DNA from: Paramecium tetraurelia
Taxonomy: Eukaryota; Ciliophora; Oligohymenophorea; Peniculida; Parameciidae
Assembly: GCF_000165425.1 (NCBI RefSeq)
Contig: NW_001799533.1
Span: 228,376-292,375, forward strand
Direction: 5' to 3'
Length of the DNA: 64,000 bases
The position numbers and the translations under genes were made by a program. The notes under the pieces are model-generated. The model was not told the origin of the DNA. It worked only from the letters and a program-made list of their open reading frames with translations, and searched no databases. Shown one piece after another: positions 1 to 64,000 of this stretch. Numbering within the stretch: position 1 is the stretch's first letter; the number at the start of each line of letters is the position of its first letter.

Positions 1-186
1 TAGAAAACTTTGATTAATAAATGTGAATTAGATCTCTAAAAAATTCTAAACAAAGAAACATGTGTTTGAATCTTAGTATTGAATTCTAATGATAATTTTG
101 AATATAAAGAACGTGTCAGAATACAAAATAGCTTATAAAGAAGATCTATCCTTTATATTTATCAAGTAATGGATTCTATATTAGAT

Positions 187-717
187 TCACTGACTGTGTA
201 GTACTTTTAGAAGAATTAATTGAAGCTTTAGAAGAGTAAAGACTTTGTTTTAAAGTATTTATTTTAACAAAATCAGAAAATAAATTGTTGATGTTTTGAC
301 TCCTTGTTGAACCAAAAGATCCACCCTTTAACAAAGATGAATTCTTTTCTTTCGATTCCAGAACCGCGAAGATGATAGAACTAAGGAATAATGACCAACT
401 TGCCAGAGACACACTAAAGAAGATTAAGACTTAAGACAATATCGAGTAGCCAAATGAGATCCAATAGAGACAGAGAGACTATCCAGAAAGACATAGAAGT
501 TTCTACCTTGTTCTTTTCCAGTTGAGCCAATTATCAATATTTCTTGAGAACCAAGTGGTCCACCCATGAGACAAGACTTAAGATAGAAGACATCCAAAAC
601 TTCTTTACCACGGAGAACGACAAGACTATTTTCAGATTTCCAAAAATTCTCTTCTAAGAAATAAGATTCCCTTTACAGAATGATTCCTTTACTTCCGACT
701 TGACTTGATACCCAAGA
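187..717 (-). CDS. unidentified open frame in left flank
   Basis: The frame is open for 176 codons between a TGA at 718-720 and a TGA at 187-189, reading TAA/TAG as Gln. It contains stretches that look protein-like, such as GKEVLDVFYLKSCL and GSQEILIIGSTGKEQG, and a hydrophobic middle. There is an internal ATG near 566 but no clear start at the 5' end, so it could be an exon of a larger minus-strand gene. In AT-rich ciliate DNA chance open frames of this size occur, so this is offered only as a candidate. I do not recognise the product. Confidence 0.2.
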
Positions 718-890
718 TCAACAATTCAGACTCAGACAAATCTTTCTAAGATCCCTTTTCCTTTTAATTTGCAGACCTATCACGAAGATCAAATATTGTG
801 GACCAATCTCAGATGCCAACCCTTTTATATTATCATATTAAGACAACCTTGTTGAGTTCCCAGATTTCTCTATTACTTAAGCAAAGACAA

Positions 891-932
891 TTTCCTTTAA
901 CTAAGAGACGATTTCCTTTAACTCAGAGACGA
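891..932. repeat. two-copy 21-bp tandem repeat
   Basis: Two adjacent copies, 891-911 and 912-932, differ at one position (ctaag versus ctcag), and a partial third copy (ttcctta) follows. The repeat sits in the unassigned left flank and has no evident function. Confidence 0.7.
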
Positions 933-2049
933 TTCCTTATATTTTAAGAGCGAATTCAATGAGAATATTTCTTATTATCAATTTGTTTTTGGAGCCTTAC
1001 TTGAAGAGCAAACAGAATTCCTTTTTAAGAACTATAAGACAGACAGACAAACAGACCTTCGACAGAATTTATATTAATAATGCAGATGCTTTTTGTTATT
1101 TAAGTGCCTTTGTTGACTACTCGAGAATCCCTATTTATTCTAGATAATGATTTGAAGTGCCATCCATTATTTCCTGAAGACCCCAATAAGACCCTGTTTT
1201 CTAATTTAAAATTCTTAACTATCCCTTTGACGAAAAGACCTTTTAAATCTGTTTTAAGATCACTATTTTTGATTTGATGATGCTTTTTTTTGGAATAATG
1301 AATTCCCTTGTGTCCTTCCTTGAAATGAACTGATAATTTGAGTTTGAAAGTGCAACCCAATTAAAGAGTAGAGCCAATCAATTAAGAGTTGTGCCTTCCC
1401 CTTTATTGAGTTGTGACTTGAGCCACCAAACCAAATTGGAAGTGTACACTTTGTGATAATTGCCCCCCTCCCCCGTTGCCCCTCCGGAGATCCAATTTGT
1501 GTCCAATGAATATTAATTCATGGAAAATTGGTCCCTTTCCCATAAATTTTATGGTTGCCTTAGAATTGTGTATGTGCAATTAAGTCCCTTCAACACATTG
1601 ATGTGTTTGATATATAAAAAACCCTTGGGCTTTGCTAAGAGACGTTAGACATGCCGATTAGAGGAGAGAGAGCACCTAAAGAAAGAGAGGCGGAAGAAAT
1701 AAACAGAGGGCGGACTTTGAGCAGGCTTAAGACAGAAAAGGAAAACTTGGAATCAGAAAATGGATATGGAATTTGAGAACATGAAACTAAAGTTGGAAAT
1801 GGAATCAGAAATTGGAATTGGATGAGACAAAGAAAAAGCGAAAGAAAAGAGAAAAAGGGCATGAAATCACAAATTATGCTTACAGGTAAATATTTATTAA
1901 TAGGTACTCAAATCATAATGAAATGAAATTGGCATAACAGAATTGATTCAGAGAACTTAGACCACGGAGTGGAAAGAGAGTTTTGGATCAAGTTTGGATG
2001 TGAATTTTATACATTTGTACATAATTTAAATACAAACAAACAAAAAATA

Positions 2050-3458
2050 TCAATTTTCTTAATCATCTTTGAGTTAACCTTTTTTCTTATTGCTATTATT
2101 TTTGGCTGGAGTAGCTACCTGCCATTCAGGATAAGAGGAATCTCTATCATGATGCAAATAACTAAAATTTTTAGAAGATATTACATCCATATTTTCTTTT
2201 CTTAATCATATTTAACACATGGGTCAGTAGATTAATGCAATCTGTCCAAAGCTCCTGAAATGATAGAACTCATTTTCTCTTCTGGTAAATTCTCATTTAT
2301 GTATTGCGAATCTCTAACTAAATTGACAATATCTGCTCTTGTTCCAAATCCTTTTGGCAATCTTGCTGAAGCATCTCTTACTAGAGATAATATTGTAACA
2401 TAGGTAGGTCTTTCATTCTTAAGCAATTCATGTTATCTTGGTTTTTAACTTGATCCTGATATTAGTTTCTTAGCCACGGGAGCCACTGTTACTTTAGAAC
2501 CATCTATGCATGTAAAAGTATAAGGTTGGAGGGGATTTTAATATCTTTCTCTTTCTTATTTCCAATAGAATTCTAACCATTCTCTGTTGGTTTATCCATT
2601 AGGAATGTTAGACTCTTAAACATTTTAGGTTTGATTTTTATTCTATTACTTTATTGATTTTTTAGCTTGCATCAAAGCCAAAGTCATGGCAGTTGTAGCA
2701 ATTGATGTTGATGTTAATGGAGCCAATGGTGTTATTGGAGTTATGATAAATAAGGATTGGGCTGATGGTATAAATTACTATTGGATCTGAGGTTGAGGCT
2801 ACAAAGAATATTGCTGAACATTAGCTGAGGATTATGATTGTGATGTTTATGTTGAAAATCCCTCCTCTTCAAATTCTTCATTATTGTCATCTAACTTCAT
2901 TTATTTACTTATTTCATCATCATCTGAAATTGATGATGGAGATCTTTAAAATATGATTCTTTTCTTCCTTTAAAGTGCATTCTAAATTCTGTTCTGATCT
3001 TTATGAAAACTATCATATAGATTTGAATAATATTCATTCAAATGATTTCTAGAGATCTTCTGTTCCAATTTATCACATATTTCTTTATTCCTTGTGAAAT
3101 ATCCACTTTTCATTTTTGTCAGGAAAATATTTAATGGGCTTCCGAATTGAAAATTTTTAGTGCCTTCTATCACATCTTGGAATAATTGCAAATCTGCCTC
3201 AGGTAATAGGCAACATAAAGAATCAATTTCTTGTTTTGTGAAATTGTCAACAGAAAAGACCTATTATATAAATCTCATTACATTTTCCAAAGATGACAAG
3301 GCCATAATACTCAATGGGAAATTATATTATTGACCTTTGTAATACAGAATGATTTTGTCTCCCTAAAATACTAGAAATTATTAACACAACATTTACTCAC
3401 TTTATTCTTCATCTTCTCCTTCATCACTTGAAAACTATTTATAATTGTCATATAGCAT
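2050..3458 (-). CDS. NFRKB-like protein (INO80 complex subunit G type)
   Basis: About 451 aa in three exons. The start ATG at 3458 gives MLYDNYKQFSSDEGEDEEQ. A 30-nt intron (GTGAGT...TTCTAG, about 3373-3402) and a 23-nt intron (2162-2184) restore one frame that ends at TGA 2052-2050. The N-terminal part has the NFRKB/DEUBAD-type pattern (KNFQFGSPLNIFLTKMKSGY). The C-terminal part contains the NFRKB winged-helix block, with RPTYVTILSLVRDASARLP, GFGTRADI and SGALDRLH followed by DPCVKYD. In animals NFRKB belongs to the INO80 chromatin remodeller and binds the deubiquitinase UCH37, so a nuclear chromatin role is inferred. The middle is Gln/Ser-rich linker. The protein is shorter than animal NFRKB, as expected for a compact protist homologue. 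Family assignment is confident; membership of a ciliate INO80 complex is inference. Confidence 0.85.
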
Positions 3459-3605
3459 TTCTAACAATATTATTCACACAATTACATTATTCTACAAACT
3501 ACTCTAGGTTCTTCTTATTGATTTAATAGGTCTTTTGATAATGATCAACACGCGAATTCATTAACAAATTTAGAATATAAAAAATAAGTTATTATAAATT
3601 CAAAT

Positions 3606-6243
3606 TCATGGTTCTTTTGAATTCTTTACTTCATTAATTACAGAGATTATATCTATAATCTTGATTGGCTTTGATACAAAAGCATCGAATCCTTTCTATT
3701 GGCATTTCTCTTTTTCTTTTAAATCATCATATCCAGTCAATGCAATAATATAGCTTTTTGGAACGAGATTGTTGTTCTCCTATACTTTATTATATTTTAT
3801 CAATACCAGTAATCGAATTTATTCAGTAGCTTCGTATCCATTCATTATGGGCATAGTCAAATCCATGAATATATATTGATATCTTTGATCATTAGTAATA
3901 CCCGATTTTATCTTTTGAAGCGCTTATTCTCCATTGTAAGCTTCTTCAACTGTTATAAAATCGTATTTGGTTAAAATCAATCGAAATGCAATCACATTGA
4001 CAGGGGAATCATCTACAACTAAAATTGTACAAGGTTCTGGGAATAGCTTTTTCATCATGTCATCAATAGATTCGGTTATTTATAAAGGTTTGCGTTGTCT
4101 ATTCTAAAGTGGGGGTGATTCCATACTATCAATTTGATACAAAGGAGTATTCAAAGAGCTATTAATATCAACTTACTTATTGATTTTCTTAATCAACTTG
4201 GCATGAGTAAGTTCGCTATTTAATTCAAGATACTATTCCATGTTTTTCTATTTTGAATGATCTGAATCTTCAACACTGCATATATAGCAGAGATTGCCAA
4301 AGTTCCCTTGATTTTCATGTTTAACTTAACACTTTTTTTAGGTCTTCTTTCTCTGAACCTTTCTGAGTTAGTAAATTGAATTAGACAATTTTCTATCTTG
4401 AATTTCTTGTAGAGTTGAAATACCTTTTTTATTTAGTTTCTTTTGGTTCTGCATTGGAGGTGCCAATAGAGATTAATTGAAAATAGTAAATTAGGATGTT
4501 AGTAATTAATTAGCAGAATTTTGATCATCTGATATCTATTTTGTATCCTGTTTATAAAAGTTTGTCATCTCTTTTGAATTGGTAATGGTGGTCAGATTTC
4601 TTTAATCATTATTAATATAAACATCAAAACTAAATTTAGAACCCACTCCAACTTAACTTATCAAATCAATATTATCAGTTGGTCCTAATAATCCAACCAA
4701 TTTCTTACAAATAACTAACCCCAATCCAATGCCATGCTTATTTGAACCATTATTGGTGAAATCAAATGTTCCATACATCTAAAATAACTTAGGTTTCACA
4801 TTATCGGGAATGCCCACTCCTGTGTCTGAGACACTTATGGTGATAAGTCTGACTTACTAATTTTCAATTTCACTATTTTTATAATCAACAACTATGTCGA
4901 TTTTGCCCTTTTCTGTAAATTTTAGAGAATTACTTAAAAGATTCAACAAAATTTATTTGATTCGATTAGGATCAGAATACATCAACCTATCTCCAAAAGT
5001 AATCTTCTTTTGCACAATTATGCCCTTCTGATTTGCTTAAAGGGAGACCAGATCAATGATTTCTTAGACGATGGCTTGGATGTAGAAGGTTGTATTGGTT
5101 AATCTTAAGTTGTTCTTTTGTATCCTCGAAAAATCCAGGATGTCACTGATCATATACAATAATAATTGAGCCCACTTTTTTAGTATAATTAAATAATTAA
5201 TCTCCACTTAATCAACGACTATTCTACAGAAATTATTAATATAAATACTATTCTAAATATTATACAATGGCAACAATTCCATTTATGGGAGTCTTGAAAT
5301 CATGTGACACACTAACCAAGAGGTCATCTTTATATTGGTCTCTCAATTTTAATTCTTCTATTTATTATAACTATTGCTTTTCGGATTGCGATTAGAAAAT
5401 CAACATGATGGCTGGCTACTATTCCCAAATGACTTCAAGGACATCAATATCAGCAGGAAAGTAGTTTTGGATTTACTCCTTTTGTTATATTGTTGTTGAG
5501 TAAGTTTCAAGAGTGCAATGTTCAAATCGTTTTTTGCTATGATATTGATATGACCTGTTTTTTAAAAACTTTTTTTTATTTAAGTAGGTTGCCAGACATT
5601 CTTTGTTTGATTTAGATGTAATATTCTTGATAATTTAAGGCGTAAGTCCGTGATAATCAATTCTAAATTAATTTGTCATGAACTTGTATTCTAGCATTAA
5701 ATCATATCATGCACTCATCTTAAATGATGCAAACAGATATAGGAAGGGATTCTTAGAAGAAATCAAAGATTTAGCCAATCTGATGTTTCTCATCGCTTGG
5801 GGTTTTATGCTTCAAATATAGGGCTATATGATTAATTCAAATTAATACATCTCAGAATCATGATCAAATATCCAAATATGGTGAGATAAGCCAATGGTTA
5901 CGAGCTAAAATGACTCCTAAAAAGGATGTAAAAGAAGCAAAACACAAAATATATTATTTTCTATGTGTCAAGTAAAATGAAAGCGCTTAATAACAATCTC
6001 ATACTTAGATAAAAACCTAATATCTAATATAACAATGGTTTTTACATTTTCATCTGCGTCCAATAATTCATTTGATAGACATACACTCCCTATAAGCAAA
6101 ATTAATAAAATTTTTTGTCCGAAACATCCAAATATCAATAGTAAATCTATTAACAAATAGTAATTATCTGTTTAGTCAGTAACTCCATTATAAATTGCTA
6201 GTACAACGGATTATAAAATCAATGTGCCAATAATAATTATCAT
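3606..6243 (-). CDS. membrane hybrid histidine kinase
   Basis: A minus-strand gene from ATG 6243 to TGA 3608-3606. The N-terminal third is hydrophobic, with several probable membrane helices. The dimerisation/phosphoacceptor box reads VSHDFKTPINGI (about 5277-5311, His in SHDF). The ATPase domain shows the N box LLNLLSNSLKFT (about 4895-4960), G1 box DTGVGIP (about 4810-4830) and GIGLGL (about 4722-4737). A C-terminal receiver domain has VVDDSPVN (about 4003), the phosphoacceptor Asp in FMDLTMPIMNGYEA (about 3840-3880) and the SKPI lysine near 3680. The kinase should autophosphorylate on His and pass phosphate to its own receiver Asp; the signal is unknown. Several short introns are needed in the 5700-6020 segment (34 and 25 nt are clear) and one splice there is unresolved, so the N-terminal half of the model is approximate. 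Hybrid kinases form large families in ciliates. Confidence 0.85.
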
Positions 6244-6359
6244 TTATTTTAATTAAATAATTATATATGTATATTTCTTATTTCTATTCCTAGACTTCCA
6301 CATACATATATTATATATTAATAAATATATAACAAAAATATTATTTCTAAGTATCTTTT

Positions 6360-6765
6360 TTTCATTCTTTAATGCCGATAGATTTAAACAAGAATTCGTT
6401 ATTCTTTATTTGTCTGTTATTTCAATATTTAATATCAAACCACTGCACATAATAATGATAAAGACATATTCATCTGTTATATGTACTATATAAATCTTTG
6501 CTGCCTTTATACCCATTAACAATAGGCATGTCAATATTCATGGAATGAATCTATTCTACAACTAGGTAGTATCAGATTAATTATTCTTCACCATTCCTAA
6601 GGTCTTGATTCCCTCATAAGTTCGATCATATTTGATGATAAAATAATTTAAGATCATAATAAATGCTAAATGATTGATATGGATATCACTTAGAATCAGC
6701 AAATATTTTATGATATTATATGTTAATCTTGCTTTTCTGAGGGACCTAAACACATTCATTAGTTA
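6360..6765 (-). pseudogene. decayed response-regulator receiver domain (second hybrid kinase)
   Basis: This lies just upstream of the intact histidine kinase and in the same orientation. The minus strand reads a receiver-like block: SDIHINHLAFIMILNYF (the place of the acidic pair plus the DDxxxN region), then KYDRTYEGIKTLGMVKNN. In another frame comes MNIDMPIVNGYKGSKDLY, which corresponds to the phosphoacceptor-Asp segment. The two halves are out of frame and separated by a TGA, no intron joins them cleanly, and the final Lys region is not visible. I interpret it as the 3' remnant of a tandem paralogue that has lost its coding capacity. I found no further domains upstream to about 8700. Confidence 0.65.
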
Positions 6766-8754
6766 TAATTACAAAAACGAACTCATTATGATGGATTTAT
6801 ACTCAAATTTGTGATTATACATTTATAACATCTTAAATATTCGAGAATGGAAACTTTCTTTTTTATGATTGAACAATAGTTTTCTGCTTTGTAATTAGAA
6901 TTTGTTATGTTTTGATTATAATTCAATTCAATGATTTTGAGTTATGTATTTTTTATAAATTATGTAAAAAAAAGTGATGTAATACAAGCTATAAAATAGA
7001 AATTGCGAATACAAAAAATATAAAATTGAGTAAATTCTACAAATCAGGCTTGGAATTGATATAAATAAATTATACTTTCTTTTCAGAGAATATTTAAGTT
7101 TTACTGTTTAATAATTTATTTATTTCCTAATCAATTATAAATTTACGTGTGAGAATATCAAGAAAATAAATAATGTAAATAGAATTACACCTTATCCTAA
7201 TCTATTAATTTTGAAACTTGAAAAGGAATAGTTCAAAGTTGCTATAATAAAAAGTGTAAATAAGTTATCATAGAAGCTAAATTTGAAGCATTATAATTTT
7301 GAACTATTTCCAAAACCAATTTGGATTCAGCTCAATCAATATGATTAAATAATAAAATTAGAGGCTGATATTATTTATATAAATATCTCAATAGAAACCT
7401 ATACCAATAGAATGTTTAAGGGAATATATTCTCCTATGCTTTACTGCTTATATGCTTTAATCGGGTTATTCAAATAAGTAATATGAACTAAAAAACCTCA
7501 TTAGAATTTTAGGCTGAAAATAAAAATAGAAATTTTGATTTTAAATGATTATTTTCTTTTAGGATAAAAATAATAATAATGGGTACATCATTCAGGGGGT
7601 TGCTAGTAATAAAATTATTCATCAGACATTTGCCTACGTTTAAATTATTGGGCTGCTAAATAATGATTGGTGTTTACATGATATCATTCTTCCTGTAGAT
7701 CTAGTTTCAAGGGATTTCCTAGCTAAATCATTATAGTCTTGATTGAGTTCTAAAATAATAAGACTGAAATATTACTTGTCCTCTTTAATATAATTTATTT
7801 GTATATTTCATTCTTTTCATTATCATGGTACCAATAATTTTTGTTATAAATTGACGAAGCTGATTATAGTCGAGAGAGAAACTTTTGATTTTCTTAGTTA
7901 ATTTTGAATTTCTCGAATTTTCGTTAGTTAAGATTGCTCACATGTGATAAAGATAATGGCAATTATCCAGAACTTTAACTTCTTAAATTTTATCTCTAAA
8001 TATCCATCATTTTAGATAGCAAAATATTATTTTGATGCATGATTTTATTCTCCTCCTCTTTGTTAATTTTTATATATTAAATTACAATGACTATATTTGT
8101 TGTTAACTTTCGATAACGAATGAGATGGTTTCCATGGTTCTCCATTATTGATTGTCTTCCTCACGTTTTTACAATTTAATAATAACCTCTCCTAATCAGA
8201 AACCAATTTCTTTTTCTAACATATTGGATTAATTGAGATTATATTCCACATTATAATTAATAAATTAATATATAAATCACCCCACTTACACATTCGCATA
8301 TTTTTTCCTCATTCCCTTCATAATTTCTATTCCAAATCTCCATCTCCTGCGTATTACTATGCTGCAACCTAGAAAGACAATAAAATAATTAATGCCAAAT
8401 GTGAAAATAACTTCTACTAATAATTATGATTGAAAGTCTAAGAATACTTCATTTATTGAAAAGAGACTTAACTTTTATTTGTTCATTTTAATTAACTTAT
8501 TATCCTATTTTAGGATTTTTTCAGTTATTCATGTTGAATTTTCAATTTATATTCCATTATTGTATTATTAGTTTTAGAATGTAAAATGATAAGTTAAAAT
8601 CGAATAGTCGCATTAGTTAGTTACACATTACTTATTTAAGATTGAAATAATAATGAAATTTACAATTATATTTCAGTATTGTTGATAATTTTATAAATTT
8701 TAATTATTTTGCAAAATAAGATGAATCGAAAAGGCTGATGGAAGTGAAGAAGAG
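6766..8754. other. AT-rich interval, no confident gene
   Basis: About 2 kb with only short open stretches in all frames under TGA-only stops. A few minus-strand patches (around 7560-7740 and 8120-8230) look faintly protein-like and may be the decayed body of the kinase pseudogene at 6360-6765, but I cannot match any of them to a histidine kinase motif. Confidence 0.5.
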
Positions 8755-9283
8755 ATGATAATTATTTAAGTTGAATTACTTAAAAATTCTTATTTGGTGG
8801 ATGGGAAAATAATTGTAATATTTTAATTAATTATCATTTAGTGTATGGAATGTGAATAAATCAATGAAACTTTGGCTAATTTCGGAACACATTTGATTGG
8901 TTAAAAACATAAAGGTACCTGTAAGTGAATGCTTAAATAGATTGGAGAATGAGGCATTTATGGAATAAACACTAGGAAATAAATTAGCAAGACAATAAAT
9001 AGAATGAATAAATAAGGAAGTGTATTTTGAATTTGCAGAATTTGAGCAAATAACTTATAATAAAAGTTATTAAAACGAATTGCCTGAAGATAATAAAAAT
9101 AGTTAAAGGATTAACTTGAGTAAACAGATCAAGAAATTGTTATTTAGATTGAGAAATGGATAGTCAAAAAAAAGCGAGAGGACTTTAAAGAATATAAATT
9201 TGAAATAAAAGAAGGTCGAAATTGATTTTGAACAAGCAGGATAGCTAGAGTCAATTGAATTAGAAGTAAGAGAGTAAAATTGA
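8755..9283 (+). CDS. small protein with C2H2-like zinc-binding motif
   Basis: This is a probable multi-exon gene. After ATG 8755, removal of a 27-nt intron (GTAATA...TTTAG, about 8815-8841) gives CMECEQINETLANFGTHL followed by IGQKH. That is a Cys-x2-Cys ... His-x5-His arrangement resembling a divergent C2H2 finger. A 20-nt intron (GTAAGTGAATGCTTAAATAG, about 8921-8940) and a 26-nt intron (about 9102-9127) then keep the frame open to TGA 9281-9283, through a Lys/Gln-rich tail. Without these splices the frame hits TGA, so the model depends on them. A nucleic-acid-binding role is possible but unproven. The next gene starts 22 bp downstream, and the two could instead be parts of one gene joined by a 58-nt intron. 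Confidence 0.45.
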
Positions 9284-9305
9284 CAAATTATATAATATAA
9301 TTAAT

Positions 9306-10926
9306 ATGTTAAATTTATAAACTGTTTTAAGGGGATTTGAGGAGAATGGATTAAAATAAGAGTAATATTTCAGTCAGGATGAAATTTTACATAAATTGGA
9401 TATAATGGCGAAACGGGAGTTCGATCGAGGAATTGGTGAATAAATATTTGAATAATGTCAACCTATCTAAGAGAATTTGAAATTGTTATTTAGACTAGCA
9501 GATGTTAGTTAAACCTTGGTTGATGCTAGTTTAATATTGAGTGAAAAGATTAAAAAAGCAGAACTGTAATTAAAGCTAATCTCTTAGAATAAGACAATTT
9601 GCGAGAAATAATTAGATGAAACATGTTTGCTATCATCTTATAATTAGCGGTTTACTCTGATACAAGATACTTGTTTTTGACATTATTGTGCGCAAAGAAT
9701 ATACCATTAAAGTTAAAATACTCTAATTGCCACATACAATTGACTTTGGGTGTAACAAATTAAATAGCAAGACCAGAATAATAATATGATAGAGTAAATC
9801 CAGAATTCAATTAAGATTTTGAATTGTAATCAAAATATACTTAACCTTAATTTTAAGTTAAATCCCTCCAACGACAACATCCCTTTCGATTCAGTTTTAC
9901 ATTCAGACTAATGCAGCTCCAGCAACTTTATGGGGATAAGCATATTTGCAAATTCAGCAATTAGATGATTCAGCAGTAAGAGATCTAGAACTGTAATTGA
10001 AGGATCCTTAAGGCAGAGAACTGGGAGCTAGCATCGAAATAGAAGCCTAGATAGTATTGAATAAAGTATTCCTGTCAAAGATAGTTAGCATCAATATCTG
10101 TAAACTCAATTGCAGAAGTTTGAATAAAAAATTTATACCCTTGAAAATGATTTGAATGAGTACAGAACCGATTTGGATGTAGTGGAGAGACCATTTAAGA
10201 TTAAATTATTTAAGGAGTAGAGTTTCAAGGACTAAAAGAATGATATGTTTGAATAATTCGATCAGCAATAAATGATGAATGAGATGGATTAATAGAACCC
10301 CAATTAATTATAGGCATCTGAACACAAAGATTAAATAATATCTGCATTATAATCAGAAAAGCTCTTAGATAAGTTTGATGAAACACCAGATGCTCCTGAG
10401 ATCCTGCAACATGGTGTCATCATATTCACTATTTATGGTTTGATCACCTTATTTGTTTGTTCTGCTAAACCCTCTTTCTTAGATGTAATTGTCTAATCAT
10501 TTTGTAGGTCTTGGTTTGCCATGGTCTCATGTTCACAATCTTCATGGACAGATTCGAGCCATTCCATTTAAAGCTTGTTGGAGGAGGCCTAGTAGCTTCC
10601 ATCTTTTATGATATCTTATGGATGAAATAATACCATGTATGATAGATCTCATTTCTAGTTATGGTGGGAAAGCGATGATCAAAACAATCCAGAATGGGGA
10701 TTGAAGGCACAAACCTTACTAAGATTTGTTTTAGTTTTTACTTATATCCAATTCTTGTATAAAGTATTATACCTATCATTATTAATAGTTTGTTGTCTGT
10801 TATTATATATATTAATTTCATAGAGAATCTATTGATCCCACCAAAAGATACATTTTTACAATTTGGAGAATTTAATATAAAGTAGGTAAAAGTAGGGGTG
10901 AGAGTTCAACCTGGTAATCAATGTGA
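9306..10926 (+). CDS. C2-domain coiled-coil membrane protein
   Basis: About 490 aa with several short introns, among them a 23-nt one (GTTTGC...AATTAG, about 9630), a 32-nt one near 9826-9857, a 23-nt one near 10063-10085, a 23-nt one near 10486-10508, a 22-nt one near 10637-10658 and a 25-nt one near 10762-10786. The central part is a C2 domain: YLFLTLLCAKNIPLK, then NPEFNQDFEFQIPP, the usual beta-strand pattern. A coiled-coil stretch follows (LQTQLQKFEQKIYTLEND). The C-terminal third has about three to four hydrophobic segments (ILQHGVIIFTIYGLITLFVC, LVGGGLVASIFYDILW, RFVLVFTYIQFLYKFVVCYY). Stop TGA is 10924-10926. A C2 domain plus membrane anchor suggests work at a membrane, perhaps Ca2+-dependent, but the acidic Ca2+ ligands are not obvious. 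I do not recognise a named family. Confidence 0.65.
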
Positions 10927-11412
10927 TCATATTTTTATATTTAAGTTTATTATTTCACTTGATAACAGAATAATAAGATAGAAATGTATTGAAGTAGAAA
11001 AAATTAGAAAATATTAATCTTCAAATTTATATGGCATTCAAAATTTCATTCTCTTTTCCATTAAGCATTCTCAGATTTATTCTCTTTCAATTCACTATGT
11101 CAAATTTTAATTAGATTCTTAAAATATTCTCTTTGATTTAAAAATCTGCCATACTATATATTTTCTCTTCATTTCAAAAAAATATTCATTTTTAATATAT
11201 ATCAATAAATAAACTAAATGACATTATCCTCATTTCTTATATAATTATTTAACGTATTTGTTTCACTTCTAAATTAATTTAAAGAAATTCTTCAATTTAT
11301 ATTTCCAATCAAATTTCAAACGAAATGCTATTTTTAAATAGGAGATGGCAAGATTTTTAGAACTTAAATATATTCTATTATTTTGTATAAATAATTAAAT
11401 TATTTATTAATA
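10927..11412. other. AT-rich intergenic interval between convergent genes
   Basis: About 485 bp of low-complexity A/T sequence between the stop of the C2 protein and the stop of RSP3. I see no gene. Confidence 0.6.
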
Positions 11413-12705
11413 TCATGACTATAATTATTATTATTATTAATTTTCTTATTACTAATCCAAAATTTCTTATTCTGCCTATCTAGCAGCTTCCTCTTCAGCT
11501 AATCTTTAATCCTCGATTTCCTTAAGTCTTCTTTCCTCCTCCATTCTTTTTTTTTCTATCTTCTCTCTTTTTTTTCTAGCAATTTCTTCGTATTTGTCAT
11601 CTATCTGTTATTACCTTCTTTTCAATGAATTCGAATGTTCTATAGTAATTGTTTCTTCCATATTATTTAATATATCTTGATAATATGAATGACTTACTAT
11701 TAAAATTGGAAGCATTGTCATTTTCATCAACTAACTAACTTAACACATTTTCATAAACCCATGGTATATACTCATATAATAAGGCTGTTTCCAGGGGATC
11801 TCGAAAAACACCCAAATCCTATAACTTCTTGATTGTATTTTATTTAAGGGGATTTATAAGAGATTTTGATAGATTTCTGCAAACTATTTTTTAATGGCTT
11901 TGCTTTTATATTTTTAAAAAAGTTTCATATTGCAATTTTCTTCTTGCCTCCTCTTAATCTAATCTCTATTAAACGGCCTCCAATCTTTGCATTTCTGATA
12001 ATACAGAAGTCTTTTGTTTTTCATGTTATTTCTATTAGTGTTTCATTAACTTAATTTCTTCTTCTTCTAAGACTTCCATTCTCGACTGTTCCAATATCTT
12101 ATTCATTAAGACCTATAAAATTGGTTCTACTTCCTAATCAAAATCAAAGAGATCTCCTTCCCAAATTTGAGTTTCCTTACAATTATAAGTATTTATACTT
12201 TATCTATGCCATTCTTCTTGGGAACAAATAATCTATCAGGTGGTTTATCAATATAGTAGTCAGTTTATGCATCCATCTCTTATTCAGGTGGTTTATCTGT
12301 CAATATTTCTAAATATTCATCAGTTTAGATATCAATGTTAACACGATTTTAAAATGGTCTAGGAGTGCTTGGATGTAAATAGGTTGTCTATGGTTATTAA
12401 GCCTATGGTCATAAATTTAATATGTAACTGCTTTTTGTTATGGTTTTTTGAATGATTTAAGTGTCATTAATTTCTTATCACCTTATGTTTACACACTTGC
12501 ATAAGTATTTCCCCTGACTACCCTTTTATCAAACATGATATTGCTTCCCAACAATGAACTTAATATAATCATCATTTACCAACCTGTTTTTTTGATCATC
12601 CGAAGATTATAAAGGTTATTGTCTGTATTTTGGTTTGGGTCTCACAACTTCAGGAGCAGCTTTGAATTCGTAATTCTCTCCAGCCAATGCCTAAGCTTAT
12701 GCCAT
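11413..12705 (-). CDS. RSPH3: radial spoke protein 3
   Basis: The gene runs from ATG 12705 (MAQAQALAGENYEFKAAPEV) to TGA 11415-11413, with short introns including one of about 25 nt just after RQQPLQSSDDQKN. The axonemal signature of RSP3 is clear: NRVNIDIQTDEYLEILTDKP followed by AQTDYYIDKPPDRLFVPKK, then FDFDQEVEPI, and LEEEEIKLMKHQQ. A coiled basic/acidic helix follows. The conserved C-terminal block LQDLGVFRDPLETALLYEYI ends in PWVY, and the tail is Gln-rich. RSP3 anchors the radial spoke to the A-tubule of outer doublets and in Chlamydomonas and mammals binds PKA regulatory subunit-type proteins, so the expected location is the ciliary axoneme. The domain order matches the family. The next gene upstream, on the same strand, stops 68 bp before this start. 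Confidence 0.92.
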
Positions 12706-12773
12706 TATAATTAAATTATATTAATAAACATGTATTATTATATAAATTAAATAAAGCAATTCTCACAAATCAT

Positions 12774-13858
12774 TCAATTTTTGAATTCTTTGCTGCAACT
12801 TGAATTGCTTCAATCATTTAGTTCCAAAATTAGTCAACTACTACTTTTCTTGCAAATTGTAAGGTGGGCTCTTATCCAAGAATTCCTTATTTATCAATAA
12901 CAGTTCTCCCATAACACAATTTAGATTCGCAATCAACTGCACAATACACAGGCTTAATTACATACATTTCTGGATGTAATGCATAAAACACAGCAACAGC
13001 TAAACTTAGGATCAAAATATTACGATCATGAATTGGAGGATAATCGAATTCTTAGGCCTTGTATGCTGCCTAATATTCCTAGAGCATTTCCAAACACCAA
13101 TCAGAAAATTTGGTGTTTATGCTTTTAATTCTTTATTAAAGGGGTTCTAATAATTAACATGTCTAATATTTTTGTAAATTAATGTATAGTACGTATGTTA
13201 AATCCAACGAAATCATAACCAATTTCAATGAATGCTATTTGCATGTATCAATGACGAATTGGGCAGCCTCAGGGTCTGAGTAAATGTTGTATTCTGAACT
13301 TGGTGTTACATTCCCAAATCCTGATGTACCGCCCATAAATACTATCTCTTAAATTTAAGGAATTATGTCCTCGTGATCCCTAAGTAACTTAGCAATATTA
13401 GTCTATGGGCCTGTTATGACTATGACAAACTAATTTATTGTATTTTAATACTTCTTGATCCCCAGCAGTCTACTTAATCAAATCGTATAAATCCATGTCT
13501 TCTATTGGCTTGAAGGAAGAAATCAATTTATCAACCGAGTACAATCCTAATATTTATTTATTAGTCAATTTACCTTAAGTGCCATGCATTTTAGTTGTAG
13601 CTCTTGTAGATTTTAAAGAAAATTCTGCTCCTTTATACACTGGTACATCAGTTCTTCCTAATGAACTAAGCAATCGAATCGTATTATTTGTGCAGTTTTC
13701 AAGACTATTTTCAATACAAACTCTTACCTTGTGTTTCCAAAACAAGTGGAAATTCCAAGTAGATTAGATTTTGGATGAAACAAAGCTAAAATGAGTGCCA
13801 TGGCATCATCATTACCAACATCACAGTCTAACCATATATTGACCTTTTCTGTGTCCAT
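12774..13858 (-). CDS. inosine-uridine preferring nucleoside hydrolase
   Basis: The gene runs from ATG 13858 ([14 protein letters not shown]) to TGA 12776-12774. The N-terminal [15 protein letters not shown] is the Ca2+/ribose-binding DxDxxxDD signature of the nucleoside hydrolase (IunH/URH) superfamily. A 23-nt intron (GTAAGAGTTTGTATTGAAAATAG) follows CFGNT, and other short introns are present further on. The last segment reads [18 protein letters not shown] and ends [14 protein letters not shown]. The enzyme is predicted to cleave the N-glycosidic bond of purine or pyrimidine ribonucleosides in salvage, usually in the cytosol; substrate preference cannot be read. The length (about 330 aa) fits the family. 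Confidence 0.88.
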
Positions 13859-13902
13859 TATTGATTATAAGATAATAAAAATAATAAAATCATCTCTTGT
13901 TT

Positions 13903-14285
13903 TCAACATAAAATTTCGTAATTCATTAATAAATTACTATTTTTCTATAATTTACATCTGAATCACTTTCTATATTACTAAACAAAAGCCTTGATCATTG
14001 ACAATCATTTTCAAATCAATTTCTCTCTTCAAAGGATCCTTCTCAAGTTAAAAGTATCATGATTATTACTATGCTTTCATATTTGTCATATGAAAATATG
14101 GTCTACCATTGAAAATTTATTATTTCCTCTTTTGTCAATAAGAATTTCAAATAAGTTGATCATATTCTATATTACCGTTTTCTCCTCTTTTTAATAACAC
14201 TTGTTATTCATAATTTTTTAGGTTAATAATGTTCAAGAGGCTTTGAGCTATAATTCATACAAAATTATATATATTTAACCTAATT
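13903..14285 (-). CDS. small unknown protein (start unresolved)
   Basis: Protein-like frames on the minus strand join through probable introns of 47, 31 and 22 nt. They read NLKNYEQQVLLKRGEN, then NFQWQTIFSYDKYESID, PLKREIDLKMIVNDQGFCLV, and end near NLLMNYEILC at TGA 13905-13903. Read without introns, the same region has three in-frame TGAs (14147, 14135, 14057). No convincing ATG was found at the 5' end. The 3' end is about 45 bp from the nucleoside hydrolase start. Function unknown. Confidence 0.35.
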
Positions 14286-14656
14286 GCTAATTGGCAATTA
14301 TGCCGTATAACAAAATTTCAGTTTTAACTAAATACTATGGAATATTAGTTTGAAAAAAATAAAATTTTCCATATAATTATTTTTTTTTATTTTACAGCAA
14401 AAATGAAATCTGTTTCCTTTAATGGGTCAAATAAAGATAGAATCTATTTGATCAAAGTGAAAAAAGATGTTTAGACATTTTTAATGTATTTTAATTTTGA
14501 ACTCCTTTTTAATCAATAACTTCTAGTACATTCCATTTGAAGATATTATGATAAATCTAATTTAATTTTTCAAATTTCTTGCAATTTCGAGGAGGTAATG
14601 AGATTACTTTCAAAATAACTGAAATAAAAGACATAAAGACTACATATTTTTAATAA

Positions 14657-15199
14657 TCATTTCGAGATCCCCTTTGCTAATATTTATAGATTAGAAAGGC
14701 TGGTTTTCTTTGATTTTTAAGACTTGAATTTTCGGGCTTTTTTGCGTATTTGGTGGTTTTCAAGGTTCAAAGAATTAAGATAATTTATTTCATCAATTTG
14801 GACTAGATGAAAACAGTCTTAGGATGCCTCTTAGACATAACTATTATCTTCGATTTATGATTTTACTTCCGATTTCTCGCTTTTCCCAGTTGATTTAAAA
14901 CTAATCATGGTTTGTTAAATTTTGAGATTATTTAAATCACATATATAATAGAAATCCCCCATTTGTTACTTATTTTTTTTCCTTGCTCCGATTATCTCAA
15001 TTGTGTCTTCTAATTCATCCGATATAGTCATTCTTTTGAATTCGAAACAAACAGATTCATCAATTTATTTTTGTTCCTCTAAATTTTGAAAATATTGTTC
15101 TTCTTAATCATCCTCTTAGGTAAGAGTCTACAAGGGTTTCTTTCTTTATTTTATTTTCAAATATGTTCTAGCAGTTGTTTCATTCATTACGCAAAACAT
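14657..15199 (-). CDS. hypothetical charged protein
   Basis: An uninterrupted frame of about 180 codons with TGA-only stops, from ATG 15199 (MFCVMNETTARTYLKIKQ) to TGA 14659-14657. It is rich in Lys, Glu, Gln and Ser, with acidic runs (TLTQEDDQEEQYFQNLEEQ) and a basic C-terminal region (RKKARKFKSQKSKKTS). No known domain, signal peptide or membrane segment is visible. Upstream in-frame codons leave the start slightly uncertain; an internal ATG at 14908 is possible. Confidence 0.5.
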
Positions 15200-15385
15200 C
15201 GTTTAATAAATAATAACAATTTATCTTCTTTATTAAGGGACCCTTATATAATATGTGAATTTCTATTAAAAAATGAATTGAGAATTTTATTATTTTGAAT
15301 AAAAATATTTTTCAAAATTATTTCCTCTCAACAAATACTTTTTGTATTAATAATTTTAGATATTGGATATAGAATAATAAATATT

Positions 15386-18281
15386 ATGGATAAAATATTA
15401 AAAAAATATAAATTAAAAAAACCTACAAAATAATAGTAAATATATTAAGCCCTTAGCAAGCTTTATAAATAGAGAAGGTACATCATAAGGGAAATATATT
15501 AAACAGAGAAAAATTATGTGGAAGACTTAAAGATGATTTGTGAATTGATCGTCGATAAATATATATAATAATATGGAATCGAAGAGTCGAAAAAGTTGTT
15601 TTCAAATATCAAAGAAATTGTAGCAGTTAATGAATGGTTTTATGATAAGTTGACCGAAAGAATTTAATTAGAAAATCAGAAATACTAAAAGAATTATAAA
15701 TTAAAGAACGAATTAAAGGATCAATTTGGACATGAAAACAGTTAGTTGTTCTATTTTTAAAATTAAGAGAGTTTATTATCCAAATTTGAATGTTATTATT
15801 TGTATTGCGAAAGATATAGCACTATGAAAAATTATATTTTGAAAATGAAAAATGAGAATGAAAATTTTCGATAATTTATAATGGAAGCAGAAAAAAATCC
15901 ATTAATGAAATCTAATTAATTGGATGATTACTTGATTAAACCAATACAAAGATTACCTAAATACATATTGCTTCTAAATGATTTAAAAAAGAACACTCCA
16001 ACTTAAGCCAGTAATACCTTATTTAATGGCCTTGATTACATTCAACATCCTGATTATGAGAATATTTGTAAATTATTAAATGTCTTTGAGAAGGTCAATG
16101 ATAAAAATAATGAAAAGATTGGTGAATTTTAAAATCTATAAAAAATGAAAGATGTACAAAAACAATATGGAAGTGCTAAGTTGATTATTGATAACAATAA
16201 AAGAGTGTTTGTTTTTCAGGAGAATCTTGAATATTATGTGAATGCTTATTAAAAAAAAAACATTTAATTGTTGTGTTTTAGCGACGCTATTTTATTGATT
16301 GAACTTGAGTACTCTCTATTTGGTCCAAAACAGAAATGTATTGCAATGAGTGAATTTTCACTGGCTTCTGAATTCAATAAAATCAACTCCAAATAAGGGT
16401 TATTGTTCAAAATAACAACCAAGTAGAAGGTATTCATTTTTATAGCAAATGATAATAAGTAATTGGATAAGATAGAGAAACTATTTAAAATCACTATTGA
16501 TAAATTTATTCAAGAAAAAAAGAGTATGCTTGATGAAAGTGGAGGCAATGAAGATACAACTTGGGATTAATTATAAATATAAGTAAGAATTGAAGGAACA
16601 GAAGAATACAATTAAGCATCCCTTTAAAATTACACAGTTTACATTATATAGATCTAATTGAAAGACATAGGATGGAAAATATATTTGAGATACTCATAGG
16701 TTTCAGCAATATTTTCTTACATTAAAAAGTGTGATTCAGCCAATAATGTATTGAAATTGCAAAAAAGTAATTGGCTACAGAGTCATCAAAATAAATACTT
16801 AGATTCTCTTAAAATTAATATAGAAGGATTTATTCAAAGTATTTTTCAATGGAAAAATTTTGAGTAATTTAAAAAAAAAATTTTAATCAAATTAGGTCTT
16901 CCTACAAATTTTAATATTTTACCAAGATTTATGGGTGGTCAGAATGAATAAAAATTGGTTAGGAATCTCTCGGTGATTAATGAAAACCAAGACTCGATTG
17001 ATACTTTAGCTGAAAAGTTAAATTAACAATTCTTAGAAGAGTTAAAGATTTCTCATATGTTAAAATCTTATATTAATTAATCAGATGAGAAAACTATATC
17101 ATTTAGTATCAGAGTGATTTTACCTAGATGTTTATAAGTAAAGGAAGAGATCATCAATGATCCTAACAGTAAAGTAGAAAGTTGGATAATTAATAAGATA
17201 ACAAAGTGCGGTGAAATCATAGTAAAGATTGATAACTTAACCAAAGCAATGGAAATGTGTGAAATTATTGCCAATGCTATATAACTTTCAGAGTTTTATG
17301 ATTTTAGATTATTTGTAATTGATACAAGAGGAAATAAAAGGTCATTGGAAAATAATTAAATTGTTTTATAATCAGTGCCAGCAGACAAAAATATATTTCC
17401 AAATTAGAGTTTGAAAATCTTCACATTATTCGATGAGCCTTACCGACTTGAATTCTGTAAGTACATATTCTTTCCCTAAACTATTGAGTCATATTTATAT
17501 AAGTAAGACGAAACCAGATTAAAATTGCTAGTGGAAGGGTTTTTAACGGAAGTCAAACATGCTCATTTAACTCCAAAAGTATATTCAATTATTTATACTT
17601 TATATATTATAATTTATAAAGAGAGTGATTAATTGGTAAGGTACAGTAATATTTTGGATAAGGAAATTATGGACGCCCTTATTTTATCTTATATTAGAAA
17701 ATCACAAACAAATATAACTTGGATTGTAATCATTTGTATTCTTAAATTAGAACTTGGTGAGAAAGTAGATGGAATCAATATACCCTGAGATTAAAACTCT
17801 TGCTGCATAAAATGAGGAATTGTGTATCCAATAACAATTGGATTTGAAGTAACAATAAATTTTCACTAATATCTAAAATTTGGCTAGGATTTCAATGATA
17901 AATTTAGCCTATCAAATACCTCTTTGGGGAATTGTGACCTTTTATGTTGGGATCAAAGTCACGGAAGAAACAAATAAGATTTTAAAATCAATATTATAAA
18001 ATGAATTGCCTAATCTCTATTTAGGTATATCATATAATAAGTTCTAACTGTTAACTCCTGGAAGAAAGAAGATGCTTTGCTCTACTAAGTTAGCTTAGAT
18101 CACTAATATTACTGTAGAACCTATCTATATATACATTTAAATAAAAAATTTTCTGTAGGAAAATGATAATTAAAATATTGTGTTGAAATTCAAAACAATT
18201 GAAGGATACAAAATATCAACTTTGATTAAAGAATATCAAAATCTAAATTAATAATACCCTTAATTATCACAAATCATATGA
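15386..18281 (+). CDS. RhoGEF (DH-PH) protein with PX and FERM domains
   Basis: About 950 aa from ATG 15386 to TGA 18279-18281; one clear intron of 25 nt lies near 17721-17745 (after TNITWI). Domains in order: a DH domain (KNYVEDLKMICELIVDKY; hallmark helix DYLIKPIQRLPKYILLLNDL, about 15930-15990); a PH-like domain (LLCFSDAILLIELEYSLFG ... LLFKITTKQKVFIFIANDN); a PX-like domain (YTVYIIQIQLKDIGWKIYLR followed by YSQVSAIFSYIKK); and a FERM-like C-terminus with an F1 start, an F2 helix set (LKLLVEGFLTEVKHAHLTPK) and an F3 end (FKTIEGYKISTLIKEY). DH-PH modules activate Rho-family GTPases, PX binds phosphoinositides and FERM binds membranes or membrane proteins, so a cortical or endocytic GEF is inferred. 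This domain combination is unusual. The A10 run at 16251-16260 is in frame. Confidence 0.8.
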
Positions 18282-18296
18282 ATTGAGAATTGAGAT

Positions 18297-19013
18297 TCAT
18301 TAATATGCATATTAATTAATCAAATATTCATTAATAAATTTTTGTATATCCCAATTTTATTTCAATTTGTTTAATTCTTCTTGAGTAATAGCCTGTTGCG
18401 AATTAGAATGTGTCTTAACAAATTGTTAGATTTTAAGTAAATTGTTGATTTAATTTGTTGCTCTTTGAATTTTTGGTTGCATCATTAACTCAGATTTTTA
18501 TATCACAGGATCAGATCCTTTTCGTTTTCCTCTCTTTTCCGGTAATAATTATTCACTAACATCAGAGGTTGTCGATTGATTTTCTATTTTCGAATAATAA
18601 GTTGAGGATGTGTCTGCAGTGTACCATCTAGTATATTTATTTTGCTTTTAAGGGAGAATTCCAATAGCCTCACTTAGTATTTCATCGTTTTCATTGGTTA
18701 TATCATCACTATCATATTATTATTCAGATTTAGTAGCTTAGAATTCTTCTTGGTATCTTAAGAATCTGTCTCTATCAACTTGGGCGTTGAAAACATAGAC
18801 TTCGGCTTTTAGATTTAATTATTTGCAGATAAGATAGTGGTTACCAGGTTTGCAATCAAAGATGTGTTATTCACCTAATTTCAATTTCTTACTTTCTTCT
18901 TATTGGAATGTAAATGATAATCCGTGCTCTTATTCATTCCTAAGAACCAATTTTTCTTATTTCAAAAGATATAATCTATTTGGCATCAATTCATCATTAC
19001 AAATGGTAATCAT
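18297..19013 (-). CDS. hypothetical protein
   Basis: A single open frame of about 238 codons from ATG 19013 (MITICNDELMPNRLYLLKQE) to TGA 18299-18297. The N-terminal half looks like a beta-rich module (KLKLGEQHIFDCKPGNHYLI, LNLKAEVYVFNAQVDRDRFL). The C-terminal half is Ser/Gln/Lys-rich and probably disordered, with a short helical end. I recognise no family. The stop codon is only 15 bp from that of the DH-PH-PX-FERM gene on the opposite strand, so the 3' UTRs must overlap or be nearly absent. Confidence 0.65.
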
Positions 19014-19283
19014 TAATTAAATATTATAAAATTATAAACTATATATATATATTTTACTAAGCATCCTAATATTTATGATGTCATTAAATTTGTTCTTTGC
19101 CTGATATTTTGCAAAAGCGAAAATAATGAATTAAAAACGAAACTCATAATATAAATTTTGATAATTCAATATAGAAAATATAAATTATCTATTAATAAAA
19201 TGCAATTTGGGATGCTGAAATATCCAAGGTGATATAAAAATGAGCAAGTAAAAATAATGTCAATTATGAATATTTTTATAAGA

Positions 19284-20987
<1,704 letters not shown>

Positions 20988-21759
20988 TATATAATTATTA
21001 AATATATATATTCATAATCAAAGTGATTACTTCAAATTCCAATCAAATATCTATCTCCAACCCTCTTAACTACCCTTATTTCTCCGATTTCCTTTACGAA
21101 ATTCCATATTCCCCTAAACATTTTGTCAATATTTTGAATTCAAAAATCTCCTTCAATTTCCTAATTATTTACAAATAACTTTGTTTTTCTAATCTAAATA
21201 ACAAATTTTTTTCATTTCCTTTTCTTTACAATTATGCAAATTATTTAAAAATCTTAAAAATTAAATAATTTTTTTATTTTCTTTTAATACCCTATTAGAA
21301 ATACATGTACTCTTTCTCACTTAATGTGATTTCATATAATTCACATCTCATCGTAGCTAATTTTTGATACTTTTAATAAAGATTTTTTATACTATTTATT
21401 ATAAGGCTGTAATAAATTAAACTTGATTATATATTTAATATCAATATTGTAATATTTAGGTATTAGATTGACAAATATGGATGTAACCATCATTTTTATT
21501 ATCATTAATTAATTTATCATTATTTATTATCTTCATCATTTTACTACCATTATTTTATAAAAATCAGTTAAGATTATAGATATTATTCATATTATTTATA
21601 AGGAAGTAATAGATTTTGGCTGTCTGCAAGCATACATAAAGCTAGAATGCATTTTTAATCAAGGATAGATCAACTGTTTCTGATGTAATACGTCATTGAC
21701 TAAAATATTTAAACAGACCAAATTATGAATAGTTAATATTAAATATTAATTTAAAAAAA
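20988..21759. other. AT-rich divergent intergenic region
   Basis: About 770 bp between the MAP kinase start (minus) and the next start (plus). It holds homopolymeric A/T runs and scattered TATA-like strings with no coding signal. It should contain the promoters of both flanking genes. Confidence 0.55.
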
Positions 21760-21999
21760 ATGGGATGTACTAGTTCTAATTAAACAACTGATCAAGTTAT
21801 TTAATAAGTTTCTAAACCTCAAATAAGAGAAAATGTTAAACTTAGAATAGGAGTCAACTTTGATGTATAAAATTCTGAGGCTAGAATGTATTCGATTAAA
21901 AAAAATCCCATTGTGTAAAGAAGAATTCTCAAATCAATAAAACCGAAAGTTTCGTTATCAAAATAACAAACAGATGAAACATATGGATCATTTTATTGA
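21760..21999 (+). CDS. small, probably dually acylated protein (or first exon)
   Basis: ATG 21760 opens a 79-codon frame ending at TGA 21997-21999. It begins MGCTSSNQTT: Gly2 with Ser/Thr at 5-6 fits N-myristoylation, and Cys3 is a likely palmitoylation site, so attachment to a membrane is inferred. The rest is basic and Ser/Gln-rich (VQRRILKSIKPKVSLSKQQ). Coding-like sequence resumes downstream at about 22060, so this could be the first exon of a longer gene. Function unknown. Confidence 0.45.
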
Positions 22000-22059
22000 A
22001 ACTCACTTTTCACCCAATCCTCAAAAATGATATATAAATCTATATACTTTAATTTAATT

Positions 22060-22880
22060 GTCTTATTTGATTAAATCACCCAGTCTAAAACAACTTCCAA
22101 TACAATTCAAAAGTGATCCCTCTTTATCCAATGAATAATCAAGATATTTTAAAATAAAGAACACGTAATTAATATGAAAAAAAACTAATCATCCTTTTTT
22201 ATTTCGAGAATCACTAAAATATGCTTGGGTAACATATAATATTGAATTGAATTCTTAAACTTTATAGATACACAATGAATTAAAAATAAGTTCAGTTTGC
22301 GAACAAAATTTAAAATTCAGTAAATAAAGAGCCAGGTTTGAAGAAGTTAATTAGTTTTATGAAGAGATAATAAAGTCATCTAAAATGTTTGATAATATTT
22401 ATCATACTTATTTTTTGTATAAAATTATGAAGAATTACATATAAAATATAAATTCAATATTTCAGAACTTAAAAGGATATTTACCAGCTAAGATTTATAA
22501 ATTTGCAATTTTTTAATCATAAAACCCATATGAATAGCAATTTTATTAGATGTAATAAAATGGCATTCTTGTGATCAGGATAGTTAAATTATCCTCAACA
22601 CCATAGTCAATTAATACAAGATTATGGACTTGAGGAAGAAGAAATAATGAATGATAACCAAGGTGGGAATACCATAATTTTCAGTAATTTTGATAATTTC
22701 ACATACCATATAAATAATATAATAATCAATAAGTATTTATAATCAAATAAAATTTATATAAGAAGATACATCTAATTTAGGATAAATAATAGATCAAAAC
22801 GAAAAACTGAAGAGCAATAAGATGGCATATTTAGAAGATTTAGTATTGATACTTGATAAGGTTCTTAAATTTGAAATATA
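22060..22880 (+). CDS. unresolved multi-exon coding region, unknown product
   Basis: Three protein-like segments lie in different frames on the plus strand: one near 22075-22160 (LKQLPIQFKSDPSLSNEQ), a long one of about 140 codons near 22205-22630 (YAWVTYNIELNSQTLQIHNE, RARFEEVNQFYEEIIKSS, SIFQNLKGYLPAKIYKFA), and one near 22590-22860 (QLIQDYGLEEEEIMNDNQGG, RRYIQFRINNRSKRKTEEQQ). I could not find a splice set joining them, so this is either an intron-containing gene with wrong boundaries here, possibly continuous with 21760-21999, or a decaying one. No family recognised. Confidence 0.35.
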
Positions 22881-23080
22881 TTATATAATTTATGATTTTT
22901 AAATATTTCCCATATATCTATTATGAAAGAACTAAAGTGTCAGAATAGGTTGGTTTTGATTAGATATTAAATTAAATCAGCAGTGGCTTCACCTAAGTGA
23001 GCTAGATTGAGTATTAAATAAAATAGTTTAATTCATTAATATTAACAATTTTTTATTGTGATAAATATAAATATATCATC

Positions 23081-25697
23081 ATGGGAAATATTTGTAAACC
23101 TTAGGTTTAGTTACCAGAAGAAAATGAGGTAGATTTAAATAAAAAAGTTGAAATTGAGGAACAAAGGAAAAAAGCAAATCATAAATAAGATAATGTAAAT
23201 GACTAAAAATAAGACTCTATAACCGACGACCAAAAGCAATAATAGGACAACTAGGATGGATAAAAGTTGAGGAGTGAAAATAATCAAGAAGTACTTTATA
23301 AAAATAGTTCTTTAGTTAAAAAGAAGAGAAAACAAAAAGATGGCATAAATAGCAGCTGTTATTGATTAGGAAGTAATATATGAAAATATCTAAAAACAAG
23401 ATAAAGTGAAAAGTCCTTTTGATTATTAACTATTATTGAATGCATTTTCTAATAGTTTCATATTTGCTCAGTTGTAAGGCGACGACAAGTATCAAAAATT
23501 GAATATTATTTTGAGTAAAGGTTATTGATAAAATGTTCTATTGTACAGTGAAAGATTAGGAGATGGTATTTAAATAAGGAGATAAGGGAAGCTCATACTT
23601 TTTGATTGAAAGAGGCTAATGTTAAATAATAATAAATAATGATGTAAAGAAAACCTTGAAATCTGGAGAAGCATTTGGAGAATTAGCCTTATTGTACAAT
23701 GCTCCAAGATCTGCTTCAGTGAAAGCTATTGGAGGTACTAAAATTCTTAATATTTAGACTGTGCCTTTTGGGCCATAGACAGAAATACAGTTAGGAAAGT
23801 GATAGAGGAAATCTCGTTGAAGGATTACGAGTAGAATAAGGAGTTTATACAAAAAGTTCAATTTTTTGGTATTAAAATTAAATAATCAAATAGAGTCACT
23901 TACTGATGAGTAAAGAACTGCAATTACATCTGTTCTGATAACTCTTAACTTTAAAGCAGGCGAGATAATTGTGAATGAAGGTGATTAAGCCGATTCATTT
24001 TTTATAATAAAAAAAGGAGAGATTGAAATATCTAAAGGAGGCAAATAGTTGAGGATCATGCAATAGGGAGATTCTTTAGGTGAATAGGCATTGTAAAGTA
24101 ACTCTGTAAGAGGGGCAACAGCCAAAGCACATAAAGATGTCATACTATTGGCATTGTCAAGAGATGATCTGACTAGAATATTGGGAGATAAAATATAGAC
24201 TATTATGTTCTTGAATTTATAAAGATGGGCATTCGAGCGTCATCCTATATTGAAATAACTTACTAAACTTTAAGTAGAAAGGATAGTAAGTAGTATGGAA
24301 TAAAAATAATTTAAATAAGGAGAAGTCATTTTGGAGAAAGGGTAATAATGCACTCATTTGATCGTTGTTCTTACGGCTAATATGTAGTATGGATAGCAAT
24401 CGATTGAGAAAGGGTAAATGTTTGGTGATAAGTTTTTGGAATAATAAAATTAAAATTTAACTGATTCTTTGACAATGAAATCAGACGGATTGATAAGTCA
24501 GATATAAATTAAAGTCTTTTTTGAAATTATTGGTGGTACTTTAGAACAAATCTTTTTAAAAAATGAGAAAGCACATGATAGATTCATCAAAAAAGAAGAA
24601 GGGTAAAAGAAAGATTAGTATGATCATTTTAAATTAGATGAATTAATCTCAATTAAAAAATTAGGTCAAGGTTAATTTGGTAATGTCTATTTAGTTCATA
24701 ATAAAACAGATAAGAAAAATTATGCTCTTAAATGCATATCAAAATTTTAAATAATTGAATAAAATCTGGAAAAGCATTTGGCCTAGGAAAAACAAACTTT
24801 GCAAACTGCCAACTTTCCACTTATTATGCATTTCGTTAAAAGCTTTTAAGATAAAAACTACATCTACTTTCTAGAGGAATACATCAAAGGAATGGAATTA
24901 TTCGATGTCATTAGAGAAATTGGACTGTTAAATACTTACGATTCTCAATTTTATATTGGATCACTAATTTTATGTATGGAATATCTCCATCTCAATAATA
25001 TCATTTATAGAGATATTAAACCAGAAAATATTATGGTTGATGATAAAGTAAATAGTAAATTTATTTTAAGGGGTTTATGAAGTTAATTGATCTGGGAACT
25101 GCTAAAAATCTTAAAAACAAGAATGGTAGAACATATACTATTATTGGAACTCCTCATTATATGGCTCCAGAAATATTATCTGGAAAAGGATACACCTATT
25201 CCGTTGATCTATGGTCTATAGGTATATGCTTGTATGAATTTATGTGTGGTAATGTTCCCTATGCAGAAGATGCAGAAGATCCGTAAATCTTAATTTAAAC
25301 TATGTAGATATGATATTTACGAGGAAATCTAAAAAAAAGCTTTGAGCTTCCCTTCTGTTCTCAAAGATCGAAAGGCTAAAAAACTAATCGAATAACTCTT
25401 AAGCAAGACTCCTGAGTTGAGATTAGGATCATCATATGCAAGCTTAAAAAACAATTAATTCTTTGAACACTTTGATTATGATTCGTTAATGAACAGAGAT
25501 TTAAAGCCTCCCTACCTTCCGCCCAAGAGCAAATTATAAAGTGACAAGGAAATCTAAAAAGCAATCTAGGCTGGGAAACTAATTACTGAAGAAATCAAGG
25601 TATCATCAATCTCTATTCTTAGAGTGATCCAACAACAACTAATAACATATATAAACCAGAAAAAGCCAGAGATCCTAATTGGGATAAGGATTATTGA
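23081..25697 (+). CDS. cGMP-dependent protein kinase (PKG)
   Basis: ATG 23081 gives MGNICKPQVQLPEENE, a likely N-myristoylation start. Introns of about 25 nt (23291-23315), 24 nt (near 23734), 23 nt (25049-25071) and 23 nt (25599-25621) restore the frame to TGA 25695-25697. In order: a regulatory region with cyclic-nucleotide-binding domains (phosphate-binding cassettes [21 protein letters not shown]-type near 23665 and [20 protein letters not shown] near 24070, and a weaker third with [12 protein letters not shown]), then an AGC kinase domain ([60 protein letters not shown]). DLG replaces DFG. The C-terminus ends NPNWDKDY. Ciliate PKGs typically carry three nucleotide sites. Expected role: cGMP-controlled phosphorylation in ciliary beating, secretion or Ca2+ signalling, at membranes through the lipid anchor. 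Confidence 0.92.
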
Positions 25698-26490
25698 ATA
25701 AAAATTTATTTCTTATGCTATGACCACAAAATTTATAAATCGTTAATAATTCAAAAAAGAATAGAAGTGGAATCTTAATATTTCAGTAGAGCAAATTCAC
25801 AATCTAAATTTTATAATATTTATTTATTATCCAAAGGGCAATTTTTCAATTTCAATGATTGAAAACCTTAGCATTCAATTAAGAGTACTTAATTGTCACC
25901 CAATCAATTTCTATTCTTATTTAATACATTTTGATCTGAAAAATTAAAATTCCAAAAGATTTACTTAAATTGTTAGATAATAGATAATTTTTTAAATAAG
26001 GATCCACTAATTTTCCCAAGATCCATTAATCCTATCCAATATATTTTTTAATGATAATTCTATGTAAAAGATTGTTATTTTCTTGCTTTATTTTAACTTT
26101 TATTCTTAGTTTATAAATTTTTTTTTAGGTAGCTTTCTTTATTCAGTTATTATATAGCATAAACATTCTAAAATGCAGCTTTATAATTTAATTCATTAAC
26201 CTATACTTCTATCTCAATTAAGTTAACTCAATTTTAGTTGCATAATGAATAATAATATTGTAAATTTTATTTAATATTCAACAATTCTAGTGCATATTCT
26301 CTCCCCAAAGATGTAGCATACATAATTAAAGCATCAAACCTTTATTTCAAATAATTTTCTATTCATTAAATCACTAAACTTGTTCAAGTGTTTATGACTA
26401 TAAGATAGTTATTTTATCTCCAAAATCTTATCTTTGTTATTCGTTACTTTAAGACCATTAATTCGACATGTAATTCAAAGAGAGATTAAG
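25698..26490. other. AT-rich intergenic region
   Basis: About 790 bp of low-complexity A/T sequence between two plus-strand genes. Short chance frames only; no gene or RNA recognised. Confidence 0.5.
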
Positions 26491-26997
26491 ATGTCTGGAA
26501 TATATGAAGTCATCAATTCTGCGTATTATAAGGTATTTCAATTTTGATAGTTCCATATCATTCAAGCACATAAATGACTATCTAATAGCTTTACATAATG
26601 TTATTCAGCTATTTATGAAGAATATAAAGTTCAAGGGAGTATGCGTAAAGTAATTAATTTAATTAGTATGATTAAGATAACAAGCCCACTGTTAAATTAT
26701 AGATTCAAGATGCTAAGAGTTTAATGTAAACCTTATGATAACGTTGAACTAATCAGAGATCAAATTATGGATCTTATGAATGAATATCTTTAAGAGAGTG
26801 ATGGGTAAGAGTGCTTATTTATTAATCAAGAAAACTATATCAATGTTAAGGTCATTTCAAATAATCAGATTGCTTTGTATTTTGTAACAGGAACAGAAAT
26901 GGACGATACGAATTGGGAATAATAAATTAGTAGAGGTCCATTATAAAAATTTACTATTTTATCAAATTCCATAGAAATTAGACCTTCACGATTTTGA
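26491..26997 (+). CDS. hypothetical protein, four exons
   Basis: A consistent model starts at ATG 26491 (MSGIYEVINSAYYK) and removes introns of 34, 28 and 31 nt (near 26533-26566, 26639-26666 and 26728-26758). It reads HINDYLIALHNVIQLFMKN, GYDQDNKPTVKLQIQDAKSL, DQIMDLMNEYLQESDGQE and ends SIEIRPSRF at TGA 26995-26997, about 137 aa. An unspliced ORF from ATG 26468 shares part of the frame but stops early. I recognise no domain. The next gene starts 49 bp downstream. Confidence 0.5.
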
Positions 26998-27046
26998 ATT
27001 GATTTATAAAATTGATAATTTCTATATTTATTTTTAATTATACACA

Positions 27047-28874
27047 ATGGGAAATAACTAGTCATAACATAAAAATCATCCCAAGCCGAAAAGCAAGAAG
27101 AAGGAACAATTTAAGAAATTATTTGTAATAAAGAAGGACATGTAAGCATCTAAATCATATATTTAGTAACTTTTCCAAGTTATCATAAAAAACTTTATCG
27201 CTGATTACATGCTTTTTAAATGTTTAAGAGTTTAACAATCTCCTTTAAGTGTCGAAGACCACATATTAAATATTTAGTTAAACCTCCGGTTGCTTTTAAA
27301 TAGAGTGTTAACGACTCTTAAATGTTAAATGTGAGTTAATATAATCCAAAAATTGGAAATTAATATTATAAAGTGTGATGAGTATTCCAATAAGAACATT
27401 GCCTTATGGAGAAGCAATTAAAAGCGTAAGATATTAGATAAATTAATTTCCAATGTTTATAGAATAGAAAATAAATTACAGTGGATTTCAGAAAGCCATT
27501 CTATATTATGAAAATTAACTTAATGAATAAAAATAAATAATTAAGACTGCCGATTACATTGAAGCACTACACTTCGCATCTAATAACACCGATATACTAT
27601 TAAGAGTAAGGTAGGGCTTTGAAATCCATACACAATTGCCAGAACTATTAATGTTAATATATAATTTGCACGATTATGTAAAAATCTTTTGTCAATATTT
27701 GGAAATACGATTTTCTAAATGTAACTTAGAATAATTTGTTCAGATTTGGCAGCATTACTAAGGATGGATAAGTTCAGTAGAAAAATAGACATTTGATCTA
27801 ATATTCCTATTTAATAGAATAATTGACGAGAGCTTGCCTTAATACAAGTTACCAAAATATACAATTAGGCATTTCATGGTATGTGAATGGATGAAGAAAG
27901 CTGATAAAGGAGAACTCATTGTTAAGTTAAGGGAAGACTTTAGATTATAAATGATAGAATCTAGAAATAAAAACAATAAATCTTAGTTATTGAGATAATA
28001 CATACAATATCTTGTTGATATTAGCACTAATCAAAATAATATTCAAAAGTATGGCTATTATAACTTCTAATATTGCTAAGAACTTAACTAATTAATTAAT
28101 TTAACTATAGATTTAACCCCTAAATTAAATGTTGAGTACCAATAGGATGAGGAATTATTAATTTATATATTTGGATAGTATGTATATGATTACTATGTAT
28201 TTGAATTATCATCTGCATTTAGAGTGGACCAGTTTAAATGCGAAATTAAACAATTTCATTCAGAAAGTCAATAGATGTCAAAGATTTTAGTTAAAAATTT
28301 TGATGATTAAAATGTTTAGAATAATTAATTTGGTAATGAAGTTTAGAATTTCAAATACCATTTATAGTCATAATATAATGTGTAGTTGAGAATAAAATCT
28401 ATATTTAAATAAGTAACTGTTATGGATGATGATATTAACAATTCGTCTGAGAATATTATAGCAGAAAGCTTAGGAATGTCAGGAATTTCATTAACATCTA
28501 CAAACTGCAGCTCTATCTTTTCGAGCGTAAAAAATAATGATTAATTATATCATTATATCAGGTCCTATTAAAAAGACTTGTTTAATAAAATTTAAAAGTT
28601 TTGTTGCAAATAACAAGATGTGTATCAGTATTCCCTAGAATAAGAACCGAGTAGTGAAGTTATATATGATGTTCCTGAATTGGCTGAGTATGATTATATT
28701 TAGCTATAAAATCTGATGGATTTATTTTACAATAGAATTCAGAGATCAAATGCTGTTTATTAATTAGAAAGAAGATAAACTATTTTGACATCTAACTACC
28801 AGAGTAATCAATAATAAATCTAAACTTAATCACTTAATCAAGCTGAATAACTATTAAAATGTCTTTTAAAATGA
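27047..28874 (+). CDS. N-myristoylated-type unknown protein
   Basis: ATG 27047 gives MGNNQSQHKNHPKPKSKKKE: a Gly2/Ser-type myristoylation context followed by a polybasic run, a classic membrane-targeting arrangement. Introns are required near 27330-27560. From about 27600 the frame is open continuously to TGA 28872-28874. It is a helical protein with motifs such as FEIHTQLPELLMLIYNLHDY, HFMVCEWMKKADKGELIVKL and a Ser/Thr/Asn-rich linker before LYHYIRSYQKDLFNKIQKF. The C-terminus is Gln-rich. No family recognised. Membrane attachment is inferred only from the N-terminus. Confidence 0.55.
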
Positions 28875-29127
28875 ATTTTAATTATTGTTTATTGTATTTT
28901 TGTAACTTGGTAATTTCAATAACTAAAATTTATCTGAAAATATCTTTTTTCTAATTAAGTAAAGTAAATTGATCATCAAATTTGAATGTCTGAATTTAAA
29001 ACACTATTCTTTACAAATCATAGCATTTTATTTAATAATATAACAATTTTAATTCTAATTGAATATTATATATTGTAGAATTGGTAATAAAATATTAATA
29101 TAACATAGATAATCATTACTTATACCA

Positions 29128-31139
29128 TCACACTATTTTGCCAAGTGCATTTTTCATGTTTTTGAAATTATTTAATACTTAATTTAATTTGAATTCAACT
29201 TAATCTTTCTCCATTTTAATCTATTTGACTGCTTAAAACAAAGTCTATGTTTTATGCTCCTTCTCTTTATTTAAGTCTTCTAACTCTTTTTCCTTTTTTT
29301 ACAATGATGATATTTATGATTTTTAATCAAAATTTAATTTATTTAGAGTAAAGATTTATTCCTCAGCCTTAATGACTCTCTCTTCAAATCTTTTTGCTCT
29401 ATCTTGGATATAGTACTTCATTTCTTTTTAAGAATCTAATTCCACCTTCTAATCATCTATTATGGATTTTAATTAATAAATTTATTTGTTTTATTGGAGA
29501 AGGAGTTTTGAGAAGTAATTACACACTTATTATAATTATTAGGATTCCAAGTGCAAATAATTCCCATGAGCTACAAATTTAGAGAAAGTCATTTGTAAGG
29601 CTTGCATAAAATCTTAGATTGTAAATTTTGGTTGGTACGTAGGTGTTGGAATGCACTTTCTACCAGTTTAGAACAATTGGTAGTTAATTTATGAACTCTT
29701 TTTAACAAGATCAACCATATCTCTTCTTGTTTATAAAATCTAATCTTTAAGAAAAGGCACTGATAGGGATTCTAGAATTACTTAATCAATGTCTTTATAT
29801 TCTAATTGAAGTTGGATCGACAAATCGCTTAATGATTTATTTTATTTGTTTTGTTAAGATTAGGTGGAATTATTATTAATATTTTTGCTTGAGGATTACG
29901 TATTATTTGATTATGTTTACTATTTGTTTTTAGTGAATTAGGTATTTTATAATTATGGTGAAGCCTGCTATTTTATTTATTATTATTCATCAGATTCTCC
30001 TAAGCCTAACAAATCTTCATTTTGATAAACAGAATCATTTTGTGATATTTATTATGGCTATTAAATTTATTACTGATTTTAGAATTTGCCTTCAATCAAT
30101 TCAAAGGCGTCATTAAATATTTCATTCATGTATTATCCAACATTGAATTTGAAAACTAAAAATTTAGCTATTCCAATTTAAATAACTTCTTCAGGGACTT
30201 AAAATACCATATCATTAAAATAACTAAATAAAATGGTTCAATTACTTCGACTCCTTCTTTAAATACACAACTTCTTTGTTTAAAACTTAGGTTCTATAAT
30301 TAACAATGTAATTTAATAAGGATCGATTATTTTAAATGATGAAATACATTTGTTTACTTGTCAACATTAAGGCAAATATATCTTTAGGTTCTAAAAAGTA
30401 TAAGATAGTTGATTTGAATTTCTAAGTCAAAAGCGTATAAATGTTACTATCTTAATATTGTTAGTTCAAAATATTATAAGCACCTTTGATAAACAAAGCA
30501 CCTGCTCTTATATCTTTCATCTATTCTAACTCTAAGGATGTCATAAGGTTGTTCTTTTCTGTCCTTGCAAGTTTAATTTCTAATTCATTAACTCTTTATT
30601 AAAACTGAGTAGTAGATTTCAACAATAGATCATTTTGTGATAGATATTTGTTATTGATTTCTTCCAATTCCTTATTTCTCAGCTTTAATTATTCGCATTC
30701 CCTAACTAAATCAACTTGACGTTACTCATAATTATTTTTGATCTATGAATATGGTGTGATCATATTACTTCATCCATTTGTTGCATGTAAGTGTCCTCAA
30801 TATTTTTAATAATTTATTCTTTTGACAAAATAGCTTTGATCTAATTCTGCAATTGCAACTTGAGACTATCGATTTCGTTTTATTGCGACTAATAATCATT
30901 GATGATTTCTCTCAGACCTTTCACATTATCCTTGACTGATTGAAGTTTTTCAGCTCTCTCTTTATCTATGCTAATATGGAATAAGAATGAAGTCAATACA
31001 TCTGTCTGGTTTGCTTGTTGTATAGTTTGTCTAGGTCTTTTTGGAGTGAAGAGTCCATAAAGATCATGAATTTGTATTGGGTTGGTTAGAGAATGATCAT
31101 TGGTTGTGCAGACTCATCTTGTTTAATTTATTATTTCAT
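29128..31139 (-). CDS. coiled-coil protein with F-box-like segment
   Basis: From about 31110 to TGA 29130-29128 the minus strand is coding, with a 26-nt intron (near 30745-30770) and a 22-nt intron (near 30231-30252). The N-terminal part carries heptad-rich coiled coil (KLQSVKDNVKGLREIINDY, LVRECEQLKLRNKELEEIN). A central segment (ILYFLEPKDIFALMLTSKQM) resembles an F-box helix set. Then comes a segment ending NVGQYMNEIFNDAFELIEG, a Gln/Ser/Asn-rich linker, and a C-terminal coiled coil (KEKELEDLNKEKEHKT). An F-box would imply an SCF ubiquitin-ligase adaptor, but the match is weak. The first exon is uncertain: ATG 31139 opens a different frame from the body, so a short intron or a later start is needed. 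Confidence 0.55.
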
Positions 31140-31165
31140 TATTATATATTTAATTTAATTAACGA

Positions 31166-32520
31166 ATGAAGTATTTCCAGAATGGATTGAACCAAATTTG
31201 TCAATAAATTATTCGACCCGCAAGAGCCTAATACACCTTATATGATTTGTGTAAGTTTACTTAAGATTATGAACAGCTTCCTTCTAGATTCAAGAGGAAA
31301 CCCAATACATGAGGGAAGATTTCGATATCATCAATCCTAGATAAGAAGTGATCAAAGTTAGTTAATACATAGGCTAATAAAAAAGTGATGTTTGCATCAT
31401 TTATCTGCATACAGCCAATGGTTCTAGAATGGAAGTGAGCAAATATGTCTCAATGATTATTAAAAATGGGTTTGGTTTAATCTCATTTGATTTCACTGGA
31501 TCTGGAATGTCTGATGGAGAGATCGTGACCTATGGACACAGAGAAGTTGAAGACTTGTAAACTATTATTACTCACTTCCAATCATCCTATAAATAAATCA
31601 TTCTATGGGGAAGATCTATGGGCTCTGCTATTGCTATTCAGTACATGCAAAAATTCAATAACTTAATTATCAAAGGAATGATTTTGGACAGTCCATTCGT
31701 TTGTTTACTAGATGTAAATAATAAGCTCTAATAGGATTAGGTGATCTTGCAAATGGCATCCAGCAGAACCAAAATTCCCAATTTCATTTTGAAGAGTCTG
31801 TCAACATTTGTGTCTAATGAACTCAAAAAATAAGCTGGATTTGATTTAGATGAAATTAATTGCATAAAAAAGATCTCTTAAATCAAATGTCCAGCTATTT
31901 TTGTGACTTCCAAACAGGATGCAATTGTTCCACCTGAATAAACTGAAAAACTATTTAAAGCTTATACTGGTATCAAAAAAATTTAATACATAAATCAATA
32001 ACACAATGGCATAAGGGACCATTCTTTTATTGAAACTCTTATCCAGTGGTTTAAGAAGAGAACTCCTATATTTGAGAGACTGGGAGTGGGCACTTAGATC
32101 AAACAAAAAATAATGCATAAATCCAAAAATACCTTAGGATCAATTAAGTAGGTTTCATTGGATCTCTACAAGGAAAGATCATCAACTCTAGAACGTTTTA
32201 ATATAATATTTATTTTAGATTAAAGAAGTCTGAACGATTCAATATCTCCCAGGTAGAAGATCATAGATCAAAAGAAACCAACTGCAGAGGAGAAGTATAA
32301 CCAATTACTAGAAACCTAAAGGTCTCTTTATGTAGATAGATCTGCCTCTGCACAAAGAATTTAGATCAGCAACTCTATTGATTATTAGATGTCTCCAATG
32401 CCTTTAGCACCTTTGAGCAATAAAATTATCACTTCCTCGTAACACAATTACTTCTCTCATTCAAAACCTATTACTTTCACTAAGGTCCCTCATAAGACAA
32501 AAGATGGAACGCATTTTTGA
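31166..32520 (+). CDS. alpha/beta hydrolase, ABHD17/serine-aminopeptidase-like
   Basis: ATG 31166 (MKYFQNGLNQICQQIIRPAR) to TGA 32518-32520. A 26-nt intron (GTAAGT...GAACAG, about 31251-31276) joins TLYDL to SSFQIQEETQYMREDF. The hydrolase core shows the strand CIIYLHTANGSRMEV, FDFTGSGMSDGE, the nucleophile elbow ILWGRSMGSAIAIQY (GxSxG), an Asp in FVTSKQDAIVPPEQ and a His in NGIRDHSFIE, a plausible Ser-Asp-His triad. A Ser-rich C-terminal extension follows. ABHD17 proteins depalmitoylate membrane proteins; ciliates have many related hydrolases, so the substrate is not assignable. The start codon is 26 bp from that proposed for the divergent coiled-coil gene. Confidence 0.82.
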
Positions 32521-32666
32521 TTTAATTTGTATGATAAAATTATTTTTTAAAATTAATTTGGTCTCCTTTTTCTTAAATTTCATATATAAACAGTTAAATA
32601 CTTGAGTATCGCATTAAAGTTTGAATCTAAATATCAATTAAATTAAATTAAAATATAAAAATTAAA

Positions 32667-33666
32667 ATGGGATAGGCATGTTAATAATGCAAAGCTTTCT
32701 CAGGCAAGGAAGAGTTTGATATAAAGAACATGAATGAAGAATTGGGAGATGAGAGTCCTGATGTAGAGCAATCCTTTTTGGACGAGGAGGATGAAGCTAG
32801 AAAACATAGTATTTACGATAATTTATAGGAAAGACAAGCCACCTTCTTTAGATAATTTTAATAAAAGAGGAATGTTTAGAAAGGAAGATACATATGATTA
32901 AAATGATGGAAAACTATCCGCCACAATAGAAAACAAAGAAATAGCCTTAACTGAAGAACTAAGAGGAGAAGAGATGATTTTAGTTGATGGATCAAAATAT
33001 TAGGGTAATGTTGTTGATGGAAAAGCAAACGGAAAGGGAAAAATATGGTTAAATAATGGTGATATTTATGAAGGAGACATAGTGGACAGTATCATGCAAG
33101 GAAATGGTGTCTATTATTTTAATAGGGGACCTATTTACAGTGGATAATTTAAATAAGGGAAAGCTAATGGGATAGGCAAGGAGATGTGGCCAGACGGGTC
33201 AATTTACGAGGGACAATTTAAGAACGGTAAAAAGCATGGTTAAGGAATATATAAGTGGAGTTAAGGTTGCTGTTATGATGGAGAGTGGTTTGAGAATATG
33301 ATCCAAGGTCAGGGAAGATATGAATGGTCAGATGGTAGGGTAATTTTATTAATGAATCTATAGTGTTATATTGGAAGCTGGATTAAGAATCAAATGCATG
33401 GGAGAGGTAAATACTAATGGAAGGAGGGAAAGTATTATGATGGAGAATATGAATTTGATAAAAAATGTGGTTTCGGAATTTTTGTCTGGCCAGATGGCAA
33501 ATAATATCAGGGATACTGGTTCGATGGTAAACAACATGGAAAAGGAATAATGATCAATAAAGAGGGAAAGAAGAAGTTAGGGGATTGGGCTGATGGGAAA
33601 TTAATTAGTTTCAATGAAGAAACTAATGTAGAAATCATTCCAGAAGGTTGGATTGATAATGTTTGA
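32667..33666 (+). CDS. MORN-repeat protein
   Basis: ATG 32667 (MGQACQQCKAFSGKEEFD) to TGA 33664-33666, about 318 aa. A 20-nt intron (GTATTTACGATAATTTATAG, near 32810-32829) and a 24-nt intron (near 33340-33363) are needed. After an acidic N-terminus come about eight MORN repeats of roughly 23 residues: for example YQGNVVDGKANGKGKIWLNN, YSGQFKQGKANGIGKEMWPD, YEGQFKNGKKHGQGIYKWSQ, YIGSWIKNQMHGRGKYQWKE and YQGYWFDGKQHGKGIMINKE. MORN repeats mediate protein and membrane-associated scaffolding; in ciliates many occur at the cortex, basal bodies or in PIP-kinase-like proteins. The start MGQACQQC offers Gly2 and Cys residues for possible acylation. No catalytic domain is present. Confidence 0.85.
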
Positions 33667-33806
33667 TTTTTATTTTATTTTTATGCAATTACTTAGTTTT
33701 AAGAGATTCAATTTTAAATTACCATTTTATTTTTAAAATTATATGGAATTTTGGGCTGGTTTTCAAGAAAACTTTTACTATTATTAATAATAAATATTAT
33801 AAATAA

Positions 33807-35684
33807 ATGGCTAATCCTCACATACCTGTTGAGTTCAATAAAGATGATGATGAATTGAAATGTCATCCTTCCCAAAGTGGTTCCACTGCCACTCCTACCC
33901 TCTTTGAGAATTCAAATAATTCTAAAGTGTTCTGTGCATAGTTTTTTGAAGACCAACTGCATCAAGATGGTACTTTCGATTTCATATATTTAAGATGATG
34001 AGTTCGATGAACTCAACCAGTAATTAAACTAAGTGTTACTTAACGATTCATTCAAGCCCTCACTTACCTAGGCTTTTACAGCTGACATGTAGATTTATTT
34101 TTAAAACGATTAGGTCATCATATCTTAGTCATGAGAAGCTGACCAAAAATTCTAGAAAGATGTAATTAGAATATTAGAATGCCACTTTGAGGGAGAAAGA
34201 ATTTGTATTCAACACTTATATAAAAAATGACATTGAAAACTTTAGTCTTGATAAGTACAAACATTACATCCTTGAAAAAATCATTGAAGTTGGTATATTT
34301 GGAGTATTTATGGTTTAGGTCCCCCATCCCACAAAAATCTTATATTAGATCGAATCTATAATCAAATACATAAACTCATCAAAGATCTCTATGCATGCAA
34401 GGTTATGCAAAAGGGTTTGGAAATCATGACATGCAATCCCAAAGACTCCCAAGAATAACTGGAGAATTATCTTTACTTTATACATTAGGACAACGCATAA
34501 ATGAAGAAAATCTACGTTGACAAAATTGCTAATCAAATTATTTAAAAGAGTTTGGAAATCTTGGAAGGAAACAATCTATTGAAACTGCTCTAAATCCTAT
34601 CGAAATATGTAAAAATGGAATAATATTCTTAGATTCTCAATAATAACAAAGAAAAGTTCGAATTATCAACAGATCAATATGGATGTCTGATTGTCAATAA
34701 GATAATTGACATCTATCCAAAATAGTTTGATATCTAAACCAAAACCATTTGTAACGATATTATAGTCAGAGCTATCGAAAATTGTTCTTGTCTAACAAGA
34801 AGATAGTATGCTAACTATATTATTTAATAAATATTGGAGAAAGGACAAGAAGTCCATAAAAGATTGCTAATGGATCAATATCTCATTAAAGACTTCATCT
34901 CAATGTCTATGGATAAATATGGTAGTAATGTAGCAGAAAAGGCTATCATCTATGCTGGACCACAGTGGAGATTGAAATTATGGGAAGAAGAAGTCTCTAT
35001 TTCTGAGAGGTAGATAATTTTTTGATATATAATTCTAGTTCATTTAAGAAATTGATTAATGATCAATTTGCCAATTATCCAGTATAGAGACTATTCGAAT
35101 ATTTGGAACAATAATAAAGAAACGAATTTATTGCTTTGCTGAATAAATTACATGAGAACAATCAACTCAACAATCATGGATAAATTGTTATGAAGTTTGC
35201 TTTAGCCAATTATTCTGTTAAAAGATATACTCAAAAGATTGTCTAGTCAGAGTTAAACAAATAAAGCAAGAATTAAGATAAAAATAATAATACTAACAAT
35301 AAGCAGTAGAAAAATCAGAAGTAACAATAAAATCAATAAATTCCTCAATATTAATATTAATAGTAATAATAGTAGTAATAATATCAACAATATCAATAAT
35401 ATAATCAATAATAGATGCAATAGATGCTCTTAAAATAATAACAACAATTTAAATCATTTGATCAATAATCATATCAAGCTGCTGTTATGCAACAAATGCT
35501 ATTCTTCTAACAACAATAATAACATTTATTAGCTTAAATGCCATAATTTTATAATTAGGATGCAAATTATATGCCCTATCCAATTATGTCATAAGAATAA
35601 TAAATGATGATGTTAAGATGGATTCAACAGTAGCAACAACTTTGCAATTCAAATATTAAATTCCAAAATGAATAATAAAAATGA
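33807..35684 (+). CDS. Pumilio-family RNA-binding protein
   Basis: ATG 33807 (MANPHIPVEFNKDDDELK) to TGA 35682-35684. Introns include a 25-nt one near 33971-33995. From about 34360 the frame carries successive PUF repeats with the usual aromatic-Gly/Ala-x-x-Val/Ile core: DLYACKVMQKGLEIM, STDQYGCLIVNKIIDIYP, RRQYANYIIQQILEKGQE and SMDKYGSNVAEKAIIYAG. The C-terminal 130 or so residues are almost pure Gln/Asn with Tyr and Met, encoded largely by TAA and TAG. PUF proteins bind UGUA-type motifs in mRNA 3' UTRs to repress or localise transcripts. The repeat residues are typical of the PUM group rather than nucleolar Puf6/Nop9. The splice structure around 34090-34360 is not fully resolved. Confidence 0.82.
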
Positions 35685-35785
35685 CAATCATGTAAATGAT
35701 AAATATATATATTATATTTATAATCATAATTCATTCTGTAATGTAAACAAAACTAAAACGTTGATATCACACACATCATTATTAA

Positions 35786-36038
35786 ATGCTTAATTGTTTA
35801 TACTTCATAAAGATCAATATATCATTAAATACATTGTATAATCAATTATATTCAGAATTAATTCCTAATCGAATAAGTAATGAAATGATTGAGAAGAATA
35901 AATCTATTATTGAATTTTCAATATTTTAAAGGTTTTTTATGAAATCACATGAAAAATACGAAGAAAAATATTATGTATTCTAAACAATCAGATTAGGATT
36001 AAAATGAAAGTATTAATCAAAACAATAGTTCTCTATGA
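35786..36038 (+). CDS. possible small gene, unknown
   Basis: ATG 35786 opens MLNCLYFIKINISLNTLYNQ; removing a 22-nt intron (GTATTCTAAACAATCAGATTAG, near 35975) leads to TGA 36036-36038. Without that splice the same frame meets one TGA and then stays open for about 70 more codons to about 36215. Either reading is weak. No domain recognised. Confidence 0.25.
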
Positions 36039-36395
36039 AGGAATTAAGATAGTTTATTAAAAATCTAAATAATAAATCTAATGATTTGATATTGAGAGAT
36101 ATTTGTATAAAAAGATAGATCCAAAATAATTTATTTATTTTATCAATTATTTAAGAATAGACACCAAGAACAACTATCTAGATAAGCATAATAATATTAT
36201 TTGGGTATTATTGAATTATTTATATATAATACACCTTAAGATTTATAAGTGGCTAATCTTTTTGTAATTATAATTGTAAGAATACAATAAGCCTTCCCTT
36301 TTATTTACTTATCATTGCATTCAGAGTTCATTAATATATAAATCAAGATGAGCCTGCAATTATTGCATTGTAATTGTTATTTTTTTAAATTTAAA

Positions 36396-37825
36396 ATGAC
36401 ACAAGACATTTCAAAAGAAGTGCTTGCTCTCTCCATCCATGTCGCTGCAGCTGCTTCCTAAATCACCATCTAAACTCAATAGAGAATGAATTTAGTTACA
36501 AATAGTGTTATAGAGAGTGTAGACTAGACTCTGAAGATCATAAATTCTTTATTTATGCAATCTTAAAAACATTCACATTTGGATGCAGTTATAGAGGAAT
36601 TTGATGAGGATTGTGGTAAGGATTCAAAAACGAAGGAATTCTATAAGAATGAATAACAAAATGCAATTGAAAATGAACAATTGGATTAAATTAGAATTGA
36701 AAATTTGATATCATAAGAAAATTGCAATCCAAACATGTCAGTCAAATCAACTAATTCAAGTTGCTTAAGTGTTTACAAATCAAAAAATAATAGTTAGATA
36801 ATAGAAGAGTATCCACAAAATAAAAATCACAGAAATGACACTCCAATCTAATAGAAGAAATAGTCACTGCTCTCATAATAGCTATCTTAAATAAAGGTTG
36901 ATAAAGAAAAAGAAGCATAAGAATAAAAGGAATTAATGCTCCTTATTGACTAAGTTGATCCAGGCGAGCTAATTCCCTAATTGAAATCGATTGAGATGGT
37001 CGACCAATATCAAGAGGAGAATTCAAATCAATTGGATACCTTTGCAAACTTTGAAGAACCATTTATTGTTTTAAATGCAGAATAATGTTAAAAATAAAAA
37101 AACACGTCTCCAAAAAGATCAGAATGGTATGATAGCTCTTCAGTTGAATATAAGGCTACATCTTATAATACCAACGAATCCTCTAATTTGGATCATCACT
37201 CTTATAAATGGAAGAGTAGCAGTATTGAAGATGAAAATTTATTGCATAATTGCGAATTTCAATTTTAATCCTCAGTTTTTGATTTCCCATTTCCAGAGGA
37301 CTTTTGTACAAATAGTATAAATGTGTAATAGAACTTTTAACAACTAGAATGTAAAAACTAATTTACTCCTAAAAAGAAGAGACTATACTGTAATAATAAA
37401 AAGGTTCCTCATTGGGCAGAGAATTTAGAGGTATTAATATTCTGAATTTTTTAGAAAGTTTAGCAATATCAATCTTAGTAAGATCATTTATCTTAACATT
37501 AAATCTTTGGTAAAATGAAGAACAGAGTTTTAGAGATTGCCAAATAGTTTTCAGAAAGTAGATATCATAGAAGAGGAAGTTCAGCATAATGGGAAATTCC
37601 TAATAAGACTTTTGATGTGATGTAAAAACAGATGAAGAAACTTTAATAAATATAAGATGATAATATATAAAAATTGTAGTAACATTAAATAAATGTAATA
37701 ATAATCATTTATGATAGTCTGCATAGAAAAATTAAGGTTTAATTGCAAAAACCCAATATTTTTTAACTAGTATCAAAAAAAAAATCCTCAATTCATTTGA
37801 GAAAGATTCAAAATATAAAATATGA
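36396..37825 (+). CDS. hypothetical Ser/Gln/Glu-rich protein
   Basis: ATG 36396 (MTQDISKEVLALSIHVAAAA) to TGA 37823-37825, about 460 aa. The frame is open for over 1 kb, with a 24-nt intron near 37430-37453 (GTATTAATATTCTGAATTTTTTAG) and a 23-nt intron near 37691-37713. The composition is Ser/Asn/Gln/Glu-rich, suggesting a largely disordered protein. Short ordered-looking pieces include RVLEIAKQFSESRYHRRG and FDFPFPEDF. No known domain. Length and codon use are those of an ordinary gene. Confidence 0.6.
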
Positions 37826-38115
37826 TTTTATCAAATTTATCTTTGTTTAAATAGAATTAGTTTCATAACAATAAAATAATAAAAACTACTCCTTTGTTCA
37901 AATTTAATTTAAAAAATATTGTAATATTCTTAAATTCTACATTTTTGAATTTTATAATTTGCTTTTTATTTAATTTATAGATTGATAAAAATATAATAAT
38001 GTATCCTTAAGATTTACATTATTTCAATAATATCAACTGAGACAATCTTTTGATTTGATTAATAAAGTTTAAATAATTAGTTGTTTTATTAAATTCATTA
38101 TTATATAATATTATA

Positions 38116-39205
38116 ATGAGGAAGGTTTTACCATCTATTATGAAGCATGTAAGTGAAAGATTTAACAACTTAAAAGGTAAATCAAACAGAATTTGGAGGA
38201 CCAAATGTTCTTAAATTAGGAGAATCCTTAATACCTAAACCAAATTAAAACTAATCTCTAATTGAGATTCATTCAACATCTATCAACAGAGCTGATACAC
38301 TATAGAGATAAGGCAAATATCCTCCACCAAAAGGAGTCACAAATATTTTAGGATTGGAATTTGCTGGCTATGAACTTGATACTGAAGGGAATAGATTAAG
38401 GAGAGTCATGGGAATATTATCAGGTGGAGGGTATGCCTAATATGTTGCAGTTAATAAGGATCATTTAATAGATGTCCCTTCTAACATACCATTGGATGCT
38501 GTATAATCAATTCATAATTATAGGCTGGTGGAATTAGTGAAATCTATTTGACAGCATATTTATAATATAAATTATCAGAATTAAAAAAAGGGAACTCATG
38601 TTTAGTGTATGCAGCAGCTTCGGGAGTTGGCTAAGCTACCTTATAATTATGTAATCATTTTGGAGTAATTGGAATTGCCAGTTGTTCACAATTAAAAGTT
38701 TAGAAAATCCAACAATACACTAATTATATTGTTCATAGAGATTAATCGATTAAAGATTAAATTTCACAGATTAAATAGTATCAACCTTAAGGAGTAGCAG
38801 CAGTTTTCGATTGTGTTGGCCAATAAAATTATCAAATGACTTTAGAGACCTTAGGTATGGATGGTAAATGGATTCTCTATGGTTTATTGACAGGAGGTTC
38901 AATTGAAAAATTCAATCTTGCTCCATTATTGGCAAAACGAATTAATCTAATCAATTCAACACTAAGGTATCTTAAGTTATGATTGCATAAGATCACGCTC
39001 TGATTAATTTAAGGCAGAACTTGCTAAGGATTTTACAAGGACCATTTTGCCTGTTATTGAAAATGGGTAAATTGCCATTCCAATACAATCTGTTACCAAA
39101 GTATAGTGGAATGAAGAGGGAATCAATTAAATTATTCGATTACATACAGAAATGGAACAAAACAGAAATGTAGGAAAATTAATAGTTTCATTTTAAAATG
39201 ATTGA
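38116..39205 (+). CDS. quinone oxidoreductase, TP53I3/PIG3-like
   Basis: ATG 38116 (MRKVLPSIMKH) to TGA 39203-39205, with introns of 28 nt (after MKH), 23 nt (near 38501-38523) and 25 nt (near 38967-38991). Zinc-free MDR-type features: TEFGGPNVLKLGES, STSINRADTLQRQGKYPPPK, LGLEFAGYEL, GGGYAQYVAVNKDHLIDVPS, the nucleotide-binding YAAASGVGQATLQLC, and VFDCVGQQNYQ. The NADPH-dependent reductase acts on quinones in the cytosol. Length (about 330 aa) and motif order match PIG3. Few introns and a typical start support the model. Confidence 0.9.
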
Positions 39206-39998
39206 TTTAAAGCATAGCTAAATTTAAATTTTATCATGATTTTTCTGATATTTAAGTTACTTTGTTGTGATAATAAAGTGACAATAATTAATATTATATA
39301 TATATTGTAATATCAGAGGAATATTGAAGAAAACAACTCTAATAGTTTCAATTTGATCAATTATCAAATATTCAATTTCTTGTTTCTAATCAGAAATTTG
39401 GTCATACCTGTACCTTTCATTATGAATAAATTTAAGCAAAAAAAAACTAGGTTTTATATGATCATTACATTTCATCAAATGGGAAACTTTTATATGAAGA
39501 AATTAAAATCTACTAAATTGAATCTACTTAAAAGTATTTAAATAGCCCAAATGATAATTGGACATAATAAAAGGATGCTTAACTTTCTCATTTACCTTCA
39601 GGATTTAAAAGAATTTTTAGGTGAATATTGAGTAGACCCATTTAATAAAAAAAATCCTAAGATTATATCAAAATTAATGTAATTTTACGATTTTAAGGGG
39701 CTTAAAGTTACTTAAACAAATGGTACATACAACTATTAATAAAATGGATGCAATTCAATGTTGAAAATATAGATGGTTGTCAATTAGTCTTGAGAATCTA
39801 TAATATTAGTCAAAAAAGTCTAAAAAGCAATGTAAAATTTGAAATTCAAGGTGAATGCATAAATTATGTACTTTTCATTTAATTTTTTCTTTATTAATTA
39901 AATCTTTAGTTACTTTTTGAGAATGGAAAAATATAGTCAACTTTATATTAATCGTTTGAAGAATAACTAATTATAAAATAAAATAAAATTATAAAATA
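39206..39998. other. intergenic interval with a possible gene remnant
   Basis: Within 39345-39630 one plus-strand frame is open and protein-like (FLVSNQKFGHTCTFHYEQ, VLYDHYISSNGKLLYEEIKI, DNWTQQKDAQLSHLPSGFKR, then TGA near 39632), but it is preceded by TGA and has no ATG. It may be a decayed gene or the last exon of one whose start I cannot find. The rest is AT-rich and without signal. Confidence 0.4.
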
Positions 39999-41543
39999 TC
40001 ACAAATTCTATGTTAACCTATCAAGCATTTCCTCTAAATCCTAGTTCAGTTTTCCAGCAAGTTATTCGATTGCAATAATAAACTGAAAGAAATCCATTTA
40101 ATTAGTATTGCATGATCTCAAGATAATCTTCCTGAATAGCAAATCGTAATCATGTTTCAGAAAAGTCTAGGAAGTCATTTATGGAAAGCTTGCTAATTTC
40201 TAAAACTTCGAAGAGTTCAAATATTCTTGAAATTTGTATCCAGACAAAAAACCATAAAGCTACATCATCTTTGAGAATATAGTTTCAGTTGAATCTACAT
40301 CTAATTTTCGATAACTCTAGAAGCCTGGAAGTTCTTCTTAATCTTCAGTTGGCATCATGGCTAATTTAATTGCATCACCCAGAACTAACTCTTTAACATA
40401 ACTGTCAATCAAAGATTCTTCAAAAACAGATTTGCCATTTGCTGAAAAAACTTCGTGTTCAATTTAGAGACTTGGATTGGAATTGACTTCTAATAACCAT
40501 GGTTTGCCTTTCTCATCAATTAGAATATCAAATCCCAAGACTTAAAAACACTTGACTTCATCAAACTTTTTTTGAAAGACTAATTTTTAATTGAATGCAA
40601 GAAATGGAAGTAAACTCTTTAAGTAGGATACAACCAAACTTTCAATTTCATTCTCGATATCTTAATTATTGTAACCCTAGATTTCTAGATTCTTCTTGAT
40701 GGATGAATAAGTTCTTTTGGTTCCCTCATTTATATCTAAGATGTTCTTACCGTTGAAAACTTGGAAATTGTTACTTCTCTTATTAAGTGAGTAGTTGGTT
40801 AGATGCATAAATGAGTTCCTGATGTTTTTATCATTAGGTTTTTCGTAGTCCACAGTGCAAAATCTGGCGAGTCCTTCCATATTGATGTAACATAAATAGG
40901 GGTCTAGAGATGTAATGAGAACATATAATCTCAAATCGAATTTCTTTTTGTCTATTAAGAGAGGTTTTGAGATGTATTGTTGGATGACTATACTCTCATT
41001 GGTCTTTACTTCTTTTAAGTTTTTTAGCAAGTAGATTCCATCCCCTTAAGATCCGGCATCTGGTTTTGCAATGTAAGTTCGAGTGTTTTTATATTCTTTT
41101 TAAAATTTATCCAGTTCATCTGGTATGATGTAGGTTTTAGGAAAGAACTCATATTCGTCTGGAAAATACTAAGCGAATTTATTCAAATAAAATGATGACT
41201 GTGTCTTGTGAGCCAATAAATCCATTCCTGGATAGCGGTTAACATTTTATGAGAAGTACTCGTCATAATTTTATTATTTAAATGGCAATCCTAGCAAACA
41301 AATGTCGCCATCATTAAAAACTTCTTTCCAATTGTTCTTTGCAATTAGTTTACGTATTAATCTGGTTTCCCCTCTACAATTGGTGGTGTTGACTTTTATG
41401 ACTTTCTGCTTTTTATATTGGTCTTGTTATTGTTGGAAGTTTTCGTAATTGGTTTTGAATTCGTCGACTTGTTATTCGGTGACTGTCAAGAGATCGTCGT
41501 TGTTTTGATTCCATGGGGAGATATCATGAGGTTATTATTACAT
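39999..41543 (-). CDS. tubulin tyrosine ligase-like protein (polyglutamylase type)
   Basis: ATG 41543 (MQQQPHDISPWNQNNDDLLT) to TGA 40001-39999. The TTL ATP-grasp core is clear: TTNCRGETRLIRK, GLPFKQQNYDEYFS, TYIAKPDAGSQGDGIYLLKN, IVIQQYISKPLLIDKKKFDL, DLRLYVLITS, EGLARFCTVDY, FMHLTNYSLNK, QVLGFDILIDEKGKPWLLEV and NSNPSLQIEHE. The last motif resembles the TTLL11/TTLL6 group more than TTL itself, so the enzyme probably adds glutamates to ciliary or cortical tubulin. A C-terminal extension of about 130 residues follows the catalytic part. No introns were needed over most of the gene. It is divergent from the SNF1-like kinase, 32 bp between start codons. Confidence 0.88.
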
Positions 41544-41575
41544 ATGGATTGAATTAATTTAATTAATGAAATTAT
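41544..41575. promoter_or_regulatory. 32-bp bidirectional upstream region
   Basis: The TTLL start (minus, 41543) and the SNF1-like kinase start (plus, 41576) are separated by 32 bp of A/T-rich sequence containing two copies of the string ttaatt. Both 5' UTRs and any core promoter must lie here or inside the opposite coding sequence. Confidence 0.5.
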
Positions 41576-43493
41576 TTAATAGTAGGAAATCGATTATAAA
41601 GGAGTAAGAATAAGAATCTGATAAATAACGATAGATAGGAGATTATCTGTTAGGTTGGTGTTTAGGTTTACAGTAGTTAAAACCCTTGGATTGGGTACAT
41701 TTGGTTTAGTCAAATTGGCAATTCATTAAATAACTTAAGAGAAAGTAGCAATTAAAATTTTGGAGAAATCTAAGATAATAGATGTTGCAGATGTTGAAAG
41801 AGTCTCTAGGGAGATACACATTTTGAAATTGATCAGACATAAACATGTGATTCAATTATATGAGGTATTGAATGAAAAATAATCAAAGATAATTGAAACA
41901 AAGAAATACATATTTTTGGTTATGGAATTCTGTGATGGAGGAGAACTATTTGATTACATAGTCAAGCATCAGAAGTAATTATTATCAAACATTAATAAAG
42001 ACTCTCTGAAATCGAGGCATCCAAGTTTATTTAGGAGTTAATATCTGGAATTGAATATATACACAAGTTGAATATAGTCCATCGAGATTTGAAACCAGAA
42101 AATCTGCTATTGGATTATCAAAAGAGTTTGAAGATTGTAGATTTTGGATTAAGTAACACATATAAACAGGGAGAACAATTAAAGACTGCTTGTGGTAGTC
42201 CATGTTATGCAGCACCTGAAATGATACAAGGGAATAAGTACAATTCCTTATTGGTTGATATTTGGTCTTGTGGAGTGATCTTATTTGCATCCATTTGTGG
42301 CTATTTACCATTTGAAGATGTAAACACTTCAGCTCTTTATAAAAAAATATTGAATGGAGAATATAAAATTCCTAATTTCGTGTCTCCCGAAGGCACAAGT
42401 TTTCTGAAAGGAATTTTGAATATTAATCCAGAAAAGAGGTTTAACTTAGACTAAATTAAATCTCACCCATGGTTTAAATTGTATCGCAGATCTCACCCCA
42501 TACCACCAGGGATTATTATTGGTTATCACAGAATCCCTATTGATAATAATATTGTATCACAATTAAAGGAACGAGGATTTAATGAAGATTATGTAAAAAT
42601 ATGTTTGGATGCAAACAAATAAAATAATGTGACAACCTCATACTTTTTATTAATGAAGAGACATTTGATGAATGGAGGAATGTCAACATCAGATATAAAT
42701 TCTGTGCATTTTGAACCTAAATTATTAGAACCAATTCAACGCACTTAAAAGGGTAATCCGCATTATTCTATATATTGTAGCACCTATTCTTGGCTTTTTA
42801 GATGAATCTATGCTCAAAACATTGAATTCTAATCGGTCTTAATCCAATTAAAGTCGTAAGAACAAGAAAATGAATACATAATAAAATAGAGGACATTATT
42901 ATTTGTAGGATGAGAAGTTAAATAAATCAATCCAGTTGAAATAATCACATCGCTAAGATAGTTTGGACTCAGACGAAGAGTTAAGCAAACCCTTTTCTCA
43001 GAATGTTACATCCAATGTGAAAAAATAGAAGGTTAGAACTGAATCAAATTATAATGCTGATTAATCATTGAATTAGACGACTATGATTGCTGGTAAAAGA
43101 CAATCCATTTCACCTGCCAATGCCAATCTTATTTTGTAATACATCAGTAAATCAATATATCTAAATATTTAATTAGAACAATAAAAAAAACTAACGCCTA
43201 CTTCCATTAGAAATTCATGTCAACAAAAACCAAATATATTATCTTTGAATTATCAAAGAAATGTTTAAACTATTTATGATCATGAAGGCTTGAAGATTAT
43301 GAATTCAAACAAATAACAACCCAATGAGTAAAAGAGAAGCTAAAATAACTAATGGATGCCCTCGACCATTCTGAATCCTTATTAATTACTGTTATAATTG
43401 AATTCAAGGAAAGGATCTCGAGATTTAAGTGCTCCTCATTCAACTAAATGCGCAAACAATCCAAAAAGTAAATCCATTAATAGACAATTTTGA
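41576..43493 (+). CDS. SNF1/AMPK alpha-like protein kinase
   Basis: ATG 41576 to TGA 43491-43493, about 600 aa. Introns: 20 nt near 41652-41671, 26 nt near 41978-42003 and 28 nt near 42752-42779. Kinase landmarks: IGDYLL, LGLGTFGLVKLA, VAIKILEKSK, VMEFCDGGELFDYI, IVHRDLKPENLLLD, IVDFGLSN, the T-loop LKTACGSPCYAAPEM (Thr position of AMPK T172), and GVILFASICGYLPFED. After the kinase comes a segment ERGFNEDYVKICLDANKQNN resembling the AMPK/SNF1 UBA-like autoinhibitory region, then a Gln/Ser-rich C-terminus. Expected role: energy-stress kinase activated by an upstream T-loop kinase. The beta/gamma-binding C-terminal domain is not obvious, so a related CAMKL kinase is possible. Downstream gene starts 25 bp after the stop. 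Confidence 0.88.
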
Positions 43494-43518
43494 TTATACT
43501 AATCAATAATTATATTAA

Positions 43519-44666
<1,148 letters not shown>

Positions 44667-44728
44667 TATTGTGTACATTTGATGTGTATTTCTAATAAAC
44701 TATTTGAATTTCATTTATTTTTATTAAA

Positions 44729-45714
44729 ATGAATTCCTTATTTACTATTCTTAAAGACATGCAAATAAATGTGCCCCAATCACAATTGCAACATTCTTTT
44801 GTTTTTTGTGGCCAAACTCAAAGTGGGAAATCTACAATCGTATGTTTTTTTGTTTCAATTTTTAGGTCTCCAAACTTACCTCTCAATCTATATAGGAATA
44901 GGCAGGTTTGATTTACACACAATAAAAGACCAACATTATTGGTTATTAAGCAGTGCTTCAATATTTTGAGGTCTCTGGATAGGCATTTAAGCAATTGCTG
45001 ACTTTGCCATTGAATAAGCAATCATACTAATAATACAGTTATATCTTAGTGATCGACTTATCAGATAACCCCCATGAAATCCTAAATGTTTGCAATACAG
45101 AAATTAGATATATCAAGGAAGAAACAGAAAAGAAGTTATAGTAATCTATTGATGTTGACACTTTTAAACAATTGGAATTAAATATCTATGACAAGATCAT
45201 GATGCATCACGACAAAAACAGAATAATTCCTTCATATGTTCCCATTATAATTGTAGGATGGAAATATGATTTGTTCTCTAAAAATTTAGACTAAGAATCT
45301 AGAAAGTGGATAACCCGAGGATTGAGATATTTAGCACATTCAAATAATTGTTCACTTGTGTTCGGAAGCAATCAAGATTATCAATTAGTCAAATAGACTT
45401 TGTAATACAATGTAAAACCATCAGCTCCAATTTATCAATTTGATCACTTAAAGTAATTATGCATCACTCAACTATCTGATTCAATTGAAAATATCAATCT
45501 ACCTCCTTCTGGAAACAATCCTTTAGATGGGTTCAATAAAATCATCAAAGATCAAATAGTTGCTGTGGTAAATAATTAAAAAAAGAAAAAACAATCCAAA
45601 ATATCAGAAGAGGATTGGGATAACTATAAAGAAGAAAAGATTGATAGGCTTATCAAGTAATTTGAATTTTAATAAAAATAAACAACAAAGCAAGAAGAAA
45701 CAGTATTAATTTGA
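44729..45714 (+). CDS. cytoplasmic dynein 2 light intermediate chain-like
   Basis: ATG 44729 (MNSLFTILKDMQINVPQ) to TGA 45712-45714, about 320 aa, with a 26-nt intron at about 44840-44865 after KSTIV. It has a P-loop-like start FVFCGQTQSGKSTIV, IYTQQKTNIIGYQAVLQYFE, the strand YSYILVIDLSDNPHEIL, VPIIIVGWKYDLFSKN and WITRGLRYLAHSNNCSLVFG, matching the Ras-like fold of dynein light intermediate chains, with closest resemblance to DYNC2LI1/D2LIC. In other ciliates and algae D2LIC is a subunit of the retrograde intraflagellar transport motor. The C-terminal tail is Lys/Gln-rich. The next gene begins 29 bp after the stop. Confidence 0.8.
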
Positions 45715-45743
45715 TCCAATATATATATATAATATATTTATTT

Positions 45744-46398
45744 ATGATTTTAGAATTAATTTTCCTATTAACAGGTGTTCAATCTATTATTCTCAAATTC
45801 AAAGTTCCACCTGGTTAATAATAGTGCATCAAAGACTCCGTGTCTTAAAACACACTCATATATGGAAATTATGACACTACATCCCTACATTACAGTTTTA
45901 CATTGAGTGTATTCAAACCATACTATCTTATTTTAGATAATAAATTAATAGGATTAAGAGTCAATCATTATTCAGCATGCAAATGATATCAATCAATAAT
46001 TTCATTATGTAATGGAAGAGTCAGGAGAAATTTCTATGTGCTTTGAAGTTGAGGATTATGCAGATGTTACAATTTTTAATCTGTTTTATGAAAGCGGTAC
46101 TAAATTAGTATTCAAATATTTTATAGGTGCTGAAATCTATGACTAAGATTTATTGGCCAAAAAACAACATGTTCTTAATTTAAATGAGACATTAGAAACA
46201 ATGGAATAATTGCAATAAGATATATCAAGAGAATAATTGTTGATTGTTGATAGAGAAAATAAAAGAAAACATAGCTTTACCGATATTTAAACTAAAATCA
46301 TAGGGTTTGCAGGCATAACCTTTGGATTGTTAATTATAGTGGGTGCTTGTTAAGTTATATATGTCAGAAGATTTATAGTGTATAAAAAATTAGCTTGA
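45744..46398 (+). CDS. p24/TMED-family cargo receptor
   Basis: ATG 45744 (MILELIFLLTGVQSI, a short signal peptide) to TGA 46396-46398; one 28-nt intron (near 45909-45936). The protein is about 208 aa. The lumenal GOLD domain has VPPGQQQCIKDSVS (Cys of the conserved disulfide), GEISMCFEVEDYADVTIF (second Cys) and a coiled-coil stem ending SREQLLIVDRENKRKH. A single C-terminal membrane helix (IIGFAGITFGLLIIVGACQV) is followed by a short cytosolic tail IYVRRFIVYKKLA. The tail ends in basic residues, not a strict KKxx, but is compatible with COPI binding. Expected to cycle between ER and Golgi. Confidence 0.88.
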
Positions 46399-46679
46399 TT
46401 TAATTGAATATTATGTTGTTAATCAAGTTTATTTAATATAAAATAAGCAAATTTTAAAGCGAATAAAAAAAATATTCTCTAAATTAGAAATTTTTGGTTC
46501 TATAAGAAATCATTTAAAGAAGAAATCCTTATACATTAATCTAATATTTGTGATAAGAAATTAAGAGAACTTCTAAACCAAAACAATTTTAAATCTTTAT
46601 CTTATTATCAGTAATATAATATGATATCAGATTTTTAATTGAATAATATATACATATATAAAAGTTCAGAATTGAGAAA

Positions 46680-47352
46680 TCAATTTTGTTTTTTATTTTC
46701 TAATTATATAAAGAATTTTGGTCTGTTGTACAATTCAACATTAAATCCCTTGTTGATGAATTTTTATAGAACTTGCTAAAATCTTTAAACGTCTAATCTT
46801 TCAGAGTTATTCAGGTACTCTACTATAGAATTCAATAAATTACTTCTAGCTATCGAAGGCTTCATACCTTAGTTTAAGTAGGATTCTTATAAGAATTTCT
46901 CGAATCTTGATTAGTCTTTTATTTCATCATGCAAATACTGGCATCTTATACCATAAGGACAGAACCCTTGAGTAAAATATCTATTGCATGGCTTTGTTTT
47001 GTATTTCTGATGTAAATGAGTTTTAGCCTACAACTCGGAATAGCCATGGGCAAATGAGCACTAGAATTTATGTTTAAAAAGTACTTCGTTTCCAAATTTG
47101 CATTGTCCAGTCAATTAAAAGTTCTTACACAACTCGGTCTTCTTCTTTTTTGTGTATTCTTCAATATATAGTTTCTTTTCTTCGATAGTCTCAAAATACT
47201 TCTTTTTTGGTTAAACACTAAAAATATATTATAAAAAATTCTTACTCTATTTAGAATTATTCTTCATCGTCATCTGTGCTTACAAAGTCAATCCCATTTT
47301 ATTAGTCAAAATAGGATTTATAATAGGTCTCAAGTTGAGTTAGATTATTCAT
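46680..47352 (-). CDS. CCCH zinc-finger protein (TTP-like)
   Basis: ATG 47352 (MNNLTQLETYYKSYFDQQN) to TGA 46682-46680, one 28-nt intron near 47221-47248. About 214 aa. Two CCCH fingers are visible: TELCKNFQLTGQCKFGNEVL plus CSFAHG (first finger, longer spacing before the third Cys), and KPCNRYFTQGFCPYG followed by IRCQYLHDE (C-x8-C-x5-C-x3-H). Tandem CCCH fingers of this kind bind AU-rich RNA. The rest is helical (QESYLNQGMKPSIARSNLLN) and Gln-rich. A post-transcriptional regulator is inferred. Confidence 0.85.
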
Positions 47353-48073
47353 TTTTTATAAATATTTATGAATTAATTTGTACTAATTGGCTTTAATAAA
47401 ACTGAAGTGACAAATTTTCATTCGGAATCCTAATCTCCACTTAAATAAATAATAATTCTAATTTATGTATTCTTTAATAGAATTAAACATATTTAAATTG
47501 ATTAGGCCTAAATAAATGTATTTTATTTATCATTTTATGTTCTTGTGCTTCAAATGCACACATTTTTTTTATAATTATAGAAATAAATATTTTTTAGTTA
47601 CATGCTTATATTGATAATGCATTAAATACTTTGTAACCTTTTATATGATAATTTTATTGCCTTCATTTATTCTGGTTAGTAATTTTCTTTCTCAGATTTT
47701 GTCAGAATACTTAAAAATAGTTTTTTTAAAAAAATTATAGGTTCATAGCAGATTTTTAAATGAAAACATTTTTTAATAGAATTTTAAAGTATTATCACGT
47801 TAAAGAATCAACTACTACAAACTAGTGGATGATATTAAGACAATTTATTGAACCAAAATTGAGTCTATATCGATTAGTATTCTTATTATATAGTATTTGA
47901 ATTTAAAAGTATTCATTCAATTACCAACCATTAAATATATACAAAAATTGTATACTAATATTCAGGAGATCTATTTAATTGATATTGATTCAAATAAACA
48001 ACACTATAGTTTATCTATAAGTGTGAATATTTATTTTCTATATTTATAAATAATTAATATTGTTTAAATTTAT
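47353..48073. other. AT-rich intergenic region
   Basis: About 720 bp between divergent genes, rich in A/T homopolymers, no coding signal under TGA-only stops and no RNA recognised. Confidence 0.55.
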
Positions 48074-51041
48074 GAATTTTCTTAATAAAACGCTGAAAAC
48101 TGCCTCTTAATCTGAACCAGATTTATAATAATATTAAGACCTGATAAATGGTCATGAGGAACTATGCTAAAATCAAAGCGTTAATTTGCATGACAAAAAG
48201 AAGTCAGGTAAAAAGACAAAGGTTTAATATCAAATTTTCAATCTTTCTTTAACCAAAGCAACTTTTGCAAGTATTCAAACTATGTATCAATTTACTAAAA
48301 AGTATATCGTTTATTATATCAAAGAACTATAAAATAAATAAACTAAAATGAAAAAGTAACTATAAAGCAAAATTTTTAGGAGTCAATGAAGGAATATAAT
48401 CACTAATTATATAAAATCTCAAAAAATCTACCAAGTATTCTTAATACATAGCATCTATAATTTCCATCAATTCGAATAAGTAGCTGGTATGAAAAAGTAA
48501 AACAAGCCTGCTTTAATAATAAAAATGAATAGAACTAGTAATTAATACTTCACAATCCAGGTTAGAGAGATGAAGACAATGATTTTATAATTATCTGATT
48601 TGCATCATACTATTCTCCTTTATTTCTGGCAATGTTCTTAAACTTTAATTTTAACAAGCTTTCTAGTTATTCTGATTTATAAATTAATTTAGAATTTACT
48701 AATCGCCTTTGTCATTTACAAATAAATAATTATTTTCAGTTATAGAGCTCATACTACTTTAAATTATTTTTATCAATTACTTATTGATAATTAAAATTTC
48801 AAATAATGATCTTTGAGTATTAGATAAGAATTAAATGTGATATTCATTTGTGAAATAGTGTGGAACGACATAAAAAATGATTATATGATTTTCAATTTTA
48901 ATAATATAAATTCAATGAATAAATAATAAGACATTAATAGAAGATTGGCCCTATTTTATCATCCATTGTTTTTATAATTAATTGATTTATGGATGTCTTT
49001 GTTAGGGAATACTAAAATAGGATTCATTCCATTTATTGAGTTAAATATCAGATTGCAGAAAGCTCTGTTGTTTGAGTTTAATCTAAAAAATTCATGTACT
49101 ATTTATTAGAAATTGAGTTATTTCTGCCTTGAATGATTGGCTAAGAGAAGTATAAGATTGCTATGATTTAAAAACATTATACATAATTGAACCAATAAAC
49201 ATTGAAGATGAAATAAAATAACTTCCATTTGAGCCAACACTAACTTCTCTAGATTACAATAATTTTATGATAGAGTTTTAAGACAACCCAGCTTAGTAGT
49301 ATTTGAATGTTAAAATTAATTCAGAAATACTCGGTAAATTTTTCTTTGATTTATCCACATCTTGGTGTACTCATCTAGACATAGAACTCTTCCACATTTT
49401 TGGATTTACATTATTTTTTGCTGTGACAAAAGGAGACAAGATAAAATAGTCATAATTTATGCCATTATATGATATCTAAGCCTTACCAAGGTCTTTTTTC
49501 GAAGATTCAACTAATTTGAAAATTACATACTAAAAATTCAAGAAGAAAAATTTAATATATTATAGAGCATGGTGTGAATGGAATTATTTAAGAATGCCTG
49601 AAATAGGAGAGACTATGTTTGACAAATTAATTTCTTTATTTCCAGATGAGTAAGTTATATAATAATTTAAATAGTGCAAGAGTAGAAGATTTTTATGATT
49701 ACTTTTCTAACATAATAGAAATTGTTAGTAAAGAGATCACATCGTCGCTTCAAAACTAAAATACAAAAGATAAAGATGTACCCAATAAAAATCACGAAAA
49801 TCAGTAATCTTAGATTCAATAAGAGAATACTCAATAATAAGATTCTAAAGATGATGAATTTCAAAAATTGTCATTAGAATAAGATGAAGCAATGTTATGG
49901 TATGAGTAATAGAAAAAGGAATTGCCTGAAGAATTCAAGGGTATGAAAAATAATAGTATATATAGAACAAAAATCTGATGTTTTAGGAAGATGCTATTTA
50001 TAATAGATTCAACCATTGCCACCAGACTTATTTGTGTTAAGATATAATGAGAGAGAAAAATGTTATGTTTTAGAAAGGAAAGTAAAGATTCCAATAATTG
50101 GTGTACAAAAACCCATCGTAAACACTACAGGAAATGACAGAATTCAATTATAAAAATAATATTTTAAATAGGATAAGGATACAAGCTTATTCTATACAAG
50201 TAATCCAGTCAATGATGTCACCGTAATAGCATAATAACAAAATCAACCAAAATAATAATAATTGCCTAAAGTTAAAAAATAGAACACTCAATTGGAGAGG
50301 GTGAATAAGTCATTTTCACAATATGATAAAATTAATACTCAAGAAAAAGGAAATATACTATTGCCACAATTTGCCTAAGAATAGTTGGTGTAAAAACAAG
50401 CAAATACTCCTGGAATCAGATTGTTTGAGTAATATTCTACAGAAATCAATGTCAAGAAAAGAGAAGTCAAATAGGATCTTCCATTGTAATTAATTAAGCA
50501 TCCCAGATCAACTGTTACTGTTGATTTGAAGGAAGATTCTCATAAGGAATTGGGCAGAATTAATCTGACTCCCATTTAATCATTTAGATAAGCTTCATAA
50601 TTACACAACACCAACTTGACCTTTAAATAGATTCAATCTATTTAAGATAGTAAGCATTTATGGTAGTCAATGATGACTTAAGAAGAAATGGAGGTTTTGC
50701 TATAAGATGAGAAGAAGTTTTATCATATGTTGCATCTTTTGAAGTTGAAGTTCAATTTTGAGCATAGGTCAGAATATTTGAAATAATTTAAATTAAAGCT
50801 AGATAATATTTCTAAAAGAGATGAAATGGGAGGAATATTAACAAATGAAGATAGAAAAAGATTCCATGAGAGAATAACTATAATTCTTGAAAGAGAGAAG
50901 AAAAGAAAGAAACGTAGAAGAAGAAATGTGATTGATCCATACAAACAAAGAAATAGGAGTTGGTCCATAAAGACTAAATTCAAGAACAGAAATTGCAGAG
51001 AGTAATTTAAATAGATTTTTATAACTCCTTTGATTTAATGA
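48074..51041 (+). CDS. large unknown protein, gene structure partly unresolved
   Basis: From ATG 48074 (MNFLNKTLKTASQSEPDLQ) coding-like sequence runs, with introns, to TGA 51039-51041. Removing a 23-nt intron (near 48303-48325) and a 36-nt intron (near 48356-48391), or an alternative, reads through ALIIKMNRTSNQYFTIQVRE and SDLHHTILLYFWQCS, the latter the start of a hydrophobic region. The segment 48640-49130 is not resolved. From 49150 the frame is clear: PINIEDEIKQLPFEPTLTSL, GKFFFDLSTSWCTHLDIELF, RAWCEWNYLRMPEIGETMFD. After introns of 25 nt (near 49650 and 49941) come ELPEEFKG and PLPPDLFVLRYNEREK, a Gln-rich middle and a basic tail (EREKKRKKRRRRNV, near 50900). The basic run suggests nuclear or RNA-associated function. 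This may be two genes. No family recognised. Confidence 0.45.
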
Positions 51042-51075
51042 TACATTTTTAAATTGTTATTTAATAATTAAGTAA

Positions 51076-53384
51076 TCATTCTATTTATTAAACACACTTT
51101 AATTTTAATGAAATTATTGAATACAATGTTAAGTAATTGTGTAGAAACTTTCTTTTGAAATAATTTTGAACCTTCATTATTGCCTAGATTTGCTCATTCT
51201 TATTATATTTTTCTAGTTTTTATGATTCTACTTCTTCAATTAAAATTTGGTTTATAAAATTAATTAATCTGTCCTTATTTTTAAATATTTCAAAATTTGT
51301 AAAATATTAATAGATATCCATTTTTCTAATTATTTCTTCTTGGAAAGTGGACTCCATCTTTTTTTGTAACAATAAATAATTATCTCCATGTATTTATTAC
51401 AATTCTTATTTCAAGTCCTCTTAAGTAAATTCTTGACTTGAATTCATATTCTTAATTTATTTAATCCAAAAAAATTAAGTTGCTACATGAAACGCATTAA
51501 CATTTATTTGTCCTTTTGAAATCATATGCACTTCTCTGTAAAGTTCAGCGATTTAGCCAGAATTTAAAGAGTAGTTGGATGATACGAAATCGTAGAACTT
51601 TTTAAAACTAATCGGAGGATTTGGGAAGACTGTAAATAATTGTTTATATCTTTGATTTCTGTCAGCCCTGAATATTTCTAATAACAACTATAATACATAT
51701 CCTGTTTGAACTAATATATTATTATTAACAACTATTGAGGCTTACTTTAATGATTTCAGAATCATGCTTTGGTTTTATTTATTTAGCTTACTCAAAAATA
51801 ATGAAATGATTTTTTCTGCCTTTTCTATTTTTATATAATTAACTAATTCATATATTGCATCAAACTATTAAATCCACACTCCTTTAATCAAGAATCTTGT
51901 GTGAAGATAAAAGTATAATTCTTCCTTTGTGTATATTTCATTTAAGAAATGGCGAAATTAAACAATCTCCCAAACTTTATCAAAACTAGGTATCATCAAT
52001 TAAATATAAAATCTATTGATATATTCTTAAGACAAGAGTTTGTTATCCTTTGGAATTATTTATATTTCATGTTTTTCCAAATAAAAGGTACTCAACCATG
52101 AGAAGACATAGGATTGAAAAGAGATGGAATAATCCTTTTGCATTTCCTGATACATGCCATCCATTATAGCTCTAAGAGTACCCATGAAATTCGAAGACAT
52201 CTATTAACTCTCTATTTAATGAGACAATATGTCAAGAGTGGATTTATCTAAAAACTAAGAAAAATGCGGATAATTGAATCTCAATAAGGAGATATCGAAT
52301 TGATCATCTTATCTAACTTGAGAATTCTTATTATTCTAATCCAATGAGGAAGATACGAGATATTTAAAAAAAGCCTATTCTGACTCTAATGGCTTTGCTA
52401 TTTAAGCAATTTGAACTTCTTCATAATCCATCCTACTCTAAAATGGGGGTTCTATCTCTTTACTTCTTTTCACAGTTAAATGGTCTATTCTATTTTATAA
52501 CACTTTTATTATATCTTCAAATAAGGTTATTTTATTAAGCTTCTATAAAATGGAATACTTATAGCTAATTAAATCCTCCTTTGACATGTAGAATAATTCA
52601 AAATATCTTTGTTTTTGTTCTTGAAGGTTTTGAACTTCAAATTAATAATTTTTTATTTACTCTTCCTACACTTAAACTTACATTTACAATTCTTTTATTA
52701 TACTAATTTACATCTTATCCTGCCTTTTTGCAAAAATCAGTTGCTATTTCAATTCCATGACTATCTAATCATTTCCAGTTTATATCACTTACTATTCTTC
52801 AATTATTTAAGTTTGCTCTTATATCTGTTTTTTTATTAATGGCTTTATTACACTTTCTTTATCCTTTATTTCTTTTAAATTATTACTCAGAATCTCTACT
52901 GTTCTTTATAGCTATAAGTTTCTCAACACATATTAATTTTTGTCTTGTATTTTCAACTTATTTTATTTTATCTAATCCTTTTCCAATAATAGTTATGTAT
53001 ATTCTTTTAATTTTGTCTCCTTATCATCTTTATATTTGCTATATTAATCTTCAAGCTCCTATATTTTACATTGCAATTCATCAAAATATTTCAAACAACC
53101 TTGCATAATCTTAATAAATTAAGCAATTATCGTATCAACCCTAATATCATCAAACATTCCCAACAAAAAGAAATAATGTTAAACTTTCTCCTTAATGGAT
53201 GGAAATCTCAGACTAATCTGATGAATCAATTGCTAATATCTAAGTTACTCAATTCTTACTTTTATTACTCATATTTATCATAACTCCCTTATCTAAAAGA
53301 ATTATTAATAGGTTTTAACATTCGAGGGGTTTGAGCAAAACCTTTTTCAGAATCAAATAATTTTTTCATTTTAATAATACTCAT
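51076..53384 (-). CDS. long coiled-coil protein with conserved-looking helical C-terminus
   Basis: ATG 53384 (MSIIKMKKLFDSEKGFAQT) to TGA 51078-51076, about 760 aa. A 26-nt intron (GTTATG...TAAAAG, near 53262-53287) restores the frame, then the reading is uninterrupted for more than 2 kb. Residues about 100-350 form a long coiled coil (KIQELEDQYSKYKDDKETKL, QVQVQEEQIKNYQFEVQNLQ). The second half is helical and not repetitive: FMGTLRAIMDGMYQEMQKDY, SFQSYVFSWLSTFYLEKHEI, FDKVWEIVQFRHFLNEIYTK, SFKKFYDFVSSNYSLNSGQI. No family recognised; it may be a ciliate structural protein. Its stop is 34 bp from that of the convergent gene. Confidence 0.65.
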
Positions 53385-53790
53385 ATTTTATTTTAAGCTT
53401 AAGCATTATTAAACTTAAGTAATATGGATAATTTAATTAATTTCTAGGAACTCTCACAATGAGTTCTTGGAATAAATTTCGAAGAGTTTGAGATTGAATT
53501 CTAAAGACACTCATCACTCGATTTAGGTTTAGATTTATTTTTATAATAAATATGATTTATTTATAGATTTGATTCTTAGATTAACACATTAATCACATTA
53601 TTTACTAAACTAAAAGTTAAAAATATATTACAAAGCTATCTGGAAATACATCTTTCTCTATATTTGCTTAATAGTTGATATATTTAAATAGATTTATCAA
53701 GCAATTAAGATTAACAGATAAATTTGAAATAATTTATGATATTTTTAATTCATTGATTATTTGTAATATATTAATTAAATAAAATTAAAA
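53385..53790. other. AT-rich divergent intergenic region
   Basis: About 400 bp. One plus-strand frame from ATG 53424 reads MDNLINFQELSQ, meets TGA, then continues VLGINFEEFEIEFQRHSS to another TGA near 53550. No intron removes the first TGA, so this is at best a decayed or chance frame. Confidence 0.4.
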
Positions 53791-54506
53791 ATGTCCAAGG
53801 GAGATGCTAAAACATTGAAAGAGGAGATTCAAAAACTATACGATCCATTGTTATTCTATTAACATGGTGATAATCCTGCTTATAAAAGATACGTTGAAAT
53901 AATGTAAGAAAATGCTCAGGAGGGTAAGCAAATAGATCCAAGAACCTATTTTGTTAATAAATTGCAGAGGTAAATAGTTTGTTAACATTACAAAGAATAC
54001 ATGTAGCAAGAAACATTTAAGATTTTGTAGAGAGGGACTTAAAATGCTTTAACTTTGTTCGAATCTTCCCAGTTTGGATATGTACAACAGGATTCTTTTT
54101 ATAAGGTAAACAAACTTATCCTAAATGTAAGCCGCATTAACTCATAGATAAATGTTTTTGCCTATTGGGTAGAGAGGTATAACCAGCATTAAATAGACAT
54201 CATTCTTTTACAAGTATTAATCTAGTATTAAGTAATTCAAGTTTTGGGTATGTCGGATTAGCAGGTTATGGATTATATTTGTTTGGAGCATCTTACTTAT
54301 GGTGGTAAGTCACTAAAATGACAGGCACCAAATTCTACAAGCACTGCTTATTGGGAGAAAGATAATGGTCGTATGAAAGGGAAAGATAAAATAACACTTA
54401 CGGAAATTACTACTTTAAAGATGTTCCTTTATCATGCGAAGAAAATTTCCCAGATCTAGCTAGAGGAGAAATTGCTAAAAAGCAAAGACCTAAACCAGAA
54501 TGGTGA
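53791..54506 (+). CDS. small single-pass membrane protein, unknown
   Basis: ATG 53791 (MSKGDAKTLKEEIQKLYDPL) to TGA 54504-54506, about 229 aa, with one 26-nt intron (near 54107-54132). The N-terminal half is soluble and helical (YKRYVEIMQENAQEGKQ). One strong hydrophobic segment near residues 145-165 (GYVGLAGYGLYLFGASYLWW) follows NLVLSNSSF. The C-terminal domain reads TGTKFYKHCLLGERQW, YGNYYFKDVPLSCEENFPDL and ends RPKPEW. Its size and layout would fit an organellar inner-membrane protein, but I recognise no family. Confidence 0.55.
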
Positions 54507-55902
54507 TATATTAATATTATACATTCATATATCAATATAATATAATTAACATATGATTTAATAAAACAATTTTTGTGTTGCTATTACTATAAGTATTCAG
54601 GATTGATTTAGAATCAACAGAAAAGACATAAGACAAAATTAAATATCATTTCATATCCATTTTATTAACCTCTTTAACTCAGCATTCGGAAATAAAGAAT
54701 AATGCTATAACTAAGGAAAAGTAAAAATAATCTAACACTACATTTATTATTGATGAATAATCATGACTACAAAGTTTTTATAGAAACCTTCATAAGATAA
54801 AACAATGAATCTTTCTTTCTTTAAGTACTATTGAAAATGCTTTTCACTTGTAATAAACTAATTATCACTCTTTGGTTGAAGAACCAGTTGCTATGTATCA
54901 AGAAGGCGTTTAAGTTTATGTTGGATTGATAGATCTTATTAAATATTATTTTTTATGATAAAATTAAATTATATTGAATTTGCTGATAAAATTTTAGAGA
55001 AGAAAACCGATACATCCTTTTGTCTAATTCATATCCACAAATAATTAGTACATTTCTTTAGGGATTTCAAAATTTTTGCAGACAGAGGTGAAAAAATTAA
55101 AAGAGCTTGCAATAATAAATTATATAATAATAATACCAATAAGGGTTATAATAATTGAAGACAGTTAACCAGATTTAAAATATATATTTTTCGAAATCTC
55201 TCAGGTCAGCTTGATATGCATTATAATAAGCAAATTTATAATAAAAACAAAATAAATAACAAAATTAGTCATAATTAGAGAATTAGGATTTATCAATTAA
55301 ACTAGATTATAAATTGGGTTAAAGAAATTAAAAATAAAAAGGGAATGACCTTAATTATAATTAATTATGTAAGCAAAGAATAAAATTAAAGTTTTAATTA
55401 TATTAATTTCAGCATATGTATAAATTTATCAATTGTATATCATCTAATTTAATAATTTTTTCATTGATATACAGAAAGACTAAAGAATCTGAGCTTCAAG
55501 CTGTCAATTTAATTGAGTCATAAAATTTGAAATAAAATTGTCTAATATATCCAAATTAAATTGAATTTTAATAAAAAGAAATTGATATCATTATATAAAG
55601 AGATTTATTAAAGAAAATATTCGTAAAAATCTCCTAATTATCAAATAATACTGAAGTCCCAACCTTTTATCACCTTCATTAATCAAATAAATATTCCCAA
55701 TTTTAACAATTGTTGATAATTTACAAAGAAATAATCAAATAAATTTAATCTGAGATATTTGCAGTGTTCATCAGAAGCAAAATAATAAGATTATATAACC
55801 ATTATCACAAAACTATTGTCTACTTGTTTAAAAAATACAAGAGAAATAAATATTCTGATAATATATTATGTGTATATAAATTAAATTTTAGATAATTAAA
55901 AT
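54507..55902. other. AT-rich interval with a CBS-like remnant and a chance long frame
   Basis: The part 54640-55160 is described separately. From ATG 55416 one frame is open for nearly 200 codons and overlaps the start of the uL4m gene in a different frame. With TGA the only stop and strong A/T bias, such frames arise by chance, and I see no domain in it. Confidence 0.4.
54640..55160 (+). pseudogene. broken CBS-domain-like gene
   Basis: Plus-strand pieces in different frames read like a nucleotide-sensing CBS module: NTTFIIDEQS and LQSFYRNLHK, then STIENAFHLQQTNYHSLVEE followed by PVAMYQEGVQVYVGLIDLIK (typical 'xPVxxxxxGxxVGLIDxxx' ending), and in another frame DTSFCLIHIHKQLVHFFRDF. Several TGAs separate them and I found no short introns that remove all of them, so I call it a pseudogene. 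A complex intron set or an assembly error could also explain the pattern. Confidence 0.35.
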
Positions 55903-56915
55903 ATGTTATAGCAGTGCCTCAAAATATTCAGGTTTAGCTTTGCTGCAAATACACCCTCATTAGCTACACCATGGTCATTGAAGCCATTCAAGACTGAGGT
56001 ATCTGTACCAATAATCAGATTTCATGATGCATAGCCTTCCGGGTAATCAATTACTTTGGATTAAGGTATTAATTTATTTTATTTGAATTATAGAAATATT
56101 TAATCAGCCTATCAGAAGAGATTTGGTCTAAAGATTAGTGAGATATACTGATTTGTATGATAAAAAAGTCACTAAAGCAACTTTGGCATTGAGAGATGCT
56201 GCAGCATCAGGGGCAAAAAATCATCCGCAAAAAAAGACAGGAAGAGCACGTTAAGGACATAGACAAAGACCAGGAAGAAATAAAGGTATTAAAGCGCATG
56301 GAAGGAAAATAAGATCATTAAGAATTGATTTACCAAGGAAAGTTAGATTATAAGCTTACAAGGTTGGTTTGACAGCTGCACTTATTGAAGGTAAATTCAC
56401 TGTCATAGACACTGAAAAATTAAATGAAGGAAAGACTAAGCATTTGGTTTAATTGATGAAGGGGTTTGAATCTTTTACTTAACCATTGTTAATTGTCACT
56501 AGTGTCGATCCAGATGACTTATTTTTAAGGGCCTCTCGCAATTTAGACTCTTTGGAGACATGCACTGTTAAAGAGTTCAACATTATTAAAATTCTTAAAT
56601 TCAAATCAATTCTTATTACAAAAGAAGCTATTTTGCAATTGACAGAATCATTAAAATAAAGGAAATTAGCTCTTTTGGGAGATAACAAGATCATCAAGAA
56701 GGTATATAATTAATTAATCAAAAAATTAGAAATATTCAGAATATCCAATTGAAGAATATGACCCTACTAAACCTTTGGATCTCAAATTCAAAGTGTTAAG
56801 AGAGTATTTGGAAGACTTTGAAAAATTAAAACAAGAGGGATAATTAGATAAATTTATTTAAGATATGCCTAAGACTAAGAAGGTTGGACGTATTAATACA
56901 ATAAATCATCATTGA
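55903..56915 (+). CDS. mitochondrial ribosomal protein uL4
   Basis: ATG 55903 (MLQQCLKIFRFSFAANTPSL, a plausible mitochondrial presequence) to TGA 56913-56915. Two 28-nt introns (about 56066-56093 and 56701-56728) are removed. The uL4 core is visible: RRDLVQRLVRYTDLYDKK, the basic loop HPQKKTGRARQGHRQRPGRN, KGIKAHGRKIRSLRID and LPRKVRLQAYKVGLTAALIE, then QPLLIVTSVDPDDLFLRASR with NLDSLE and the LLGDNKIIKK strand. The bacterial/mitochondrial-type layout (short extended loop GRARQGxxRxP) points to the mitochondrial large subunit and not cytosolic uL4. The protein is about 318 aa, with a C-terminal ciliate extension. Confidence 0.88.
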
Positions 56916-56967
56916 GAAAATTATTTGTTTTTAAATAAAGCATTCATATAATTATAATGATCATTTC

Positions 56968-59900
56968 TCAAATGTATCTTTGTTATTAAGGGTTTTATTA
57001 TATTTCATACTCTCTCTATAGAGATTTCATTTTTTATTTTAGATTTTAAGATGAAATTGCAGCTTAACTTAAAGTCTTTTTGAAATTTTCAGACTCTTGT
57101 TTTAATCTTTCCCATCCAGAAGACTAATCTAATTAACTGTTATCCTTGATTCCACTTTATTAGGATTATTACGAGACATAGGACGATTCATTTTTGTAAT
57201 CTAAATTAATAAATTATATTTATACTTTAACTATATTTTTAAGGTTAATAGGCCTTTTCCAATTCTTATAAAAGCTATTCATTTTGATCTTTTAATTGTT
57301 GGATTTCTTATAATGTATTCATCTACATTTATCTTTCTTAAATGATAACTTGCTCCATCTCATTTACTCTCTTTTACTCCCAAGATAATTAAGCATCTTT
57401 TAAGTCGACTTATTTTTGTAGGTCTCTATTAGCATTATCAATGTATTATTTTTCCCTTTCTAACTAGGCAATTTGTCTATTAAAGTCTTCCTGGGCAGCT
57501 TAAAACCCTGTAGAAATCTTTCTTTATGAGTGATACTCTTTTCCTAATTGCTAAATAATAAAAAATTTATGATTACATCTCTTTCTTTAAGTAGTTCTCT
57601 AATTTATCTTTCATATTCTTCAGACTTTCTATTCAATCTTTCAATTTCACGCTCATATTATTGTAATTAGATTTAATATTGATCTTCTCTTTTTGATGCA
57701 TTTTGCATTTAAACTTTAAAGAAGTCTTCTTATTTTTCTAATTCTACTCCTCGTTGTAACACATCCTCATGTTGCAATGATATCTATTAAATTGAAACTG
57801 TTAGTCTTTGATTTTCTGCACAAACTTCACTATAATTAAGCTACAAATCATGCATTTCCATATCAAACATTTTAATTTGTTCTTTAAGTCTAATTTCTTA
57901 TTACTATAAAAATTGGATTTGCTATTATTATAATTCTTTCTCTTATACAGATTTGACAAGTTAATTATTTAAAGATTGGTTATCTTTACTTAATATTTAA
58001 ATATCAGATTTCATCTCATGGAATTCTTTCTCTTTGATTTGTAGAGTGTATTTTAGATTATCATTTTCATTCTAGAGCTTTTAATTCTTATAAATTTAAT
58101 CTCTTAATTTCTCCTCCAATTATTAGGCAGCTTCATAACCTCGTTCTCCTTTTGTGCTAACTTCTGATAATTTTGATTGCTATTTCGACATTTCAGCATT
58201 CATTTGCTTAATCTATTATTACAATGAGATGTTGGTTTCCCGAACTTCATCTAATTAATTTTAGACTTCATCTCTTTCAAGATCTAATTACTCTAAGGAT
58301 CGTTTTAATATGACATTCTGTTCAGATAATTAATGAACTCTATCGTCTAAATTTTCGTTCAATTCCCTTAATTATAATACTTATCTTTCATCCTCTATCT
58401 TTGTGCTATTCTTTTATTATAATCTTTGTAATAATTCTTCTTTTTATTTTTCCAAACTTTCACACAATAATTTTAGTTATCGAATTTAGTTATCCTAGTC
58501 AGTTTTTTATAATTTAAGAGAAGATACTTAGGATTATGATTCAGTTAATTCATTATACAGTTTATTAGATCTTTGAACCTCCTTTTACAATTATTCATTA
58601 ATATCTTATAAAGTCATTTCGTAATTATTTACTTTTTCTGACAATTTTATAGAAGTGTTTTTGATTTCATGATCATTTGTTTTCAATCCATTAATCATTT
58701 ATCTTAATTCTCTTGCTTCTTTCATCGCTTCTTCTTTTAATTTATTTAAAAATTCCATTTATTTAGTTTATTGACTGATTACTGATTCTAATCTTATATT
58801 TTCACTCTAAAATCTCTCTTTTTCAATTAACATCTTTCTTTCTTAGTCTCTTAATCTTTCTATTTCATTTGTCAAATTATAGTAGTCCATCTCTTTATCC
58901 TTGTTTCTTAATAAGTTTTATTAGTATTTAAAGGTTTCATCACTTTATTATCGTAAATTCATTTGCAATTTATCATTCTCCAATCTTTATTCATTAAGCA
59001 ATTCTTAAGCTATTTTAAGCTTCTCTTCTAATTGAGAGTTAAATATCCCTAAATCTGATATTTATAATTTTAGAGAATTATTCTATTATTAAAGTAATTT
59101 TAATTCTCCAACTGTATCATTTTCAATCTTTTACTTTTATTCTATTACACTTTATTAATTCAATCGCATCTTTGATTACTCTCTTTTGAATGATTCAACC
59201 TCTTATTCTAATGATGCTATATCCTATAGCTTTAATTTAATTTATGAATCCAAGTTAGCATTCTTCTGTGCTAATTCATTTATTTGATCATTCAATGCGC
59301 GTTTCTGTTATTTTAATTCATAATTATCTCTATCCTTCTCTCCTAATTCTTTTTTAATTGATTTTAGTAGATTTTCTGTTGTTTGCACTTCTTTAGTCAA
59401 TAGATCATTTTCCTTTCTTAATTAATCTATTATAAGTTGTTGACCTTAGTTAGGATTTTATTAATGGGACTACTAATTTTTTTGTTCCTATTTAAATTTT
59501 TATAATAAACTATCTAAGTTTTATTTAGAAACATCCATTCTTTCAAATTCTATTTTCAATTCTCTGATTGTTTATTTTTCTTGATCCAATTCCCTTTCCA
59601 AATCTCTCTTATCTTGTCTTAATTATTATACAAATTCTTTCTCTCTTTCATACTCATCATTTAATTTCTTATAATTTCTATCATATAATTCCTTTTCTCT
59701 TTATAATTATTAATATTCTGACTTTTGAATTTATAGCTAATCATCCATATCATTTAACTAATATTTTAATTTTTCATTTTCTTCTTCTAAATTTTTTAAA
59801 GACTACACAGTATTTTCTTTATCATTCTTCAAATTATTTACAGCTTTACTGAATACCATCTTATCAGTTTAATATGCTTATACCACTTATTCAGCATTTT

Positions 59901-60958
59901 GAGCCTTAAATTATAGTTATTCATTTTATTGATATAATTACTAAACCTTCTCAACTAATTGTTAATTTTCCTATTCTAATTAATTTAATATTTTTTTGAA
60001 TTATTCTTGATTCTTTTCCTTCTCTTCCTCAATGACAGATAATCTTTATTTGATCTAATTTAATTCATTTTTTTTATCTGATTTATTTGGACTTTATTAT
60101 TATGGTTGACTAGGCTTTTTCCTAAAACGGGATAATTCTTTTCTTAAATTTGATAATTCATCATTTAACTTTGTATTTTCTTCAGTTAACAAATCTACTT
60201 GTGTTTATGTTCTTTAAGCCTTTTATTGTGTCTCTGAGAGAAGATGTTCTTATGCTAATTTCTCGATATTCGTGCCTTAAATATCTAATTTTGATTTTAA
60301 TCTCAAAATCTCCTTTTCTCTATTTTCAATCTAAAATTCTAAATGCTTGCATTTTTCTTCCAATAATACTTTAGAATTGTCATTCTCTCTAGAATCCTAT
60401 TGTACTTATATTAATCTAGAAATGATAATCATAATTAAGGTACTTCTTCTCTAGATCTTATATTTAGTCAATCAATTTTAATGTTTTATCTGGTTAATTA
60501 CTTGAAGATAAATAATTTTCATTATTTTTTTTAAATAATTCTTCTTGTAATTTCTTTTCAGCATTATTTTTTTAACCTAATATAAATTTCCAATCATTTC
60601 TCTCACTTTCTAACATTCTTACTTGTGATCTCCATTTATTTTCTTTGGTATCACATTCTTCCTTAATTTGAATCATTGTCATGTGTAATTAATTATTTTC
60701 ATTAACAATCCTTTAATTCTCCTTTTTCAAAGGTAACAATAATTGTTCAAACTTAGCTGCATTTATTTTAGTCTATTTCATATATCATCAATATACTTCT
60801 TCCAATTATTTTTTTAATTATTGAAAACCCTCAGTAGTTTTAACTAAATCATTTAGTAATCTCTCTACTAAAGGAACAGAGTCTATTCCTAAGGGTTAAC
60901 AATAATGCAAGGCATCCAATCTCTTCTTTAGCAATAAAAACTTCCTCTCTTGATCCAT
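56968..60958 (-). CDS. CEP135: CEP135/Bld10 centriole cartwheel protein
   Basis: ATG 60958 (MDQERKFLLLKKRLDALHYC) to TGA 56970-56968, about 1,300 aa with a few short introns. The N-terminus carries the CEP135/Bld10 signature: KKRLDALHYCQPLGIDSVPL followed by VERLLNDLVKTTEG, equivalent to the human RKRLDQLGY...LPLVEKLFSDLVHTTES segment. The remainder is continuous coiled coil with Gln-rich heptads encoded partly by TAA/TAG, for example LEEENEKLKYQLNDMDDQLQ, LERDEVQNQLDEVRETNISL and LRKENDLLTKEVQT. Bld10/CEP135 links the cartwheel spoke tips to triplet microtubules and is required for basal body assembly; in Paramecium and Tetrahymena it localises to basal bodies. The size is slightly above the human protein. 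Its stop lies 52 bp from the uL4m stop. Confidence 0.9.
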
Positions 60959-61396
60959 ATTTGAAAAAATTATATATATGTTAATTAATAAAAAAAAGAA
61001 TTTTGAAATTATGAATTTTGTAAACAGTTAATAAATTATTTATTATTATTTACATATTTCTTTATTTAATATTAATATCTTTTAAGCTAACTTTCTTCTT
61101 ACCCTTTGTATAAATAAATGCATTTATTGATAATAATCTGATAATTGATTAAAATACAATAATTGTTGCTCATTTTCCTTTCTGCTCCACTATTATTCTC
61201 ATTCTTTATCATTTTTCAATTAGCTACCTATTTTTTAAATCTTTTTGAATTAATAAATTTCTAGTAACAAAATACATTATTAGAATATCATTATTATTGT
61301 GGATACTCCTATAATCTATTTAGTAGTTAAAGTTTATTTATTGTTTATTTCAAATTACAGGCTTAAGTTGTTTAATTTTATATTAAAAGTTGATTT
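60959..61396. other. AT-rich divergent intergenic region
   Basis: About 440 bp between the CEP135 start (minus) and the P4-ATPase-like start (plus). Homopolymeric A/T; no coding signal. It should contain both promoters. Confidence 0.55.
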
Positions 61397-63720
61397 ATGC
61401 TGTATAGGATTATTGAAAAGGTCTATAAATAAATTCCATTGAAGTATCAACAGAGACTAAAAGATATAGAATTTGAAAACTTATAGAGCATGAGAGTATC
61501 AAATAATCATATATTAGATTGAATTTACTAATGGTCTAGTGCAAAAAACATACAATTACGAGATTTTGTCAAACAAAATACAATTAATCCAAGTATGATT
61601 AGTTTTATCTAGGCATCTACAGTAATCAAAGAATTAGTTAGAATTTTGCTCAAAATGGAAACTCTCCCTATTTTTCCTTTAATTTATTTTCTTTCTTTAC
61701 AAGAATTATTCTGGTCTGAATTCTTTATTATATTATACACGATGATGTGTTTAATTATGGATATGGCTTTCTCATACTTAATACTATTTTCCAATTTAAA
61801 ATAAAGATGGAAATTTGAAGAGAATATCAATAAACAGTAATGTCGAGTCTTAGCAGATATAGATTAATTGTTGTAAACTTAAAATAAAACTCCTTCAAAG
61901 AAAATCGAATGGTAGCAATTAAAATTAGGTCAAATCGTTTGTCTTTAGAAGGGAGAAAAGAGTCCAGCAGATGTCTTAATTTTAGAATCAAGTTAGGAAT
62001 AAGTATTAGTGGATTTTAAGTATAAATATCCTTGCCCTTGCACTTTTGTTAATTAAGCTTCTAAAACAAAAGGAATCATGACTAAATTCTTAATAAATTT
62101 GAGTGGATGGATCTAATTTTAAAGCTCTAAACAAGGAACTATTAAATTGAAAAACGATCCAAAGACCACTTAATTTACAGATGTAAATATTATTAACAGA
62201 GGCCAAATATTGAATCAAACAGATTGGATATTTGGGATAGCCATATAGGTTGGACACGGATGCTTTTAATAAAGAGATCGATATTATAATTGGAACCATT
62301 ATAATTAGAATAGTTTTTATATATTTTTGATAGATGTTATAATTTTCTTTGTCCTTTTAATACCAAAGCTAATTAGTTAACAATAGTATGAATTCCCAAC
62401 TTATCAAAATTCTATTATAATGTGTCTGTTACTTTTACCTTAAAATTACTTTATCATCAATTAAATATGGTTACTTATTCACTAATTCAATCTAAACAAA
62501 TTAGAGATTAGATAATCTTCTGACACAAATTCCAATTTAACCTAATAATAGCAATAATAACTTTAAGAGTAACCTGATCCAATCCTGTAAGAATATGATA
62601 AGAAAGTGCTTATTTAAGTGTAAAAAGTAGGATCAACAAACAATTCAGTATTGAATCTTGGTTTAAAAAAGAAAAATCCAACTTAATGCAATATATATCA
62701 ATATAATCAATTATCTAATTAAAACATTTTAGAATTGATGAAAACAGATGTATTAGTATTTGAGAATCCTTAAAAAATATTAAAAGATAATGTTAGAGTT
62801 TGCTTAATCATACATGACAAATGTAGATATTACTTTAATTATGAAAAATTATAATCCATTATTGAAAAAACTACTCCAACTCAAAAAATTAATTATGAAA
62901 AATTACTATTAGATACAAATAGGTTTTAAGCTTATGATGAATAAAAAACATAAGACATTGATTTATTACTTGCTGAAAAGTAATAGCCAACCTTAAGGAT
63001 TGTCGAAGAAAAAAAAACATTCCAAAAAATAGGGTTTTTGAAAGAATAAACAAAGGTAAGTTAATTTCAAAAAGATATGAGAGATTCTAAAGACCTAAAA
63101 AAGTAACCTGGAGACCCTTAAAAATTGAATACATATAGTTCTTTTAGAAAATAAACTGCAAGGAACTTATTTCAATCTAATACTTAAGTCTAACAAATAA
63201 AAGAGTCTAATTAACAATCGACATTAATACAACAATAATAATCTAACATAATAATTTCATATAAGAATTCGCCGAAATTGTAAAGATAAAGAAGTAGTAA
63301 TCATCTTTCCTAAAGTCAATTGAATCCAAATGTCAGATCTTAGGGAGGATCATTAAAAAACATTACTCCGACTTAATAAGATTTGAGTAATGATTAAATC
63401 ATAGGAGATGTATTTAATGAATAAGATTTTATTAATAAATTATTGAATAAGTCTGATGTAATATCGAATGAAATTTTAATTGTTTTACTGCTTTGTAATA
63501 ATATTGAGAGTGTTTATGATAAGAAAGAAAAGAAGATTTAAAATATATATTATAATTCATTTGATGAATCAATTTTAGAATTTGTGAAGATATTTGATTA
63601 TAAATTTATTTCAAGTGCTACAATTGATAATTTTCAAGTAGAATATAAATAAGATCAAAATAGTCCAAAAGGCTGTCTCTATTTTAAGGAGTTATTAAGA
63701 TTTTTGATATTATAGCCTTT
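61397..63720 (+). CDS. P4-ATPase-like protein lacking the catalytic motifs (3' end lost)
   Basis: ATG 61397 (MLYRIIEKVYKQIPLKY). Introns of 22 nt (about 61494-61515) and 20 nt (about 61596-61615) give TNGLVQKTYNYEILSNKIQL, then membrane pairs (METLPIFPLIYFLSLQELF, FFIILYTMMCLIMDMAFSYL), INKQQCRVLADI, and the flippase actuator pattern WQQLKLGQIVCLQKGEKSPA followed by DVLILESS. NRGQILNQTDWIFGIAIQVG and a second hydrophobic pair follow. Where P4-ATPases have DGET the sequence is unrelated, and where they have DKTGT it reads TDVLVFENPQKILKDN (Glu at 62762-62764). So the fold is a lipid-flippase relative but autophosphorylation and ATP-driven transport look impossible. A long Gln/Lys/Ser-rich insertion follows. 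The frame continues to about 63710, then the sequence is unreliable. Confidence 0.7.
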
Positions 63721-64000
63721 TTGTTGCCAACCCCAAAATCGATAAAATACTCTCTCTATACCTGGTTAAGAATCTGAAACCTTTGTATTATAAGGAAGGA
63801 GCTTTTTTATTCCCCAGAACAGAAATATGGTGACACGAATTATATGGCCAAAGATTCCCCTTAATTAATGAAAAAAAGGGGGAAAAGGTTTTGGGGGGGG
63901 GTTAAAGCTCAATAAAATCTTAAAAAAAAAATTGGATTTCTAGTAAAACTCAAAGTTTTTTAATAAATTAAAATTCCCCTCCCCCAAGACCTAGGGTGAA
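63720..64000. other. low-quality-looking right end
   Basis: The last ~280 bp contain a G10 run, other G, A and C homopolymers and C-rich strings (cccctccccc) unlike anything else here except 1465-1495. Frames of the P4-like gene break down with closely spaced TGAs. This looks like poor contig-end sequence; no telomeric C4A2/C3A3 repeat is seen. Confidence 0.55.

Follow-up and report, generated by a model that had tools for sequence, protein, structure and literature searches.

A probable P4-ATPase-guanylyl cyclase fusion gene of Paramecium tetraurelia whose P4 domain lacks the phosphorylation motif

The DNA analysed here, referred to as the window, is a stretch of 64,000 nucleotides that corresponds to positions 228376-292375 of contig C192 in a 69-Mb, 231-contig genome. 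Close to its right end lies a gene on the forward strand, with a putative start codon near 61397, two short introns and then one long exon (Table 1). Translated with the ciliate code, in which TAA and TAG specify Gln, the first two exons and the sequence from 61613 onward give a single unbroken protein. Such a code fits Paramecium, as do introns 20-30 nt long that begin with GTA and end in TAG. The third exon encodes TM1-2, an actuator-like domain, TM3-4, the site of a lost phosphorylation motif, a Q-rich linker and the start of the N-domain. The neighbouring gene, at 57319-60471 on the minus strand, is an open frame of 1050 codons that is rich in Gln, Glu and Lys and has the look of a long coiled-coil protein. 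Scans of the window for tRNAs and Rfam families gave no matches.

Table 1. Features of the gene at the right end of the window (window coordinates).
Feature	Position	Strand	Evidence
Exon 1, putative start codon	61397..61495	+	ciliate-code translation; matching exon and intron in L011 and L012
Intron 1, 22 nt, GTATC...TTAG	61496..61517	+	same place in L011 (22 nt) and L012 (22 nt)
Exon 2, IEFTNGL...NKIQLIQ, P4 N-terminal motif region	61518..61592	+	75-nt exon also in L011
Intron 2, 20 nt, GTATG...CTAG	61593..61612	+	same place in L011 (20 nt)
Exon 3, reliable part	61613..63656	+	TGA-free; 81% identity to L011 over 734 aa
Actuator (A) domain-like region	61901..62278	+	conservation, profile and family comparison
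Place of the DGET loop, now SSQEQVLVDFKYKYPCPCTFV	61988..62053	+	paralogue alignment
PQNY in TM4, where P4-ATPases have PISL	62438..62449	+	alignment
VFENPQK replacing (F)DKTGT	62756..62776	+	paralogue alignment; profile alignment to yeast DNF1
Frameshifted, poor-looking end beside the 4087-N run	63657..64000	+	collinear L011 alignment with several indels

There is no TGA in the 683 codons of 61613-63663, an outcome with a chance of about 3e-6 by base composition, and the other two frames over the same interval contain 16 and 25 TGA codons. Both introns occupy positions shared with the paralogue L011, with diverged sequences, and the position of the first is also kept in L012. The preliminary description of this locus was thus right to report a frame that stays intact for over 2 kb with short introns and is not in simple decay. 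Its end of the gene, at 63720, was wrong: the gene continues into a run of 4087 N, which occupies 64001-68087 (window coordinates continued) and begins exactly where the window ends. Just before this run there are odd runs of C and G and indels with respect to L011, in sequence that is still collinear with it. Since the indels shift the frame against L011 from about 63657, the last residues given in the preliminary description are unreliable. The interval 63657-64000 resembles a poor contig end, and motifs called in it are probably not to be trusted.

Past the N run, on the same strand, there is a Guanylate_cyc domain (PF00211, E 4e-43) at C192:296944-297525. The piece that carries it has an open frame, with hydrophobic segments before the domain, and reads FADIAGF and YTIGDCYVC. 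The same genes are nearest on both flanks of the gap, namely: L011 (C134), with 81% identity over 734 aa before it and 88% over 345 aa after it, and then L012 (C155), with 70% before and 81% after; 19 relatives were matched before the N run and 20 after. Measured between matching points on either side, the spacing is 4120 bp in the window gene vs. 3893 bp in L011. L011 is free of gaps, and its 2482-aa gene model is a fusion of a P4-ATPase-like region to a guanylyl cyclase, with VFENPQK and two PF00211 stretches (total E 6e-90). In the window gene, one cyclase domain is readable past the gap; C1 would fall inside the N run, which takes up the central ~4.1 kb, and for TGD, GDGxND and the C1 motifs the paralogues serve as the guide. 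Since both flanks are nearest to the fused L011 and a cyclase lies beyond the gap, what can be read in the window is very probably the N-terminal half of a fused P4-ATPase and guanylyl cyclase of the alveolate type, with a dead P4 domain.

When the first 361 residues of the window protein were searched in the genome, every one of the 31 matching rows fell in a cyclase locus. Manual comparison of positions shows that 29 of them begin upstream of the first PF00211 match, on its strand and at a distance of 3.9-4.9 kb; the remaining two are the window gene itself, with its cyclase domain beyond the gap. No stand-alone P4-ATPase is found among these 31 rows. The preliminary description had suggested that a dead flippase could act as a regulator, sensor or partner of active flippases. 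Its motif is lost with the frame intact, and separate flippases exist as possible targets, given that 30 of the 35 PF16209 matches in the genome lie away from the cyclase loci and five inside them. A stand-alone pseudo-flippase of this kind is nevertheless scarcely credible and was rejected on genome context, i.e. the confinement of the matching rows to cyclase loci and the continuation of the contig into a cyclase domain of the same subfamily. Since all the matching rows are in cyclase loci, the idea of a regulator finds no support in trans and applies in cis, to the protein's own cyclase.

Taken alone, the window protein is a weak P4 match, with PF00122 at E 0.0067 (under the Pfam curated cut-off) and DRS2 at E 0.002; residues 1-1281 of L011 match DNF2 and DNF1 at E ~1.6e-7. 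A family profile built from seven members, three of which retain DKTGT, was compared with solved structures. The first 20 of its 61 matches are P4-ATPases, the best being yeast DNF1 (E 1.8e-26), with chain 6k7g at E 6.4e-26, and P2-type pumps come after them at E 3e-6 or worse. The P4-ATPase-like layout noted earlier is therefore real, although weak in the single protein. With the P4 flippases (DNF1, DRS2, ATP8A1, ATP8B1), which are the best matches of the family profile, the window protein shares the domain layout of the N-terminal half; it differs from them in lacking DKTGT, DGET and PISL and in having paralogues fused to a cyclase. Single-sequence structure prediction of 61613-62830 was uninformative (mean pLDDT 38.3, pTM 0.24).

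The loss of the phosphorylation motif is confirmed by the paralogue alignment, in which VFENPQK stands in the column of FDKTGT, and the profile alignment puts the DKTG of DNF1 on the same column. None of DKTG, DGET, KGAD, TGDK/N, GDGxND and TGES occurs in the six frames of 61300-64000, which rules out a missed intron or an alternative frame concealing DKTGT there, and DKT[GC]T is absent from the three coding-strand frames of L011-L017 and L026. The absence of DGET, also reported in the preliminary description, holds as well but is not distinctive. This motif is altered in all 11 modelled DKTGT/DKTCT paralogues (as DGQT, RGQT, DGKS, SGNT, TGNT, NGET or NGQT), so that its absence alone is nothing special and the loss of DKTGT is the telling difference. 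In the window gene and its closest relatives, a shorter stretch stands in for the DGET loop and contains PC[PS]CT in six of the seven genes and ACSCT in L016. The P4 PISL motif at TM4 is described in section 10 of PMC7858053, and besides PQNY in the window gene, the alignment contains departures from it in other paralogues. The functions of the P-type motifs are set out in the same section. By established P-type biochemistry, no aspartyl phosphate can form without the Asp of DKTGT, and without it there is no flippase cycle; the P4 domain of the window gene would thus form no aspartyl phosphate and hence pump no lipid.

For a census of the family, 35 cyclase loci were grouped by hand from 105 PF00211 matches, each with a pair of cyclase domains, one strong domain on its own (C166) or the domain of the window gene; seven weak lone PF00211 matches (C229, C10, C96, C44 and distant sites on C162, C114 and C196) were set aside. 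The lone cyclase domain at C166:426986-427516 has one TGA inside and may contain an intron or be a broken family member. It stands outside the 34 loci scored for the motif, of which 15 have DKTGT, two have DKTCT (C67, C218) and 17 lack DKT[GC]T. It should be noted that 13 of the DKTGT calls come from fetched DNA and those on C9 and C187 from pattern search only, among the matches listed, and that for eight of the 17 loci without the motif the score is based on fragments of 1.4-1.9 kb. The motif-lacking loci comprise the seven of the window clade (C192, C134, C155, C109, C65, C108 and C2), two LELNQQ genes at second loci on C65 and C109, six genes on C221, C193, C196, C24, C37 and C202, and two more on C114 and C162. 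The DKTCT loci, L019 and L021, keep the Asp and have Cys for Gly, with a mutual dN/dS of 0.05 in ATPase-N.

All seven members of the window clade lack KTGT and have NP[QK] at the site. The change from the catalytic Asp to Glu, as described before, is present in the window gene but not fixed in the clade, where the column holds E in four members, D in two (L013 and L016) and N in one, with NP after it in all seven. In L013 and L016 the site reads DNPQ/DNPK; with the Asp kept and KTGT gone, these two would be expected to form no aspartyl phosphate either. GDGxND decays in step: it is GDGYND in L023-L025, GDSFND/GDSFSD/GDExND/GDDNND in the other DKTGT/DKTCT models, and nothing like it is found in L011-L017 and L026. 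In L011-L016, TGDK/N and GDGxND are both absent from the coding-strand frames.

The history of the dead state was followed on two trees. The tree of the ATPase half has 32 rows, with L041 and L043 left out and the flippase L042 as the outgroup, counted as 'alive'; it drew long-branch warnings, and part of the trait itself is among its columns. The tree of the cyclase C2 domain has 24 rows, namely 19 of the 20 full loci (without L023), L005-L008 and the window piece, with L007 cut at a frame break. The window gene groups with L011 and L012 (100/100 in the ATPase tree, 99/95 in the cyclase tree), L013-L016 join next (98/98 and 98/93), and then L017 and L026 (99/98 and 95/93). The dead state is thus common to a supported clade of seven genes, the window gene and its close paralogues. 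Relatives with an intact DKTGT, which the preliminary description had named as counter-evidence, are found among the more distant paralogues and not in the near clade. By parsimony, the dead label requires two changes on both trees. In an AU test of a single dead clade, made on the cyclase tree only, one origin was not rejected (p 0.41).

The dead domains are not drifting. Over 741 codons, dN/dS between the window gene and L011 is 0.126 by NG86, 0.109 by YN00, 0.097 by maximum likelihood and 0.211 by LWL85. Up to the lost motif it is 0.101 (dN 0.081, dS 0.80), and in the linker and the start of the N-domain 0.177. With L012, dS is saturated or extreme by NG86 and maximum likelihood, and LWL85 alone gives a finite dN/dS (0.178), so only the L011 pair was used for the window gene. 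In the ATPase-N region, the dead pairs L011/L012, L013/L014 and L015/L016 give 0.061, 0.075 and 0.088, values that are rough because dS is 3.3, 1.7 and 3.1. Among the DKTGT/DKTCT pairs, L027/L029 gives 0.069 and L019/L021 gives 0.051, with L018/L020 and L028/L030 saturated. The L024/L025 and L026/L017 pairs gave no value because landmarks are lacking. The deeper pair L011/L015, with near-saturated dS, has 0.244 in ATPase-N, against 0.161 for C1 and 0.148 for C2. The dead P4 domains are under purifying selection, far from neutral.

Whether this selection is weaker than in the other pairs depends on the yardstick. The ratio of ATPase-N dN to C1 dN is 4.6, 6.7 and 5.5 in the dead pairs and 2.8, 3.2, 4.3 and 3.9 in the other four, a slight sign of relaxed selection in the dead pairs. 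When C2 dN serves as the yardstick instead, this sign is gone (6.2 and 3.1 vs. 4.2, 3.3, 8.1 and 5.0); the C2 value of L013/L014 (0.216) is unusable here, the gene model of L013 being poor.

These data also bear on the alternative that the window gene is a decaying copy, i.e. a pseudogene of a recent duplicate with a real break near 63657. The several indels against L011 in 63657-64000 are what such a copy could show. They occur, however, solely in the ~340 bp that adjoin the N run, among odd runs of C and G as in a poor contig end; the preceding 2 kb has a dN/dS of about 0.10, and beyond the gap the frame is open and agrees with L011 at 98% of 199 C2-domain columns. Decay is accordingly highly improbable.

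The cyclase half keeps its motifs where they could be read. All six of L011-L016 have QKIETVG and SRVCST in C1 and both FADI and GDC in C2. The residues for a guanine-type purine are the Glu and Cys in C1, and the metal Asps are those in C2. The C2 metal residues of the window gene are present in FADIAGF and YTIGDCYVC; its C1 would lie in the N run.

Conservation within the clade is uneven along the ATPase half. Against a mean of 0.45, the 20-residue blocks of the A-domain region between residues 161 and 280 score 0.57-0.73, the block KLLLDTNRFQAYDEQKTQDIDLLLAEKQ after the lost motif (window 62900-62983) scores 0.71-0.77 and is among the most conserved of the clade, and residues 661-680 score 0.72. 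The block of VFENPQK itself is about average (0.49), with only NP invariant, and TM1-2 is low (0.24-0.28 in blocks 81-120).

A dead P4 domain that is still preserved by selection is probably a scaffold or sensor for the cyclase, and this is the reading towards which we lean on balance. The domain would be embedded in the membrane and act in cis on its own cyclase: the conformation of the A-domain and linker, which might itself depend on bound lipid, an accessory subunit, Ca2+/calmodulin or the membrane potential, would position and gate the two cyclase domains that lie C-terminal to the P4 domain, and cGMP would be made at the membrane without an ATPase cycle. Another possibility is that the domain works by an unorthodox route, e.g. 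as an ATP-independent scramblase or as a lipid receptor with the cyclase as output. It has in its favour that the actuator region is conserved in the clade and that selection persists, but PQNY in place of PISL at TM4 and the poor conservation of TM1-2 make it improbable.

A stronger contender, though still rather unlikely, is that the domain is kept for trafficking and folding only, anchoring the protein in the membrane, perhaps together with a CDC50 subunit, and having no sensing role. The genome has 24 PF03381 (CDC50-family) matches, and in Toxoplasma, CDC50.1 and UGO are required for assembly of the GC (PMC6532924). Binding of CDC50 by the clade is, however, hypothetical, and its best conserved parts, namely the A domain and the KLLLDTNRFQAYDEQKTQDIDLLLAEKQ block, are predicted to be cytoplasmic and would be needless for a mere anchor.

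The abstract on a ciliate cyclase cloned in 1999 reportedly describes signature motifs as conserved in both domains; in the window clade, by contrast, those of the ATPase are lost. According to papers that cite this work (Linder 1999, EMBO J 18:4222), the cloned cyclase has a P4-ATPase-like N-terminus, membrane spans and two cyclase domains with C1 and C2 inverted, an architecture that the window gene very probably shares; the inversion of the C1/C2 roles is stated in a passage of PMC5746546. Fusions of a P4-ATPase to a guanylyl cyclase are known from Paramecium, Tetrahymena and Apicomplexa (PMC6592433 and PMC5746546, in part). The accessible portion of PMC9608856 deals with one membrane GC of P. 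tetraurelia and its duplicate, together with many other related sequences, and contains no motif analysis.

Among the Apicomplexa, a parallel is Plasmodium falciparum GCbeta, whose ATPase domain is described as degenerated in a section of PMC6592433 and whose catalytic domain was active when expressed, according to a passage of PMC5746546. The window clade is a GCbeta-like situation in a ciliate, although GCbeta belongs to another phylum and to a separate group in the tree of PMC6592433, as far as that section goes. Toxoplasma TgATPaseP-GC and Plasmodium GCalpha are the same fusion and are membrane cyclases of cGMP signalling, but they keep DKTGT (same section), which the window clade lacks. 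In GCalpha, the Asp-to-Asn change was unobtainable in three transfections, and the authors place its ATPase domain upstream of cGMP synthesis (PMC7858053, section 10), which is in keeping with a P4 domain that governs its cyclase; for the Toxoplasma GC, a table of the review PMC6532924 lists ATPase activity as essential for survival. Since the catalytic Asp or ATPase activity is reported to be essential in these two, a working cyclase without it is not a given.

What looks new is the scale of the P4 loss and the contrast with Plasmodium GCalpha and the Toxoplasma GC, a degenerate P4 domain being already known in GCbeta. Among the matches listed from the open-licence literature, no title or abstract opening describes loss of P4 motifs across the Paramecium GC family, which is weak evidence of absence.

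The linkage of a flippase to a guanylyl cyclase in alveolates is called intriguing in part of the 2017 review PMC5746546, with no activity then shown for the ATPase domain. Since the ATPase is apparently necessary in malaria and Toxoplasma, transport is hard to separate from allostery there. One free-living genome with 17 paralogues keeping the motif and 17 lacking it is a natural separation-of-function series, and Paramecium is amenable to RNAi silencing. We tentatively suggest that roughly half the members of this large family of ciliate guanylyl cyclases may have dropped the flippase cycle, on which Plasmodium GCalpha and the Toxoplasma GC depend, and kept the P4 fold under selection. In that case the P4 domain could be a receptor or an allosteric module that from the outset has served, and still serves, to gate the cyclase, flipping being dispensable.

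At the other end of the family are L023, L024 and L025 (C216, C215 and C22), which have the most intact P4 motifs among the cyclase genes (DKTGT and GDGYND). In these genes it is C1 that is altered, with FAYI for FCDI and RVGST for RVCST, roughly a mirror image of the window clade.
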